This document shows, piece by piece, positions 1 through 64,000 of a DNA stretch of 64,000 nt. The notes under the pieces are model-generated. The model was not told the DNA's origin, made no database searches, and saw nothing but the letters and a program-made list of their open reading frames with translations. Each line of letters begins with the position of its first letter. Position 1 is the stretch's first letter. This stretch comes from Calothrix anomala FACHB-343 (lineage in GTDB: Bacteria; Cyanobacteriota; Cyanobacteriia; Cyanobacteriales; Nostocaceae): positions 1-64,000 of the forward strand of contig NZ_JACJQG010000046.1 in assembly GCF_014696435.1 (NCBI RefSeq), given 5' to 3'. Made by a program: the position numbers and the translations under genes.

Positions 1-29
1 GCAGGTAGGGGGACTTTTGACTGTCCCTT

Positions 30-281
30 CTAAGTGCTTCTTAGAGAATCCCCCGACTTTTTGTTTAAATGAGCGTAGCGAAATTTAAACAGTCGGGGGA
101 GTGTCAATTCAGACATATCTTGATGGGCGTGGGCGGGGGCGCTTTGTCCGGGCGCAAAACGCGCTTGAGAAAAGTTCGTTAAATGGGGTAAGTCCCCCAG
201 CTTTAGCATGACTTTTTTCTTAATTTCCGGGTTATGAGATACGGGTTGTTCTGGTAATTCGTTCAGGGAAGTGGTAATCAT
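30..281 (-). pseudogene. Cupin-domain gene, 5' part, interrupted by a palindromic element
   Basis: The first 45 or so codons read as the start of a small cupin protein: after a short leader comes KLGDLPHLTNFSQARFAPGQ, then SAPAHAHQDMSE, the His-rich first half of a cupin metal site. Right after DMSE the frame runs into the hairpin at 50-100 and the remaining residues (about TLPRLFKFRYAHL onward) are encoded by that repeat, ending in a stop at 30. The second cupin half is therefore missing from this frame. The rest of the gene would lie towards or beyond the left edge, so an intact gene re-entered in another frame cannot be excluded. It ends 6 bases from the start side of the neighbouring minus-strand gene. 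Family assignment is from motif pattern only; no substrate can be named. Confidence 0.55.
50..100. repeat. Palindromic insertion-like repeat inside the cupin gene
   Basis: Arms TCCCCCGACT and AGTCGGGGGA are perfectly complementary, and inner arms GTTTAAAT/ATTTAAAC add 8 more pairs around the loop gagcgtagcg. It lies exactly where the cupin reading frame loses similarity. It carries no coding sequence. Confidence 0.7.
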
Positions 282-287
282 TCGAGT

Positions 288-3182
288 CTATTCAGGTCTC
301 AAATCATTGGATAATTCCACAATACCCCTAGAGCCATCTATCCGTACTCGCTGCCCATCTTGGAGTAACCAAGTAGCGCCGCTTACATCCATGATTGCGG
401 GAATTCCGTATTCACGCGCGACGATCGCACCGTGAGAAAGTCTACCGCCAGCTTCGGCAATTAAGCCGCCAGCCCTTACCAATATTGGTGCCCAGGCGGA
501 GTCTGTGTAAGGTACTACAAGAATTGTCTCTCTATCTATTGTTGGTAGGTTTTGTAAATTGCGTAACACCTTCACTTTCCCTTCAGCTTGTCCGTGACTG
601 GCGGGAATTCCTTGTAAAACTTGATCGGAGTACAAAGCTGAGGGAGCTAGGGGATGGGGTGGTGTATGACCGTAAACTAAAAGAGGGATTTGGGTAATTT
701 GGCTATCTTGGGAAAATTGCGATCGCCTTTTTTCGAGTAATTTATGTAATTGGTGGCTCAATTCTAAATCCGTCGCTGTCACTAAACTACCAATTTCCTC
801 TAATTCCAAGAAAAAGATATCGCCAGTTTCTTGCAGCAACCCAGATTTTAACCAAATCTGCTCTAAAGCGATAAAACTCCAGCGTAATTCTGCTAACAGG
901 CGCGAATAAACTTCAGTTACTCTACCTTTTAAATCCACGCGCCGTTGGACATTTCCCCGTTTGCGTTTCCCCGAAAAAACTTGGTTAATCGGATCTACAC
1001 CATCTATCGCTGCGTCACTTCCCTGCATTAATTGCACAAACAGCTGTTTAACATATTCGGGGTTTTCTTTCCAAGTGCTAACAGAGATATCTGTACCTAC
1101 TTCGCTTAAATAGCCGTAGTCTTGCAGCAGTTCGTTAAAATCGTAAATAATATTCTGTCCTTCGGGGGTTGCTTCCAACTGCTCAAAAACTTTCTCTGGC
1201 TCAAATTCAGCTAATACTTGTTTGGCATTTTGGGCTAAAGCACTGAGCGATCGCAATACGGCTACCTCTGGTGCCACACTATTATCAATCTCTCCATCTT
1301 TGACTCGATAAATTTTTTGCCTAATAGCCGCACTGATGGGAGCGAAAATACTATAGTAAGTGGCAAGACGCAGCACTTCTAAAATCATGTCCACTCGCGC
1401 CAATAATTCGGCTGGCTCTAGTGCTTCAATAGATTCATGGGCTAATTGAGATAATACCGGCACAAACTTCTCGCGGTAATCTCGCTTAAAATCGGTTTCT
1501 AAATCCATTTCTCGCCGGATTAACCGCAACAATCCCGGTATATTCTGTAAAGTCGAAAGTATGGGCGGTTTACTTAAGCTATCGCCTCTGGTTAAAAATT
1601 CTAAACTTTCTGGCGGTAATCCCATCCGCAAAAATATCTGTCCCAGGAGGGATGCATTAAAATATGCCCTGGAGTAATGCAGAGTTGCAGTTTCGGCAAA
1701 ATCTAATCCTAAAACGCGATCGCCTAAACCTAGTGTAAATATTTCCCCCCAAACACCACAAGTTAAAGGACGGTTCACCGACCAAGTTAAGGGATGAATC
1801 ACGCCGGGGATAACTTCAGCAGCGATTTTTCTTGTCCAAATGGGTAATAAAGTGGTGATGGGTCTAGCTTGTAATACCCACAAAGTTTGACCGTCATAAC
1901 TCCACTCAATATCTTGGGGGATACCGTGGTAACGTTTTTCTAAACGTCGAGCTAATAATGCGACTTGTTTAATTAAGGCTTGTGGTACTCTTCCTGCACC
2001 TTCTAATTGTACGGAAGAGAAATTTTCTGTCTCTACCACAAAAGCCCGATATTGTTCTGGGGTGACTCTGCCAGAGACAACTTGACTGGCGCTACCGGGT
2101 AAAGCTTCAATGACAATGGCATCGCCTTGCTGAGTGATGGGATCGCGACTGAAAGCTACACCAGAATAAACGCTTTGGACTTGTTGCTGAATCAGCACCG
2201 CCATTGCTTGATCTGGTAAACCGCGATCGCGCCTATATTGTACTGCAGTAGGATGATCGTAGGAAGCTCGAACTTGAGCGATCGCTTCGGCTAATTTCTG
2301 TTCGCTGGTAACATTCAACACCGTTTCATACTGTCCAGCTGCTGAAGCTTGTTCGGAATCTTCGCCAATGGCTGAAGAACGCACTACTAAAGGCGATAAT
2401 TCCGATGGCTGGAAAAAGTCGATTACTCCTGTGGGATCGTCTTCGGGAGCGAGTACCCATCCTTTAGGAACTGGGTAACCCCAACGCTTGAGTTGGGATA
2501 GCGCTGCTGCTTTATGTCCAACTTTTGTCTCATCTAACTCATCTTTGAGAGACATCAGCTGAGTTTCACCGCCCAATAATTCCAGCATCGCTTTTGATTC
2601 TGGTTTTGCACCTTGGGCTGGAAGTTTAAGATCGTCAGGAATTTTGAGATAAATCCAAGCTAATAAGCCAGCTAAACTAGCCGCAGCGATAACGCGGGGA
2701 AAATCTTCAATATGCAATATTAAGACAAATAGGGGAAATAACAACAAAACACCAAATTTGACGATTTTTTTCGATTGTAAAATCATCAAACTAATCGCGG
2801 CTAAAAAACCTGTAAACCCTGCCACTAGCGGATCGTGTACCAAAAATCCCCAGACGACGTTTGTTGTACCGGCTCCTTTGCCTAGAGAATATCTACCAAT
2901 TACCAAGGCTATGAGGGCGATGATTTCCCAAGTCGATCCCTCACTAAAAAAAGCACGGGCGATGAGAACAGCAGCAATCCCTTTAAACGCTTCTGATAAT
3001 ACGGCGAGAATCCCTACCAGTTTGCCACCGTGGTAAAAAGCAGCTGACACACTGATATTTCCCGTACCGAGTTTGGCTAATTTCCTCCCTGTTAGGGCGT
3101 AGGTAATCCAGGCAATTAGCGGTAACGCACCCAGTAAGGGGCAGACAATTAAAATCGTTAAGGCACCCCAAAGTTCAGACAT
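288..3182 (-). CDS. PlsY-like membrane domain fused to PEP/pyruvate-binding phosphotransferase (PEP synthase-like)
   Basis: 964 residues. Residues 1-185 are hydrophobic with about five membrane segments and carry glycerol-3-phosphate acyltransferase PlsY hallmarks: GTGNISVSAA near 40 (family motif GSGNxGATN) and GKGAGTTNVVWG near 102. From about 210 the protein becomes a PPDK/PEP-synthase ATP-binding domain (KVGHKAAALSQL, VVRSSAIGEDSEQASAAGQY, SRDPITQQGDAIVIEA, QDIEWSYDGQTLWVLQARP). The C terminus is a swivelling phosphohistidine domain, GGRLSHGAIVAREYG, with His917 as the expected carrier. A central region of about 400 residues links them. Known family enzymes move phosphate between ATP, a histidine and pyruvate or another acceptor. 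Which acceptor is used here, and whether the PlsY part is catalytic, cannot be told. Likely at the cytoplasmic membrane. Start is ATG without a clear Shine-Dalgarno site. Confidence 0.85.
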   Translation of the reverse strand: MSELWGALTILIVCPLLGALPLIAWITYALTGRKLAKLGTGNISVSAAFYHGGKLVGILAVLSEAFKGIAAVLIARAFFSEGSTWEIIALIALVIGRYSLGKGAGTTNVVWGFLVHDPLVAGFTGFLAAISLMILQSKKIVKFGVLLLFPLFVLILHIEDFPRVIAAASLAGLLAWIYLKIPDDLKLPAQGAKPESKAMLELLGGETQLMSLKDELDETKVGHKAAALSQLKRWGYPVPKGWVLAPEDDPTGVIDFFQPSELSPLVVRSSAIGEDSEQASAAGQYETVLNVTSEQKLAEAIAQVRASYDHPTAVQYRRDRGLPDQAMAVLIQQQVQSVYSGVAFSRDPITQQGDAIVIEALPGSASQVVSGRVTPEQYRAFVVETENFSSVQLEGAGRVPQALIKQVALLARRLEKRYHGIPQDIEWSYDGQTLWVLQARPITTLLPIWTRKIAAEVIPGVIHPLTWSVNRPLTCGVWGEIFTLGLGDRVLGLDFAETATLHYSRAYFNASLLGQIFLRMGLPPESLEFLTRGDSLSKPPILSTLQNIPGLLRLIRREMDLETDFKRDYREKFVPVLSQLAHESIEALEPAELLARVDMILEVLRLATYYSIFAPISAAIRQKIYRVKDGEIDNSVAPEVAVLRSLSALAQNAKQVLAEFEPEKVFEQLEATPEGQNIIYDFNELLQDYGYLSEVGTDISVSTWKENPEYVKQLFVQLMQGSDAAIDGVDPINQVFSGKRKRGNVQRRVDLKGRVTEVYSRLLAELRWSFIALEQIWLKSGLLQETGDIFFLELEEIGSLVTATDLELSHQLHKLLEKRRSQFSQDSQITQIPLLVYGHTPPHPLAPSALYSDQVLQGIPASHGQAEGKVKVLRNLQNLPTIDRETILVVPYTDSAWAPILVRAGGLIAEAGGRLSHGAIVAREYGIPAIMDVSGATWLLQDGQRVRIDGSRGIVELSNDLRPE

Positions 3183-3226
3183 CTTGGATTTTTGATTTTA
3201 GATTTATTTTGCACTTGGCATTTTGC

Positions 3227-3251
3227 ATCTCAAATCTCAAATCTCAAATCT
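3227..3251. repeat. Short tandem repeat ATCTCAA
   Basis: Three and a half copies of the 7-mer ATCTCAA just upstream of the PlsY/PEP-synthase-like gene. Typical cyanobacterial short tandem repeat. Confidence 0.6.
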
Positions 3252-3373
3252 TACGGAAATTTTATTGATGCTTTCAAGGGCGCTTTGAAGAGTTAGGCAG
3301 GGCACACTTAGCTGAGGCAGAAGCCATCTTCGCCAGTGACCTGCCAACTGACCAAATACTAAGCAGCTAACTC

Positions 3374-3514
3374 TTAGTTTAGCGCATAAGCCGCTTGTAG
3401 TGCCCAAATAATTAGACCAGCGATTGAACCCAATAGCAGCACAGTAGAGATAGTAACTACTTTTGGAGAATCAGCTCCATCAAATTTCATGATGCCACGA
3501 TTTAAGTCGGACAT
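3374..3514 (-). CDS. 46-residue single-pass membrane protein
   Basis: A small open frame reading MSDLNRGIMKFDGADSP, then a membrane segment (about residues 18-44: VVTISTVLLLGSIAGLIIW and AALQ-type end) and ending YALN. ATG at 3514 is preceded by GGAGG 12 bases upstream, a good ribosome site, which is the main reason to call it real. The short polar N terminus plus one transmembrane helix is the build of the small subunits of photosystem II, cytochrome b6f or NDH-1 complexes, so a photosynthetic accessory subunit is plausible. I do not recognise the sequence as PsbX, PsbN, PsbJ, PetM, PetN or NdhP, and give no name. It stands alone on its strand, 192 bases upstream of the next minus-strand gene. 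Confidence 0.75.
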   Translation of the reverse strand: MSDLNRGIMKFDGADSPKVVTISTVLLLGSIAGLIIWALQAAYALN

Positions 3515-3974
3515 AGCTTTGTAAGCCTCCTTTGTTACAGTGCTAATTTGTCCGTTTTGATTGTAGTCTTTCTGTTTAACGATATTATTAAAATGTCATG
3601 ATTATTTTGTTTAAGCTTTGCAACGAAAAGCGCCACAAATTTATTCATATCTTTAAAGATAAAAGTAATATTCTATACTAAGTGGTCATTTGTCATTGGT
3701 CATTCTTACAAAGTTCTGATCGGAGGAAACCTCCGCTCAGACTTTGCGCTTTGTCATTGGTAAAACAACAGATGGCATCTGGCAATTTAGGGATATAAGT
3801 GATTTATAATACTAGTTTTTAATTATTTATACATAGATGAATTGAGGCAAGAAAGACAATAAATTATGAGAAATCTATGAAAAATCTGTCTCAGGGCTGA
3901 AATATAAATAGTATAATTTAATACTTTAAGTGCAATAGATTAATTTTTTTTAATTAATGGGATGGTAATTTTGG
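3515..3974. other. Intergenic region, no gene seen
   Basis: 460 AT-rich bases. It must hold the promoter of the 46-residue membrane protein (left end) and of the SGNH hydrolase (right end). The only structure seen is the palindrome at 3710-3745 set between two copies of TTTGTCATTGGT. Confidence 0.5.
3710..3745. repeat. REP-like palindrome flanked by TTTGTCATTGGT direct repeats
   Basis: Core CGGAGG-aaa-CCTCCG with outer arms AAAGTTCTGA/TCAGACTTT, one bulged base. The 12-mer TTTGTCATTGGT occurs on both sides (about 3689 and 3754), as if the hairpin had been inserted within or between short repeats. Confidence 0.65.
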
Positions 3975-4946
3975 GTGAAATTAGCCTTAACGATCGCGTT
4001 GGCAGTAATTATCGGCTTACTGGTAGGAATTGAGGTAGGATTGCGATCGCTGTTTGGTTTTGGTAATCCCCTAACTTACATTAGCGATCCGCAGATAGGT
4101 TATTTGTTAGCGCCGAACCAAAAAACTCGTCGATTTGGCAATCGCATTGAGATTAATGAATATTCTATGCGTAGCCAGCCGATTACCAAAACACCTGCAC
4201 CTGATACAATCCGGGTGTTAATTTTGGGCGACTCCATCGCTAACGGTGGTTGGTGGACAGATCAAGATAATACAATTTCGCAGTTACTGATGGGCGCTTT
4301 AACGTCAGCCACTCAGGATAAATACCAGCAAATTGAAGTATTAAATGCATCGGCTAACTCTTGGGGGCCGAGAAATGAATTAGCTTACCTACAAAGATTT
4401 GGGAATTTCCAATCCCAGGCGGTGGTGTTATTAATTAATACCGATGATTTATTTGCTACGGCTCCCACATCCTTACCAGTGGGACGCGATCGCAATTATC
4501 CAGATCGCAAACCACCTCTAGCAATGATAGAACTTTGGCAGCGTTATTTAATTAAAGACAAGCCACATCCAGAACTTCAAGCCATACAAAAAGAATCAGG
4601 CGATCGTGTGGGAATAAATTTAGCAGCAATTGGTAAAACCCAAGTGCTAACCCAACAAAGCAACAGCCAATTTCTGTTAGTGATGACTCCCCTATTGCGC
4701 GAAATTGGCGAACCAGGTTCTCGCGATTATGAAATTAAGGCGCGTCAAAGGCTCAAGGAATTTACCCAAGGGCAACAGATTACTTATATAGATGTATTGC
4801 CTATATTTAACAATACCCCAAACGTCAAAGCCTTGTATCAAGACCACATTCACCTAAATTTAGCAGGTAATCGAGTAGTTAGCCAAATTATCGCGCGATC
4901 GCTAGTAAAAATCTTAAATCAAAGTGATAATGCAATATCGATGTAG
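3975..4946 (+). CDS. SGNH/GDSL-family hydrolase, membrane-anchored
   Basis: 323 residues. An N-terminal hydrophobic stretch (residues 2-20, LALTIALAVIIGLLVG) looks like a signal anchor, so the catalytic part is probably periplasmic. Block I is VLILGDSIANGG with Ser87 as nucleophile, a block with NASANSWGPRNE follows, and block V is DHIHLNLAG with Asp290 and His293. These give the Ser-Asp-His set of SGNH esterases and acetylhydrolases, many of which remove acetyl or acyl groups from cell-wall sugars or polysaccharides. The substrate is unknown. Start is GTG at 3975 (an in-frame choice set by the anchor). Stands alone, convergent with the CHAT gene 31 bases away. Confidence 0.8.
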   Translation: MKLALTIALAVIIGLLVGIEVGLRSLFGFGNPLTYISDPQIGYLLAPNQKTRRFGNRIEINEYSMRSQPITKTPAPDTIRVLILGDSIANGGWWTDQDNTISQLLMGALTSATQDKYQQIEVLNASANSWGPRNELAYLQRFGNFQSQAVVLLINTDDLFATAPTSLPVGRDRNYPDRKPPLAMIELWQRYLIKDKPHPELQAIQKESGDRVGINLAAIGKTQVLTQQSNSQFLLVMTPLLREIGEPGSRDYEIKARQRLKEFTQGQQITYIDVLPIFNNTPNVKALYQDHIHLNLAGNRVVSQIIARSLVKILNQSDNAISM

Positions 4947-4977
4947 ACGATTAATACCAACCTTTTCAGAATGATGT

Positions 4978-7020
4978 CTATGCATCAGGTGGTCGTCTTT
5001 TAGTAAAGCGTTCTATCATTGAATTAACAGTCTGATAGCCAGGAATTAACTTTTCAACCTGATCGAATTGATAAACCAGTTCGCCATCAGGAGAGAATTC
5101 TCTTGCTTCCGATTGCAAAGCCTGGGATTGTTGACGCACATCTTCAACATCAGACAGATTAATAAATCTACTGACAAAAATTTCTTCTACCCCTGATTTT
5201 AAAGCAACCCAAATATCTCCGTCCAAATATCTTGCTGTTCCCAGATATTCAATCTTTGTGTGAATTCCATCAACAAATATGGCTAAGATTTCTTTATCTA
5301 CATCACTCAAAAGTTCTGGCTTAATATAGCTTTTAATGTTATTTTTTTCAATGAATTCTTTAATATAATTACTAGGGAAAGGAATTAACCGTCCCGTAAT
5401 TTTCGCTTCTACTACATAGGCAATTCTATTACCGTCTTTTTCAAACAGAGGCTCTACTACATTGGTGTAATATTTCTTGGCAACAAAAACCGGAATAGAA
5501 TTACGAACAATACTGTGGTAAAAACCCATGTATACCCAGTCAGATTGAGTTTCTTCAGGATTTAATCTCAAAACCATTTGTGCAGCAGTAAAAGCTATAT
5601 TAGCATCCACAGCCGTTTGGTTGTATGAATTTTCATAGTCTTCCTTGGGTATAGCACGCCGATAACCTCTGAGAACTTCGCGTTTGAGCATTGGCGGGCC
5701 AATAAACATGGGAGCATATTGGGAGAGCGCTCCTGTAATGGATACCCACTGTCCCTTGCTCAAGTTGCGCGTCCAAAAATCGCCAACATTAGTTAACTCG
5801 ATGACATCTGGCTGTTGAGAGTTAGATATATTCTCTTGGTTGTCCCCTACTTCTGCTTCTAATAACTCCCCCAGAGAAAAAATTCCTAGCAGCAAATATT
5901 CTATTATTTTGCTAACATAATCCACTTTAGGAGGGGTTAGCTCTTGCCATGTTAGAGGTACTTCTGCTGGATTTTGACAAATCACTGGTAACCAGGTTGC
6001 CGAAGGTAACAGATTTTCGATTTCTTGAAGTTTTTCTCGCGCTTTTCTGACAGCAGAATATAATGATTCTCCATTTGCAAAGTAGTTGAGAAAATACTTC
6101 AGAAACTCCTGCGCTACTTCATCAGGTACAGGCTCTTTCATGACAATAACCTGTGGAATATGTAGACTTTCTAGCTCCTTCACTAGTCCTAATCCCTCAC
6201 AAGAATTAAAAATAGCTAGTCGTAAACCTCTTTTAATAGCTGTCTTCAGGTCTTCTTTCAAGTCACTAATGGATAGGCTGTCATTTTTATTAATGTAAAT
6301 TCTGCCTTCTCCATTATGAATATGGCTAGCTCCATGACCTGCAAAAAATAAAATATCCCAGCCTTTATCATCTTTCCAAAGTGCTTCGTATATCTGCTTG
6401 CGATTGGGTTCTAAGAGATAAACAATTTCCGCATTCTTTTCTTTTCCTAACTGCTCTAATAATTTTTTATCTACGTCTACCTTTATGCCCTCACTATTAC
6501 CGAGAATCGCTAAAATTCTTGGTTTAAATCTGATTCTTTGGATTCGTTCTGGTATCTGATAATTGGGAGAACTAATAGCAATTTCTGCGTTGTGGCTCTG
6601 AATAATATCCCACAAATGCCAAGGTAGCTTTCTGAGCAGATCGACTTCATTATTTTGGATCACTATCCTAAGTTCTTCAGAACTATCTACTTGTTCTAAA
6701 ATTTTTTTCAGAGGTAGAAAATCCTCTGAATTAAGCCATTGATTAAAGCTGCTGGCTAAACTTTGAGATGCTTGGTCACAATCTTTCACTGAAGAAAAAC
6801 CACCGCTTTGATCTTCTACGTTTCTTAATGCGCGCAGACGCTTACCTAATTGACTATATTTTGAGCGCCAGAGTTTATAGAATTCAGGAAGTTGAGTATC
6901 TGGGGGCAATTTGCCTGTGTGACCTACTGAAGGAGCTTTGCCAGCTTCTCCAAGCCGAAGCATCGCACTGAATCCTTTGTCAAAGTGACCTTCAAGTCTT
7001 AAAACAGCAACTCTCGCCAC
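4978..7020 (-). CDS. CHAT-domain (caspase-like peptidase) protein
   Basis: 680 residues. Residues 1-65 hold a conserved-looking N-terminal module (VAVLRLEGHFDKGF, TGKLPPDTQLPEFY). The CHAT domain spans about 165-350, with FFAGHGASH giving His229 and FNSCEGLGL giving Cys274, the expected catalytic dyad of caspase-like CHAT peptidases. Residues 400-680 are a separate region (begins DFWTRNLSKGQW) that I do not recognise. No signal peptide; cytoplasmic, though a hydrophobic patch at 372-386 (IIEYLLLGIFSLGELL) is notable. It starts 21 bases after the DUF1822 gene and is last in a minus-strand run with a sigma-like factor. CHAT proteins include separases, TPR-CHAT of CRISPR-guided systems and other regulated proteases; the target here is unknown. 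Confidence 0.85.
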   Translation of the reverse strand: MARVAVLRLEGHFDKGFSAMLRLGEAGKAPSVGHTGKLPPDTQLPEFYKLWRSKYSQLGKRLRALRNVEDQSGGFSSVKDCDQASQSLASSFNQWLNSEDFLPLKKILEQVDSSEELRIVIQNNEVDLLRKLPWHLWDIIQSHNAEIAISSPNYQIPERIQRIRFKPRILAILGNSEGIKVDVDKKLLEQLGKEKNAEIVYLLEPNRKQIYEALWKDDKGWDILFFAGHGASHIHNGEGRIYINKNDSLSISDLKEDLKTAIKRGLRLAIFNSCEGLGLVKELESLHIPQVIVMKEPVPDEVAQEFLKYFLNYFANGESLYSAVRKAREKLQEIENLLPSATWLPVICQNPAEVPLTWQELTPPKVDYVSKIIEYLLLGIFSLGELLEAEVGDNQENISNSQQPDVIELTNVGDFWTRNLSKGQWVSITGALSQYAPMFIGPPMLKREVLRGYRRAIPKEDYENSYNQTAVDANIAFTAAQMVLRLNPEETQSDWVYMGFYHSIVRNSIPVFVAKKYYTNVVEPLFEKDGNRIAYVVEAKITGRLIPFPSNYIKEFIEKNNIKSYIKPELLSDVDKEILAIFVDGIHTKIEYLGTARYLDGDIWVALKSGVEEIFVSRFINLSDVEDVRQQSQALQSEAREFSPDGELVYQFDQVEKLIPGYQTVNSMIERFTKRRPPDA

Positions 7021-7041
7021 ATTAAATCGCCCCCAGTTGCG

Positions 7042-8196
7042 TTAGCAAATAAAATGCTCTATGTGGCTAGTAGCATAACATAACCCTACTTTCACTGCAA
7101 AACGGTCACCAGGAGCGACATCAAAGGATTTTTGAATATAATCATCCTTATCTTGTGCTTCAAACTCTTGCCAGACTTGTTCAGATTCATCAAGTATGGC
7201 TAATTTACAACCAGTAGGAACAAAAATATCAGGTTCAATAGGATACACTTGTACTCGCACTCTAATTGAACCATCATCGTTTGGTCTGCAACTCATAACT
7301 AGAGTCACAAAACAATCGCTGCGTAATTGAATTTGTTTGCGCTGACGCACAGCAGCTTGCGGATGATGATGGTCAAGTTTCCCCAAACTTAATGCAGCTT
7401 GCCAACGAGTATCTTCATTGTGGGTAACTTTTAGTAGTTGTGTCAATGCAGCGATCGCTTCTGATTTACCAAAACCAATTTCCCCTAATCTCTGAGCTGC
7501 TTCTTGAGTGCAAAGTTCATCATCACTATGCAATTGCTCAATCCAATAATTAATGGTTTCTGGATTGTCAAGTATTAATGTACTAATATGACCTTGTCTA
7601 AAACGTGGATTTATTCCACTAACGAGATTGGTTGTTTCAACTGTGTCCCAACCTGCTCCAAGTTGACGCTCTAAAATATCTTTGAGTCTGGTTAACCCTC
7701 CCCGCGCGTTAACTCGTTCTAACCATTCCAAATGATTTAGTAAAGTATCAAGACAGGATAGATTTTGAATATCCAATTGCTCAGGTGATTCATCAATTCC
7801 AGGAATATAACATCCTAGTAATTGCACTTGGTTCAATTTCTGTAAAAATTGAACTGCTATATAAGCAATCCGATTTTCTCTAACCTCATGAGGTAAGTAA
7901 ATAGATGTTTCCCCTTCTAGGATTGGACGACATTCCAACCTTCCTGCTGAGGGAATAAATATGTCAGCAACATTATTGAAGGTATGAATGATTGGATTCC
8001 AGCTTTCACTTTCTTGCAAATCTGTATCTATTTCCATCCATTGTAAGAAATGATTTACCGCCCAAACTGCTAAAGTATTACGATAAACTAGTTCGCGTTG
8101 CTCAGATTTAGCTTGCTTTAAGGCAAAGTTTCTTGCTAAGTTATGGGCTTCTTTGTTTAGTGGAATAGTTATCGGAAATAATTGTTGCTCGTTCAT
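7042..8196 (-). CDS. DUF1822-family protein with HEAT-like repeats
   Basis: 384 residues from the chosen start MNEQQLFPITIPL. The N-terminal 200 residues fit the cyanobacterial DUF1822 pattern (AHNLARNFALKQ, VYRNTLAVWAVNHFLQWM, then VAVQFL-type strand and LNHLEWL). Residues about 250-300 look like one or two HEAT-like helical repeats (AAQRLGEIGFG, AIAALTQLLKV, RWQAALSLGKL). The C terminus (RPNDDGSIRVRVQVYP) looks like a beta domain. ATG at 8196 has GAGAAGG 7-8 bases upstream; the longer frame to 8256 has no such site and would overlap the sigma-like gene. It begins 14 bases after that gene's stop and ends 21 bases before the CHAT gene. DUF1822 has no known biochemical role; the recurring neighbours suggest a partner or sensor of the CHAT protein. 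Confidence 0.85.
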   Translation of the reverse strand: MNEQQLFPITIPLNKEAHNLARNFALKQAKSEQRELVYRNTLAVWAVNHFLQWMEIDTDLQESESWNPIIHTFNNVADIFIPSAGRLECRPILEGETSIYLPHEVRENRIAYIAVQFLQKLNQVQLLGCYIPGIDESPEQLDIQNLSCLDTLLNHLEWLERVNARGGLTRLKDILERQLGAGWDTVETTNLVSGINPRFRQGHISTLILDNPETINYWIEQLHSDDELCTQEAAQRLGEIGFGKSEAIAALTQLLKVTHNEDTRWQAALSLGKLDHHHPQAAVRQRKQIQLRSDCFVTLVMSCRPNDDGSIRVRVQVYPIEPDIFVPTGCKLAILDESEQVWQEFEAQDKDDYIQKSFDVAPGDRFAVKVGLCYATSHIEHFIC

Positions 8197-8210
8197 GATG
8201 CCTTCTCTAT

Positions 8211-8897
8211 TTAATAACCTAGTTTCAGCGCTATAGCTCTCAACAAAGGTATGCATTGTCTATTCCAAAATGCAGTGACAGTTCCTTGAGGTAGATGTAA
8301 TTCTTGTGCAATATCTCGCCATTTTTGTGCATTGTCACTTAGCAATCTTCTCTTAACTAATTCTTGACAGTTACACTGAGGAGCGGTTTTTAGATGACAC
8401 TGCTGCAATAATCTTTCTGGGTCTTGGTGAATGTAGTTTTTAATTTTATTGAGCAGTTCTTCATCGGCTAGTCGGTTTAATGGATCTAAGGTAAAACCAA
8501 TGTTTTCTGTATCTTCAAAACACAATGGTTGTCTTCCTTGTTCGCGATAGATATCGAATATCCTCCGTTGAAGAATCTTATTAAACCACTTGGTAAAACA
8601 GCATTGAACATGAATTACATCTACATCGCTAATGTCTAACCCATACAAGCTGGGAAAGCTATGAATGTTCGACCAAACATTCTCTAAAGCTCGGTTCAAC
8701 GCCTCTTGGTATTCTATACGCGGGTCTAATGTTTTTCTAATACCTGGTAATTTTGGGATGAGATATAGCAGACGATTGAGTGCTTTGCGTTGCTCTCGGC
8801 TCCCATTTTCTTGTTGCAGTATTTCTCGAATACAATAGTAAAGCTGTTCGCTTTGCGGCCGTAGTGCATCATCATCACTATATATTGTTGTCATCAT
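8211..8897 (-). CDS. Sigma-70-like RNA polymerase sigma factor (small, divergent)
   Basis: About 228 residues. The central part (YQEALNRALENVWSNI ... WFNKILQRRIFDIYREQG) resembles sigma region 2, and the end (KWRDIAQELHLPQGTVTAFW) is a helix-turn-helix of the sigma region 4 kind. A Cys/His-rich stretch lies between (CHLKTAPQCNCQEL), unusual for a sigma factor and perhaps metal- or redox-responsive. Start: the frame is open to 8963, but the first double Met (MMTTIYSDDD) at 8897 fits better, leaving a 69-base gap after the methyltransferase; neither start has a clear ribosome site. It sits directly upstream of the DUF1822 and CHAT genes. It could be an ECF-type sigma that controls its own operon, or a DNA-binding relic of one. 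Confidence 0.75.
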   Translation of the reverse strand: MMTTIYSDDDALRPQSEQLYYCIREILQQENGSREQRKALNRLLYLIPKLPGIRKTLDPRIEYQEALNRALENVWSNIHSFPSLYGLDISDVDVIHVQCCFTKWFNKILQRRIFDIYREQGRQPLCFEDTENIGFTLDPLNRLADEELLNKIKNYIHQDPERLLQQCHLKTAPQCNCQELVKRRLLSDNAQKWRDIAQELHLPQGTVTAFWNRQCIPLLRAIALKLGY

Positions 8898-8966
8898 CGC
8901 TACTTGATAGCTTATAAGTTGAAGTTGGCACTTGAGCAGTTTTGACCACTTGTAAAATATCAAATT

Positions 8967-9803
8967 TTAAGATTGATTGTATATTTTTGGTTCTAAATAA
9001 AAGAAACACATTGACTTTCCTCGATTTTCATACATGATATTCAGGAGAGTATTTTTAAATAAAAGATAGACCCATGTAGGGAGTTTGAAGGGAAAATCTT
9101 TTACTGTGCGATCGCGAGTCCATATTTCAGCAATATTATGGGTATCTTGAAACCGCGAGATGATGATTTCATCAAGTCCTGGAACGTTAGAAGTGTGCAT
9201 TTCCACAACTATTGTTGCTGTTTTCAAATTGGGGAAATTTCTCGGATCGAGCAGAATGCTTTCACTACCCTCACAGTCCATAATCACAAGGTATTTCAGA
9301 GAATCATTTAAAGCGTCCTGAAAACTTGTAATATCACATAATCCTTGCAAATCAAGCTGCTTTTCAACTCCATTCAACCGAGCCATCTCTTTAATCAGTT
9401 TACGTCCTTGAGTACCTGGCTCAAACGCAACAATTTTAGCTTGTTTGTTTCGCGTTGCAAAACCAATCGAGTAGTAACCCTCACCTGCACCCACATTGAT
9501 AATCTTTTCAAAGTCAGTTTGGCAAAGCTTTTCGATAATAGGATGGAGTTCTAATTCATAAGTACCTAGTAATTTTGGATAGTGAGCGCTCATAATACTT
9601 TCAGGAACATATTGCAAGCCAGCAAAAGGGCCAGAATATACATGTCCTTTAACTGTGCGATTTATCATCCCCAGAATTAATTGTAGAGGCGTAGCTGGAA
9701 TTCCATAAAATTCTTGCTCTCGAATGAATTGGAAGTAACTCCAAATTCTGTTGAAGGAAGGTAACGCTATCAAGTTTTGTCTGGGAAATTTAGAAACAGA
9801 CAT
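8967..9803 (-). CDS. FkbM-like SAM-dependent methyltransferase
   Basis: 278 residues. A class I methyltransferase core starts near residue 100: IINVGAGEGYYSIGFA is motif I (SAM-binding Gly-rich loop), followed by AKIVAFEPG (acidic end of strand 2) and YLVIMDCEGSE (motif with the DCEG seen in FkbM-type enzymes). The first 90 residues are a family-variable cap. FkbM-like enzymes O-methylate sugars or natural products; the substrate here is unknown. It is first in the minus-strand run and its stop lies 69 bases before the sigma-like gene, so it may be co-transcribed, but a function shared with CHAT/DUF1822 is only inferred from position. Confidence 0.75.
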   Translation of the reverse strand: MSVSKFPRQNLIALPSFNRIWSYFQFIREQEFYGIPATPLQLILGMINRTVKGHVYSGPFAGLQYVPESIMSAHYPKLLGTYELELHPIIEKLCQTDFEKIINVGAGEGYYSIGFATRNKQAKIVAFEPGTQGRKLIKEMARLNGVEKQLDLQGLCDITSFQDALNDSLKYLVIMDCEGSESILLDPRNFPNLKTATIVVEMHTSNVPGLDEIIISRFQDTHNIAEIWTRDRTVKDFPFKLPTWVYLLFKNTLLNIMYENRGKSMCFFYLEPKIYNQS

Positions 9804-10347
9804 GAGTTTTAGTCCTTAGTTTTGTCTTGACAACAGCTATTTCTGCTCATCCACTTTACTAATTTTCATTTTCTGGGATGAGCCAAGCTCTATTAGTGTG
9901 TCGATCTCTAGAACTTCTTTTATGCAAAATATTTGTGTGAATCTTATAACAAAGTATCGGGAACACCCATTTCTTCTAGGGATGGAATGAAACCGTTGAC
10001 TGATGACTGATGACTGTTAACTGTTAACTGTCAACGTTAAATCCCTTTGCGGGATGGGATGAGCTTAAATGTTCCTTGCTTATATGTCTTGCACATTTAC
10101 AGATGTAGCGTTCAGAAAAGCTATGATGTAAAGTTTTATTAATTTTATATTTGCATCTCAATTGCCAATTTGTTGGCGTTTGTTTACTTGACAAAGTGCA
10201 AACATTATGTTTTTGCATAGCTCGTTATTGATTGACCGATAACTTTATACAAGGACAATCGCAGTTAGCTTGGTCGATAAAAATTCGCAAAAATTTAAAT
10301 ATACATCGACCTTAGTATAAATTAGAATCAGCAGGAGGTCTGAATAA
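9804..10347. other. Intergenic region, repeats and weak hairpins only
   Basis: 544 bases without a supported gene. It contains a run of short direct repeats (GACTGAT x2, CTGTTAA x2, about 9998-10035) and a small hairpin ATCCC-tttg-CGGGAT near 10041-10055. A 64-codon minus-strand frame at 10024-10218 has no homology pattern or ribosome site and is not called. The right end holds the promoter and AGGAGG site of the next gene. Confidence 0.45.
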
Positions 10348-10590
10348 ATGCCGTATCCACAATCATCTCCTGATCGTGCGCAAGACTCTAATTTTCGAGC
10401 TAAGAAAACAGATTCCCGTTTATATCCCAATGCTTTACAACTAAAGTTGGCAATCATTGTTTTCGTAACTTTTGTTACAATTTTGAATCCAGGGAATTCA
10501 ACTGAAATAGCTTTGATATCTATGATATCTAATTGTGCTGTTGAGATTGTTGACTATTATAGTGACAAGCAATCTAATGACAAGAAATAA
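10348..10590 (+). CDS. Small putative membrane protein, unknown function
   Basis: 80 residues; a polar, Arg/Lys/Asp-rich first 30 residues, then one hydrophobic helix (LKLAIIVFVTFVTIL, about 32-46) and a weakly hydrophobic second half (IALISMISNCAVEIV). Called because ATG is preceded by AGGAGG with 10-base spacing and the frame is followed by a hairpin at 10623-10638 with a T-rich tail. I do not recognise the sequence. An opposite-strand frame of similar length overlaps it but lacks a ribosome site. Confidence 0.5.
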   Translation: MPYPQSSPDRAQDSNFRAKKTDSRLYPNALQLKLAIIVFVTFVTILNPGNSTEIALISMISNCAVEIVDYYSDKQSNDKK

Positions 10591-10622
10591 ACTTATTTGT
10601 CCAAAACTAAGAATTTATTGTT

Positions 10623-10638
10623 CGCCATATCAGTGGCG
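10623..10638 (+). terminator. Weak candidate terminator
   Basis: CGCCA-tatcag-TGGCG followed by gaaatagTCTTTTT, 33 bases after the stop of the small membrane protein gene. Short stem and an interrupted T-run make this tentative. Confidence 0.35.
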
Positions 10639-10683
10639 GAAATAGTCTTTTTAGGTTCTTTATTTGCTTAAGCTGATGTTTAT

Positions 10684-10711
10684 TTAGGGTTTATTTATGC
10701 ATAAACCCTAA
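10684..10711. repeat. Perfect 11-bp inverted repeat
   Basis: TTAGGGTTTAT and ATAAACCCTAA around the loop TTATGC. A strong hairpin without a T-run, between a small gene and an orphan frame. Could be a REP-like element or a processing/terminator structure. Confidence 0.6.
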
Positions 10712-10867
10712 TTGCATTTTACTGCTGATTTGATAAATGCTAATCTAAAATTAGTTCAAGTTGATTGTGGTAGATTGAAGAGAGAAAATACGATTTATTA
10801 TATTCTTGAAAGAGAAGAAATCAGTGATGCAAAATTAACCAGAGTAGTATCACCGCTAAAGAAATAA
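10712..10867 (+). pseudogene. Possible gene remnant, 51 codons
   Basis: A frame open from TTG to TAA with protein-like composition (LINANLKLVQVDCGRLKR, YYILEREEISDAKL, ending SPLKK) but no ATG, no ribosome site, and the hairpin 10684-10711 directly at its front. It may be the C-terminal end of a lost gene. Not recognised. Confidence 0.2.
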
Positions 10868-11016
10868 ACAAAAGTATTTTCTATTGGAAAATATCTGATA
10901 AATGCATGATTGAGGCTGATAGTAGCTTTTTAAGGTAGATATATTACAAAATCAGGACATAACCTGGGTTACGCCCTGAAAAGGATCTCTATTTCATGAA
11001 TAATTAATTTGATTAG

Positions 11017-11373
11017 TTAATAAACTAATGGAGTTGCACCCTGCATTTTTCTTAAAGAATTTATACAAGCACCACAATCACAGCCAAATAAAGCGATCGC
11101 CATATCACTTTCTTGATCGTTAAACTCTAGGATCGGTACTCCATCTGCTGAGACTGGTTCGGTTTCTGGCTGATATTTAGGAATTTCTGCCAAAACAGAA
11201 GCTCTGGCGCAGACTAGACCTACTTTATGTTTATTACGGATACAGGTGAGACGATCTTGTGTATTTGTAGGTTGTGGCTCGATAGCTTGAGCTTGATTAA
11301 TGACGATTCCTGTAGACAGGATAGAGCTAATAACTACAGGAGTTGAAAGTAAGTGAAGTAAGAACTTGTTCAT
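11017..11373 (-). CDS. Secreted small Cys-containing protein, unknown
   Basis: 118 residues from the first ATG (MNKFLLHLLSTPVV...). Residues 1-31 are a signal peptide with a likely cleavage after AQA (INQAQA-IEPQP). The mature part, about 87 residues, has five Cys (LTCIRNK, LVCARAS, then FGCDCGACINS near the end), so an exported protein with disulfides or a metal-binding CxCxxC motif is plausible. The frame extends 8 codons upstream to a TTG. No family recognised; stands alone. Confidence 0.6.
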   Translation of the reverse strand: MNKFLLHLLSTPVVISSILSTGIVINQAQAIEPQPTNTQDRLTCIRNKHKVGLVCARASVLAEIPKYQPETEPVSADGVPILEFNDQESDMAIALFGCDCGACINSLRKMQGATPLVY

Positions 11374-11616
11374 TAGATTTCCAGGTGAAAATTTCAACTA
11401 CTTAAATGAGCCGATTTCATCTTACAGTACAAACTAATATGCATCAGGAATGTCAGTTTTTTAACGTTAGTACAGCTTTGGATCAAATTGTGGGGAATTG
11501 GGGCTGAAAGTTCAACGCAAAGGGGCGCAAAGGTAAACGCAAAGGTACGCGGAGGATTTGCTAGGTATTAATGACATGCTGTATTTAAGTCTATTTTTGT
11601 TTTTAATGTTGCGATT

Positions 11617-13350
11617 TTAACTGTAGTGGCGGGGAGTGTAAACGGAGACATTACCATCAGGGCGTTGAATTGTCTTGGTTTTGCTAGAACCTATAATAAT
11701 TAGGGTTCGCATATCGGCTACTTCTGGTGTTAAGTCCTCAAGGGTAATTACTTTTACAGTTTGTCCATTGCGTCCGAGGTTTCGCCCTAAGATTACTGGG
11801 GTGTCAGGTGTTCTATAGCGCAGCAAGATATTTCTCGCTTCTGTTAGTTGCCAAGTACGCTCTTTAGATACAGGATTGTAGAAGGCGATCGCAAAATCAG
11901 CTTCAGCCGCCGCCGCAATTCGCTGTTCAATTATTGACCAAGGCTTTAAAATATCTGAAAGGGAAATAGTACAAAAATCATGTCCCAAAGGTGCGCCTAT
12001 AGCTGCTGCTGTGGCTTGCATGGCGGAAATTCCCGGTGCAACATGAATTTCTATACTGTCCCATTCTGGTTTATTGTGGCGATCCAAAACTTCAAAAATC
12101 GCTGTCGCCATCGCATAAATTCCCGGATCTCCAGAGGATACTACAGCTACATATCGTCCTTGGGCTGCTAAATCTAATGCCATTTCCGCCCGTGAGATTT
12201 CTTGGCGATTATCAGAATCATGTCGTTGCTTACCTTCAGCTAAGGAACCTACCAAATTTAAGTAAGTTGTATAACCGACTAAATCAGTAGCAGATTTGAG
12301 GATTTCTTTCACTTCCGGAGACATCCATTGCAAACTACCTGGCCCCGTACCAATTACCGCTAATCGTCCCCGTGATTGTCCGATAGTGTTGGGGTTGATA
12401 GGTTCGGGGGAAATTGCGATCGCTATTCCTTTCTCTGTCTTAATTACCTCACCATCTGTCCCTATAGCGGCAATAGCTACCGCTTGGCTGGGGCTATAAC
12501 CTTGTGTTAATAAACTTTCTAAGTGATTTGAAGTAAAAAAGCGTGTAGGGACTTTCAAGGCGCTAGCAACGGCATGAATTACCGGATTTGCGGCGATGGT
12601 CAGGGGTGCAAATACCCCAGCTATCGATGCTGGTGCAATTTCCGCCTCTGTTAATAGTTGCTGTATGGATGCTAGTACCTCATCCTCAGTTCCAGAAATT
12701 TCACTAATAGCGATCGCAATTGTTGCCGGATTGTATATTAAACAGTTTGATGTCGGCTGAAGCAAGCGATCGCTAATTTTAATAGTTAAATTTCCATTTG
12801 GATCGATGGGTAATTGACTGTTAGTTAACCAAAGCGCTATTCCTTCCAACTTTACCTGCGCCCCAGCTAGCAAATCAGAAATAAAAGTTTTTGCATCATC
12901 AGGATTAGCCAAATGATAACCAGCAGGCGGAGACAACAACGCTGTGCGAAACCGGATATCGCCAGTAGTTGTAATTGCGGCTTTCACATCAAAAACCTTA
13001 GCAATCCGCCGCGCTAAATCATTTACCCCACTCAATCCACCCAACAGGGGAACAACCGCGCTACCATCTTCAGCTACAGCGACTACTGGCGGTTCTTGGC
13101 GTTTATCAGAAATCATCGGCGCTAAGGTTCTAATTAAAATACCCGCCGCACAAATCCCAATCACCGGCGTTCCCTGGGCGAATAACTCCCGCACCGTCTC
13201 ACCAAAATTACTAAAGCTAACATCTACCTCAATAGTACGTCCCGCCAAACCGTATAACGTCGCCCCTGGTAAAACACTAGTTATTTTGCGTGCTACTGCT
13301 ACACTATTTTGACCCAACACCACAACAGCAGGTGCAACCTTCGTCATCAT
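11617..13350 (-). CDS. cobJ: CbiG-CobJ fusion (precorrin-3B C17-methyltransferase with cobalamin-biosynthesis CbiG domain)
   Basis: 577 residues from MMTKVAPAVVVLG. The N-terminal 320 residues fit CbiG (VVVLGQNSVAVARKI, GIRTLAPMI-type strand, LLGGLSGVNDLARRIA), which opens the lactone of the corrin intermediate in the anaerobic route. The C-terminal 245 residues are a tetrapyrrole methyltransferase of the CobJ/CbiH type (LAVIGTGPGSLQWMSPEV, VVSSGDPGIYAM, VAPGISAMQATAAAIG), which methylates C17 with ring contraction. The fusion couples successive steps of vitamin B12-type cofactor synthesis in the cytoplasm. The frame is open 48 codons further upstream to 13494, but that extension is encoded by the TTGGGCA-type repeat and the GACGCGAT palindrome, so I place the start at 13350. 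No other cob genes are nearby. Confidence 0.9.
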   Translation of the reverse strand: MMTKVAPAVVVLGQNSVAVARKITSVLPGATLYGLAGRTIEVDVSFSNFGETVRELFAQGTPVIGICAAGILIRTLAPMISDKRQEPPVVAVAEDGSAVVPLLGGLSGVNDLARRIAKVFDVKAAITTTGDIRFRTALLSPPAGYHLANPDDAKTFISDLLAGAQVKLEGIALWLTNSQLPIDPNGNLTIKISDRLLQPTSNCLIYNPATIAIAISEISGTEDEVLASIQQLLTEAEIAPASIAGVFAPLTIAANPVIHAVASALKVPTRFFTSNHLESLLTQGYSPSQAVAIAAIGTDGEVIKTEKGIAIAISPEPINPNTIGQSRGRLAVIGTGPGSLQWMSPEVKEILKSATDLVGYTTYLNLVGSLAEGKQRHDSDNRQEISRAEMALDLAAQGRYVAVVSSGDPGIYAMATAIFEVLDRHNKPEWDSIEIHVAPGISAMQATAAAIGAPLGHDFCTISLSDILKPWSIIEQRIAAAAEADFAIAFYNPVSKERTWQLTEARNILLRYRTPDTPVILGRNLGRNGQTVKVITLEDLTPEVADMRTLIIIGSSKTKTIQRPDGNVSVYTPRHYS

Positions 13351-13412
13351 AAAACTTCTGAAACTGTATATAGGTATAGTTAAGAGTCCACAGTCAATAG
13401 TCAAGTTGTTAG

Positions 13413-13432
13413 AGACGCGATCAATCGCGTCT
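13413..13432. repeat. Dispersed palindrome AGACGCGATNAATCGCGTCT, copy 1
   Basis: Near-perfect 20-bp palindrome (central C breaks symmetry), followed by GTACAATT. Same unit at 16540, 34071, 47997 and, degraded, 54833. Confidence 0.8.
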
Positions 13433-13458
13433 GTACAATTTTCAGTTGTCCCCCTTCC

Positions 13459-13485
13459 ATGCCCAATGCCCAATGCCCCATGCCC
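13459..13485. repeat. TGCCCAA heptamer repeat (short)
   Basis: About four units of ATGCCCA with one variant, linked to the palindrome copy by a CTTCC/CCCCC stretch. Forms part of the false N-terminal extension of the CbiG-CobJ frame. Confidence 0.75.
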
Positions 13486-13557
13486 TTGAACCAATCAAAG
13501 ATAATTTGGTAATATTCCAATGCGAAACCCTTGAAATAAAAGCAACTCTTCATTACC

Positions 13558-14547
13558 ATGCCAACATCTGCAATTGACGCTCAAGACGCAGCAGCTATCC
13601 AAGCGGTAACAGAAGGTGTTGCTGTATGCGATCGCTCTTTTTTTGGACGCATTCGTGTTTCTGATACCGATCGCATCCGCTTTTTACACAACCAAAGTAC
13701 TAACGATTTCCAAAGCTTAAAACCTGGTCAAGGTTGCGATACGGTAATGGTAACATCCACCGCTCGCACCATTGATTTAGTTACTGCCTACGTTTTAGAA
13801 GATGCGGTTTTATTGTTGGTTTCGCCTAACCGTCGCGAATATATCATGCAGTGGTTAGACCGCTATATCTTTTTTGCTGATAAAGTGCAATTAACCGATG
13901 TAACTGCTGAAACTGCAACCTTGAGCCTCATCGGCCCTGAAAGTCATGCAATTATCGAAAAATTAGGCGCAGAATCAATTCTCGGTCAACCCTATGGAAG
14001 TCATGTAGTAGTCAACGGTAACTTAATTATTGCCGTTGGTAGTGGCTTGGCTTCTCCTGGATATACTCTAATTTTGCCTGTCTTTGAAAAAGAGAAACTG
14101 TGGAGTCAAATTTTAGAATTAGGCGCAGTAGAATTGAGCGATCGCGCTTGGGATACGTTACGAATATTACAAGGAAGACCCGCCCCAGACGCAGAACTCA
14201 CAGATGATTACAATCCCCTAGAAGTTGGCTTGTGGCAAACCATATCCTTTAATAAAGGCTGCTATATCGGACAAGAAACCATTGCCAGATTGAATACATA
14301 TAAAGGTGTAAAACAAAACCTTTGGGGAATACGCCTAAGTGGTTTTGCGGAAATTGGCAGTGCGATCGCCATTGGGGATGAAAAAGTTGGTAAACTCACC
14401 AGTTACACCCAAACAGCCGATGGACACTTTGGACTAGGTTACATTCGCACCAAAGCTGGCGGTGTAGGCTTAAAAGTGCAAGTAGGAGAAACCGAAGGCG
14501 AAGTAATAGCAATACCCTTTGTTTCTCACGAATATCCTTCAGTTTAA
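13558..14547 (+). CDS. ygfZ: Folate-binding protein YgfZ
   Basis: 329 residues. A GcvT-like fold: N-terminal part with RIRVSDTDRIRFLHNQSTND, central strands, and the family signature KGCYIGQETIAR with Cys235, seen in YgfZ/IBA57 proteins that help assemble or repair certain Fe-S enzymes (radical SAM tRNA modifiers such as MiaB) in a tetrahydrofolate-dependent way. This signature separates it from glycine-cleavage T protein. Normal length for the family. Start ATG at 13558. It is divergent from the cobalamin fusion gene, with repeats between them, and nothing suggests an operon. Confidence 0.9.
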   Translation: MPTSAIDAQDAAAIQAVTEGVAVCDRSFFGRIRVSDTDRIRFLHNQSTNDFQSLKPGQGCDTVMVTSTARTIDLVTAYVLEDAVLLLVSPNRREYIMQWLDRYIFFADKVQLTDVTAETATLSLIGPESHAIIEKLGAESILGQPYGSHVVVNGNLIIAVGSGLASPGYTLILPVFEKEKLWSQILELGAVELSDRAWDTLRILQGRPAPDAELTDDYNPLEVGLWQTISFNKGCYIGQETIARLNTYKGVKQNLWGIRLSGFAEIGSAIAIGDEKVGKLTSYTQTADGHFGLGYIRTKAGGVGLKVQVGETEGEVIAIPFVSHEYPSV

Positions 14548-14709
14548 ACTTTTATCTCATAAGCACTTTTGCTGATGAATATCTTTGTTTATTTATCTAG
14601 CTTTTGAGATGCATCCCATCTCATCGGCAGAGATTAAATTTACATTTTTAAACTTTAGATCTAGATATAGATAAAATACAATGCTTATCATAGATTTCTT
14701 CAATCATTG

Positions 14710-15019
14710 ATGAAATATCACACCATTGATGAACTTCTCAGCAATAATCAGTCTTGGGTAGCTGAGAAACTAGCTCTAGATGCGAATTACTTTAACAGCA
14801 CTCCACGAGCAAAACGCCCCAAACATTCATGGTTGGGTGCTAGACATCAAAACTGGGTTAATCAAAGACTTGAATATCTCAACTGTACAATGGCAAATAC
14901 TTTCATCTCCCTTATTTACCAACTCCTCAATTCTCAATAATATGTCCGAAATTCATCCCACAGATGGAGTTGCGGGTTGTTGTTGCGAACAAGCAAGCAA
15001 ATCAGAGTTAATTAAGTAA
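14710..15019 (+). pseudogene. Decayed beta-carbonic anhydrase (internal deletion and frameshift)
   Basis: Frame 1 from ATG 14710 begins KYHTIDELLSNNQSWVAEKL and ALDANYF, the usual N terminus of a beta-carbonic anhydrase. Without the large central domain, the +1 frame then reads APNIHGWVLDIKTGLIKDLN (about 14813-14890), the typical C-terminal end of the same family. The roughly 150 residues between, including the Zn-binding Cys-His-Cys and the CSDSR loop, are absent. So a once complete gene has lost its core and shifted frame; the second frame runs on to a stop at 15019. It cannot make active enzyme. Family match is from motif memory and would be settled by a protein search with both frames joined. 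Confidence 0.7.
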
Positions 15020-15050
15020 GTCGGCGTAATTAAATAAACTGGCAAAGGCT

Positions 15051-15211
15051 GTCATTCGTCATTAGTCATTGGTAAGGGATTCAAGTCTATTTACGTTTCG
15101 TAATATGGTTTGCTTTACTTATACCGACTGACTTACATCTGAAAATTAGTCATTAGTCATGAGTTAACAGTAAAAACTCTTCTAATGACAAATGACAAAT
15201 GACAAATGACC
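15051..15211. repeat. GTCATTA / TGACAAA short tandem repeats
   Basis: Two clusters: GTCATTCGTCATTAGTCATT (15051-15072) and TGACAAA x3 (15184-15211), the second ending three bases before the stop codon of the DUF5331 gene. Confidence 0.65.
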
Positions 15212-15213
15212 AT

Positions 15214-16095
15214 TCAAAAATGAATATAAATAGCCTCCTCTGGATTCCAATCAACACCTTGACAAAATTCGTCCACCCAAGAAGCCAAACTACGAGCATT
15301 ACTACTAGGTGAGATTTGAGTTTTAGTAGGAACAACGGGCAATTGCATCTTCAATTGACTATCATTGCTAGGAATTTTGATCGCAACAGCCAGCGATTTC
15401 AAACTAGTGTAATTTTGGGGAATCTCCGTAGGCATTGCCGAAGGTAACATAGTTGTACCTTGTTTAGAAATCTTATTACTGATAGCAAGCGATCGCTCTG
15501 GCTGATTTTGCACTATGGTTTCACTAGCTAGCTTATCCATAACTAGCGTCGTCGCTGAAGATTCTCGACTCACTGGAGTAGCCACTGCAACTGATGTCAC
15601 AGGTTGGCGATCGCGAACTACTTCATTAGCTCCCGTAAACGATGATACATTAATCTTGGTTGGAGCCATATCACCAAGCGGCTGTTCAGAATTTAATATT
15701 CTTGTTGGCGAATTAGAAATATCCTCTAAATTTTCAGTTACCAAAGATACATGCTGAACTCGATCCTTAATTTCTGTTAACGGCTCATTTGACAATGAAT
15801 CAGCGGCCATAAAATCATCTTGAATTATCAAATCCAACTCTTCGTCAGGACTGAAGTTAAGACCCAAAGCCGCAATAATTTTATCAGGATTATTGCTGAG
15901 TTCAGTTATAAAATCAAGTATCTGTTCAAACTGCGGTTCTAACACAGATAAAGTCGCCAACATAAAACCAGAACAAGGCCGGCGCACGCCATCATAAGTA
16001 CCCCAAATTCGCATTTTTACTAACCAAGGGCGATTTTGTGCGTAATAACCCAGCCACTTCATTTTTAATGATTGACGTAGCTGCTGAATATTCAT
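15214..16095 (-). CDS. DUF5331-type cyanobacterial protein
   Basis: 293 residues from MNIQQLRQSLKMKWLGYY. The first 100 residues fit the conserved cyanobacterial DUF5331 block (NRPWLVKMRIWGTYDGVRRP, LEPQFEQILDFI, NPDKIIAALGLNF). The following 150 residues are low in structure, rich in Ser/Thr/Glu, and a last short block (SLASWVDEFCQGVDWNPEE) is probably conserved. No signal peptide or membrane segment. GAGGAAG lies 6-8 bases before ATG 16095, which decides against the 8-codon-longer frame. Function unknown. It lies 55 bases after the ferredoxin-like gene on the same strand and could share its transcript. Confidence 0.75.
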   Translation of the reverse strand: MNIQQLRQSLKMKWLGYYAQNRPWLVKMRIWGTYDGVRRPCSGFMLATLSVLEPQFEQILDFITELSNNPDKIIAALGLNFSPDEELDLIIQDDFMAADSLSNEPLTEIKDRVQHVSLVTENLEDISNSPTRILNSEQPLGDMAPTKINVSSFTGANEVVRDRQPVTSVAVATPVSRESSATTLVMDKLASETIVQNQPERSLAISNKISKQGTTMLPSAMPTEIPQNYTSLKSLAVAIKIPSNDSQLKMQLPVVPTKTQISPSSNARSLASWVDEFCQGVDWNPEEAIYIHF

Positions 16096-16149
16096 TGGCT
16101 TCCTCACTTCGGTCAACAAAGAGTGCAGACTGATATATTTTGAAACACT

Positions 16150-16482
16150 TTATCCCTGGGGATGAAACCGATAATAAAGCATCTGCTTGACTCTTTGATC
16201 GCCTAATAGATGTTGTTCTACCAATAGAGGTACTTCACTCGGTTGAACGCCGCTATACCAGACCATCTCAGGTAATACTAATACCATTGGCCCATTGCCA
16301 CATTGTCCTAAACAACCGCTAGCTGTAACAATTACACCAGCAACAGGCAAAGCAGCAAAGGCCGCTAAAACATCAGCTGCACCTTGTTTTTTACAAGCAC
16401 GGTTTTGACAAACGCGCACGCATTTAGGCAAAGAATTGGGATCTGTTCTAGGAAAGTCCGATGATTGAGTGGTGTTTGACAT
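16150..16482 (-). CDS. Thioredoxin-like [2Fe-2S] ferredoxin
   Basis: 110 residues from the first ATG (MSNTTQSSDF). Residues PKCVRVCQNRACKKQG and ASGCLGQCGNGP give the Cys pattern of thioredoxin-fold [2Fe-2S] ferredoxins (first cluster Cys pair, then C-x3-C), the fold found in NuoE/HoxE and in free cyanobacterial proteins. The C-terminal part (VWYSGVQPSEVPLLVEQHL) is typical too. An electron carrier in the cytoplasm; partners unknown. It is followed by the DUF5331 gene and preceded, 72 bases away across a dispersed palindrome, by cysteine synthase, all on the minus strand. Confidence 0.8.
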   Translation of the reverse strand: MSNTTQSSDFPRTDPNSLPKCVRVCQNRACKKQGAADVLAAFAALPVAGVIVTASGCLGQCGNGPMVLVLPEMVWYSGVQPSEVPLLVEQHLLGDQRVKQMLYYRFHPQG

Positions 16483-16540
16483 TTTTTCCAACTACAGAGA
16501 CGCAGAGGAGAAGACAACGGGAAGAAATAACACTTGTACA

Positions 16541-16558
16541 GACGCGATTAATCGCGTC
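16541..16558. repeat. Dispersed palindrome GACGCGATTAATCGCGTC, copy 2
   Basis: Perfect 18-bp palindrome, preceded by TGTACA, between the ferredoxin and cysteine synthase genes. Confidence 0.8.
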
Positions 16559-16563
16559 TCTGA

Positions 16564-17538
16564 TTAACCCACAGAAAGCCCCTTAGAAGCTAACCATTCC
16601 CGATTGAATATCCGCGACTGATAGCGCGAACCACTATCACACAAAATGGTAACAATAGTATGTCCGGGGCCTAACTGCTTGGCTAAAGCAACAGCCGCCC
16701 CCACATTAATCCCTGTGGAGCCGCCCATTAATAATCCATCTTTTCTCAGCAGTTGATAAACTACTCGCAACGCTTCTTTATCATCTATCTGAATTGCGTC
16801 ATCTGCTGGTACGCCTTCCATATTCGCTGTAATGCGACTGTTACCAATACCTTCAGTGATGGAACTACCTTCTATGCTGATTTCACCAGTTTTGATGTAG
16901 CTGTAAAGCCCGCTACCTAAAGGATCTGCCACAACGCATTTAACTGCTGGATTCTTTTCTTTTAAGTAAAGTGCCACACCAGCAAATGTACCGCCAGTTC
17001 CCGTTGCAGCAACCCAACCGTCAACTTTACCATCTGTTTGCGCCCAAATTTCTGGCCCTGTAGTTTCATAATGGGCTTGGCGGTTAGCTAAATTATCAAA
17101 TTGATTCGCCCAAATGGCATTATCTAATTCAGCCGCTATTCTCCCAGAGAGTCTGACATAATTATTGGGATCTTTATAAGGTACAGCAGGAACCGGGCGA
17201 ACTTCTGCACCTAAAGTTGTTAATGCGTCTATTTTTTCTTGAGACTGTGTATTCGGAATAATAATTAGGCATTTATAACCTTTGGCGTTACAAATATGCG
17301 CCAATCCAATACCAGTATTACCAGCTGTACCTTCAACTACTGTACCGCCAGGTTTGAGCAAGCCTTTTTTTTCCGCATCTTCAATAATATAAAGTGCAGC
17401 GCGGTCTTTGACGGAACCACCAGGATTAAGAAACTCTGCTTTAGCGAGAATTTCACACCCTGTTTCCTCACTAAAGCTGTTTAAGCGAATAAGAGGTGTA
17501 TTGCCAATGCTACCGACGAAGCCATGTTTGATATCCAT
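16564..17538 (-). CDS. cysK: Cysteine synthase (O-acetylserine sulfhydrylase)
   Basis: 324 residues. Fold-type II PLP enzyme: [10 protein letters not shown] near 11, PGGSVKDRA with Lys44 as the PLP lysine, the substrate loop [13 protein letters not shown], the phosphate loop [10 protein letters not shown] and a C-terminal [12 protein letters not shown]. Family enzymes make L-cysteine from O-acetylserine and sulfide. The sequence [12 protein letters not shown] near the end fits cysteine synthase rather than cystathionine beta-synthase. Start ATG at 17538. NTRC follows upstream on the same strand (180 bases), giving a sulfur/redox neighbourhood, though repeats between them argue against one transcript. 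Confidence 0.9.
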
Positions 17539-17614
17539 TTTTGCCTGTACCTAAGTTCTGTCTATAAAAATTTTGGCTTATAGTGGCGGCAATATGGATT
17601 TATTGTGTCAAGGA

Positions 17615-17700
17615 AAATGGGCATGGGGCATTGGGCATTAATTATTTCTCCCTTGTCCTCCTTGTCCCCCTTCCCTTGTCCTCCTTGCCCCTTCCCTCAT
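17615..17700. repeat. TGGGCAT repeat and CTCCTTGTC-like repeat
   Basis: ATGGGCATGGGGCATTGGGCA (split here for length: three imperfect heptamers) followed by a CCTTGTCCTC-type pyrimidine tandem tract. The same pair of tracts recurs at 60586-60640. Confidence 0.6.
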
Positions 17701-17717
17701 CCCCAAATCCCAATGCT

Positions 17718-19091
17718 TCAAAGATTACTTTCAATCAATTGGCGATACTCGCTTTTCTGCTTCACACCTTTGACTTCTTTGATCAGTTCTTTATTTTTGA
17801 ACAATTGAATCGTCGGTGTGCCTGTCACCCCAGCATTTTCAGCAATATCGCGGTCTTTATCGATATCAATTTCGACAAAGTGAATTTTGCCGTCAAATTC
17901 ATCAACCACTTTATTGAGTATTGGTTTCAGGGTATGACAAGGGCCGCAACCAGGCGCAACATATTTTACCAACAGCAAGCGATCGCTTTCATGGAAAAGT
18001 TTCCGCAAAGCATAACCACCTTCATGGCGTGTCGCATTTAAACTAAATTCTGCTTGTTGTTCAGCTTCAGTTTTCTTCGCTGCTGGCTGATGTTCTAATT
18101 CATTAGTTGGTGTTTCTGGCTGTTGATGGAATTCTTGAATCAATCCATTAGAAGATAACCAGCGTTCAGCCAACATCGCGGACATACAACCAGTCCCCGC
18201 AGCCGTGATTGCTTGGCGAAACTCATGATCTTGCACATCACCAGCCGCAAATACACCTTCAACGCTGGTTTCTACAGAACCATGCTTGGTAGCAACATAT
18301 CCAACTTCATCTAGTTCTAATTGTCCCTTAAATAAAGAAGTATTCGGAGTGTGACCAATAGCGTAGAACAAACCTTTCACATGTAGTTTGCTTTCTTCAC
18401 CAGTTTTGGTATTGCGGATTTTTACCCCATCCATGTGGCCGTTACCAAAGATATCTACCGCTTCTGTGTTCCAATGTACCTGGATTTTAGGATTGCTCAA
18501 AACCCTGTCTTGCATGGCTTTAGAAGCCCGCATTTTATCAGAACGCACCAGCAGATTGACTTTAGAACCATACTTGGTTAAGTAAATTGATTCTTCCGCC
18601 GCCGAGTCACCAGCACCAATCACAGCCAGTTCCGCACCGTGGAAAATCGGCGTTGCACCATCGCAAATCGCACAAGCAGAAATTCCCCGACTCCAAAATT
18701 CATGTTCGCTGGGTAAACCTAAACGCTTGGCAGTTGCACCAGTGGCAATAATAATACTGTTGGCTTTAACTTCCCTTTCCTCTGAGCGGATAGTAAACGG
18801 ACGCTGAGTCAAATCAACTGATATTACATCTTCTGTATATAACTCAGCCCCCCAGCGTTCAGCTTGCGCCTTCATTCTGTCCATTAATTCCGGCCCGGTA
18901 ATCCCTTGGGGAAACCCAGGAAAGTTTTCCACTTCCGTCGTTGTCATCAATTGCCCACCAGGCAAACCCCCTGCTTGGAAGCCTTCAAATACCACAGGTT
19001 TCAAGTTAGCTCGCCCGGCATATATCGCCGCCGTGTATCCTGCTGGCCCAGAACCGATAATTACCAAATTTTCTACTGTCGGGTTGGTCAT
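17718..19091 (-). CDS. trxB: NADPH-thioredoxin reductase C (NTRC), reductase-thioredoxin fusion
   Basis: 457 residues. N-terminal flavoprotein: FAD motif [17 protein letters not shown] at 11-27, redox-active CAICDG with Cys140 and Cys143, NADPH motif GAGDSAAEE near 157, and the second FAD segment [11 protein letters not shown] charged linker (about 315-350) joins a full thioredoxin domain with [12 protein letters not shown], Cys382 and Cys385. This is the NTRC architecture of plants and oxygenic bacteria, which passes NADPH electrons to 2-Cys peroxiredoxin and other targets, including in the dark. Normal NTRC length. It lies upstream of cysK on the same strand. Its own promoter must be in 19092-19397. 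Confidence 0.93.
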
Positions 19092-19397
19092 AACAGTTAT
19101 ACAAACTCATAACGACTACGCTTAATATAGCATAACAAACTGCGATCGCAATTGGGAAGACTAGGGAATTGAGAGCGATCGCAGGTTACAAGTAGATATG
19201 CGCAGACTAAGCTTCAATCGTCGTTCCTTACTCCCTTCAACTTTTCTCACGGTAACGCTACTATCTCCTCATTACCTAAAATCTTGTATATGAAACAACA
19301 CAAAAATATTTTTTCTACTTAGTGATATGAAACTGTAATCAGATGGGTAAGTTCTTTCTAGAACAAACAACTCACCCAGACCGCAGGGAAAACACTT
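19092..19397. other. Divergent promoter region of NTRC and pilin genes
   Basis: 306 bases with two HIP1 (GCGATCGC) copies and no gene. Must hold both divergent promoters. CGCAGGGAAAACACTT precedes the pilin ATG; no canonical strong Shine-Dalgarno. Confidence 0.5.
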
Positions 19398-19937
19398 ATG
19401 AAAACCGAACTTAAAGCAAAATTCCTTCAGCACATTCTCGGTAAAAAGAAAGACGAACAAGGTTTTACACTTATTGAACTGTTGGTAGTAATCATCATTA
19501 TCGGTATTCTGTCTGCGATCGCTCTACCCTCATTCCTCAACCAAGCTAAGAAAGCTAAACAATCAGAATCTAAGACCTATGTTGGTTCCATGAACAAAGG
19601 TCAACAAGCTTTCTACACAGAAAATGACGCATTTGCTAGCACTGTGAATGACACAGGTATTGGTATTAAAACCGCAACTCAAAACTATAATTACTTTACA
19701 ACAGCAGTAGCAGGAACAGGAACTGGTACCAATGCTACTGCCACCAGCTACTCAACTAATGTTGCTACTGGTCTGAAAAACTATGGTGGTAGAGTTTACT
19801 TAGAAGCCGTAGGTGCAAACTCTGAATTAACTAGTATTGCTTTCCTTTGTGAATCAGTCAACGTAGGAACCGCTGGGAATGCTTTGATGGAAACAACAGC
19901 AACTTCTTGCAACTCTAGCGGCAAGTTTATTAAATAA
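19398..19937 (+). CDS. pilA: Type IV pilin (PilA-like)
   Basis: 179 residues. A short charged leader (to residue 21) ends in G before FTLIELLVVIIIIGIL, the class III signal that prepilin peptidase PilD cuts between G and F, with the invariant Glu5 of mature pilin. The hydrophobic helix continues to about residue 45, then KKAKQSESKTYVGSMNKGQQ, usual for cyanobacterial major pilins. The globular part is rich in Thr, Ser and Asn with two Cys near the end (FLCESVN and ATSCNSS), giving the D-loop disulfide. Role: pilus fibre for motility, adhesion and DNA uptake. A GT41 protein follows 236 bases downstream, which suggests the pilin could be glycosylated. Confidence 0.9.
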   Translation: MKTELKAKFLQHILGKKKDEQGFTLIELLVVIIIIGILSAIALPSFLNQAKKAKQSESKTYVGSMNKGQQAFYTENDAFASTVNDTGIGIKTATQNYNYFTTAVAGTGTGTNATATSYSTNVATGLKNYGGRVYLEAVGANSELTSIAFLCESVNVGTAGNALMETTATSCNSSGKFIK

Positions 19938-19955
19938 ATATCAATCAACCATATA

Positions 19956-20020
19956 CTCTTACTCTATGCAAGTAAGAGATATCTATTCACTCTCGGAAAC
20001 CTTTTCGAGGGTGAATATTT
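19956..20020 (+). terminator. Double hairpin after the pilin gene
   Basis: First hairpin CTCTTACT/AGTAAGAG (19956-19978), second TATTCACTCTCG/CGAGGGTGAATA with one G-T type mismatch (19984-20017) followed by TTTCTGTT. Probable terminator or attenuator between pilA and the OGT-like gene. Confidence 0.6.
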
Positions 20021-20173
20021 CTGTTAGATTTAAAATCTGTTTGAAGAGGCTATTAATAATAATAGATTTTTCGTCAATATTATTTTGATTAATATTATTA
20101 AAATTCAAATATTAACTTACTGAAATTCAAATATTGAGATATAACAGAACAGTAAATTAACTCAGAATTTAAT

Positions 20174-22402
20174 ATGACTTTATCAAAGCCTCATGCAAAC
20201 AAAAATAATTGGCAACAGCAAGCAGAAAAATATCTAATTGAGGAAAACTATATTGCTGCTGCTAGTCTTTACGAACAGGCAATTGAGATAGAGCCAGATA
20301 TCAAGTCTCACTACTGGAATTTAGGATTAATGTTGCTTCTGCAAGGACAAGAAACAGAAGCACAAATGACTTGGTTGATGGCATTATCAGATACAGAAGA
20401 AGAACTGTATACAGCAGAATTACTAGAGGTTTTAGAAAAGGAATCGGAACGTCGAGTAAATATTAAAGATTATCAAACGGCATGGGCAATTTGCCAACAT
20501 ATCAGAGAAATCAATCCTGAAAATATTAATAATTTGTTCAATATTATTAAAATCGAGCTTTTAACGGAAAATTTTACCGAACATACCACTATTTTATTAG
20601 AGTTCATAATTGAGTTATTACCTAAAAAAATAAATAATTGTGATTTTGAATTATTATTAGATGTAATTATTAATCTTTTAGTATCTAAGCCAACTGAAGA
20701 ATCTGTATTTAATTTTTTTGAAGCTTGTCTCAATTATTATTCAGAACCCTTAATTATTATTGATACAGCAATGCTGGAAGTTATTAACATTGCTGTGTTT
20801 AAAAAAATGCCGGGATTAGCAGCACGTTTTGCAGAATGCTGTTTACATCAAGCACCTAGGCATCGCGGAGTTATTACACAATTATCCCATTTTTACCAAA
20901 ATTCTCAACAATATACTAAAGGTATAGAAACAGCCAAACGTTATTATGAATTAGCAACTACTCTAGCTGATAAAGTTTCTGCTAATGCTTTAATAGTCAG
21001 AGCTTTTATGACATCGGGTAGTTATTGGCAAGAAGTGTGTGCTAGCTTGCAGCAGCAAGTATTACTTGCAAAAGAATTAATACAAGAGAATCCAAATAAT
21101 CTTGACAAAGCAACTTCTGCTGTACTATTTAATTCAGTATTTTTCTTACCATATATTTATGACGAACCTCAAAATAACCATCGGATTCAACATGAAATTT
21201 CTCGTTTGTGCCAGCAGAATCTAATCAAACACTATAATGAAATTTCGCCTCGTCAAGATGAGTTATTAATATTGCGTAAAAAAAATGCTATTAAAGATAG
21301 AAAAACTCTAAATATAGGTTATATTTCTCATTGTCTAAAAAGACATTCTGTAGGTTGGTTATGCCGATGGCTATTTAAATATCATAATCCAGAAAAATTT
21401 AAAATTCATAGCTATTTCTTGCATGATTCAAATACTGTAGAACAATTCACAAAAAACAATTTTATAGATAACTCTTATAAATTCCATCAATTTGGAATTT
21501 ATGATTATGGCATCTGGGATCAAATTCAAGCAGATGAAATTGATATTCTAGTGGATTTAGATAGTATTACCTTAGATCATTCTTGTGAGCTAATGTCCAT
21601 CAAATCTGCGCCCATTCAAGTAACTTGGTTAGGCTGGGATTCCTCAGGGTTACCATCAATTGATTATTTTATCGCCGATCCTTACGTATTACCTGAATCT
21701 GCACAAGATTATTACAGCGAAACAATTTGGAGATTACCCCAAACTTACATAGCTGTTGATGGTTTTGAAGTAGATGTACCTAATTTACGACGAGAAAATC
21801 TAGATATTCCTAGTGATGCCATAGTTTATTTTATGACTCAAAAAGGATATAAAAGGCATCAGGAACATTTACAATTACAGTTACGAATTATTAGAGAAGT
21901 TCCTAACAGTTATCTTTTGATTAAAGGTGATGCCGATCTAGAATCATCAAAAGAATTTTTTGAAGGTATGGCAGAAACAGAGGGTGTTGATTTCTCTCGC
22001 CTCAGATTTTTACCTGGTGCGCCTACCGAAGCAATTCACCGTGCTAATTTAGCAATTGCTGATATAGTACTTGATACCTATCCTTATAATGGTGCTACAA
22101 CAACATTAGAAACTCTGTGGATGTGTATACCTGTAGTCACAAGAGTTGGACAGCAATTTGCAGCGCGTAATAGTTACACCATGATGATGAATGCAGGGAT
22201 TACAGAAGGCATCGCTTGGACTGAAGATGAGTATGTAGAATGGGGTGTACGCTTGGGTAAAGATGAAAAATTACGACAACAAATATCTTGGAAGTTGCGC
22301 CAATCAAGGCAAACAGCGCCATTGTGGAATGCAAAGCAGTTTACTCGTGATATGGAACAAGCTTACGAGCAAATGTGGCAGAGGTATGTTGATGGGAATT
22401 AA
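20174..22402 (+). CDS. TPR protein with GT41 (SPINDLY/OGT-like) glycosyltransferase domain
   Basis: 742 residues. Residues 10-330 are TPR-like helical repeats (AASLYEQAIEIEPDIKSHYW, then more divergent ones). Residues about 370-740 match the O-linked GlcNAc transferase superfamily: TLNIGYISHCLKRHSVGW, IDILVDLDS, APIQVTWLGWDSSGLPSIDY, RLRFLPGAPTE, DIVLDTYPYNGATTTLETLW. Such proteins add a sugar to Ser/Thr of proteins in the cytoplasm. The gene follows the pilin gene. An OGT homologue is reported as needed for hormogonium motility in Nostoc punctiforme (from memory), so a link to pilin or motility is reasonable but inferred. It ends convergently with the giant glycosyltransferase gene. The donor sugar is unknown. 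Confidence 0.85.
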   Translation: MTLSKPHANKNNWQQQAEKYLIEENYIAAASLYEQAIEIEPDIKSHYWNLGLMLLLQGQETEAQMTWLMALSDTEEELYTAELLEVLEKESERRVNIKDYQTAWAICQHIREINPENINNLFNIIKIELLTENFTEHTTILLEFIIELLPKKINNCDFELLLDVIINLLVSKPTEESVFNFFEACLNYYSEPLIIIDTAMLEVINIAVFKKMPGLAARFAECCLHQAPRHRGVITQLSHFYQNSQQYTKGIETAKRYYELATTLADKVSANALIVRAFMTSGSYWQEVCASLQQQVLLAKELIQENPNNLDKATSAVLFNSVFFLPYIYDEPQNNHRIQHEISRLCQQNLIKHYNEISPRQDELLILRKKNAIKDRKTLNIGYISHCLKRHSVGWLCRWLFKYHNPEKFKIHSYFLHDSNTVEQFTKNNFIDNSYKFHQFGIYDYGIWDQIQADEIDILVDLDSITLDHSCELMSIKSAPIQVTWLGWDSSGLPSIDYFIADPYVLPESAQDYYSETIWRLPQTYIAVDGFEVDVPNLRRENLDIPSDAIVYFMTQKGYKRHQEHLQLQLRIIREVPNSYLLIKGDADLESSKEFFEGMAETEGVDFSRLRFLPGAPTEAIHRANLAIADIVLDTYPYNGATTTLETLWMCIPVVTRVGQQFAARNSYTMMMNAGITEGIAWTEDEYVEWGVRLGKDEKLRQQISWKLRQSRQTAPLWNAKQFTRDMEQAYEQMWQRYVDGN

Positions 22403-22510
22403 ATTAATACAGTTTTAAAAGTAATGGGAGCATCTTGCTTCCTATTAGCAGTAGGGGGCTTTCCGTTCCGCACTACTCCAGGTTTCAAAATGGACGAGGT
22501 TTAATAAAAA

Positions 22511-22536
22511 ATACCAGAGATTTTAATCTCTGGTAT
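22511..22536. terminator. Bidirectional terminator
   Basis: Perfect 12-bp arms ATACCAGAGATT and AATCTCTGGTAT with a 2-base loop, midway between the stops of two convergent genes. A-rich on the left flank and moderately T-poor on the right, so it would act mainly as a hairpin stop in both directions. Confidence 0.7.
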
Positions 22537-22576
22537 AAAGCTCAAGCCTATTGCCATCCAATCTAGGCTTTTATAA

Positions 22577-25500
22577 CTACACAGGCTCTATCTCTAAAGT
22601 CGAAGAGGTTAACTTCTCCAACTCCCAAGTATAAATTTCTTGGATTGGCAGATGTGTTATTGCTGGCTTATTTTCATTTTCTAAAACAATTCTTCCTGTC
22701 AGACTAAGTAATAAAGCTTGCCACTGATTATCACCGAGTTTATCGACCAAAGAAATTTCTAATCCCTCAGTTATATCTAAATCTTCATTCATCAAGAGAT
22801 TCATAGCAACACTTGACAAAAAGATTTCTGCATCCTCCACTGCAATATTATTTGTATCGATAAGCAAGGTAGTTTTTTCACTGTCAGGATAATTAGCAAG
22901 AGCTTTGATAACTCGTTCTAATTCTAAACCAATTGATTCTTCCGACTGAGTCCAATCTGGGAAAATAATCAGGTTAATATCTCTCAAGGGTAGATTTTGG
23001 CTGAGAGTTTCTACAAGATAATTGTTGAAGACTTGTTTAAATAAGCTTTCAATCTTAGCTGAATAGGAGCGGCTATCCAAAAAACTAGGATTAGCTTGCA
23101 TTTTTTCCTGAATTTGCTGCCTCTTGTTGTGACGTAATTCAGGATCGTTACCAAGTGCGATCGCTAACTTGATATAAGACTCTTCACTATCAGCAACTAA
23201 ATCAGAAATCTTCATTGATCGGATCATAGCAGCACCCATTGCCGAGCGAAAACTATTACCTTGTCTAGCAATTACTGGTAAATTAACCTGTAATGGCTCA
23301 ATGAGAGAAGTAGTCCCAGCAAATGGATAAGAATCAAGATAGACATCAGCAATTTTTAAGTATTCCTTAACCTCTTCTCGATTCGGTACAGGTTGAGGAG
23401 CTAAAACTATCAATCTATCTGCTGATATACCATATTCTTCAAAGACGTTAATCAAATAATTTTCAAAAGATTCCTTTGGATAAGAATTTGACCAATTTGG
23501 GCCATACGGGAGTAATACTAAAACTGAATTTGGCACTTCTACAATAATTTTGGCCCATGTATTAATTAGCTCTGGAATCATCTTATAGAAGTTAGCACCA
23601 GATATAAAAGCTACAGTATCTTCAGCAATCCCTAACTTTTTTCGAGTAACTTCAACATTTACTTGTTCTTGTTCGGTACCATAACTAAAACAATGAGCAG
23701 TCCCTTCTAATTTCAGCAACTTTTCTCGATACTGTTCTTGTGCTGTTGCTGATGGATCGGTGAGGGTACCAGAAATATAATAATCAATGTGCCGTATTCC
23801 AGTTGTGACAACTGAACCCCCACTAGTAACTTGTATTCTGGCTAACCTGTGCATTGCCAATAAGCAGATTTGATTTGTTACTGCTGTCACATTGGTAGCA
23901 ATGAATAATATATCTAGATCGTCCGCACGAATTGTATTGACTTGTTGTGTTAAATCTTGTGGTAGCCGCTTGAAGAAGTTGGCACAACTTTGGCAATATT
24001 GTTCTAAACTATGACCTGTTTTAGTTAGAGAGTATAAAATAACTTCAAACTCCCTACTCAGATACTCATAAACTGGAAGATAAGCAAATGTTTCCGAGCC
24101 TGGTGTAAAATGCGATGCTAAAATTCCCAATCGGATTTTTTTTCTATTTACAGGTATTTCTGTAAACTCATAATCAACTTCATGTCCTTTGTTTTTCAAG
24201 AAAAACTCTAGTATATCTGCCCGCTTAACATAAATATCTTTCAGATTTGCTTCATTAAAGTATAGCGGAATGAAATTAGCAATTTGAGCAAAATAGTTAA
24301 CTGCTGTATGCAAAACTATAGAGTCAGGTTCCTGAGATATAGATGTATGTAAGTAATCCAGCCACCCCTGCATATAGTTATAGTAATTATTTGCTTCTCC
24401 AATTTCTTGGAAGTGAACAGGAGAAGCAAATAAAAATTGCACATAGTCCTTCACTAACCAATGAGGTATATCAGAGAGATCGTAAGGTAATCGTAACCGA
24501 TCGGCACGCTGATACAGCATCACTGCAAGTAAGTATTGAATTGCTTTTGGCTGCTCAAAACCTGCTTCAATATGCTGAATTAGGCTATCAACAAAAATCT
24601 GTTCTTCATCAGTTAGACTCTTGTATTTGATGCTACTATTCACTAACACTTTATGTGTTTCCCCTAATATACCTGCGTACATAATAGGCATCTGCTCAGG
24701 GGTTATATTCAGCCATTGATCTGCTAGTTGTCTGCGCGATTGACGCAAGTCTGAATCCTGTTGACTCAAAACCGCATTTTGATAAAAAGCTAGCTGTCTT
24801 GTAACTTGAGGGTAGCGTTGATCGTTATAGATTGCATGAAACAGCTTTTGATAATCTGAGAATATAGCTTTTTCTACAGATGCATTGCGACGAGTTTGTT
24901 GCTGCGAATGTATCCGAAACTTGGATAAATATTTATCGACAAAACCAATTTTGTATTGGCTCATAATTCGGAGCCACATTTCTAAATCTACGAGTTGACA
25001 AAACTCAGAATTAAACAATCCCAATGAATCAAAAATCTCTTTCCTAATTAAGACTGTACTTGGCTCACCTACTTTATTAATTGGGGCATCAAAGATATTC
25101 GGAGATTGAAGTAGCTCCTGTCCTAGTTGAATTGGTTGTAATTTTGACCAAGCTTTGTGAACATCCTTTGCCTCATGCTCTCTTAAAAAGTTGGAATCAT
25201 ATATAGTATCCCCAGTATTAGTAAATATTTTTCTAGGAGAGAATACCAAACCTATTTCTTTATCTTTCTCAGCTATGTTCACCATTAATGCAACAGCATT
25301 TGGCTCTAATAAATCATCTTGAAATAAAAACTTGATATATTTACCTTGAGCTTGAGAAATGCAGAAATTCCAATTATTAGCTAGTCCGTATTGACTATGT
25401 TCAAGAATTGAAAATTTTACGGATGATTTTTGTAGTAAGGACTTAGCAATGTCAACTGTTTTGTCAGTAGAACTATCATCAGACAAGATAATTTCTAAAC

Positions 25501-28381
25501 TTGGGTAAGTTTGAGACAAAACACTATTAATTGCTTCAGCAATAAATTTTTCCCCATTATAAGTAGGAATACAAATACTTACCAAAGGTTGAGAAAGAGC
25601 TTGTTCCTTATTTTCTTTACCTTCATGAATAAATTGTGTACTCTCTTGATTCTCTGATTGAATCTGGAAATTGAGATGCCTAATTAAGTGAGGACTAAAA
25701 CAAGGATCGCTATTTAACTTAATTCCCCATCTATCCTGCATTAATTTAAATGCAGCTGCTTCAAGCTGTAAAAGCTCTTCTTGACTAATTTGCTCTTGCC
25801 AACTTTTTAACTCTTGGTGAATTAGCCTGACATGCGGGATATAAATATTGTGATAACCATGACTTTTTATTTTTAAACATAAATCCACATCATTGTAATG
25901 AATAGGTAATGCTTCATCAAATCCACTAATAGTATCAAATACCTCTCTACGGCACATTAAACAAGCACCTGTGACAATGGAGATATTATTAATCAATAAA
26001 ATATTGGTTACAGCATGATCTTCAGCAATTCTCGTCAACCCTTTGTAGATATGATTGGCTATTTTGCCTAAACCTAGTACCGAGCCTACATGTTGAATAG
26101 AATTATTAGGGTAAGTTAATAATGTACCGACAGCACCAATCGATTCTCTTTGAACCTGCTCAACCATTGCATTGAGCCAATCACCTTGAATAATTTGAGT
26201 ATCATTATTCAAAAACAGTAAATAATCACCTTGAGATTTTTTAACAGCATAGTTATTCAGTACAGAATAGTTAAAGGGAATTTGATGCAAATAATGTTTA
26301 AATTTACCAGGTTGCTGAACTTGCCAATGTTGAATACTTTCCTCTGTTGTGGATGTTATATTACCAGTCTGTATAACAATCACTTCATAATTAGGATATA
26401 GGGTTTCAGCAAAGATTGATTCTAGACATTGGTTTAAGTTTGAGCAAAAATCTTGAGTAAGAATAATAATACTTACTAATTTATAATCTTCTATCTCGTA
26501 ACGAACATGATAATGTCCGGGAATGTTGGCATCTTGTAAAACTACTCCTTTCTCACCTCTTCTCTGTAGCGCATCTGTTAAAGCTTTGATTGCTGCTTCA
26601 TAAGCGTAAGATTTTGCAGTTGTAGAAGCAGATGTAGAACCAGCATGAAGACGCCAATGATAAAGAACTTTAGGTATATGAAATATTTTCTTGGTTTCTT
26701 CTGTAAATCTCAAAACTAAATCGTAATCTTGGCTTCCTTCATAACCTACTCTAAAACCACCAATTTTATTGACAAGCGATCGCCGATAAACACCCAGATG
26801 GCAAGTATACATCCTAGAGAAAAAGGAATCAGGACACCAATCTGGTTTATATGTAGGATAAAGAAATTGATTATGATCATTAACTTTATCTTCATCTGAA
26901 TAAATCATATCCGCATCTGGATGCTGATTGAGTAGCAAGGCTACTTCGTATAAAGCATCTGATGTTAATAAGTCATCATGATCGAAGAGTGCTATAAACT
27001 CTCCCGTAGCTATTTCTATCGCCGAGTTAGAAGTACGAGAGATATGACCATTTTTATCCCTGAAGACTACTTTAATGCGCGAGTCTTTTTGAGCATATTC
27101 TCCTAATATCTTTCTCACATGAGCTTCTGTAGAAGCATCATCAGCAATACATAATTCCCAATAAGGATAAATTTGATCTAATACAGATTCAATAGCATCT
27201 CTTAAGTATGTTGACGGGGTATTATAAACAGGAAAAATAATACTAAAAATGGGTTTATATTTTAGAGAATGAGTATTAGCAGACAAGAAGTTTAAATTTC
27301 TTTTAATTTCATAATCAAAATGATTTATGATTAAATTATATTTTACTAATTCTTTTTCTTGTTGTTTTAATATTTCCTGATTTTCAATTGATGATTTTTT
27401 ATTTAAAAAATCTATTTGATTTGTTAACTTGTACAAATCAACCAAGGAAAAATTATATTTTGAAGTTGACTGTACCACAATATCTGGATCTTGGAATAGC
27501 TTAAACAGCTTTTCACACCCAATAATTTGTACATAACTAGAGTTATGCTGTAAATATAAAAAAGCTTTTTCTAATTCATAATCGATTCTATTACTAAATT
27601 GTGGGTTTCTAATTATATCTGCAAAGGCAGCTTTAAAAAACTCTTTTGGAACATCGTCAAATATACTTCTATATATTTGCTGATATTCAAAATCTGAACG
27701 AATAGAATTAGATGGATTACTCAAGTTTTTTCCTTGAGTAATGACTCTATATTTAACTAATGGTTCAGGTAAGATATATATTTCATCTCTTTTAATTAAT
27801 TTAAGCCACATTTCAAAATCTTGTAGCTGAATAGACGCTAAATTGAAAAGTCCAGTTTCTAAAAGTAGTTCTTTACTTATCAACCCAGTGACAGCATTAA
27901 TATAGTTGCCCCGAAAAAATAAATATCTTAGGATTTCATGTCTAGCTCTATTAGGATGATTAAACAATTGTTCTAGAAAATGAGGACAATCTATAAGTTG
28001 ACTGCTTTCATTAATAAAGTCTACCCAAGAAAATACAACTCTTATATCAAAATTTGAAAGATAATTATATTGTTTTTCTAGCTTAGAAGTGTAACAAATA
28101 TCATCTCCAGACATTAAAGCAATATATTTTCCTTTAGAAGCTAATATAGCCTTATTTGTTGCACTACTTGTGCCTTGGTTTTTTTGATAAATATAAGTAA
28201 TTCGCTTATCATCGAATTTTTTAATAATGTCATCTGTTCTATCTGTAGAGCCATCATTTACAATAATTAGTTCAATATTTTCGTATGTTTGAGATAGAAC
28301 ACTTTCTATAGCCTCGCCTACATATAATTCATGATTATATGTAGTCATAATTACACTAATTAAAGGATTAGATAATGTCAT
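22577..28381 (-). CDS. Giant five-domain glycosyltransferase (four GT2-like plus GT41-like)
   Basis: 1934 residues. Domain 1, residues 5-240: [32 protein letters not shown]. Domain 2, 375-620: [38 protein letters not shown]. Domain 3, 632-890: [38 protein letters not shown]. Domain 4, 930-1165: [41 protein letters not shown]. Each is a GT2-type domain with its own nucleotide-binding DxD-like site. Domain 5, about 1410-1800, is a GT41/SPINDLY-like fold ([16 protein letters not shown] ... [20 protein letters not shown]), followed by an acidic tail of about 130 residues ([16 protein letters not shown]). The stop is 174 bases from the OGT-like gene, convergent. Its start overlaps the aminotransferase gene by 14 bases, so translation is coupled to deoxysugar synthesis. 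Likely builds a surface polysaccharide or protein-linked glycan. Confidence 0.85.
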
Positions 28382-29492
28382 TTTTTAATACCTTTGATAA
28401 AATTTCAATAACTCTTTTTACTTCTGTTTGATGCAGATGAGGATTAATTGGTAAACTAAGTATTTCTTGAGATAAAATTTCTGTAATTGAATAGCTCTTA
28501 GTTTGCAGAAATCTACCTAGTTGTTCGGCATAAATATTTGATAAATGGGGCGGTATAGGATAGTGAATTAAAGTCTTAACTTCCGCATCAGCTAAATATT
28601 GTTTTAATTTATCTCTATACTTGTGACTAATTACAAATAAATGCCATACTGGTTCAGCCCATTCAGGAACGTAGGGTAATTTTAAATTAGTAATTTTTTG
28701 TAATTTGTCTAGGTAGTATATAGCTAGTTTTTTACGGCGTTCATTCCATTCATCTAACTTAGCAAGCTTCACCCTTAAAAAAGCAGCTTGTAATTCATCT
28801 AAGCGAGAATTAAATCCTTGAATTTCGTTATAATATTTAATTCTTGAACCATAGTTACGCAGTAAACGAATTTTATCAGCTAATTTCTCATTATTAGTAG
28901 TAACTGCACCTCCATCCCCAAATGCGCCTAAATTTTTACCAGGATAGAAACTAAATCCAGCTGCATCTCCTAAACTACCAACACGACGACTTTTGTAACG
29001 TGCGCCATGAGCTTGAGCAGCATCTTCAATTACTCTAATATTGTGTTTGCTAGCAATTTGATTAATAGAATCTATATCTGCTGGCTGTCCATAAAGATGA
29101 ACGGCAATAATTGCTTTTGTTTTAGAAGTAATGGCTACTTCTATTTTGGTCGGATCAATATTATAAGTTTTTATATCTGGTTCTACTGGAACTGGTATTG
29201 CTCCTGCATAAGAAACGGCTAACCAAGTGGCGATATATGTATTAGCTGGAACAATTACCTCATCACCTGATCCTATTTCCATTGCTCGCAAAATTAAATG
29301 TAAACTGTCTAAGCCATTAGCCACACCAACACAATATTTTGCTTCACAATAAGCTGCAAATTCTTCTTCAAAAGCTTCTAATTCCTGACCCAAAATATAC
29401 CAGCCAGACTCCATAACACGCTGATAAGCTGCATCAAGTTCATCTTTTAATTCTAAATAAGGCGTCTTTAAATCAAGAAACGGGACTTCCAT
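28368..29492 (-). CDS. DegT/DnrJ/EryC1-family sugar-nucleotide 3-aminotransferase
   Basis: 374 residues. PLP-dependent aminotransferase of the DegT family: NTYIATWLA (near 84-92), [11 protein letters not shown] (Asp157, Gln160 region) and [15 protein letters not shown] with Lys186 as the PLP-binding lysine. The opening ([20 protein letters not shown]) and total length fit sugar aminotransferases such as FdtB/QdtB that turn a dTDP-3-keto-6-deoxyhexose into the 3-amino sugar. The neighbours decide this reading: a 3,4-ketoisomerase gene overlaps its start by 20 bases and an N-formyltransferase gene lies about 250 bases further upstream. The 4-amino (DesV/RfbE) alternatives cannot be excluded by sequence alone. 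Confidence 0.85.
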
Positions 29493-29904
29493 TGTCTATT
29501 TTCCTTACAGCCTTTATAAATTCGTCATAATTGCGATAGTAGTCAGATTCTTCATAGTAAGTTGATGCTAAAACCATACAAACTGAACCAGACGAAAAAT
29601 TATCTAGTTCCCGCCAGACCATAGAGCTAATATAAAGACCGTAATATGAGCGATTTAGATGAAAACGCCATTGACCATGTCCATCATCTAAAACAACATC
29701 AAAACTACCGGACATAGCAATAATTAGTTGTTCCAATTGTTGATGTGCATGTCCACCTCTCTCTGCACCTCCAGGAACATCATAGAGATAATAAGCTCTT
29801 TTTATATCAAAAGGAACATGCTTTTTACCTTCTATAAATGTTAAATTCCCTCTTGGATCTTGTACTTTTGGTAAATGGATAATACGGCAATCTTCTATAG
29901 TCAT
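29473..29904 (-). CDS. FdtA/WxcM-like sugar 3,4-ketoisomerase (cupin)
   Basis: 143 residues in the FdtA/QdtA cupin family: [14 protein letters not shown] near 13-26, then [18 protein letters not shown] with His52 and His54 as expected catalytic histidines, [12 protein letters not shown], and the C-terminal [12 protein letters not shown] typical of the family. These enzymes convert dTDP-4-keto-6-deoxyglucose into the 3-keto isomer before amination. Whether the product has the galacto (FdtA) or gluco (QdtA) configuration cannot be read. Start ATG at 29904. It overlaps the aminotransferase gene by 20 bases, so the two are translationally coupled. Confidence 0.85.
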
Positions 29905-30148
29905 AAGAATAATTGAATTATTTCAAATAAATGTAACTTTGAGATTTTGTTAATATTTTTTAGCATAAATAATATAAATTAATCCATCATACAATTAATA
30001 TCTAGATTATCTAAGGTTATCTAGTAGGTTTCAAATTTATATTTAAAAATTATTTAATTTATGTTTTTATTTAATTGCTTACTTACAAATAAAATATTTA
30101 TTTGAATTTGTAAAGTCAATAAATATAAATAATTTTATCTTACTATTT

Positions 30149-30973
30149 TTATAGTTTCTCCTTATTAAGTCGCAGGTCATAATCTATTGTGGAAATATCA
30201 ATGTAGTCCTGGGTACTATATAATATAGTGCCAGGTTTCTTTCTTGTGATTGAATCTAAAATGTTGGCTGAAACTATTTTAAAACCATATATTACAGGAA
30301 TTTGATATTCTTTAAAATTAAAAGCTCTTATTTGATTTCGTATTTCAAAAGCACTCTTATTTAAATTGATACTTATATTGCTGAAATTAATTGAACATTT
30401 AGAATAATATGAGGATTCAATAGCAGATTGTTGAACTGTTTTATAATGACCAGATACTAAGTCATAGATATTTTTCTTAAATAAATAAATTCCATGTTCT
30501 ATGTATTTAAGATATAAATCTCTACTGGTATCATGAAAATTTATATCAAACTTAATTTGGTCTATTATCTCTCCTGTATCTATTCCTGCATCTATTGTAT
30601 GAAGTGTTACACCACTATATTGATCTCCATTTAAGATGGGCCATACAGATGTATACATTCCTTTATACTTAGGAAGTAAAGAGAAATGAATATTAAACAG
30701 AAGATTGCTCTTAAATTTTTCAGGAAATATTATTTTATCATATTGAAGAGATATAAATAATAAGTTATTTATGTTATACAAATCCTCAAGCTTTGCATTT
30801 ACTAAATTATGCTCTTGAGAATATTTCTTAAATGATTTTTGAAATAAGTCTTTACCAGTATCTGCTTGATTAAAGCAAACAATTAAATCTTCTGGTAATA
30901 CTATTTTTTCGGATATCAAGAAACTAGTGGATTTTACGGCTATGTCATTTTGTCCAGCAATACAAATTTTCAT
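30149..30973 (-). CDS. Sugar N-formyltransferase
   Basis: 274 residues from ATG 30973, which follows AGGAG (the frame starts 2 codons earlier at a TTG). A formyltransferase fold with the catalytic triad Asn96-His98-Asp134 (counted from the longer frame): SLLFNIHFSLLPKYKG and TIDAGIDTGEIIDQ. This pattern is that of N10-formyl-tetrahydrofolate-dependent enzymes; genes for such an enzyme next to a DegT aminotransferase and a ketoisomerase usually make N-formyl amino sugars (VioF, QdtF, FdtF types). The 244 AT-rich bases between it and the ketoisomerase leave open whether it is in the same transcript. A short C-terminal region beyond the core (KKPGTILYSTQDYIDIST) is normal for such enzymes. Confidence 0.8.
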   Translation of the reverse strand: MKICIAGQNDIAVKSTSFLISEKIVLPEDLIVCFNQADTGKDLFQKSFKKYSQEHNLVNAKLEDLYNINNLLFISLQYDKIIFPEKFKSNLLFNIHFSLLPKYKGMYTSVWPILNGDQYSGVTLHTIDAGIDTGEIIDQIKFDINFHDTSRDLYLKYIEHGIYLFKKNIYDLVSGHYKTVQQSAIESSYYSKCSINFSNISINLNKSAFEIRNQIRAFNFKEYQIPVIYGFKIVSANILDSITRKKPGTILYSTQDYIDISTIDYDLRLNKEKL

Positions 30974-31144
30974 TATCAACTCCTAAATAAGCCCAACAAT
31001 AGCATTTGTGTAGAAAAATTTTCTATTTTTGAACTATGAAAATATTCTTTTAAGATCATCTGCAAGCATCTTTTTAATCACAATTTATTTTTTGTAGTAT
31101 CTAAACTTTTTGTAATATTGGTTTAGCGATCTCGCCTGTCGCTA

Positions 31145-31537
31145 TTATTTACCTACTTCTTGCTTCATTTTCTCTAAAACGACCTTGTAGTCTTGGCGTT
31201 CTGGGTGTAACTTCACTAGCTTTTCTAAAATTTGAATAGCACCTTGAGTATCGTTCAACTTGATCCGTACATTTACTAAACCTTCTAAAGCTAGTTGGTT
31301 TTGTGGTTCTCTTTGTAACACCATTTCCCAACCCTTTGCCTGTTCCTGTAATAAAACATCAGGAGATTTCTGAGTTACAGCCTTTGGCTGTGGTTCTTGC
31401 AAAGCTTTTTGGATGACAGGAACTGCTGAAAACAAGATGGGGCCTAAGAAACATGCAATTGACACTATTGTTAAAAATTTTTGTCGGCGTTGAATCTGCT
31501 TCTTGCGATTAATTAAGTATTCTTCTCCCGCTCCCAT
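31145..31537 (-). CDS. Membrane-anchored TPR-like protein
   Basis: 130 residues. A polar, basic N terminus (LINRKKQIQRRQK), a single membrane helix about residues 23-44 (TIVSIACFLGPILFSAVPV), then one or two TPR-like helix pairs (WEMVLQREPQNQLALEGLVN, VRIKLNDTQGAIQILEKL, HPERQDYKVVLEKM). Such small cyanobacterial proteins are mostly unstudied. It would face the periplasm or cytoplasm according to the positive-inside rule: basic N terminus inside, TPR part outside. No operon partner. An overlapping shorter frame is not called. Confidence 0.7.
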   Translation of the reverse strand: MGAGEEYLINRKKQIQRRQKFLTIVSIACFLGPILFSAVPVIQKALQEPQPKAVTQKSPDVLLQEQAKGWEMVLQREPQNQLALEGLVNVRIKLNDTQGAIQILEKLVKLHPERQDYKVVLEKMKQEVGK

Positions 31538-32480
31538 ATTTTCCTTAGATCCTGTGGTAATTACTTAGGTACTAGCAACCCTCTGGTATGAGGATACCCA
31601 CTGCTCTCAAGAAACTAACATCTTAACTAAAAATTTTTTACACAACCTTTAACAGATGAGTCTGGACGATCTCCATAGTCTTGTGCTAGGGGCTAGGGCG
31701 TGTTTTCAAACCCCTTCAGGAACCAATGCCTGAGGCTACACGAACAAAGCCCACGCAGGTGGGCTAAAAAGCCTTATTTTTCGTAGTCCGCGCAGGCGGA
31801 CTTTGTTTATATAGCCGCACCCTTTAGGGTGACGGCAACTTTGAAAACACGCACTAGGGGCTAGGGGAGAGAGATTTTTATATTTGGTTGTGAGATTGTT
31901 TTGTGAGAGACTACCATGTAAATTGCTCATAATTTTGCTTTTCTCCATCTACCAAAAGCTTGATTTCTATTTACAAATAGAAGTAAAAATATATACTTGC
32001 TCTAACATGTTTTTAGGGTGGAAATAAAATTTATATGAAGATTTGCAATAACGTTGTTTATGCTGGAATGTTTGCGATATTGTATATAGGATTCCAACAG
32101 GGTAAATAATTTCACCGTCAGTTAATTAACTTTATATCAGCCCGTTTCTTATGGGTTTTCTAAAATCTGCACACATTTTGTTGACGAAAACAAATACAGT
32201 GTTACTAGTCGTGTTTGCTTATGCTATTGATGCATCTGTGAGGACGGCTGGTTTTGCGTTTTGCGGTTACTGTCAATCTCTTGGGCTGAGTTGGTTGTGG
32301 TGGTAATTACCGTACAAAACCGACTTATGGAGCAACATATTTAGGGCGAGTATGGTATATTTAAGAAGTTAAGACTAGCTTTGCCCAAATTACAACGCTC
32401 TACGCATAGGTAAAATTTGCAAAACGGAAAGCAGTTTTGATTAAGTATTTACTAAACAAAATCTGAATTGAATCGAGGTT
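31538..32480. other. Long intergenic region with the MITE-like element
   Basis: 943 bases. Contains the element above and, right of it, only short open frames: a 24-codon one at 32035 and a 51-codon one at about 32152. Neither has a convincing ribosome site, so neither is called. The right end carries the ribosome site GAGGTT of the DUF4327-like gene. Confidence 0.5.
31686..31866. mobile_element. MITE-like element with 13-bp terminal inverted repeats
   Basis: Ends GCGTGTTTTCAAA (31698-31710) and TTTGAAAACACGC (31840-31852) are perfect inverted repeats, and a direct repeat CTAGGGGCTAGGG flanks them (31686-31698 and 31854-31866). Inside are three hairpins: AGCCCAC/GTGGGCT, AGTCCGC/GGCGGACT and CACCCT/AGGGTG. 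No reading frame for a transposase. This is the build of a non-autonomous element, about 154 bases plus its 13-base flanking duplication. Confidence 0.7.
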
Positions 32481-32699
32481 ATGACTCAGCAAGTAATTCA
32501 CCCAATGGTGAAATTGCAGCGTAACGTGCAATCACTCGTCGAATCCAACATTATCAAGCCAAATGATAGTATTTGGAAAATTGCTTTGCTCTATGGCAAT
32601 GAATGGCAACATTGGAAACAAGAACTGTTAGATTTTGGCTTTAGTATGCAAGATCCAATCAGTGAATTGTTGGCAGTGGAAGCCTGGGATGAAGAATAA
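32481..32699 (+). CDS. Small DUF4327-like protein
   Basis: 72 residues, acidic C terminus (LLAVEAWDEE), no signal or membrane segment. The arrangement KLQRNVQSLVESNIIKPNDS then WKIALLYGNEW and ELLDFGFSMQDPISELL resembles the cyanobacterial DUF4327 pattern (short helical protein ending in an ELLxxxF-RD-I-like stretch); this is a family guess. ATG preceded by GAGGTT. Function unknown. Confidence 0.6.
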   Translation: MTQQVIHPMVKLQRNVQSLVESNIIKPNDSIWKIALLYGNEWQHWKQELLDFGFSMQDPISELLAVEAWDEE

Positions 32700-32752
32700 A
32701 TTGTTGAAGTGAAGGATGAAATGTTTCAGCCTCCACTGTTGACTACATCCCT

Positions 32753-34006
32753 TTATTGGCAAGCAGTTAATGCCAAAGAAAGCTCTTTAGCTGTCTGATA
32801 GCGATCGCGTGGTAAAGGCTCTGTTACCCGGTCAATTATTTCTCTTAATTGCGGCGTAATTGTCGGAATACTGCTGACATCAAAGCGAAAATGTCTTCCA
32901 CGTTGATGGTAAAACTTGAAAGGGTTTTCCCCAGTCAGCAAGAAAATTAAAGTTGGGCCAATAGCGTATAAATCTGATTGCGTCAGGGGTTGTCCTCGTT
33001 CTTGTTCGGGAGCGCAGTAACCCTCTGCACCAATCCGAGTACCTGGTGCTGTACCAATTTCTTTAACTGCACCAAAATCTAGCACTACTATCCGATTATT
33101 AGAATTTTTCACCATTAGATTAGCGGGTTTAATATCCCGGTGAATCAGTGGCGGTTGTTGGCTGTGGAGATAGTCTAAAATATCACAGGTCTGGATCATC
33201 CAGGCGATCGCTTGTTTGGGGGTAACTGGCCCTGTGGTATAAATCCGCTTTTCTAAATCTTGCCCGTGGACTAATTCCATAGCCAAGTATTTTTTGCCAC
33301 TTTCGACAAAAAAATCATAATATTTGGGTATTCCCGAATGGTTCAAGGATCTGAGAGTATAGGCTTCGCGTTCAAATAACTCTTGGGCTTTGGCAATTTT
33401 TGCCATATCAGCATTCATCTGTTTTAATACCAGCAGTTGGGGATGTCCCACAATTGCACCTGCTGTATCCCAGGCGAGATAGGTAGTACCCATACCGCCT
33501 TGTCCTAATGTTCGTAATACTTGATACTGGCGAATCTTCTTTTCTACTGTCAGTGGTTGACCGCAATGAATACAGAACAGATTTTTCGGGGAGTTTCCTT
33601 CATGGGTACAGTGAACAAATGAAGGTGCAATTGTCTTTTCTGTTGAGCCAGGAATCTCTGGTTGTAGCAGCCAAGAATCGGGTGCTGTTACCTCTTGCAA
33701 TTGGAATTTGATGATGGGGCCTCCCTGTGCTAATTGCAGCAGAGAATTATCTGGTAGTTGGCTCTGAGTCACAAGCACACCATTGAGGAAAGTGCCATTA
33801 GTGCCGTGACTAATCACCTGCCACAAACTACCATTTTTGGCAGAATTAACTTGTTTAAGTTCTAGATGGTAGCGAGAAACTAAAGTATCGCTCAAAACAA
33901 CGTCATTATCTGTCGCTCTGCCAATCTTAATCAGGGAAGAGTTTTCAAAATACCATTGCTTGAGTGGTGTTTTTTGTTGCGGTTCTAGCAGGGTCAGAGT
34001 AACCAC
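32753..34006 (-). CDS. FHA-domain serine/threonine protein kinase with zinc ribbon
   Basis: About 417 residues. FHA domain near 15-100 (IKIGRATDNDVVLSDTLVSR, HGTNGTFLNG), a short zinc ribbon CTHEGNSPKNLFCIHCG, then a Hanks-type kinase: glycine loop LGQGGMGTTYLAW, VLKQM lysine, HRDIKPANL catalytic loop and DFGAVKE metal motif. The expected active-site residues are all present. The C-terminal part ends soon after the kinase (ELSLALTACQ). Start: the frame opens at 34063 but its first 13 or so residues come from the repeat at 34021-34070; a GTG at 34006 starts the conserved VTLTLLEPQQK, so I place the start there. It is followed, upstream on the same strand, by a PP2C gene: a kinase/phosphatase pair. 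Confidence 0.85.
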   Translation of the reverse strand: MVTLTLLEPQQKTPLKQWYFENSSLIKIGRATDNDVVLSDTLVSRYHLELKQVNSAKNGSLWQVISHGTNGTFLNGVLVTQSQLPDNSLLQLAQGGPIIKFQLQEVTAPDSWLLQPEIPGSTEKTIAPSFVHCTHEGNSPKNLFCIHCGQPLTVEKKIRQYQVLRTLGQGGMGTTYLAWDTAGAIVGHPQLLVLKQMNADMAKIAKAQELFEREAYTLRSLNHSGIPKYYDFFVESGKKYLAMELVHGQDLEKRIYTTGPVTPKQAIAWMIQTCDILDYLHSQQPPLIHRDIKPANLMVKNSNNRIVVLDFGAVKEIGTAPGTRIGAEGYCAPEQERGQPLTQSDLYAIGPTLIFLLTGENPFKFYHQRGRHFRFDVSSIPTITPQLREIIDRVTEPLPRDRYQTAKELSLALTACQ

Positions 34007-34020
34007 AATACAAACTAATA

Positions 34021-34090
34021 AGGTAATGGGGCATGGGTCATGGGGCTTGGGGCATTGGGTCATTGGGTAGAGACGCGATTAATCGCGTCT
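34021..34090. repeat. TTGGGTC/TGGGGCA repeat with palindrome AGACGCGATTAATCGCGTCT, copy 3
   Basis: Imperfect heptamers (TGGGGCA, TTGGGTC) run into the perfect 20-bp palindrome 34071-34090, which is followed by GTACAATT. Same composite order as at 13413-13485 and 47877-48016. Confidence 0.8.
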
Positions 34091-34110
34091 GTACAATTCC
34101 TAGCCCCGAT

Positions 34111-36111
34111 TTATCTTTGACTATCGAGATTGGGACGCACTTTTGCCCTGATCAGGATAGCAGTAATATTGTCATGGCCATTGTATTGATTGGCTAAATC
34201 AATTAGGTCTGTGACACCTGCTTCTAGGTTTGTCCCAGAACCAAGCAGAGGCAATAAGTGCGTCTGCCAATGGCTTTCTAATAAATCATTATCCGATAAA
34301 CCGTCCGAGGCTAGTAAGAAGAGAGTATCTTCATTAATCTCAAAAAAGTCTACATCAGGATTTATTGAGTGTTCGTCACGGGGCCCTAAAGCTTGAGTAA
34401 GTTGGTAAGCATCGGGACGGGCGTAAGCGATGCTAGCATCTACTCCCCTAGTAATTTCTCGTTGACCGACTTCGTGGTCGATGGTGATTTGTTCCAGTCC
34501 GCGTTTATGAGTGATGGAATAGAGACGGCTATCTCCCACATGAGCAACGGCGGCGTGGCTGTCCTGAATTAGCAGCATGACTAGGGTAGTACCCATGCGT
34601 CCCACCCCAGAACGAGCATCTTTTTGATTGAGATCGTAAATTGCCTGATTGGCGAGATATACTGCTTCGCGAATCTCATCTTCTGTTGGCAGTTGGTTGT
34701 CTATCCATTGCTGTTGAAAGTACTGCCTGATCGTACTGACTGCCAATTCGCTAGCTATTTCACCACCAGCATGACCGCCCATACCGTCACAGAGAATATA
34801 TAAGCCACGAGCTTGAAGAACGCGAGTTTTGGGTAACTCTAGTTTATTAATATTACTTTCAATGCCAAAGTAGTCTTCATTGTGATGACGTTGACGACCA
34901 ACATCAGTTTGTCCCGCATCTTGCAAGCTACTAAGCTGCATCGGCAAGACAACTGTAGGCATATCTTCGCTTTTTGAGTTGAAATTGTCTAGCTCATCTA
35001 CTTGCAGCATGGTTGGTGCGCTAGGGTACTGTTCTTCGGTAGGCGGTAAAGTTTCCCATGTAGAGGCGACTATTTCTGTAGACATTTCTTCTAAACGCGA
35101 TCGCAATTGTGCGATCGTCTCAATTTTACCGAGTTCTAAATCTCCTAACATCTGGACTATAGAACCAAATTGAGTCCGTTGCGACTGTCTAAATAGTGCC
35201 TGCCAAACTCTCCCCAACGCTTGGATTGTTAAAAGCTGTTCTGGTTCCCCTGCTTGCTGTTCGTTATTGTCTACCGATACATTAGTATTAATATACTTAG
35301 TTAATGGCGCAGAATATAAGCGCCCTAGAGTCAATGTTTGGTCTTCATCTAAGAGCAAATTTGATAGATCCAACAGACTTTGACAACAATTGACTGGTTC
35401 TAGCAATGTCCACAATTGGGTCATTTGATAACACCAATGTAAAATTTGCAATGAACTGGTTGTGTTTTCTTGCCATCGGTCAAGTAAATGCGGCCAATGG
35501 GACTTGTCTGGGATGAGTACGACTTGTATATCGCCTTGTTGCCATGCATCATGAATTTCTGGAATTCCTGGATTCCCTTGTGCTTGTAAAGCAATATAAG
35601 GTTTAGCCAGTTGGGGAATTGCCGTTGCTTCTACTGATGGTGTTACCAGGCCCTTTTGGCGATTTTCTAACATTGTCGCCAGTGGGGAAATTTGATATGG
35701 TTGGCAGTCAATAACTTGAATACACACCTCAGCATCAGGGGCAAGTTCTTCTAAGCTGGGTAGTGGCTCTAATAACTGATAGCGTTGCTCTGGGTCTAAA
35801 TAAGAGCCTACTACCAGTGGAGCGCTAACAGGTACAGCAGATGGCGATGATATTGCACCCTCATCTTTTTCTACTTCCTCATTTTTCCCATAGTCCCCAG
35901 TACTTATTTCTCCGATGACAGTCGGCTGTTTGGCAATAATAGCCAGCCAGACTGTTCCACAATCTGCGCCGCAGTTAGGACAATTTTGTGCGTTTACAGG
36001 TACTGAGGTACTGCATTCAGGACAGAATTTCTGTGTCAGTGATGCACCACAGTTTTGGCAGAATTTATTGGTATTAGAGTTTTCAAATTTACACTGAGGG
36101 CAAATCAGCAT
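34111..36111 (-). CDS. PP2C-family protein phosphatase with N-terminal zinc ribbons
   Basis: 666 residues. Residues 1-50 are two zinc ribbons with paired Cys (CPQCKFENSNTNKFCQNCG, then CPECSTSVP and CPNCG). The middle (about 110-390) is unrecognised, including a part resembling a degenerate kinase-like or helical region. The C-terminal PP2C domain runs about 400-655: TDVGRQRHHNEDYFG, ILCDGMGGHAGGE, VAHVGDSRLY, LASDGLSDND, giving the metal-binding Asp residues. These remove phosphate from Ser/Thr proteins using Mn/Mg. Next to the FHA kinase gene it likely opposes that kinase. Start ATG 36111. No membrane segment. Confidence 0.85.
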   Translation of the reverse strand: MLICPQCKFENSNTNKFCQNCGASLTQKFCPECSTSVPVNAQNCPNCGADCGTVWLAIIAKQPTVIGEISTGDYGKNEEVEKDEGAISSPSAVPVSAPLVVGSYLDPEQRYQLLEPLPSLEELAPDAEVCIQVIDCQPYQISPLATMLENRQKGLVTPSVEATAIPQLAKPYIALQAQGNPGIPEIHDAWQQGDIQVVLIPDKSHWPHLLDRWQENTTSSLQILHWCYQMTQLWTLLEPVNCCQSLLDLSNLLLDEDQTLTLGRLYSAPLTKYINTNVSVDNNEQQAGEPEQLLTIQALGRVWQALFRQSQRTQFGSIVQMLGDLELGKIETIAQLRSRLEEMSTEIVASTWETLPPTEEQYPSAPTMLQVDELDNFNSKSEDMPTVVLPMQLSSLQDAGQTDVGRQRHHNEDYFGIESNINKLELPKTRVLQARGLYILCDGMGGHAGGEIASELAVSTIRQYFQQQWIDNQLPTEDEIREAVYLANQAIYDLNQKDARSGVGRMGTTLVMLLIQDSHAAVAHVGDSRLYSITHKRGLEQITIDHEVGQREITRGVDASIAYARPDAYQLTQALGPRDEHSINPDVDFFEINEDTLFLLASDGLSDNDLLESHWQTHLLPLLGSGTNLEAGVTDLIDLANQYNGHDNITAILIRAKVRPNLDSQR

Positions 36112-36373
36112 AGTGGAAGTTCCTCATTCCCGTTCCAAGGTGCTTCTAGCCACTTCAAATTCATAGTGCCACAACTGGCTACCCCTGCCTAAAGTAGACC
36201 TAATAAAAAATTGCGGTTTCACAGCGAATTTTAGTAGCAGTATTAATTGTGACGCATATTAGCTAAATATTTTAGATATTCGCAAGCTAATTTTTCTAAC
36301 ATTGGGGTGTAAGGGAAGGAAGACAAGGAAGCAGGCGTTAAATAAATGACTAATAACTCTGGCAAAATCTCCT

Positions 36374-38104
36374 TTACACCTCATGATTGAGCGGTAACTG
36401 AATTGTAAAACAGGTAAGGTTTGACCCGCTTTCTACTTCGATTGTTCCTCCTAAATACTTGGTGAGCTTCTGTACTAATGCTAAACCTAGTCCTGTACCA
36501 CCCTGCTTCCAGGGGTCGTTGCTAGGAATGCGGTAAAATTTATCGAAAATCCGCGGTAATTCGGAACTAGGAATTTCTACACCCGAATTAATCACTTGAA
36601 ATTGGAGATTGGGAGTTTTTAATTGGGCGGAAATTGTAATTTCTGCATCTGGAGGGCTGAATTTACAAGCATTGGTGAGTAATTCTATTAAAATGCGTTC
36701 TAGACTAAAGGGATCGCAGACAAAAGTTGGGAGATTAGCGGCGACGCTGAGGCGCAATTTTTGCTGGCTAGAGTTGCGATTGCGTGCTTTAAAGAGTTCA
36801 ACTACTCGCCACAGCCATTGCTGTATTTGAATTGTTTCCAGCACTAAGGGTTTAGTTGTTGTATCCAATCTTTGTAAATCTAGAAAATTACTAATGAGAT
36901 TAATTTCGCGATCGCATTCATTATCTAAAATTTCATAATAGCGAGCCGCTTTCGAGCGTTGTGCTTGTGGCTTGGCCATCTCTATCATAAAGTTTTGCTC
37001 TTGATTGAGCGCGATACCCAGCATTTGAATCGCCATTTTCATATTGGTAAGTGGCGTGCGGAGTTCGTGAGAAACTGTACTGAGAAATTCATCTTTGAGG
37101 CGATTTAGTCCTTCCATTTCTTCTAATTGCGCCTGTACAGATGCTTGGCTATGTTTAAGCGCGACTTCTGCTAATTTACGCTCTGTAATATCTATGCAAC
37201 ATCCTATGTAACCAACAAACTTGCCATCAGGTGTAAACCGAGGTACGCCAGTATCTAAAATCCAACGATATTCGCCATCATGACGCATCAGTCGGTATTC
37301 CATCTCAAATTTACCTCTGGCATGGAAGGCTGAATCATAAATTTCTTGACAGAATTCTTGATCTTGGGGATGAACTCCTTCTAGCCAACCTAAACCTTGC
37401 TGCTGTTCCATAGTCCGGCCAGTAAATTTTAACCAAGATTGATTAAAAAAATTAAATAGGCCATCTACTCCCGCCATCCATAACATTACTGGTGCGGTAT
37501 TAGCCATAGTATGAAAGCGTTGTTCGCTTTCTCGTAATGCATCTTCTGCTTGTTTATGAGCAGTAATGTCTTCTAAAACCATGAGAATTTGTGGCTTTTT
37601 CGGAGGACATTCATCGCTCAAGCTTTCATCTATGAGATAATTTATCTCTTCTTCTGGTAATAAACGAGCAACTACTTTTACCCAAAAAATCTTGCTGGCG
37701 GGACAATTTAAGCGAAACTCCCAATTGGTAATTTCTCTATCAGTGGTACTATTTAATAGTGTTTTAAATGCTTGAAATAATTTTTGTCTGTCTGATTGTG
37801 TAAATAAATTAAAAACAGATTGATCGAGCAATTCCTCTACGGTATATCCCAGACAGTTAGCGCCAAACTTATTGACTGACAAAATTATTCCTGTTGTATC
37901 CAAACTAAAATATACAGAAGGAATATTTTCATAAAGCCTACGATACAAGTTAAGTTCCTGTTGCAGACAATGCAAGGTTTCTGCTGTACAAATGTGTAAA
38001 TCGCAGGGTCGTTCAGGCACAAGTTCCAAGCGTGCAGGGGTTGTAGATAAGATATCTTGTGGTTGGCGATTTTCATGCCAAATAGATTGCTGATTAAGGC
38101 TCAT
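36374..38104 (-). CDS. PAS-PAS sensor histidine kinase
   Basis: 576 residues. PAS domain 1 about 55-170 (NIPSVYFSLDTTGIILSV), PAS domain 2 about 195-315 (NTAPVMLWMAGVDGLFNFFN, then PAC with GEYRWILDTGVPRF), then HisKA with SHELRTPLTNMKMA (phospho-His near 349), an N-box NACKFSPPDAEI and G-box WKQGGTGLGLALV. No membrane segment, so a soluble sensor of unknown input. No response regulator gene is adjacent. The last residues are followed by non-coding DNA. A typical cyanobacterial orphan two-component kinase. Confidence 0.9.
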   Translation of the reverse strand: MSLNQQSIWHENRQPQDILSTTPARLELVPERPCDLHICTAETLHCLQQELNLYRRLYENIPSVYFSLDTTGIILSVNKFGANCLGYTVEELLDQSVFNLFTQSDRQKLFQAFKTLLNSTTDREITNWEFRLNCPASKIFWVKVVARLLPEEEINYLIDESLSDECPPKKPQILMVLEDITAHKQAEDALRESEQRFHTMANTAPVMLWMAGVDGLFNFFNQSWLKFTGRTMEQQQGLGWLEGVHPQDQEFCQEIYDSAFHARGKFEMEYRLMRHDGEYRWILDTGVPRFTPDGKFVGYIGCCIDITERKLAEVALKHSQASVQAQLEEMEGLNRLKDEFLSTVSHELRTPLTNMKMAIQMLGIALNQEQNFMIEMAKPQAQRSKAARYYEILDNECDREINLISNFLDLQRLDTTTKPLVLETIQIQQWLWRVVELFKARNRNSSQQKLRLSVAANLPTFVCDPFSLERILIELLTNACKFSPPDAEITISAQLKTPNLQFQVINSGVEIPSSELPRIFDKFYRIPSNDPWKQGGTGLGLALVQKLTKYLGGTIEVESGSNLTCFTIQLPLNHEV

Positions 38105-38450
38105 AAGATTTAATCACTTGCACCCAAGGGTTGACGTAGATATCGGCAGGAATAAAAAAAAGAATATTATAAGGCTTTTGCTGAGATTTTTGTCAAAAAA
38201 TGAAAATAAAAACTTATGTAACAAACTACAACACTGTTTTATCGTTTGTGAATTTTTAGCTCAAGTTAAGGAGTAAATTATGTTTACTAGGCTACATTTT
38301 TTCCCTAGTTAATTCCAGAGAAAAAATTTATTTTATATATACAGCCTGAAACACAGCCTCATCCGCAGAGTTTGACTGGACAATTTTTATTGAGAAAAAA
38401 TAAGCAATAATACTTATTAAATAGATACAGAAATTAATTGGAAAATTGAC
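38105..38450. other. Intergenic region, nothing seen
   Basis: 346 AT-rich bases between two minus-strand genes, with no open frame worth calling. Must contain the promoter of the histidine kinase gene. Confidence 0.4.
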
Positions 38451-39044
38451 TCAGGATTTATTCCCTAACTGAGAAAACATGTTAATTTCTGAATCTGTGA
38501 GGTCACGCCATTGACCTAGTTCTAAACCATCTAATTGTAAGTGAGCGATACTCACGCGAATTAATCGCAAAGTTGGAAATCCTACAGCAGCAGTCATCCG
38601 CCGCACTTGTCGATTTTTTCCCTCAGTGAGAGTCATTTCTAGCCAAGCTGTTGGTATATTTTGGCGAAATCTAATTGGTGGATTGCGATCGCTTACAGGT
38701 GGTTGTTCTAGTAATAACTGTACTTTAGCTGGTCGAGTACGGTAATCTTGAACTTTTACCCCAGTTTGCAACTTATTTATAGCCTCTGCATCGGGGATGC
38801 GTTCTACCTGTACCCAATATGTACGTTCATGGCCAAATTTTGGATTGGCAAGACGATGTTGCAATTGTCCATTATTGGTGAGCAGCAGTAAGCCTTCACT
38901 ATCCCAATCTAAACGCCCCACAGGATAAACATCAGGAACGGGAATATATTCTTTTAGGGTACGGTGTTTGGGTGTTTCCTGGGTAAACTGGCTCAGAACG
39001 CCATAGGGTTTATGAAAAATAATATATCTATTGTTATTGGGCAT
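38451..39044 (-). CDS. rluE: rRNA large-subunit pseudouridine synthase (RluE type)
   Basis: 197 residues from [20 protein letters not shown]. Conserved core: [31 protein letters not shown] with the catalytic Asp, [20 protein letters not shown] and [18 protein letters not shown]. These belong to the RsuA/RluB/E/F group without the S4 domain in the RluE (23S U2457) subgroup. The frame continues 14 codons further to 39086 through three units of the TGCCCAA repeat (MPNAQCP repeated). The first ATG after them, at 39044, fits best but is itself the last repeat ATG, so the start codon appears supplied by the repeat. Confidence 0.85.
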
Positions 39045-39106
39045 GGGGCATTGGGCATTGGGCATTGGGCATTGGGCATTGGGCATTGGGCATGGGGCAT
39101 TGGGAA
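39037..39106. repeat. TTGGGCA heptamer tandem repeat
   Basis: About nine to ten units with two TGGGGCA variants. It begins inside the start region of the rluE gene: read on the minus strand each three units encode MPNAQCP. Confidence 0.85.
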
Positions 39107-39392
39107 GGCAGCTTTTTCGATATTCTCCCCACTTTTCCTACCTTTTCACATTCCCATCATCCCGGCACACCCTCTACTGGCTTACTAGAATAAAGCACGA
39201 TTTCGGGCATTTTGAGAACAAAAATATAGTAAAAAATTAATTATGCCAAGTTCTAAATTGTTGATGATGCGATAAATCTGTACCTAAGTATTTACAACCA
39301 GCATGGGTGAAGTGTCAAAAAGGCGATCGCTTGGTGTTACTTGCTGGTTAATTAAGACTTGCTCAAAGATAGCGATCGCATCATGCTATAAG

Positions 39393-39418
39393 AAAAAACC
39401 CCGACGCAACAGCCGGGG
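39393..39418 (-). terminator. Intrinsic terminator (minus strand), no obvious gene upstream
   Basis: 5-bp GC stem with 10-base loop then six T. Strong by inspection. Confidence 0.7.
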
Positions 39419-39465
39419 AGTACTGTATAGGTTCAATGTATACCTGTGTCGCTTATAGCAATTAA
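39393..39465 (-). ncRNA. Candidate small RNA ending in an intrinsic terminator
   Basis: On the minus strand a perfect hairpin CCCCG/CGGGG (39399-39418) is followed by TTTTTT, a standard rho-independent terminator, but no coding frame on that strand precedes it within 350 bases. A -10-like TATAAG lies about 70 bases upstream (near 39455) and the transcript between would hold GTATA/TATAC pairing. This fits a short stable RNA of about 70 nt. It could also be a terminator left from a lost gene. Not matched to any known cyanobacterial RNA. Confidence 0.35.
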
Positions 39466-39610
39466 AAATGAGGAAAAGATGAGGATTGGCTATAAAAATC
39501 ATCCATCTGCTAGTTGACAAGTTAGATAGTTGAGGGTGAGTGCGATCGCTTTATACTAATCAGCTAATCACGAGACAATCTCACAACCAACCGTGAAAAT
39601 TTCTCTTTCC

Positions 39611-39638
39611 AGTCAACAGTCAACAGTCAACAGTCAAC
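39611..39638. repeat. AGTCAAC tandem repeat, four units
   Basis: Exactly 4 x 7 bases, in the leader region between the candidate RNA and the thiC riboswitch. Confidence 0.85.
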
Positions 39639-39738
39639 GCTATTTTCAAGAAAGTTGTTAACAGCTTTTTCTCTCACCTCAGGAATTGTTAACAGCATTG
39701 CTTGCAGCCATAAGCAAAATGGTACAATCTACATCCAT

Positions 39739-39815
39739 GCTAGGGGTGCCTGAATAACTAGGCTGAGATCACACCCTTAACACCTGAGTCTGGGTAATAC
39801 CAGCGGAGGGAAGCT
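39739..39815 (+). promoter_or_regulatory. TPP riboswitch (THI element) of thiC
   Basis: Contains the conserved pieces in order: GGGGTGCC, GGCTGAGATCACACCCTT, ACCTGAGTCTGGGTAATACC, AGCGGAGGGAAGC. It ends about 20 bases before the thiC ATG, with the ribosome site GAGGAA between, so thiamine pyrophosphate binding probably reduces translation initiation of thiC. Well-known arrangement. Confidence 0.95.
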
Positions 39816-39834
39816 GTTTATCGAGGAATTCAAT

Positions 39835-41214
39835 ATGCGGACAGAATGGGTTGCCAAGCGTCGTGGGCAGAGCAATGTAACTCAAATGCACTACGCGCGT
39901 CAGGGTGTCATCACAGAAGAAATGCACTACGTCGCCCAACGGGAAAACCTTCCTGCGGATCTCATTCGTGAGGAAGTGGCGCGGGGGCGAATGATTATCC
40001 CTGCTAATATTAATCACACCAATTTAGAGCCAATGGCTATTGGTATTGCCTCTAAATGTAAGGTAAATGCTAATATCGGTGCTTCTCCCAACTCTTCCAA
40101 TCTTCAAGAAGAAGTGGATAAACTCAAACTAGCGGTTAAGTATGGTGCTGATACCGTAATGGACTTGTCCACAGGCGGCGGTAACTTAGATGAAATTCGT
40201 ACCGCGATTATTCAAGCTTCACCTGTTCCTATTGGTACGGTACCCGTTTATCAAGCTTTAGAAAGCGTTCACGGCACAATTGAGAAACTTACTCCCGATG
40301 ACTTTCTTCATGTCATCGAAAAACACGCCCAGCAAGGGGTAGATTATCAAACTATCCATGCGGGAATTTTGCTAGAACATTTACCTTTAGTCAGAAGCCG
40401 GATTACAGGAATTGTCTCTCGTGGTGGCGGTATTTTAGCGCGGTGGATGCTGCATCACCACAAACAAAATCCGCTATACACACACTTCCGGGACATCATT
40501 GAAATTTTCAAAAAATACGATGTTTCCTTTAGTTTAGGTGATTCTCTCCGCCCTGGCTGTACTCATGATGCCTCAGATGCTGCCCAATTAGCCGAATTGA
40601 AAACCCTCGGACAGCTAACCCGTAGAGCTTGGGAAGATAATGTTCAGGTAATGGTAGAAGGGCCTGGACATGTACCAATGGATCAAATTGAGTTTAATGT
40701 CCGCAAGCAAATGGAAGAGTGTTCCGAAGCGCCTTTCTATGTGTTGGGGCCATTGGTGACAGATATTGCTCCTGGTTATGACCATATTACCTCAGCGATT
40801 GGTGCTGCAATGGCTGGTTGGTATGGTACAGCAATGTTGTGCTATGTCACGCCCAAAGAACACTTGGGTTTACCCAATGCTGAAGATGTGCGCAATGGCT
40901 TAATCGCTTATAAAATTGCCGCACATGCCGCCGATATCGCTAGACATCGTCAAGGTGCTAGAGATAGAGATGATGAATTGTCGAAAGCCCGTTATAACTT
41001 TGACTGGAATCGTCAATTTGAATTATCACTCGATCCAGAAAGAGCTAAAGAATATCACGATGAAACTTTACCAGCAGATATTTATAAAACTGCTGAATTT
41101 TGTTCTATGTGCGGGCCTAAGTTCTGTCCCATGCAAACCAAAGTTGATGCTGATGCGTTGACAGAACTTGAGAAGTTCTTGGCGAAAGATAAGGAAGCAG
41201 TGACACAAAGTTAA
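39835..41214 (+). CDS. thiC: Phosphomethylpyrimidine synthase ThiC
   Basis: 459 residues. A non-canonical radical SAM enzyme converting aminoimidazole ribotide into hydroxymethylpyrimidine phosphate, the pyrimidine half of thiamine. Seen: [12 protein letters not shown] near 79, [26 protein letters not shown], and the C-terminal [4Fe-4S] ligand motif CSMCGPKFC (Cys423, Cys426, Cys431). The start ATG with GAGGAA 7 bases before lies just after the TPP riboswitch. Length is normal for the cyanobacterial form without the plant-type N-terminal extension. A hairpin pair follows the stop. thiD lies about 16 kb away, not in the same operon. Confidence 0.95.
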
Positions 41215-41220
41215 TCAGAT

Positions 41221-41274
41221 AGCCCTCACCCTATAAGGGTGGGGCTATCAATACAAAGCCTGCCTTCGCAGGCT
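41221..41274 (+). terminator. Two hairpins after thiC
   Basis: AGCCCTCACCCT paired with AGGGTGGGGCT (41221-41246), then AGCCTGC-cttc-GCAGGCT perfect (41257-41274). They may terminate thiC; the sequence also resembles the internal hairpins of the MITE-like element at 31.7 kb, so a repeat origin is possible. Confidence 0.5.
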
Positions 41275-41417
41275 AATTATATACATCTTTAAAAATGGGA
41301 TTGCACAATAAAAATATGAATTGCGTTGCACGCATTTTACAAAGTAGTTTCCGTAGGCTAGGTGCAAAGACGTAAAGAAAAATCGATAAAATCATTCCCT
41401 AACAATAAAACTTTTAG

Positions 41418-41732
41418 CTAACTAGCTAAGTTGATATCACTACTTTTATCTTCTTCCTGTAACCCTAACCTTTCGTATAATTCGCTAACAGATTGAGGCT
41501 TAACAATTTTTTCTTTTGCACGTTGTAAAGCAGTAAATAAACGAGTAGAATTTGCTGGAAAGCGAAGTAAATAAAGTGTTTCTAGTAAGCTTTCTAATTC
41601 AGTTTCAGAAATTAATACAACATTTTTACCATCAGGTCGGCTAATTCTAACTACTTCATTGGTGTCAATAAGTTGATTACAAATGGTGTCTAAATTTTTA
41701 GCGGCTTCTTCTGATGTAATTTTAATTGACAT
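41418..41732 (-). CDS. yefM: YefM/Phd-type antitoxin
   Basis: 104 residues. The N-terminal half fits the Phd/YefM fold (SIKITSEEAAKNLDTICNQL, EVVRISRPDGKNVVLISETE, LESLLETLYLL), which binds DNA and neutralises the toxin with its disordered C terminus; residues 58-104 are longer than in the usual family. It follows the toxin gene by 49 bases on the same strand. In known yefM-yoeB operons the antitoxin comes first; here it comes second. A weak ribosome site (AAGAAATG) precedes the ATG. It is the antitoxin of the YoeB-like protein upstream. Confidence 0.85.
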   Translation of the reverse strand: MSIKITSEEAAKNLDTICNQLIDTNEVVRISRPDGKNVVLISETELESLLETLYLLRFPANSTRLFTALQRAKEKIVKPQSVSELYERLGLQEEDKSSDINLAS

Positions 41733-41781
41733 AATAATTTACATTTCTTGACTATTTTTTCAACTTTTTAAAGCTACATAC

Positions 41782-42069
41782 TTATTCGTAATGATATCGA
41801 GCTTTAAGAAAATCAATTCTGTCATCGCTTACTAGGTAAACAAGCCGATGTTCTTGATTGATACGACGCGACCAGCATCCAGAATACTCATATTTTAACG
41901 GTTCAGGCTTACCAATGCCTTCAAAAGGATCTCGTAAAATTTCTTTGACTATTTTAAGTATACGCAGCGCCATTTTCCGGTCTTTGTCAACCCAGTATTC
42001 TAAGTCTTCTATAAATTCTGGCTGAAATACAGCTTCGCGCTGACGTTGAATGTCACCCTCATCACCCAT
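41782..42069 (-). CDS. yoeB: YoeB-type ribosome-dependent mRNA endonuclease toxin
   Basis: 95 residues of the Txe/YoeB family: PFEGIGKPEPLKYEYSG, WSRRINQEHRLVYLV, ending RYHYE. All catalytic residues known in E. coli YoeB have a counterpart at a constant +10 offset: Glu46 as Glu56, Arg65 as Arg75, His83 as His93, Tyr84 as Tyr94. So the enzyme should be active; it cleaves mRNA in the ribosomal A site. The protein is 10 residues longer at the start and one at the end. The antitoxin gene follows downstream, an inverted order. Confidence 0.9.
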   Translation of the reverse strand: MGDEGDIQRQREAVFQPEFIEDLEYWVDKDRKMALRILKIVKEILRDPFEGIGKPEPLKYEYSGCWSRRINQEHRLVYLVSDDRIDFLKARYHYE

Positions 42070-42258
42070 GTAATCAAGCCTTGAAGAGCTATTTTCAATT
42101 TAATCGCTAATCTGTAAATAAGTAAAGTTAATTTGTATCAATACTAACTAAACGTAAACAAGATAATATAAGAAATGCGTTCTTCTTTCGACGAGTAAAC
42201 GTTACCGAATGCATCGTGAACTAACTTGCTAAGAGTATGGCACTGGGAATGTAGAAAT

Positions 42259-42963
42259 ATGATGCTGCAAGACCATTTTCGTCCACCACTCTCAATTCGC
42301 CGTCACTGGCACGCATTTCATAATGCCTGGGCGACTTATATTGCATCTGATTTAAATGCTAAATTGCCAGAAGGTTATTTTGCTGAACCAAATGTACAAT
42401 TTGGCATTGAAATTGATATAGCAGCTTTTGAAGAGTCATGGCAGGAATCAAAAAATATTTATAATATTTGGAGTCCGCCACCACCCGATCAAACAATAGC
42501 TTTTCTACCCACAGATGAAACAGTAGAAGTAAATATTTTTAATACTGAGGCTGGCCCAACTTTAGCCGGAGCAATAGAACTAGTCAGTCCTGCTAATAAA
42601 GACCGTTCTACTCATCGCAATGCTTTTGTTTCTAAATGTGAAACCTATTTACGACAAGGTATTGGTTTAGTAATTGTTGATGTTGTAACAGAACGGAAGA
42701 CAAATCTCCACAATGAATTATTAACCCGTGTCGCAGAAAATAATGCATTGCTTTTTAATGCTGAACTTTATGCTACTGCCTATCGACCCATCCAACAAAA
42801 TGGGCAGTATAAACTAGATATTTGGCAAGAAAAACTGAATGTAGGTAGTATGCTACCGACTTTACCATTGTGGTTGCATGGTGAAATTTGTTTACCAGTA
42901 GAACTAGATAGTATTTACGAACGGACTTGCCGAGAACAGCGAATTCCAATGCATACTGCTTAG
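42259..42963 (+). CDS. DUF4058-family protein
   Basis: About 234 residues from MMLQDHFRPPLSIRRHWHAF. The pattern HNAWATYIASDLNAKLP, GYFAEPNVQFGIEIDIA, TLAGAIELVSPANKDRS and GIGLVIVDVVTERKTNL matches the DUF4058 family common in cyanobacteria, whose ELVSPxNK stretch recalls PD-(D/E)XK nuclease folds. The frame can extend upstream to TTG 42226, but the double ATG at 42259 is the likelier start. No signal peptide. Function unknown. Confidence 0.75.
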   Translation: MMLQDHFRPPLSIRRHWHAFHNAWATYIASDLNAKLPEGYFAEPNVQFGIEIDIAAFEESWQESKNIYNIWSPPPPDQTIAFLPTDETVEVNIFNTEAGPTLAGAIELVSPANKDRSTHRNAFVSKCETYLRQGIGLVIVDVVTERKTNLHNELLTRVAENNALLFNAELYATAYRPIQQNGQYKLDIWQEKLNVGSMLPTLPLWLHGEICLPVELDSIYERTCREQRIPMHTA

Positions 42964-43008
42964 TTATACATTGGTAGGTGAAGTTATTAGGAATGCACTT
43001 ATCCAGCA

Positions 43009-43851
43009 CTAAAGAATTTGTCGTAAATCCTCAACTGAATTAGCAGTTTTAATCGCCTGTTGAATCGATTTTAATCTTTCTAAATCATTTATTTGAGAGA
43101 TTATTGGCATCAATTCTAAACCTGTACTACCAAACTTCATCTCTAATAGAATCTCGATACCCTGCAATGCTAATTCAGTACCTTCCTGTCGTCCTTGTTT
43201 TAATATTTCTTGATACCAAGGCGATTCGCGCAATACAGCCATATCCCACCTCATGATTTCTTGAACTAGGGCGCTTTCTAATACAAACGTAGCAAAAAAT
43301 GCTAAAACCGTCTCAAGTTGGTTTAGCTGTTCGTCATCCCGGAGAATTCTTAAGGCTTCTCTAATGATTGATTCGTTTTCACCACCTTTAAGAATTGGCA
43401 CAAAAGGTAGTAAAGATGGTAAAGGCTGTTCAAAAGCAATATTTACATCAACTTCCCACAAATTGATGACACGATAATCTTGAATTGCCCGCAAACCAGC
43501 AATATTGGTTTCATAACTTGTAGGTATTTCTGCATCGCCAGTTTTCAAAATATTAATTAATACAGGATATGTTAGTAATTTATATTTTTCTTCTGCAAGT
43601 GCGGCATAAGCACGCATTCTTCTGGGCATTTCTGGCGTGGGACGCAGTTGTAGTTCATTGAGAACTAAAAAATTACCATACTGGGGATTTTTCGCGCGAA
43701 TTAAAACGTCACTTTCTCGACTGATCCATTGAAATTCTGAATTGAGTATTTCACCTGCGATAATATCAGGAATGCCTGTAACCCACTTTACCCAGTTATC
43801 TGGTGCGAGGCTAATTAAGCGTTTTGTACTAACGTCTGCGGATTTTGTCAT
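43009..43851 (-). CDS. Rpn/DUF4351-like putative nuclease
   Basis: 280 residues. The first 100 resemble the PD-(D/E)XK-type Rpn family: ESDVLIRAKNP and FLVLNELQLRPTPEMPRRM with acidic and ELQ residues in place of the usual EXK. The end, LALQGIEILLEMKFGS then LMPIISQINDLERL, is like the C-terminal helical segment of cyanobacterial DUF4351 proteins. Such genes are many in Nostoc genomes and may be remnants of transposase-linked nucleases. Function not known. Convergent with the DUF4058 gene. Confidence 0.65.
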   Translation of the reverse strand: MTKSADVSTKRLISLAPDNWVKWVTGIPDIIAGEILNSEFQWISRESDVLIRAKNPQYGNFLVLNELQLRPTPEMPRRMRAYAALAEEKYKLLTYPVLINILKTGDAEIPTSYETNIAGLRAIQDYRVINLWEVDVNIAFEQPLPSLLPFVPILKGGENESIIREALRILRDDEQLNQLETVLAFFATFVLESALVQEIMRWDMAVLRESPWYQEILKQGRQEGTELALQGIEILLEMKFGSTGLELMPIISQINDLERLKSIQQAIKTANSVEDLRQIL

Positions 43852-43959
43852 TGATTTGTAGATGCAGAGAAATTATTCACAATATCAAAAATGCGATCGC
43901 ACTCTTGATCGGTTAATTACCAACAAAGTAAAAATGCGATCGCATCTTGCATCAGTCAA

Positions 43960-44580
43960 TTAACTTCCTAATTCCCGATACCGCTGCTGAATTTCTTCAA
44001 TCGAAAATAACGCTGTAAACTTTAAGCCTGCTGACTGATATAACTCTGCGCCTCCTTGCAATCTGTCTACTAGTGCAATTACTTCCTCAACTGTATAACC
44101 TGCTTCTTGGAGACGATTAACTGCTTTCAGTGCAGATTGGCCAGTTGTAACTACATCTTCCAACACTACAACCTTTGCACCTTCTGGCAAACTCGGCCCT
44201 TCAATATAAGCCTTGGTTCCATAACCTTTGGCTTCTTTACGAATAATCAGCGCGGGAATTGGTTGATTTTCATACACAGAAACCACGCTAACTGCTGTCA
44301 CAATGGGGTCAGCACCCAATGTTAAACCAGCTACAGCTTGGGTATCGCCAGGTAATAAAGGAAAAAGTAGCCTACCTACAGCTAAAGCGCCTTGGGGATG
44401 TAGCGTTACTTGTGTTTTGTTCACGTAGTAAGTACTACGTAACCCAGAAGAAAGAACAAAATCACCCTCTTGATAAGCCAGTTGACAAAATAAATCTAGT
44501 AAATTTTGGCGCAGCGTAGTCAAGTCAGCAGTAGCCGCCCAAATATTGGATAAGTTGTCGGTTTCAGTAGAATAAGTCAT
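43960..44580 (-). CDS. pyrE: Orotate phosphoribosyltransferase
   Basis: 206 residues. The PRPP motif VVVLEDVVTTGQSAL near 127, the catalytic loop KEAKGYGTKAYIEG and N-terminal FVLSSGLRSTYYVNKTQ mark orotate phosphoribosyltransferase, which makes OMP from orotate and PRPP in pyrimidine synthesis. Dimeric in known members. Start ATG 44580. Single gene; no attenuator is evident in the 95 bases before it. Confidence 0.95.
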   Translation of the reverse strand: MTYSTETDNLSNIWAATADLTTLRQNLLDLFCQLAYQEGDFVLSSGLRSTYYVNKTQVTLHPQGALAVGRLLFPLLPGDTQAVAGLTLGADPIVTAVSVVSVYENQPIPALIIRKEAKGYGTKAYIEGPSLPEGAKVVVLEDVVTTGQSALKAVNRLQEAGYTVEEVIALVDRLQGGAELYQSAGLKFTALFSIEEIQQRYRELGS

Positions 44581-44675
44581 TACAAGAGGTTAATTATTGT
44601 GCTACACCAAAGGTTGAACCGATCGGTGTTCTGAATTTAAGCATAAATTAAGATTTGCCCAAAATTTGAGGAGTC

Positions 44676-45095
44676 ATGAATATGGGTATAAAACTTCGAC
44701 CTTCAAGTATTTTTTTAGTACTGGTAGCTACTACTATTGCTGTTCCTTCAGTTAGCAACGCTCAAACCACAACATCCAATTATGAAACCAACAGTGATGC
44801 TATGGAGCGAGCCTATTTTCGTCATAACCCGAATTTCTATGACAATCGCAGTTTAAAACGGCAGTTAGACTCTTTTCTCGGTGCTGGGTCATTTTCCAAC
44901 ACTTTTCCAGAAAACGAAATCGCCCGTGATGGTGAATTAATTAATGGGATTTACCGGGATATGATGACACAGCAAGCTACCAACGATCCCTATCTGCGTA
45001 CCCCAGATTTACCTAATCCTTACGGTACATCGATTCTCATGTCTCCCCGCAGCAATGCTGAACGGATGAAAGTTGGCACCGAGTTTCGCTTTTAA
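44676..45095 (+). CDS. Secreted hypothetical protein
   Basis: 139 residues. Signal peptide of about 30 residues (IFLVLVATTIAVPSVSNA-QTTT, cleavage likely after SNA). The mature part is hydrophilic with no Cys: NSDAMERAYFRHNPNFYDNR, LDSFLGAGSFSNTFPENE, ending SNAERMKVGTEFRF. Its repeated aromatic and charged pattern suggests a soluble periplasmic or extracellular protein. The family is not recognised. Start ATG is preceded by GAGG; a shorter MGIKL start is possible. Confidence 0.6.
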   Translation: MNMGIKLRPSSIFLVLVATTIAVPSVSNAQTTTSNYETNSDAMERAYFRHNPNFYDNRSLKRQLDSFLGAGSFSNTFPENEIARDGELINGIYRDMMTQQATNDPYLRTPDLPNPYGTSILMSPRSNAERMKVGTEFRF

Positions 45096-45187
45096 AATTT
45101 ACTACAACGGCTAGATTGCCACAGTTAAGATTGCTCAGTGCTGACTGCTGATGCTAGTTCAGCACTCTAATTTTATAAATTTTTTAA

Positions 45188-45260
45188 TCCAGGGTGCAGG
45201 AGTTGAACCTGCCTTGGGCGAATTATGAGTTCGCTGCCTCAACCGCTCGGCCAACCCTGG
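45188..45260 (-). tRNA. tRNA with CAU anticodon (tRNA-Ile2 candidate, or Met)
   Basis: A 73-nt cloverleaf on the minus strand: acceptor CCAGGGT/ACCCTGG, D-arm GCCGAGCGGTTGAGGC, anticodon stem GCGAA/TTCGC with loop CTCATAA (anticodon CAU), five-base variable region, T-arm GCAGG-TTCAACT-CCTGC, discriminator A. The D- and T-arms resemble plastid trnI-CAU more than elongator tRNA-Met, so it may be tRNA-Ile2 whose C34 is lysidinylated by TilS. CCA is not encoded. Confidence 0.9.
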
Positions 45261-45608
45261 GCGGATTTTTATTATATATTGTACGCTGATTATACCAGCT
45301 TTTGTACCCTGGATAATAGTTTAGCAGATTTTTTTACTACATAATTTGATTATGAAATAGTCCAGACTAACTCAGTAGGCGATTGTACACAATTATGATA
45401 GGAAACTTTAGATTGACCCTGCCGATGAATGGATAGGGCTGGAAACTCGGTATATAGGCGGATGTGCAGGTTACTAGCACTCAGGCTGTAATAAGTTCTC
45501 AAGCAAAAAAATCTCAAATCGGTAATCTAAAGTCTAAAATGGGCAAGGTCAACAGTCTAAAGATGTTTTTTAAATAAACTAGGCTAATTTGCCAACAGCG
45601 CCAGAGCG
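45261..45608. other. Intergenic region, nothing seen
   Basis: 348 bases with no reading frame or strong hairpin. Holds the promoters of the tRNA and of the next plus-strand gene. Confidence 0.4.
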
Positions 45609-46307
45609 ATGAAACTAAATTCCACTGTACTTCTTACGTTAATTTTGTTAACCCTGATGTTGGGCGCAGGATCTGTTAGTGCATTTTGGGGGTTCACCTT
45701 AGGGAGTTCCGCACTCAAAGGTGTAACTACGCCAGATGGTCGTCCTACCAGTAAATTTACTACCAGTAAATCCTCTAACTCCCAAGCAGGAAGCTTAGTA
45801 CTCTTAAGAGAAGAAGAAATACTAAAAATTGTTAAAGCACGCATTGAAGGTAAAACCAAAGCTGCTAAATCCGAAAAACTAGATGAAGATGAAGAGGAGA
45901 CTAATAATCAGCAAAAGCCACAAGAAAAGCCTTCAGAAGTAGCTGAAGAAAAACCCCAAAAAGGATTTCCCGTTACAGCTGAAAATAAAGGTGTAACTTT
46001 CGCTGTCCAATCTGCACGCTATTCTGGGGGAGATTTACTCCTGAGAGTGAAAATGCAGAATAAAGGTGCTGATTCTGTGCGCTTCTTATATAGTTTCTTG
46101 GATGTCACCGATGATAAGGGACGTACTCTTAGCGCCAGTACAGAGGGTTTACCAGCAGAATTACCAGCTAACGGGCCAACGTTTTCTGGTACAGTGAGCA
46201 TTCCCACAGCTTTACTTGATGATGTCAGTAAGATTTCTCTGTCGTTGACAGACTATCCTGCTCAAGAATTAAAGTTGGAAGTGTCAAATATTCCGGTAGA
46301 AAAATAA
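45609..46307 (+). CDS. Secreted or periplasmic protein, unknown
   Basis: 232 residues. Signal peptide LNSTVLLTLILLTLMLGAGS, cleavage likely after VSA (near 24). A charged, Lys/Glu-rich linker at about 85-118 (KSEKLDEDEEETNNQQKPQE), then a beta-rich domain 122-232 (GVTFAVQSARYSGGDLLLRV, NKGADSVRFLYSFLDVTDDK) with the alternating pattern of an immunoglobulin-like or DUF4352-type fold. No Cys. Family not identified; could bind a ligand or stabilise an extracellular complex. Confidence 0.65.
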   Translation: MKLNSTVLLTLILLTLMLGAGSVSAFWGFTLGSSALKGVTTPDGRPTSKFTTSKSSNSQAGSLVLLREEEILKIVKARIEGKTKAAKSEKLDEDEEETNNQQKPQEKPSEVAEEKPQKGFPVTAENKGVTFAVQSARYSGGDLLLRVKMQNKGADSVRFLYSFLDVTDDKGRTLSASTEGLPAELPANGPTFSGTVSIPTALLDDVSKISLSLTDYPAQELKLEVSNIPVEK

Positions 46308-46513
46308 ACTAGGCAATTGTGAAAATAAGGGATGGGAAATTTGAGATTGAGATGGCGATGTTAAAGCTATTAGAGTAAGCAAGTTCCTGAGTCAAGTTAC
46401 TGTTGTTGTGTAGTATTGGGAACTGGGGAACGATCGCAACCACCATCCCTAATTCCCAAATCTAAAATTACCAATCCAAGAGTGGGTGCATAAGTTGTAC
46501 ACGAGCTGTAGCG

Positions 46514-47875
46514 GTGAGTGGTTTTCCTAGTTTAATTTGGACAGATGTGGGGCTGCGATTGTTATCAGTTTTGCTACTGATTACCATCAATGCTTTTTTT
46601 GTCACAGCCGAGTTTTCAATGGTGACAGTGAGGCGATCGCGTATCCATCAGTTAGTCCAAGCTGGTGACATTCCCGCGATCGCTGTAGAAATGTTGCAGC
46701 GTAGTATCGATCGCCTGCTATCTACCACCCAGTTAGGCATTACTCTTTCTAGTTTGGCATTAGGCTGGATTGGCGAAAATACAATTGTGCTGTTGGTAGA
46801 TGCATGGTTGAAATCCTGGCCTTTACCGCAAAAAATGAGTCTGTTGATCGCTCATTCTCTCTCTATCCCCATCGCTTTCTTTTTAATTGCCTATTTACAA
46901 ATAGTTTTAGGAGAACTCTGCCCTAAATCAGTGGCGATGCTGTATTCAGAACAGCTTGCCAGATTTTTAGGGCCTTCAGTCAAAGCGATCGTCCGTTTTT
47001 TCAGCCCCTTTATCTGGATTCTTAACCAATCAAATCGCTGGCTGTTAAGATTGTTTGGTATTGAATACACCGGTCAAGGCTGGAGACCACCTGTTACCCC
47101 CGAAGAATTGCAGCTAATCATCTCTACAGAACGAGAATCCACTGGTTTACAGCGTTCTGAGCGAGAATTGCTGAATAACATCTTTGAATTTGGCGATGTC
47201 AAGGTGCAAGAAGTGATGATTCCCCGCACCAGCATCGTTGCCTTACCTAAAGACGCTACATTTGAGCAATTCCTCCATGAAATGGCTGATACTGGTCATT
47301 CCCGTTACCCCATTATCGGCGACTCTTTAGACGATATTCGCGGTATTGCTTACTTTAAAGATATGGCACAGCCTTTAGCTGTAGGTAAGCTGACTTTAAA
47401 ATCATCGATTCAACCTTGGATGCGTCCAGCCCGGTTTGTTCCCGAACACACTCCCTTAAGCGAACTTTTACCAATGATGCAGCAAGAAAAGCCCGCTATG
47501 GTGATGGTGGTGAATGAATTTGGCGGAATTGTCGGCTTAGTTACACTTCAAGATGTGATTGCGGAAATTATTGGCGATGCAGGTGTACTTGATAGTACTG
47601 AAGATTTACTCATCCAAATGTTAGATGAGCAAACATTTCTCGTGCAAGCACAAATCAACTTAGAAGACCTCAACGCCATTTTAAATTTGAATTTACCTCT
47701 GGCAAAAGAATATCAAACCCTGGGGGGTTTTCTGCTGTATCATCTGCAAAAACTACCCGCCAAAGGGGAAACATTCAGTTTTCAAAATCTGGAATTTACC
47801 GTAGTTTCCGTCATAGGCCCCCGGTTGCACCAAGTCCAACTACGACGGCTGAAGGAAGAGACAGAAAGTCAGTGA
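46514..47875 (+). CDS. CNNM/HlyC-CorC membrane protein with CBS domains
   Basis: 453 residues. Residues 1-180 are a DUF21 (CNNM) domain with several membrane segments ([32 protein letters not shown]), followed by two CBS motifs ([39 protein letters not shown]) and a CorC_HlyC transporter-associated domain ([15 protein letters not shown]). Family members transport or regulate Mg2+ or Co2+; older annotation as haemolysin is misleading. GTG start at 46514. The stop codon is directly followed by the 17-unit heptamer repeat. Confidence 0.85.
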
Positions 47876-47876
47876 G

Positions 47877-47995
47877 TTGGGCATTGGGCATTGGGCATTG
47901 GGCATTGGGCATTGGGCATTGGGCATTGGGCATTGGGCATTGGGCATTGGGCATTGGGCATTGGGCATTGGGCATTGGGCATTGGGCATTGGGCA
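47877..47995. repeat. 17 exact copies of TTGGGCA
   Basis: 119 bases equal 17 x 7 with no mismatch, starting one base after the stop codon of the CNNM gene. The lack of divergence means recent expansion or active homogenisation. Confidence 0.95.
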
Positions 47996-47996
47996 G

Positions 47997-48016
47997 AGAC
48001 GCGATGAATCGCGTCT
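47997..48016. repeat. Dispersed palindrome AGACGCGATGAATCGCGTCT, copy 4
   Basis: Follows the heptamer array and is followed by GTACAATT and a GTCCCCCTTCC tract, the same order as at the first copy. Confidence 0.85.
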
Positions 48017-48051
48017 GTACAATTGTCCCCCTTCCCTGCTCCCTGCTACCA

Positions 48052-48726
48052 CTAAGCGTAAGCCACAGGGTCACTTAAACCTAATTCCCCAAAGGCTGCT
48101 AGCCTGAGGCGGCAAGAATCACAGACACCACAGGCGACATCAGCACCAGCATAACAAGACCATGTGAGTTCCCAAGGTACGCCCAGTTGATTACCAAGCT
48201 GGATAATTTCGGTTTTTTTCAAATTAATTAAGGGCGCAACAATCGTAATCGCTTCTCCCTCCCTACCTTGCTTAGTTCCTAAGCGAAAAACTTCTTGCAT
48301 CGCCTGGATATAGTCGGGGCGACAATCAGGATAACCAGAGTAATCTAAAGCATTAACACCAATATAGACACGTTCGGCAGTGATTGTTTCTGCATAAGCG
48401 AGGGCAAAACTTAAAAAGATTGTATTTCGGGCAGGAACATAAGTTACAGGAATATTTTGCGACATTTCCGTCAGGGAACGTTCCTGTGGTAAATCTATGT
48501 CATCATCTGTTAGGGCTGAACCGCCCCATTGACGTAAATCAAAGTTGACTATCTGATGTGTTGCTACCCCAGCTTTTTGTGCTACCAATAGGGCAGACTG
48601 TAACTCTCGCTGATGTCGCTGGCGATAATCAAAAGAAAGGGCGTGGCACTCATAGCCATCAGCTTTGGCTTGATACAGAATTGTGGAAGAGTCTAATCCT
48701 CCAGACAACAGAATTACAGCTTTCAT
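48052..48726 (-). CDS. queC: 7-cyano-7-deazaguanine synthase QueC
   Basis: 224 residues from [17 protein letters not shown]. The PP-loop SGGLDS starts at residue 8, and the zinc-binding Cys cluster [17 protein letters not shown] near the end supports QueC, which makes preQ0 from carboxy-deazaguanine with ATP and ammonia for queuosine tRNA modification. The frame runs 27 codons further upstream (to 48807), but conserved MKAV at 48726 is the likely start. No Shine-Dalgarno is clear. No other que genes in the window. Confidence 0.9.
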
Positions 48727-49340
48727 CGGGGTTAATAATTTGGGCTTTTTAATCGCGAAATCTGACTGCGGTTGCCTTTGCACTTTTGTGAGCGATCGCA
48801 TTTTCAATTACGACCTCAACCGTCAAAGGACATTCTCTCAACTAAAGTCTCTAAAAATATCACTGCCTAATCTGTCAGTGTTACAGATAATTATGTAAAA
48901 ATTATTAAATTACTCATTAGTCTTCACTATTGTTCAATGACTGCAATTTTTTTCCGACCTAAGTTAAGTAGGAAATTTTGATTTTTATGTAATTTTACTC
49001 ACAAAAAAGGATGACTTTTGATTATCTCAACCAAATAGTGATTGAAATAATCAATTACCTAATTCCTATTGAGTAATTGAGTTTTAAGTATTACTGAGAT
49101 TGTAAAGTTAATAAAAAGACATTTTATATTTTGTGTAAAGTGTAAAAAATTAATCAACAATCAACTCAAATTCCAAAAGATACTCAGATTGCGGGAACCC
49201 ATAACAAACTTTGAAATTCTTCATAAACAGAACCTCTATGTTACCATCTGGATGGTTTTAGACGGATCGTAACAGGCAGTTAAGTATAAAGGCCAACGAC
49301 CGTAGCGTCTCTAAATTTGGTGGTTGAGGAGAGAATCATA
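48727..49340. other. AT-rich intergenic region, nothing seen
   Basis: About 600 bases, no reading frame or hairpin to report. Contains the divergent promoters of queC and the oxidoreductase. Confidence 0.4.
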
Positions 49341-50423
49341 GTGCAAAATAGCATGTCAGTGGCAGAACCAAATCCATATACACAGCGCAACCAACCACGA
49401 CCAATTCGCATAGGCGTAATTGGAGTGGGTAACATGGGGCAACATCATACCCGAGTCCTGAGTTCAATGAAAGATGTTGAACTGGTGGGTGTTTCCGATA
49501 TTAACGTCGAACGAGGATTAGAAACTGCTAGCAAATACAAAGTCAAATTTTTTGAAGATTACTGTGACTTACTACCTCATGTAGAAGCAGTTTGCATTGC
49601 CGTTCCTACACGCTTGCATTACGCTGTGGGTATTAACTGTTTGTTAGCCGGAATTCACGTTTTAATTGAAAAACCAATTGCTGCTAGTATTTCGGAAGCA
49701 GAATCCCTCGTGAATGCTGCTGCTGAATCTCAGTGTATTCTCCAAGTAGGTCACATTGAACGCTTCAATCCCGCATTTCGCGAACTGAGTAAAGTACTGA
49801 AAACCGAGGATTTATTGGCGATAGAAGCCCATCGTATGAGTCCTTATTCAGATCGGGCAAATGATGTATCTGTGGTGCTGGATTTAATGATCCATGACAT
49901 TGACTTACTTCTGGAATTAGCAGCCTCTCCAGTCGTCAAGTTAACCGCTAGTGGCACCCGTGCATTAGACTCTGGTTATCTAGATTACGTGACTGCCACC
50001 TTAGGATTCGCTAATGGTATTGTAGCAACTTTAACTGCAAGCAAAGTCACTCATCGGAAAATCCGGCGGATAGTTGCCCATTGCAAAAATTCCTTTACGG
50101 AAGCGGATTTCCTCAAGAATGAAATTTTGATTCACCGCCAAACAAATCACAATTCTCTCAACGATCCAAGACAAGTACTTTATCGCCAGGATGGTGTGAT
50201 TGAGAAAGTTTATACGACTAATGTTCAACCTCTCAGTGCAGAGCTAGAACATTTTGTCAACTGCGTACATGGTGGAAATCAACCTTCCGTTGGCGGGGAA
50301 CAAGCCTTAAAAGCTTTAAGACTAGCCAGTTTAATTGAGCAAATGGCTCTAGAAGATAAAGTTTGGAATCCATTAGATTGGCAATCAGAACCAAGAGTAC
50401 AATCACTAACTCCAACAGTCTAG
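49341..50423 (+). CDS. Gfo/Idh/MocA-family NAD(P)-dependent oxidoreductase
   Basis: 360 residues. N-terminal Rossmann motif IRIGVIGVGNMGQHH, then VAVPTRLHYAVG-type segment and the family EKPIAAS with the catalytic-site Lys, and HDIDLLLELA. Such enzymes oxidise or reduce sugars, inositol or sugar nucleotides; the IEKP and HIERFNPAF features resemble UDP-N-acetylglucosamine 3-dehydrogenase-type enzymes, but I cannot fix the substrate. Start: GTG 49341 is 9 bases after GAGGAGAG, better than the TTG at 49317. An ATG at 49353 is a second candidate. Confidence 0.8.
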   Translation: MQNSMSVAEPNPYTQRNQPRPIRIGVIGVGNMGQHHTRVLSSMKDVELVGVSDINVERGLETASKYKVKFFEDYCDLLPHVEAVCIAVPTRLHYAVGINCLLAGIHVLIEKPIAASISEAESLVNAAAESQCILQVGHIERFNPAFRELSKVLKTEDLLAIEAHRMSPYSDRANDVSVVLDLMIHDIDLLLELAASPVVKLTASGTRALDSGYLDYVTATLGFANGIVATLTASKVTHRKIRRIVAHCKNSFTEADFLKNEILIHRQTNHNSLNDPRQVLYRQDGVIEKVYTTNVQPLSAELEHFVNCVHGGNQPSVGGEQALKALRLASLIEQMALEDKVWNPLDWQSEPRVQSLTPTV

Positions 50424-50626
50424 AAAAGTTGGAGGAAGATGAAATCAAAAGGCAAAAGTCAAATGTTAAAAGCATTTTTGATTTTTGCCTTTTCTTGTGA
50501 GCTAAATCTTTGATTTTAATTTTTTATGTGTAATTCGCAGATTTTCTCAACTTAATTTATTGAGCTTATCTGCGGTACAGATAAGGAAATTTTGTAACTA
50601 AATACAGTAATTGTAGGAATTAAATC

Positions 50627-51250
50627 ATGCTGGAATGGATAACTAATACAATCAACTCTCTAGGATATTGGGGGATTGCTCTGTTGATGTTTTTAGAGAA
50701 TCTTTTTCCGCCGATTCCTTCAGAGTTAATTATGCCATTGGCAGGATTTACCGCCAGTCCCCATCAGCCAGGAGGCGCAAAGCTGAGTATTATTGGCGTG
50801 TTTCTCGCCGGACTTTTAGGTTCGGTATTAGGTGCATTAATTTGGTACTACCCAGGACAGTTTTTAGGCGAAAACCGCTTGAAAAAATTAGCCGATAAAT
50901 ATGGTAAATGGATTGCCATATCGAGTGACGATATTACCAAAGCAAACCAATGGTTTAATAAAAAAGGTAGTAAGGCTGTATTACTTGGTCGGTTAGTGCC
51001 AGGAATCAGGACTTTAATCTCTGTGCCGGCTGGTCTGAGCAATATGCCTTTAGTGCCTTTTTTATTTTACACAACTATGGGTAGCGCAGCTTGGGTAGGT
51101 TTGCTAACATACTCAGGATATCTGTTGGGTAGTCAGTATGAACTGGTGGACAAGTACCTTGCGCCTGTATCAAAAATTGTGCTTGGGAGCTTGATTGTGG
51201 GATTTTTTATTTGGGTATTCAAACGCAAGCGTAAAATCACTAGAAAATGA
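50627..51250 (+). CDS. DedA-family membrane protein
   Basis: 207 residues. Typical DedA core: ENLFPPIPSELIMPLAGF near 24, SVLGALIWYYPGQFLG, the conserved GRLVPGIRTLISVPAG and a C-terminal membrane helix followed by a basic tail (FKRKRKITRK). Several membrane segments. DedA proteins act in membrane lipid flipping (undecaprenyl phosphate recycling is now known for some) and proton-driven transport. Substrate unknown. Single gene between the oxidoreductase and the ParM-like gene. Confidence 0.85.
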   Translation: MLEWITNTINSLGYWGIALLMFLENLFPPIPSELIMPLAGFTASPHQPGGAKLSIIGVFLAGLLGSVLGALIWYYPGQFLGENRLKKLADKYGKWIAISSDDITKANQWFNKKGSKAVLLGRLVPGIRTLISVPAGLSNMPLVPFLFYTTMGSAAWVGLLTYSGYLLGSQYELVDKYLAPVSKIVLGSLIVGFFIWVFKRKRKITRK

Positions 51251-51460
51251 AATAGAAAGGTTTTTGGCATCAAAATAGGTGTTAAATATACTTGATATTG
51301 GCCTAAACTATCCCCAATAATGCTAGATTCGCGATCGCCTGACTTAATTTTTTGCGTATTTCTAGCTACACTTGACGCAGCCAGGAATTTTTGATAATTC
51401 CCATTTTTGTAAGATTGAGCAGGATTTAGTTTTTACAGTTAAGTTAGGACTAGGAGCTTT

Positions 51461-52609
51461 ATGACAGACCAACCTTCCGCCGCTACCCCAATAAATGCCG
51501 CCGCTATACCTATGAATCGGGTGTCTGCGTCTACCCCCATTAACGCGACTACGACACCCAAGCCAAGCACCTTTTCTGGTAAGGCAATTCTCAGTGTGGA
51601 TTTAGGCAGAACTTCTACCAAGACTTGCGTTACTCGCGAACCCAATAATGTGGTGTTCGTACCAGCAAACGTCAAGCAAATGTCCATCGAACAAGTACGT
51701 GGCGGTGTGTTTGAAGCCCGCGCGACAGATCCGTTAATGGATTTGTGGCTAGAGTATCAAGGTAATGGCTATGCAGTCGGTCAACTAGCCGCAGACTTTG
51801 GGGCTAATTTGGGAGTAGGTCAATCCAAGGTAGAGGATGCACTCGTAAAAGTATTAGCCAGTGCGGGCTACTTTAAACTCAAAGACGAGATTTCCGTCGT
51901 TCTAGGTTTACCTTTCCTATCTCTAGAACAATTTGAAAAAGAAAAAGCACAGTTGACCAGCTTGGTAAGCGGCCCCCATGTGTTAAACTTCCGTGGCGAA
52001 ACCATCAACCTCAACATTAGTAAAGTTTGGGTAATGCCAGAAGGCTACGGTAGCCTGCTGTGGACAGAAGCTCAACCACAAAAAGGTGCTACTCTCCCGG
52101 ATTTTACGAAAATTTCCGTGGGTATCGTCGATATTGGCCATCAAACCATCGATTTGTTGATGGTGGATAACTTCCGCTTCGCTCGAGGCGCTTCTAAGAG
52201 TGAAGATTTCGGGATGAATAAGTTTTATGAACTTGTCGCTGCTGAAATTGAAGGCGCTGATAGTCAATCTTTGGCATTGATTTCGGCTGTAAATAAACCC
52301 AAAGGCGAAAGATTCTACCGTCCCAAAGGTGCCAGCAAGCCAACAAATCTTGATGATTTTCTCCCCAATCTCACAGAGATGTTTTCTCGAGAAATTTGCA
52401 GTCGCGTTCTCGCCTGGTTACCAGAACGGGTAACTGATGTGATCATCACCGGTGGTGGCGGTCAATTTTTCTGGGAAGATGTACAACGGCTATTGAAGGA
52501 GGCTAGAATTAACGCTTATTTAGCTGCACCTTCCCGACAAGCTAATGCCTTGGGGCAGTATATTTATGGAGAGGCGCAATTATCTGCTGTTCGCTCTTCT
52601 AGGGCTTAA
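51461..52609 (+). CDS. ParM/StbA-like actin-family ATPase
   Basis: 382 residues. After a 40-residue low-complexity leader (Ala/Thr/Pro/Asn-rich) comes an actin-fold: phosphate-1 motif ILSVDLGRTSTKTC, phosphate-2 KISVGIVDIGHQTIDLLMV, and adenosine-region VIITGGGGQFFWEDV. This is the ParM/StbA/Alp group, which forms filaments that push plasmids apart. Here it lies on what looks like a chromosome, with a ParR-like partner 5 bases downstream and a terminator after. A function in plasmid, chromosome or cell-structure positioning is inferred. ATG at 51461 follows GGAGCTTT. Confidence 0.85.
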   Translation: MTDQPSAATPINAAAIPMNRVSASTPINATTTPKPSTFSGKAILSVDLGRTSTKTCVTREPNNVVFVPANVKQMSIEQVRGGVFEARATDPLMDLWLEYQGNGYAVGQLAADFGANLGVGQSKVEDALVKVLASAGYFKLKDEISVVLGLPFLSLEQFEKEKAQLTSLVSGPHVLNFRGETINLNISKVWVMPEGYGSLLWTEAQPQKGATLPDFTKISVGIVDIGHQTIDLLMVDNFRFARGASKSEDFGMNKFYELVAAEIEGADSQSLALISAVNKPKGERFYRPKGASKPTNLDDFLPNLTEMFSREICSRVLAWLPERVTDVIITGGGGQFFWEDVQRLLKEARINAYLAAPSRQANALGQYIYGEAQLSAVRSSRA

Positions 52610-52614
52610 AACTG

Positions 52615-53106
52615 ATGTTCCAATGGTCAAAAAAAGTAGTTAAATCGGTCACGTTCAATCCAGGGGTTGCTGATGAAAGCTTGTTGGCTCTTGTAGAAAG
52701 CTATTTAGAGAAACAAGTCGATAAAACTTTCAGCGACCTCTGTAAAGAAGCTTTATGGCAATCTTTATGTGTCCCGGAATCAGTCAAACCTGGTGCGCAC
52801 ACAATATCGACAACGGCGGTTGAACAAGAAATCGGTAGACTGCAACATCAACTGGCTGACCTTGAGGAACGCTTTTTTGCCAAAGAATCTCATCGTTTAG
52901 AATCAATGGAAAGCCAAATTCTGCAACTTACTCAGCAAGTTGCCCATTTGGCTATCATGGTCGCTGAACGACCAGTGATTCAGTATGCAGCTTCAGGAAC
53001 ACCAGTAGGGGAGGTAGTCCATAATACCTATGTTCCGCCTCCACCTCCTCCTCAAGAGGTTGACCCGGTGATCAGCAGACTTAGCCAGTTTCTTGATGAT
53101 TTTTAA
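52615..53106 (+). CDS. ParR-like partner protein (predicted ribbon-helix-helix plus coiled coil)
   Basis: 163 residues. The start (SVTFNPGVADESLLALVESY, then KTFSDLCKEALWQSL) has the strand-helix-helix pattern of a ribbon-helix-helix DNA-binding domain, as in ParR. Residues about 65-115 form a coiled coil (VEQEIGRLQHQLADLEERFF, MESQILQLTQQVAHL). A proline run PPPPPPQE at 143-149 precedes an acidic C-terminal end. Five bases after the ParM-like gene; co-translated. It fits an adaptor between DNA and actin filament. Function is inferred. Confidence 0.65.
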   Translation: MFQWSKKVVKSVTFNPGVADESLLALVESYLEKQVDKTFSDLCKEALWQSLCVPESVKPGAHTISTTAVEQEIGRLQHQLADLEERFFAKESHRLESMESQILQLTQQVAHLAIMVAERPVIQYAASGTPVGEVVHNTYVPPPPPPQEVDPVISRLSQFLDDF

Positions 53107-53146
53107 AGACTATCGGGGTGTTGAGCAGTTTCCTGCTCCTATATAA

Positions 53147-53176
53147 AATCCTTAATAGTGTTCGCTATTAAGGATT
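53147..53176 (+). terminator. Intrinsic terminator of the ParM/ParR-like pair
   Basis: AATCCTTAATAG and CTATTAAGGATT, a perfect 12-bp stem with a 6-base loop, then ATTAATATTTTTATT. 41 bases after the partner's stop. Confidence 0.85.
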
Positions 53177-53302
53177 ATTAATATTTTTATTCGCGGAAAT
53201 TTCACAGCTAGTTACTAGAAATTATACGTATTAGTACTATATTTTTTTAATAAAGCTTACAGTCTAAATGATAGAATCCTCAGTAAAAATTAGGATAACT
53301 CC

Positions 53303-54739
53303 ATGCCAGTTGTAGCAAACTCCATCAAATTTGGTACAGACGGCTGGCGAGGTGTGATTGGTGAAGAATTCACCTTTGAACGCCTAGCCTTGGTTGCACC
53401 AGTTGCCGCGAAAGTATTATATGATACTTATTTTTCAATTGTCGGGACTAAGAAAATAGTTGTCGGCTACGATCGCCGATTTATGGCAGAAGATTTTGCC
53501 CGTGCTGTCGCTGATGCTGTTACTGCTATCGGATTTGATGTGCTACTCAGCGATAGTTATGCGCCCACTCCGGCTTTTAGCTGGGCGGCGAAACAACTTA
53601 ATGCTTTGGGTGCTTTGGTAATTACTGCCAGTCATAATCCTGGTGCATATTTAGGATTAAAAGTCAAGGGATATTTTGGGGGTTCGGTATCGCCAGAATT
53701 TACCAAAGAAATAGAAACACTTTTACCGCAAGGAGTACCTACAGCAGCTACACCTGGTAAAGTGGAGAAATTTGACCCTTGGCCCAGCTATACGGCAGGT
53801 TTAGAAGGTAAAGTTGATATTAGCAAAATTCGCACAGCGATCGCTGATGGGAGATTAACTGTATTTGCCGATGTCATGCATGGAGCTGCGGCTACTGGAT
53901 TAGCTAGATTATTGGGCGATCGCGTCCAGGAAATCAACAGCGATCGCGATCCTTTATTTGGTGGTGGTGCGCCAGAACCCTTACCAAAATACCTCTCCCA
54001 GCTATTTACAGTCATCAAAAATCACCGCGCCAGCAATCCAAATAACTTAGCTGTAGGTTTAGTATTTGATGGTGACTGCGATCGCATCGCCGCCGTTGAT
54101 GGCGATGCTAACTTTTTAAGTTCTCAAGTCTTAATTCCGATATTAATTGACCATTTAACCTTACGGCGTAGTTTTACAGGTGAAATCGTCAAAACAGTCA
54201 GTGGTTCTGACTTAATTCCCCTAGTAGCTGCATTACATAAACTCTCTGTCTTTGAGACACCTGTTGGCTATAAATATATTGCTGACAGAATGTTAGCTGC
54301 AGAAGTTTTGTTAGGTGGTGAAGAATCGGGAGGAATTGGCTATGGTAGCCATATTCCTGAAAGAGATGCACTGCTATCAGCTTTATATGTGCTAGAAGCC
54401 ATAGTTGAATCAGGACAAGATTTAGGGGAATATTACCGACAGTTACAACAGCAAACAGGCTTTGATTCCGCCTACGATCGCATTGATTTACCCCTAGCGA
54501 GTATGGAAGTGCGATCGCGGCTTTTGCAACAACTGCAAACCCAACCATTAACAGAAATAGCCGGACAAGCTGTAACTGACTGTCAAACCATCGACGGCTA
54601 TAAATTCCGCCTAGCTGATAATAGCTGGTTAATGATTCGCTTTAGCGGAACCGAACCAGTTTTACGCCTGTACTGCGAAGCCGCTACAATCGATCGCGTA
54701 CATGAAACTCTTGCTTGGGCGAAACACTGGGCGACGTAA
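53303..54739 (+). CDS. Phosphoglucomutase/phosphomannomutase-family enzyme
   Basis: 478 residues. FGTDGWRGVIGE at the start, catalytic phosphoserine loop ALVITASHNPGAYLG, metal-binding GLVFDGDCDRIA, sugar-binding GGEESGGIGY and C-terminal phosphate loop RFSGTEPVLRLY. These mark the alpha-D-phosphohexomutase superfamily, converting hexose 6- to 1-phosphates. Group specificity (glucose, mannose or glucosamine) is not certain; the length fits phosphoglucomutase/phosphomannomutase. ATG 53303 is preceded by AGGATAACTCC. It supplies sugar 1-phosphates for nucleotide sugars. Confidence 0.85.
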   Translation: MPVVANSIKFGTDGWRGVIGEEFTFERLALVAPVAAKVLYDTYFSIVGTKKIVVGYDRRFMAEDFARAVADAVTAIGFDVLLSDSYAPTPAFSWAAKQLNALGALVITASHNPGAYLGLKVKGYFGGSVSPEFTKEIETLLPQGVPTAATPGKVEKFDPWPSYTAGLEGKVDISKIRTAIADGRLTVFADVMHGAAATGLARLLGDRVQEINSDRDPLFGGGAPEPLPKYLSQLFTVIKNHRASNPNNLAVGLVFDGDCDRIAAVDGDANFLSSQVLIPILIDHLTLRRSFTGEIVKTVSGSDLIPLVAALHKLSVFETPVGYKYIADRMLAAEVLLGGEESGGIGYGSHIPERDALLSALYVLEAIVESGQDLGEYYRQLQQQTGFDSAYDRIDLPLASMEVRSRLLQQLQTQPLTEIAGQAVTDCQTIDGYKFRLADNSWLMIRFSGTEPVLRLYCEAATIDRVHETLAWAKHWAT

Positions 54740-54742
54740 AAT

Positions 54743-54852
54743 TAGTCAATAGTCAAAAGTCCACAGTCAAAAATTCCTAACCATATTGACTATTGACCAT
54801 TGACCATTGACTATTGACATTGACCAATGTACAGACGCGATTAATCGCATTT
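54743..54852. repeat. TCAATAG/TTGACCA repeats and degraded palindrome, copy 5
   Basis: AGTCAATAGTCAAAAGTCC-type direct repeats, several ATTGACC units, then AGACGCGATTAATCGCATTT, a fifth copy of the dispersed palindrome with a decayed right arm (54833-54852). Confidence 0.7.
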
Positions 54853-54859
54853 CTGACCA

Positions 54860-55444
54860 ATGACTAAACAACTTATAGTAGCCACAGGTAACCCCGGTAA
54901 GTTAAAAGAAATGCAAGCTTATCTGGCTGATTCTGGCTGGGAATTATCCCTGAAACCGGAAGAATTAGAAATTGAAGAGACAGGGGAGACTTTCGCCGCT
55001 AATGCTTGTCTGAAAGCTTCCCAAACCGCCAAAGCTACGGGACAATGGGCTATAGCTGATGATTCTGGCTTACAAGTAGATGCTTTAGATGGCGCACCAG
55101 GGGTTTATTCTGCACGTTACGCAAGAAACGACGCCGAACGTATTGCTAGAGTATTAAGCGAATTAGGCGCGGAGATTAACCGACAAGCGCAATTTGTTTG
55201 CGTAATTGCGATCGCCAGTCCTGATGGTGAAATAGTCCTGCAATCTGAAGGTATTTGTCGCGGTGTCATCCTTCATGCGCCTCGCGGTACTCGTGGTTTT
55301 GGCTACGATCCGATTTTTTATGTGCCAGATAAACAATTAACCTTTGCGCAGATGACACCACAATTAAAGCGATCGCTTAGTCATCGTGGTAAAGCTTTTA
55401 CAGCGTTACTTCCGCAATTAGCAAAGCTGAGTCCTGAGTCATAA
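54860..55444 (+). CDS. rdgB: Non-canonical purine NTP pyrophosphatase (RdgB/HAM1)
   Basis: 194 residues. VATGNPGKLKEMQAYL near 6, EETGETFAANACLKA, ADDSGLQVDAL and GFGYDPIFYVPD are the family motifs. It hydrolyses dITP, XTP and ITP to keep modified bases out of nucleic acids. Normal length. ATG 54860 follows the repeat region directly, so promoter and ribosome site lie in or next to the repeats. Confidence 0.9.
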   Translation: MTKQLIVATGNPGKLKEMQAYLADSGWELSLKPEELEIEETGETFAANACLKASQTAKATGQWAIADDSGLQVDALDGAPGVYSARYARNDAERIARVLSELGAEINRQAQFVCVIAIASPDGEIVLQSEGICRGVILHAPRGTRGFGYDPIFYVPDKQLTFAQMTPQLKRSLSHRGKAFTALLPQLAKLSPES

Positions 55445-55614
55445 GTTGGGAGTTTGGAGTAAATTTTGCGTTAATTTAGTGTGAAAAGATGATATTTCAC
55501 CATTTTTTCAAAACTCTCTTAATATAGAGGTATTAAGCATCTTCTAAAAACCCAAAACTTTACTCTATTAACTCTTTTTTAACCACTCAGTACTCAAAAC
55601 TCAGCCATCAGATT

Positions 55615-56392
<778 letters not shown>

Positions 56393-57019
56393 CTAACGGC
56401 TCTGGTGTTCAAATAAAGGTCGCACAACCAAATACCCAGCACTAAAAGCTGCCAGCATAATTAATAAAATACTAATAACTAACCACCAACCGCTAATTTC
56501 CTTAGTTTTTGACTCATTAGCAGCATAATACCTAACTTCCTGCTCTTCTATAAAAACTGGTTGCGGTGTTGGCGGGATCATTTCCATCACAGGCGCAGAG
56601 ACGGAAGCAGCTGGAATTTTACTACTTGGGGTTTCCGATACAGGTGGACGAGGACGCGCAACTTGCTGCTGGGGACGTGCTTTTGTGGCTGCTTTTGGCG
56701 GTGCTGTCTTTTTCCCTTGGGTATTATTAGCAGGTGCTGGACTATTAGCTTGGTTATTAGCTATATTTGGCTGTTGTCCGGGAACATCCACCAATTTTTG
56801 TAACCGCAGACAAGATTGAATCAATTTAGTCATTTCCTGACGTAGTAGTTGATTTTCTTGTGTTAATTGCTGGTTTTTAGTAGATAGGCTTTTTAATTGT
56901 GCTTGTGCTGTTTGTAACTCATCTGCTAATTCCCGATATACAGACAGGGGTACTGAGGGGGGATAAGTGGGTGTATTTTGTGTATTTGGATTGCTGTAAA
57001 TAGAATTTGTTGCTTGCAT
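56393..57019 (-). CDS. Coiled-coil protein with C-terminal membrane anchor, unknown
   Basis: 208 residues. A Pro/Asn-rich head, a coiled coil at about 25-75 (YRELADELQTAQAQLKSLST, TKNQQLTQENQLLRQEM), a basic Pro/Ala/Lys-rich linker 80-160 (APPKAATKARPQQQ and RPRPPV), and a single membrane helix near the end (GWWLVISILLIMLAAFSAGY). Orientation: linker probably cytoplasmic. I do not recognise the family. The build recalls cell-division or septal organisers, but nothing proves it. Confidence 0.65.
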   Translation of the reverse strand: MQATNSIYSNPNTQNTPTYPPSVPLSVYRELADELQTAQAQLKSLSTKNQQLTQENQLLRQEMTKLIQSCLRLQKLVDVPGQQPNIANNQANSPAPANNTQGKKTAPPKAATKARPQQQVARPRPPVSETPSSKIPAASVSAPVMEMIPPTPQPVFIEEQEVRYYAANESKTKEISGWWLVISILLIMLAAFSAGYLVVRPLFEHQSR

Positions 57020-57210
57020 AGGTTACTTAGCATGAAAAATTAGAGTAGGTTATGGTTCTAGAGATACTATCAGAGATAGTCAACACTGAAACTATGCCCA
57101 AGAATAATAGAAAAATGATAACAGGGCAAAGATTTTTGCAGGAGATGATGAAATAATTACATACTAAGTACCTTAAAGCCCTATTGGCTTGAAGTACAGC
57201 AGATAACATA

Positions 57211-58038
57211 CTAATTGTTATTTTGCAGTAAAGGGAAAAAATGTCCTACAGGGCCTTGTCCTTGACCAATATCAAGAGAGTAAGTGAGGGCAGTTGTAAC
57301 ATAGTTCTTTGCCTGTTGTACTGCTGTGAATATATCGTAGTTTTTAGCTAGGTTAGCCGCGATCGCAGCTGATAAAGTACAACCAGTACCATGAGTATTT
57401 TTTGTATCTATCAACTGAGTTGACAAGGTTGATAATTGTTCGCCATCAAACCAGATATCAACACCATGTGCTTTTCCCTCCATTCCACCACCCTTTACCA
57501 AAACCGCTTTCGCGCCTAATTTCTGGTGAATAATTTGCGCTGCTGCTTGCATATCATCCAGGCTATCAATAGTTAACCCACTCATAATTTGCGCTTCATA
57601 ACGGTTTGGCGTCACAATAGCCGCCTGGGGGATTAAAGCATGGCAAAGAGTATATACTGCATCATCATCAATTAATTGTGCCCCAGTACGTGACACCATT
57701 ACTGGATCTACTACCAAATTCTGAATTTGCAAAGCCTCTACCTGCTGCGCCACAGCTAAAATAATTTCCTGATTGAGTAACATTCCTGTTTTCGCAGCTT
57801 GCACACCAATATCTTCAACCACAGCTTGTATTTGCGCCACTACAGCCTCAGTAGCGATCGCATCAACTCGCCTGACACCCAAAGTATTTTGTGCCGTAAT
57901 GCAGGTTATAGCACTAGTACCGTGAACGCAGTGAAACGCAAAAGTACGTAAATCAGTTTGAATTCCCGCACCACCGCCACTATCAGAGCCAGCAATCGTT
58001 AAGGCAACAGGTATCCTAGATTTTGTCACAGCATTCAT
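57211..58038 (-). CDS. thiD: Hydroxymethylpyrimidine/phosphomethylpyrimidine kinase
   Basis: 275 residues. TIAGSDSGGGAGIQTDLRTF, VHGTSAITCITAQNT, VVDPVMVSRTGAQLI and KNTHGTGCTLSAAIAANL, the ThiD motifs including the GTGC anion hole. It phosphorylates HMP and HMP-P to HMP-PP for thiamine. With thiC in the same window but 16 kb apart, the two steps are not in one operon. No TPP riboswitch is seen before it (58039-58309). Confidence 0.93.
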   Translation of the reverse strand: MNAVTKSRIPVALTIAGSDSGGGAGIQTDLRTFAFHCVHGTSAITCITAQNTLGVRRVDAIATEAVVAQIQAVVEDIGVQAAKTGMLLNQEIILAVAQQVEALQIQNLVVDPVMVSRTGAQLIDDDAVYTLCHALIPQAAIVTPNRYEAQIMSGLTIDSLDDMQAAAQIIHQKLGAKAVLVKGGGMEGKAHGVDIWFDGEQLSTLSTQLIDTKNTHGTGCTLSAAIAANLAKNYDIFTAVQQAKNYVTTALTYSLDIGQGQGPVGHFFPLLQNNN

Positions 58039-58309
58039 CAGATTAATTTTTTACCTGCATTGATTGTAAATAATTACCACAATCAAAACCAAATTCTAGA
58101 TTTTGACCGTAGATTTTCCAGTGTTAATAGTTAATCCTGTTAATTCCTTAGCCAACCCAATCAAACAACAAATTTTAACAAAAGCTTGTGTAGTCTTGCG
58201 GATTTTTGGGCATTCTAACTAAAGTTACTTCTAAAAATCAGTTCGGCTGGGCGCAAAAAGTATTGTGAAGACAAATATATAAATATACAGTGAAAAAACA
58301 TAAAGCAGT

Positions 58310-60541
58310 ATGTCTACTGAAGCTATATACGAAGAGCTAACAACTTTACGCCAACGCACTGAGCAGTTAGAGAAAGCTTTCTCCTCAGCAACTCGTGCTG
58401 TTAAACAGCAATATCGATTGTGGATAGATTCTCAACGTGCAGGGGAAACTGTAACAGAACTGCGGCATAGATTGTCATTTATGATACAGCGTCATCCATT
58501 AGGAGTAATTTCTTGGAATTTGGCTTTTGAGGTGACAGACTGGAATCCAGCAGCAGAGAAAATATTTGGCTATAGCGAGCGGGAAGTACTAGGACGCCAT
58601 GCAGCAGATATTATAGTAGCTGAAGGTGATAAACAGGAAATAAATGCCGCTTTTACCCAATTTACTCAGCAAAAACAGGTAATACCTAATACTAGCCAGA
58701 ATTGTACTAAAGATGGCAAAAAAATCACTTGTAAGTGGTATCACACACCTCTAACTGATTTACATGGCAAGCTCATAGGTTTATTATCAATCGTTGAAAA
58801 TATCACTGTAGCGCCTGTCACAGAAGTTACCAAAATAGCTTCTGAGAATGACGATCAACAATTAATTGCCAATCTACCTGCTATGGTTTACCAGTTTCAA
58901 CTAGAACCAGATAATAGCGCTTCTTTCGTGAAAATCTTATCTGGTTCTCAAGAAATTTACGGTATCAAACCAGAAGTAGGACAACAAAATTGTAAATTAT
59001 TCACAGAAGCAGTTCATCCCTGCGATCGCCAATCTTTTTTAGAGTCTATCGCTATTTCTGCCCAAACATTACAAACTTGGCATTGGGAAGGAAGGATTTT
59101 ATCTAGTTGCGGTCAGTGGAAGTGGGTACAAGGTCTTTCCCAACCAGAGGTACAATCAACAGGGAAAATTCTTTGGGATGGGTTATTGATTGATATCACT
59201 AATCGCAAAACAGCATTCACAGAAGCACCAACAACTATTTTCCCCGCACAAAGTGAAGCCATGTTTCGCAGCTTAGTGGAAAATTTAGATGATATAATTT
59301 ATACTTTATCTCTAGACGGTAAGTTTACTTATATTTCCCCTAGCTTCACTGAGATGTTTGGCTATGAAATCTCAGAATTTATCGATAAATCTTTTGCTTC
59401 GATAATCAATCCTGAAGATATCACCAGTTATGAAACAATTCTGCAAAAAATTCTCGAAATTGGTAAAAAGCAACCTGGAATAGAAGTGAGAGTTAAACGT
59501 GCAGATAGTAGTGATTGCTGGATTGTTTTTAACGCTTCACCGATAAAAAATGCTGCTAGTAAAGTAATAGGTTTTCAGGGTAATATGCGAGATATTACTG
59601 AGCAGAAACTTACCGAAGCAGATTTAGTGCGATCGCAAACTCAACTTAAACAGCAAACCTCTGAATTACAGCAAACTCTCCAAGAATGCCAACGCATTCA
59701 ATCACAACTAATCCAGAGTGAAAAAATGTCTTCTATTGGTCAACTAGTAGCTGGAGTTGCCCACGAAATCAATAATCCCGTCAATTTTATTTACGGTAAC
59801 TTAGCCCACGCAAACAACTATACTCACGACTTATTAAATTTTCTCAAGCTTTACCAAAAACACTACCCTAATCCTCCTGCAGAAATTACAGAAGAAGCCG
59901 AAGCCATCGACCTCGATTTTCTCTTACAAGACTTACCACATCTTTTATCTTCCATGAAAGTAGGTGCTGACCGTATCCGTAAAATTGTCGCTTCTTTACG
60001 TACCTTCTCCCGTTTTGATGAAGCCGATTTAAAATTTGCGGATATTCATGAAGGTATAGATAGCACCTTAACCATCCTAGATTACCGTTTAAAAGCCAAA
60101 CCCAACCGCCCCACCATTCAAGTAATCAAAGAATACGGCGATTTACCTTTAATTCAGTGCTACGCCGGACAACTAAACCAAGTATTTATGAACATCTTAG
60201 CTAATGCTATCGATGCTCTCGAAGAAAGTTATGAGTTACAAAAGTTAGCTTGTGATTGTCTTACCATCCGCATTTGTACTGAAAAAATCAACGCTCAAAA
60301 TATCACTATCCGAATTGCTGACAACGGCCCTGGTATAACAGAACAAGTTATAAATCGCTTATTTGACCCCTTCTATACAACCAAGCCTGTAGGTAAAGGT
60401 ACAGGTATGGGTCTATCCATTAGTTACCAAATTATCACCGAGCGTCACAACGGCTCAATCAAATGCATCTCATCACCCGGACAAGGTGCTGAATTCGTCA
60501 TTGAAATTCCGATTGAACAGTCAATAGTCAATGGTCAATAG
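58310..60541 (+). CDS. Multi-PAS sensor histidine kinase
   Basis: 743 residues, no membrane helix. Coiled N terminus (TLRQRTEQLEKAF), then PAS domains at about 55-165 (NLAFEVTDWNPAAEKIFGYS), 185-300 and 315-430 (NLDDIIYTLSLDGKFTYISP), a coiled coil (QLKQQTSELQQTLQECQ), and a HisKA-like region VAGVAHEINNPVNFIYGNL carrying the phospho-His. The ATPase part shows NILANAIDALEE, DNGPGITEQV and PVGKGTGMGLSISY. It is the HEINNP type of hybrid-like kinase. The last residues SIVNGQ and the TAG stop are encoded by the TCAATAG repeat, so the gene end has been remodelled. Confidence 0.9.
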   Translation: MSTEAIYEELTTLRQRTEQLEKAFSSATRAVKQQYRLWIDSQRAGETVTELRHRLSFMIQRHPLGVISWNLAFEVTDWNPAAEKIFGYSEREVLGRHAADIIVAEGDKQEINAAFTQFTQQKQVIPNTSQNCTKDGKKITCKWYHTPLTDLHGKLIGLLSIVENITVAPVTEVTKIASENDDQQLIANLPAMVYQFQLEPDNSASFVKILSGSQEIYGIKPEVGQQNCKLFTEAVHPCDRQSFLESIAISAQTLQTWHWEGRILSSCGQWKWVQGLSQPEVQSTGKILWDGLLIDITNRKTAFTEAPTTIFPAQSEAMFRSLVENLDDIIYTLSLDGKFTYISPSFTEMFGYEISEFIDKSFASIINPEDITSYETILQKILEIGKKQPGIEVRVKRADSSDCWIVFNASPIKNAASKVIGFQGNMRDITEQKLTEADLVRSQTQLKQQTSELQQTLQECQRIQSQLIQSEKMSSIGQLVAGVAHEINNPVNFIYGNLAHANNYTHDLLNFLKLYQKHYPNPPAEITEEAEAIDLDFLLQDLPHLLSSMKVGADRIRKIVASLRTFSRFDEADLKFADIHEGIDSTLTILDYRLKAKPNRPTIQVIKEYGDLPLIQCYAGQLNQVFMNILANAIDALEESYELQKLACDCLTIRICTEKINAQNITIRIADNGPGITEQVINRLFDPFYTTKPVGKGTGMGLSISYQIITERHNGSIKCISSPGQGAEFVIEIPIEQSIVNGQ

Positions 60542-60632
60542 TCAATAGTCAATGGTCAATGGTCAATGGTCAAAAATATAGTCTTTTTATCCTCCTTGTC
60601 TTCCTTGTCCTCCTTGTCCCCCTTGTCCCCCC
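60524..60632. repeat. TCAATAG/TCAATGG repeat and CTCCTTGTC tandem tract
   Basis: About seven 7-mers with A/G variation (60524-60574), then CCTCCTTGTC-type nonamers to 60632. The same TTGTC tract occurs at 17645-17700. Confidence 0.75.
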
Positions 60633-60643
60633 CAATGCCCAAT

Positions 60644-61051
60644 TTACAATACTCCCTGTAAAAACTTGCCCCATTCCGCAGCTAAAGGAATTTCTGTAAA
60701 CGGAACGCGCACTGATTGAGGTTTTTCTGCAAAAAGAAATTCCAACTCAATCTGACGACCTTTTTCAGGTGGATTGTCTATCTCTACTATTTTGTCATCC
60801 ACTAAAAGTTGGATTTTTTGCACATCAACTAAAGAAAAAGTTTCCAGTTTAATCGGCCCTTTCGGCGTGGGTTTTCCCCAAGTTATATCCTGACCCTTTT
60901 GACCCAATACCGCATAAATATCATATTTAGCTCGTTCAAATTGCTCTGCCCAAGAGCGGTAAGCCTCAACTTTTTGATACTCTTTTGAACCTTGCCAAGC
61001 CAACCAGAAAAACATGAATAATAAGGGTAACCACAAAAGACCGCGTTCCAT
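60644..61051 (-). CDS. Membrane-anchored protein, unknown
   Basis: 135 residues. A hydrophobic N terminus (LLWLPLLFMFFWLAWQG, residues 5-21) anchors a soluble part with DIYAVLGQKGQDITWGKPTP, KLETFSLVDVQKIQLLVDDK and QIELEFLFAEKPQSVRVPFT. The second half looks like beta strands. I do not recognise it; conserved-looking but unnamed. Divergent from the subtilase gene 110 bases away. Confidence 0.65.
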   Translation of the reverse strand: MERGLLWLPLLFMFFWLAWQGSKEYQKVEAYRSWAEQFERAKYDIYAVLGQKGQDITWGKPTPKGPIKLETFSLVDVQKIQLLVDDKIVEIDNPPEKGRQIELEFLFAEKPQSVRVPFTEIPLAAEWGKFLQGVL

Positions 61052-61160
61052 TGTTGAAAAATCCTGAGTACAAATTTTAACTTACGTGCAAAATACACCA
61101 ATCCGAGCCAGAGATAAGTTATGTTAGTGAGCAACTGGCAAAAAGCGGTGATGAGTTTAT

Positions 61161-63014
61161 ATGAGAAGGCTTATATTATTTTGCTTGTTTGTCATTGGGT
61201 TGGTAGCTGCTGTATTTGGGTTCCTCAATTTTCAGGGACTAGCAGCTAAAGGCGAGTTTGAGACGATTTTGCTAGATTTTCGCGAAGATATACCTAAAGA
61301 GGTAGTAGAGAAAGATCTGCAAGCGATCGCTCAACAATACCAGGTTACACCCCAATTGGATAATAAATTTTCAGCAAAAGATAATGTGTATATTATCAAA
61401 GGCGATCGCCAACGGCTGAAAGAACTGCAAAAATCTCAATTCAAATCGGCTACAGAGTTTATCGAGCCAAATTATATTTACAAAAAGATTCCCCAACCGG
61501 GTGAAGCTGCTTTCTTGGGCGAATTTTTAAAACCCAACGAAGACGAAGATGATGTTAGTCCTTCCTTAACTGGCCCTAACGATCAGTATTACAGCAAGCA
61601 GTGGAACTTGCACCAAATTGGCATTGAAGCCGCTTGGAATCAAACTAAAGGTAGTGGCGTGACAGTCGCCGTCATCGATACGGGAATTACTCGCGTCCGC
61701 GATTTATACGAAACGAAATTTGTTAAAGGTTACGATTTCGTCAACGATAGAGAAGACGCCAAAGACGATAACGGACATGGTACCCATGTAGCAGGTACCA
61801 TTGCTCAAGCCACTAACAATAAATATGGTGTAGCTGGTATTGCCTACGAAGCCAATCTCATGCCTTTAAAGGTACTGAATGATTATGGTGGCGGTACAGT
61901 AGCCGATATTGCCGAAGCAATTAAATTTGCTGCTGATAAAGGCGCAGATGTGATTAACATGAGCTTAGGTGGTGGTGGTGAAAGCCAGTTAATGAAACAA
62001 GCCATTGACTACGCCCACAACAAAGGTGTTGTCATTATCGCCGCAGCTGGTAACGAAAATGCCAATGGAGCCAGCTATCCCGCCCGTTATCCCCATGTAA
62101 TCGGCGTTTCTGCATATGGCCCCGATGGTGAAAAAGCCCCTTATTCTAACTTTGGTGCAGGAGTAGATATCTCCGCCCCTGGTGGTAGTGAAGCTGGGAA
62201 GATTCTCCAAGAGACAATCAACGAAAATGGCGAAGGCGTGTTTCTTGGCTTCCAAGGAACAAGTATGGCATCTCCCCACGTGGCTGGCGTAGCTGCACTC
62301 ATCAAAGCCAAAGGCGTTCAGAATCCCGATGAGGTTTTACAAATCCTCAAACAGTCATCGCGAGTTATCCAAGACGACAGTTTAAATTATTACGGCGCTG
62401 GACAACTCAACGCTGATGCTGCAGTTAAACTCGCCACTGAAGGTCAAATTAGTTTCTCCGATTTCTTCCGTTGGTTGCGGGATAACGGCTATCTTAACCC
62501 CGGCTTTTGGATTGATGGCGGTGCTGTTGCACTCCTACCCAAGATTTTGATGGTACTAGGTTCCTATCTATTAGCTTGGTTCTTACGAGTTTACTTTCCC
62601 TTCTCTTGGAGTTGGTCATTATCCAGTGGTTTAATTTTTGGCAGTTCGGGATTATTCTTCCTCAAAGGATTTTATATCTTCGACCTACCTCAATGGCCGT
62701 TCCGCCTGTTAGGCAGTTCGATTCCTGAATTAGGTAACGCTATTCAAGGAACCGATGCTTTAAATCCCCTATTTGCTAGCGTTTTAATTCCCTTTGTGCT
62801 TATCGCCTTATTGTTGGGACATCCTAGCGGTAAATGGTTTGCAATTGGTTCAACTTTAGGTGTCGCTGCATGTTTAACCATCAGTGCAGTTTACGACCCT
62901 ACAGTTTGGGGATTAGGTGATAGTTACTTAGCAAAAATATTTCTGATTGCTAATGCCCTACTCTGTTACGGATTAGCGCAGTTATCGTTGAAAAATGAAA
63001 AGCAAGTAGCTTAA
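61161..63014 (+). CDS. Subtilase (S8) with C-terminal membrane domain
   Basis: 617 residues. N-terminal hydrophobic segment (4-22), a propeptide-like region to about 140, then the catalytic domain: VAVIDTGI (Asp173), NGHGTHVAG (His206), AAGNENANG with Asn298 as oxyanion residue, and GTSMASPHVAG (Ser368). Residues about 480-617 add four or five membrane helices (LPKILMVLGSYLLAWFL, ILFASVLIPFVLIALLLG-type), unusual for subtilases. So a membrane-embedded protease whose active domain faces outside or the thylakoid lumen. Substrates unknown. Start ATG 61161; GAGTTTAT precedes. Confidence 0.9.
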   Translation: MRRLILFCLFVIGLVAAVFGFLNFQGLAAKGEFETILLDFREDIPKEVVEKDLQAIAQQYQVTPQLDNKFSAKDNVYIIKGDRQRLKELQKSQFKSATEFIEPNYIYKKIPQPGEAAFLGEFLKPNEDEDDVSPSLTGPNDQYYSKQWNLHQIGIEAAWNQTKGSGVTVAVIDTGITRVRDLYETKFVKGYDFVNDREDAKDDNGHGTHVAGTIAQATNNKYGVAGIAYEANLMPLKVLNDYGGGTVADIAEAIKFAADKGADVINMSLGGGGESQLMKQAIDYAHNKGVVIIAAAGNENANGASYPARYPHVIGVSAYGPDGEKAPYSNFGAGVDISAPGGSEAGKILQETINENGEGVFLGFQGTSMASPHVAGVAALIKAKGVQNPDEVLQILKQSSRVIQDDSLNYYGAGQLNADAAVKLATEGQISFSDFFRWLRDNGYLNPGFWIDGGAVALLPKILMVLGSYLLAWFLRVYFPFSWSWSLSSGLIFGSSGLFFLKGFYIFDLPQWPFRLLGSSIPELGNAIQGTDALNPLFASVLIPFVLIALLLGHPSGKWFAIGSTLGVAACLTISAVYDPTVWGLGDSYLAKIFLIANALLCYGLAQLSLKNEKQVA

Positions 63015-63092
63015 CTTAAGAGGGAATACAGGGAGCGTAATTCAAAATATTACTCTCCCTCATATTTTATCCTCTCAACATTCAGCAATTTT

Positions 63093-63320
63093 ATGAGTAC
63101 TACAGTTACAGGCACAATCGAACATCGTGACATTGGTACTGGTGCATGGGCGCTAGTTACCGATGATGGCGTTACCTATGAACTACCCAGAAGTACAGAT
63201 AAACAGCTACTCAAATCAGGACAAACAGCCAAAGTCACAGGAAAAGTGCGTGACGATATTATGACAGCCGCCATGATTGGCCCTGTCCTAGAAGTAAAAT
63301 CCTTTGAGGTAATTAATTAA
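63093..63320 (+). CDS. Small DUF5818-like OB-type protein
   Basis: 75 residues. All beta-like: TTVTGTIEHRDIGTGAWALV, TYELPRSTDKQLLKSGQTAK, VTGKVRDDIMTAAMIGP. The pattern fits a DUF5818-type OB fold; the assignment is from memory. No signal peptide. The stop overlaps the stop of the convergent thioredoxin-like gene by four bases. Confidence 0.65.
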   Translation: MSTTVTGTIEHRDIGTGAWALVTDDGVTYELPRSTDKQLLKSGQTAKVTGKVRDDIMTAAMIGPVLEVKSFEVIN

Positions 63321-63640
63321 TTCTGACTAGCTGTGGAATTGAGTACTTCTTGTAAACGACTTCTAAATTCTCCTTTGGGATGACCTCCTTTCACCTCACC
63401 GATGATTTGAAACTCTCCTTCAGGAGAATCACAAACAATGTAAGTAGGCCATCCCATTTCTGATTTATCAGGATACTGAGTTAATAAAATTTTGCGATAC
63501 TTGCGGTAAGTAGCTGTATCCTGCATCTTGACATCAATAAATTGCAAATTCAACTCCTCAGCCACTTTTTTGTCATAGAAAGACATTTTGTGGCAAATAC
63601 CACATTCTTCTGAGGAAAATTTAATTACCGCTAAATTCAT
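63317..63640 (-). CDS. Thioredoxin-like protein
   Basis: 107 residues from MNLAVIKFSSEECGICHKMS. The CxxC is CGIC, followed by YDKKVAEELNLQFIDVKMQD and the cis-Pro region GWPTYIV, with QIIGEVKGGHPKGEF near the end; the fold is thioredoxin. A redox or disulfide reductase role is inferred. The frame is open 17 codons further but the first Met in context is at 63640. Overlaps the OB-like gene end to end. Confidence 0.75.
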   Translation of the reverse strand: MNLAVIKFSSEECGICHKMSFYDKKVAEELNLQFIDVKMQDTATYRKYRKILLTQYPDKSEMGWPTYIVCDSPEGEFQIIGEVKGGHPKGEFRSRLQEVLNSTASQN

Positions 63641-64000
63641 CTGACTTTGCGACTCTTGAAGATATAAGCAAGCAAATCTAGTATAAAACATTCAAGATTG
63701 GCATCTTAGCGCCACAGGTAAGACTTACCCCAGTAGTCCATTAACGTAAATCTCATAGCCAGAGTGTTAGTCTGCAAATCCTCACAAAACTAGCCGATAA
63801 AAGTTGCCAGAGCCGAAAAGTTGTGTAAAACTGGGAATGGGCTTACAAGCTTATAAATAATGGAACCTCCCCAAAAGCACAACGTCTTATTAGGTTGAAA
63901 GCTTATTCTTCCTAGAAGGCAAGCTAAAAACGGTTTGGTTCAGAGAGCAAAATTCTAAAGAAATAATTAAAAATTTTGCCCCATATATTACTGGAATATC
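63641..64000. other. Right-edge intergenic region, hairpin seen
   Basis: 360 bases to the window end without a supported gene. A hairpin AGCTT/AAGCT with inner CTTC/GAAG (about 63899-63925) is present. I do not recognise an RNA gene. Confidence 0.35.

Follow-up and report, generated by a model that had tools for sequence, protein, structure and literature searches.

The window analysed here, a 64,000-nucleotide stretch of the filamentous cyanobacterium Calothrix anomala FACHB-343, carries a type IV pilin gene, pilA, next to an ogtA-like gene for a GT41 transferase, and beyond them a gene for a giant multi-domain transferase and a cassette of sugar genes (Table 1). Open reading frame calls and Pfam agree on the pilin, GT41 protein, giant transferase, ketoisomerase, aminotransferase and formyltransferase, all of which lie where the original prediction had placed them; fdtF starts with an ATG at 30973, or at 30979 if an in-frame TTG is used. 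The reading frames of the giant transferase and fdtB overlap by 14 bases (28368-28381) and those of fdtB and fdtA by 20 bases (29473-29492). The coupling that had been read from these overlaps is limited to the fdtA, fdtB and giant-transferase genes, since pilA-ogtA (+) converge on the sugar genes (-); the pilin genes stay outside it, and this convergent arrangement rules out one operon of pilin and sugar genes.

Table 1. Features of the pilin-sugar locus (positions in the window)
Feature	Position	Strand	Basis
Thioredoxin reductase-thioredoxin fusion, 457 aa, left framework gene	17718..19091	-	Named by reading the sequence
pilA, type IV pilin, 179 aa	19398..19937	+	Pfam Pilin_GH, N_methyl
ogtA-like GT41 transferase, 742 aa	20174..22402	+	Pfam PF13844 (Glyco_transf_41) 156 bits
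Giant multi-domain transferase, 1934 aa	22577..28381	-	Pfam: four GT2 stretches and GT41
Giant transferase, conserved 3' half (aa 932-1934): last GT2 stretch, GT41-like domain, tail	22577..25588	-	
Giant transferase, C-terminal tail domain (aa 1790-1934)	22580..23014	-	Alignment of locus transferases
Giant transferase, exchangeable 5' half (aa 1-931): three GT2 stretches	25589..28381	-	
fdtB/qdtB-like PLP aminotransferase, 374 aa	28368..29492	-	Pfam DegT_DnrJ_EryC1; best PDB match QdtB 3frk, 430 bits
fdtA/qdtA-like sugar 3,4-ketoisomerase, 143 aa	29473..29904	-	Pfam FdtA 196 bits; best PDB match 5tpu
Putative sugar 3-N-formyltransferase (fdtF), 274 aa	30149..30973	-	Pfam Formyl_trans_N and _C; FNIHF and GIDTG motifs
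Small TPR protein, one predicted membrane helix, right border	31145..31537	-	TPR_19 at its cut-off
FHA and serine/threonine-kinase-like protein, right framework gene	32753..34063	-	Named by reading the sequence

The head of PilA is rich in Ser/Thr (28 of 112 residues). OgtA aligns with human OGT and SPINDLY, and its H391 and K560 fall on the OGT His and Lys that we take to be catalytic. By reading frames and Pfam, the GT41 gene adjoins the type IV pilin gene, as in the cyanobacterial pilA-ogt unit. This pairing, with a role of Ogt in PilA glycosylation and pilus assembly, is already published (Khayatan 2017 and Suban 2022, as cited in an excerpt of the review PMC12288463) and was overlooked by the original prediction. 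Sll1696 of Synechocystis, encoded near pilA, may likewise promote PilA1 glycosylation, according to a passage of PMC8546353. The SigJ box, given as GGGAATACT in an excerpt of PMC6495340, showed no enrichment, with 16 matches at no more than one mismatch versus 13.4 expected.

By family and nearest solved relatives, the three sugar enzymes fit the proposed route to a 3-formamido-3,6-dideoxyhexose. RmlA and RmlB would supply dTDP-4-keto-6-deoxyglucose, FdtA would shift the keto group to C3, and amination by FdtB and formylation by FdtF would give, most likely, dTDP-Qui3NFo. The glucose-1-phosphate thymidylyltransferase and dTDP-glucose 4,6-dehydratase that this pathway requires are encoded elsewhere in the genome (G000:C65), RmlA matching TIGR01207 with 484 bits and RmlB matching TIGR01181 with 492 bits, both over cut-off. 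FdtA keeps both active-site histidines of a 3,4-ketoisomerase: H52 and H54 do not vary among 16 sequences, and PDB titles name H49N and H51N variants of the 2pa7 enzyme. Lys186 of FdtB lies in what is presumably the usual motif of PLP aminotransferases. Nor does the sequence point to a 4-keto substrate for FdtB, a choice that would have made the proposed sugar wrong: the 4-amino-sugar NCBIfam models listed were far below their cut-offs.

As expected of a 3-N-formyltransferase, FdtF has its best PDB match in the TDP-3-aminoquinovose N-formyltransferase 4xcz (274 bits), with further matches to 5uij (256 bits) and WlaRD (231 bits). Of the 417 residues in the 4xcz chain, the match takes in no more than 21-289, so FdtF lacks the C-terminal part of that protein. 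A Met-tRNA or GAR transformylase was rejected, such PDB chains scoring at most 63 bits (the best Met-tRNA formyltransferase chain) versus 274 to 276, and the fmt model reached 93 bits at a cut-off of 201.5. A relative of fdtF at E 1e-30 or better was found in one of 218 family genomes, that of the window strain itself, and in none of the others.

The product is most likely dTDP-Qui3NFo (gluco) and not dTDP-Fuc3NFo (galacto), judging from nearest solved relatives that lie, by small margins, in the Qui3N branch. The best match of FdtA, with 139 bits, is 5tpu, a TDP-quinovose 3,4-ketoisomerase by its PDB title; 3frk, which we assign to the Qui3N branch from its name QdtB, and 4xcz are those of the other two enzymes. 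Moreover, at residue 98 FdtA shares an Arg with 5tpu, whereas 2pa7 has His there. The galacto product, a question independent of the acceptor and of the other alternatives below, nevertheless keeps a minor share of the probability: 2pa7, which we take to be a galacto-type FdtA, trails 5tpu by only about 10 bits, and FdtA Arg18 stands at the position where the QdtA double mutant Y17R/R97H received Arg and where 2pa7 also has Arg.

Mapping the locus in related genomes, we found a variable slot, bordered by pilA-ogtA on one side and by the small TPR gene and kinase-like gene on the other, which this cassette and several alternatives can fill. The original interpretation is partly supported, in its sugar route, but overlooked the alternative cassettes, and the case for this sugar on pili is circumstantial. 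Compared with the nearest genome, G001, the flanking proteins, including the kinase-like protein, are 99% identical; blastn gave no match (E 1e-10) over 25589-31147, and the DNA match resumes at 31148 with 95-96% identity onward. The slot of G001 holds a near-complete pseudaminic set, with PseB, PseC, PseI, Pse methylase, WbuX and HisH over curated cut-offs. Also over cut-off are PseB, PseC, PseG and PseI in G007, PseB and PseI in G036, LegB, LegC, NeuB and NeuC (legionaminic-acid type) in G005, glucose-1-phosphate cytidylyltransferase and RfbH (CDP-dideoxyhexose type) in G004, whose cassette runs on the same strand as ogtA, and PEP mutase, phosphonopyruvate decarboxylase and PhnW-AepZ (aminoethylphosphonate type) in G002 and G006. 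In two of the nine genus genomes, G003 and G008, no sugar-nucleotide genes were found in the slot. By family models, then, the slot cargo is predicted to encode routes to different unusual sugars, one type being a phosphonate, and since it differs between close relatives, the sugars on the pili may vary from strain to strain.

These comparisons use 40 relative stretches chosen for having the framework genes on one contig, which are not a random sample. Family scans took in all or nearly all slot reading frames of at least 150 aa in G001, G002, G003, G004, G005 and G008, everything except the transferase and/or fdtA in G017, FACHB-892 and UCD121, and part of those in G006, G007 and G036; other loci were compared by length and similarity. 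Because the framework recurs in relatives, the co-location seen in the window goes beyond chance; the left framework gene is within 12 kb of an ogtA match in 42 of the 61 genomes with both. PseI is over cut-off in 9 of 88 genomes, within 10 kb of an ogtA in six of them and on contigs without ogtA in three, and of 8 further matches below cut-off a single one, in G005, maps to the locus. One of three FdtA genes is at the locus, the others lying off it in G005 and G116. Thus, neither FdtA (1/3) nor PseI (6/9) is confined to the pilin locus. The literature matches listed contained nothing about either pseudaminic or legionaminic acid in the pilin of cyanobacteria, nor about a slot for variable sugar genes at pilA, which is weak evidence of novelty.

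Cassettes also decay, since FACHB-892 and UCD121 keep fdtA beside an fdtB that is largely deleted and survives in fragments. Together with the low G+C of fdtF (26.5%), this is what one would expect if the window's cassette were a decaying passenger that makes nothing. Such a reading is nonetheless highly improbable, because the window genes are open and overlapping and keep their active-site letters, and several pseudaminic, legionaminic and phosphonate steps are over cut-off in the slots of relatives.

The exchange of cargo extends into the giant transferase. Its 3' half shares 78% DNA identity with G001 over 22617-25588, blastn found no DNA match to G001 in the part 5' of 25588, and in relatives the 5' half is swapped for other modules, such as a CmcI-type methyltransferase in G005. 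Common to locus transferases with differing catalytic heads is, by alignment, a C-terminal tail domain of about 140 aa. No Pfam best stretch fell on it in the 9 tail-bearing proteins scanned, its profile had a single PDB match, at E 0.49, that we take as chance, and a structure prediction of the GT41-like domain with the tail from two sequences reached a pLDDT of 39. The tail is present in 61 of 88 genomes, but not as a single copy: there are 84 copies, several of them repeated within one gene or in neighbours, and G005 has a weak extra copy elsewhere in its genome. Near an ogtA or kinase-like match lie 71 of the 84, kinase-like positions being entered for 52 of 73 genomes, those of the window's family.

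Tail and ogtA occur together in 59 of the 88 genomes, with 2 having the tail only, 14 ogtA only and 13 neither (Fisher p 1e-6, uncorrected for kinship). This count takes ogtA as present in 73 of 75 matched genomes, leaving out weak secondary matches and the weak or partial ones of G097 and G115, which would shift it to 16 with ogtA only and 11 with neither. In 48 of the 59 genomes with both, the tail is within 15 kb of ogtA; in 7 the two are on different contigs, and in 4 they are far apart on the same contig, with the tail-bearing transferase beside the kinase-like gene in G033, G040 and G016, and a weak tail match 206 kb from ogtA in G095.

The cassette could instead contribute to a polysaccharide of the cell surface (that of hormogonia, an exopolysaccharide or lipopolysaccharide), its proximity to pilA-ogtA being incidental or reflecting shared use in motility. 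Consistent with this, GT2 stretches in the giant protein show below-cut-off similarity to hormogonium-polysaccharide and teichuronic-acid transferases, the transferase is distant from ogtA in G033, G040 and G016, and pseudaminic and legionaminic acid, 3,6-dideoxyhexoses and N-formylated sugars are also known from O-antigens and capsules. However, no flippase, polymerase or exporter was recognised among the cassette proteins scanned (all in the window, part of those at other loci), and the gene content scanned is not that of a Wzx/Wzy or ABC-exporter polysaccharide locus. Moreover, a simple hydropathy test predicted one membrane helix in 5 and none in 125 of 130 cassette reading frames of at least 150 aa from 31 loci (29 of the 40 stretches, the window and FACHB-892, with L107 among them lacking a cassette reading frame), the frames being called mechanically and possibly including false ones. 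So few helices speak against a flippase-polymerase route, and both PseI and the tail domain are concentrated around ogtA, making a polysaccharide role unlikely in our view. GT41 enzymes in eukaryotes modify many proteins, and OgtA and the giant transferase might similarly glycosylate other cytoplasmic or secreted proteins, with the pilin merely a genomic neighbour. The pilA-ogt link and PilA glycosylation role reported in the excerpted review (PMC12288463) make this quite improbable.

Thus, we conclude, with a probability of roughly 60%, that the locus is a strain-specific pilin-glycan type locus whose sugars would be attached to the pilin. On the cytoplasmic side, OgtA would place the first sugar on Ser/Thr of the prepilin; the giant transferase, anchored through its tail to the pilin, OgtA or another shared partner, would lengthen the chain and add the strain-specific residue, and the glycosylated pilin would be assembled afterwards. 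Cargo exchange by recombination in the conserved flanks could then create pilus "serotypes" selectable by phages, predators or hosts. More tentatively, and with the odds somewhat against so complete a picture, cyanobacterial type IV pili may bear strain-specific glycan "serotypes" (formamido-dideoxyhexose, pseudaminic, legionaminic, aminoethylphosphonate and CDP-dideoxyhexose-derived). A single modular transferase would build them in the cytoplasm, directly on prepilin, its tail docking any catalytic head to pilin or OgtA, and whole surface types would be swapped between strains as cassettes. Capsules, O-antigens and flagellins all have known examples of variable glycan loci. If our reading is true, the link of such a slot to a type IV pilin would account for possible differences among close strains in phage adsorption, grazing, self-recognition or plant symbiosis that leave motility intact, and the tail domain, which occurs mainly here, may be what ties exchangeable transferases to a single acceptor.

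The cyanobacterial pilA-ogt pair, as an excerpt of its review describes it (PMC12288463), likewise pairs a GT41 gene with that of the major pilin; the variable cassette, modular transferase and shared tail of the present locus do not appear in the excerpt. With the Qdt/Fdt pathways (QdtA, QdtB, QdtF, WlaRB, WlaRD) it shares the same three enzyme families (PDB matches of 139, 430 and 274 bits), but here the formyltransferase lacks the C-terminal part of 4xcz and the genes lie beside a cyanobacterial pilin. Capsule and O-antigen loci have the same swappable cargo between conserved flanks, whereas no flippase, polymerase or exporter was recognised in the slots scanned here. Flagellin glycosylation islands of Campylobacter and Pseudomonas link variable sugar-synthesis and transferase genes, including pseudaminic and legionaminic sets, to the gene of a filament subunit. 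In contrast, a Pfam scan of 7 window proteins had neither a flagellin nor a Maf-type transferase, the protein modified would be a type IV pilin, the transferases are of GT2/GT4/GT41 type with a common tail, and the cargo also includes phosphonate and CDP-dideoxyhexose genes. The locus may resemble a flagellin glycosylation island in its working, without being a member of that class.

Relatives were found by searching with the framework genes, and comparison of hit positions gave a recurrent gene order: a thioredoxin reductase-like gene, pilA, ogtA, an exchangeable cassette, a small TPR gene and a kinase-like gene. Of 61 genomes that have both ogtA and the reductase-like gene, 42 carry the two within 12 kb of each other, and in 15 of the 19 outside this limit the two are on different contigs; for the kinase-like gene, 28 of the 49 family genomes that have it together with ogtA show a distance of at most 25 kb, different contigs accounting for 14 of the other 21. 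ORFs were catalogued in 40 fetched stretches picked for contiguity. Cassette ORFs of at least 150 aa mostly run opposite to ogtA (117/130, 31 loci), and in the window pilA and ogtA, both on the plus strand, converge on the cassette. The window ORFs place all six genes where the original prediction had them and confirm its overlaps of 14 and 20 bases joining giant transferase, aminotransferase and ketoisomerase; Pfam bears out the claimed identities (type IV pilin, GT41, DegT aminotransferase, FdtA, formyl transferase) and shows that the 1934-aa protein combines a GT41 match with four GT2 stretches. G+C content is low here, at 26.5% in fdtF and 31-36% in the remaining genes for sugar synthesis and transfer; pilA and the small TPR gene stand at 39%, framework genes farther out at 44-45%.

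Cargo was compared across nine genomes of the genus. The window carries FdtA-FdtB-formyltransferase. G001 carries PseB, PseC, PseI, Pse methylase, WbuX amidotransferase and HisH, all above cut-off, a cytidylyltransferase-like protein below it, and a fusion of glycosyltransferase-28 and acetyltransferase domains; a 65% identical protein in G007 is PseG above cut-off, accompanied by PseB, PseC and PseI. G005 has LegB, LegC, NeuB and NeuC with a CBS-nucleotidyltransferase and a cytidylyltransferase; G002 and G006 have PEP mutase, phosphonopyruvate decarboxylase and 2-aminoethylphosphonate aminotransferase; G004 has glucose-1-phosphate cytidylyltransferase, RfbH and epimerase/dehydratase-like genes, none of the latter assigned above a cut-off. 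G003 holds only glycosyltransferase and methyltransferase proteins, and G008 a single transferase. Thus, seven of nine genomes hold a special-sugar or phosphonate set of one of five kinds. Aminoethylphosphonate genes adjoin a cyanobacterial pilin in two fetched stretches, a hint of possible phosphonate-decorated pili. G005, with legionaminic genes in its slot, has an FdtA gene elsewhere.

By framework markers G001 is nearest to the window, with reductase-like and kinase-like proteins 99% identical. DNA identity is 90-91% on the pilA side, 87% in ogtA and 78% in the transferase 3' half, followed by an interval without detectable match and then a return to high identity (see table). Because of this profile, the right border of the swap is sharp, at the TPR gene end, and the left border falls within the transferase gene. 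Nostoc FACHB-892 and UCD121 keep fdtA (88 and 86% DNA identity; protein 90-91%), and most of fdtB is gone, only end fragments remaining (stretches L003 and L002 in the table); they instead hold methyltransferase, ATP-grasp, epimerase, HAD or unassigned genes. Since XisH-XisI pairs (two genera) and transposase-like genes occur in some fetched stretches, we suggest that the slot borders may carry mobile DNA. One stretch also has a Gp49-like and HTH_37 pair, presumably toxin-antitoxin-like.

Coordinates of features in the window, fetched stretches (L) and contigs (C) of genome G005
Feature	Source	Position	Remark
Giant transferase gene	window	22577-28381	minus strand
No detectable G001 DNA match	window	25589-31147	
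G001 DNA match	window	31148 onward	95-96% identity
fdtB end fragments	L003	10433-10680	between intact fdtA and transferase side
fdtB end fragments	L002	10433-10562	between intact fdtA and transferase side
Gp49-like + HTH_37 pair	L003	14044-14741	between transferase and ogtA
OrfB_IS605 transposase-like gene	L003	3569-4900	
DDE transposase-like gene	L073	5295-6181	
XisH-XisI pair	L083	2786-3528	near ogtA, cassette side
XisH-XisI pair	L089	2976-3730	near ogtA, cassette side
Aminoethylphosphonate genes	L069	5400-14037	also cytidylyltransferase-glycerophosphotransferase-like protein
Aminoethylphosphonate genes	L073	12726-16587	
FdtA gene	G005:C147	15595-15978	off pilin locus
Weaker second tail copy	G005:C126	158828-159223	off pilin locus

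In G036, from another genus, the pseudaminic-type genes share 59-88% identity with the G001 set and lie next to an ogtA at only 50%. PseI occurs above cut-off in nine of 88 genomes, within 10 kb of ogtA in six, three of these from other families (G109, G111, G114), and on contigs without an ogtA hit in the remaining three; the naive binomial for six of nine (~5e-14) is too strong because of shared descent. Of eight weaker matches only the one in G005, which a better-fitting model identifies as NeuB, is at the locus.

The locus transferases have differing heads (GT2, GT4-type or CmcI-like methyltransferase modules) and a constant C-terminus of ~140 residues, whose core, FPDW among it, is invariant across 12 sequences. 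This tail is present in 61 of 88 genomes, with ogtA in 59 and alone in two; 14 have ogtA only and 13 neither (Fisher p 1e-6, uncorrected for kinship). In 48 of the 59 it is no more than 15 kb from ogtA; among the exceptions are G033, G040 and G016, where it is by the kinase-like gene, far from ogtA. Pfam placed no best stretch on the tail in nine tail-bearing proteins scanned, and no PDB match was better than E 0.49. We suggest that it may be a docking domain.

Because no flippase, polymerase or exporter was recognised in the cassettes scanned, and their ORFs have few predicted membrane helices, cytoplasmic transfer of nucleotide sugars to protein would fit better than polymer export. Flagellin receives nucleotide sugars in the cytoplasm. 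OgtA would act first and the giant transferase second. It may be conjectured that phage, grazers, kin or plant hosts select for the cargo variation. The variable pilin slot, its cargo range and the shared tail were not among the papers listed by the literature searches, whose reach excluded most subscription journals. Both the enzymatic route and the pairing of pilA with ogt are of already known kinds, and the pilA-linked Ogt is reported to act in PilA glycosylation and pilus assembly, according to a review (PMC12288463).
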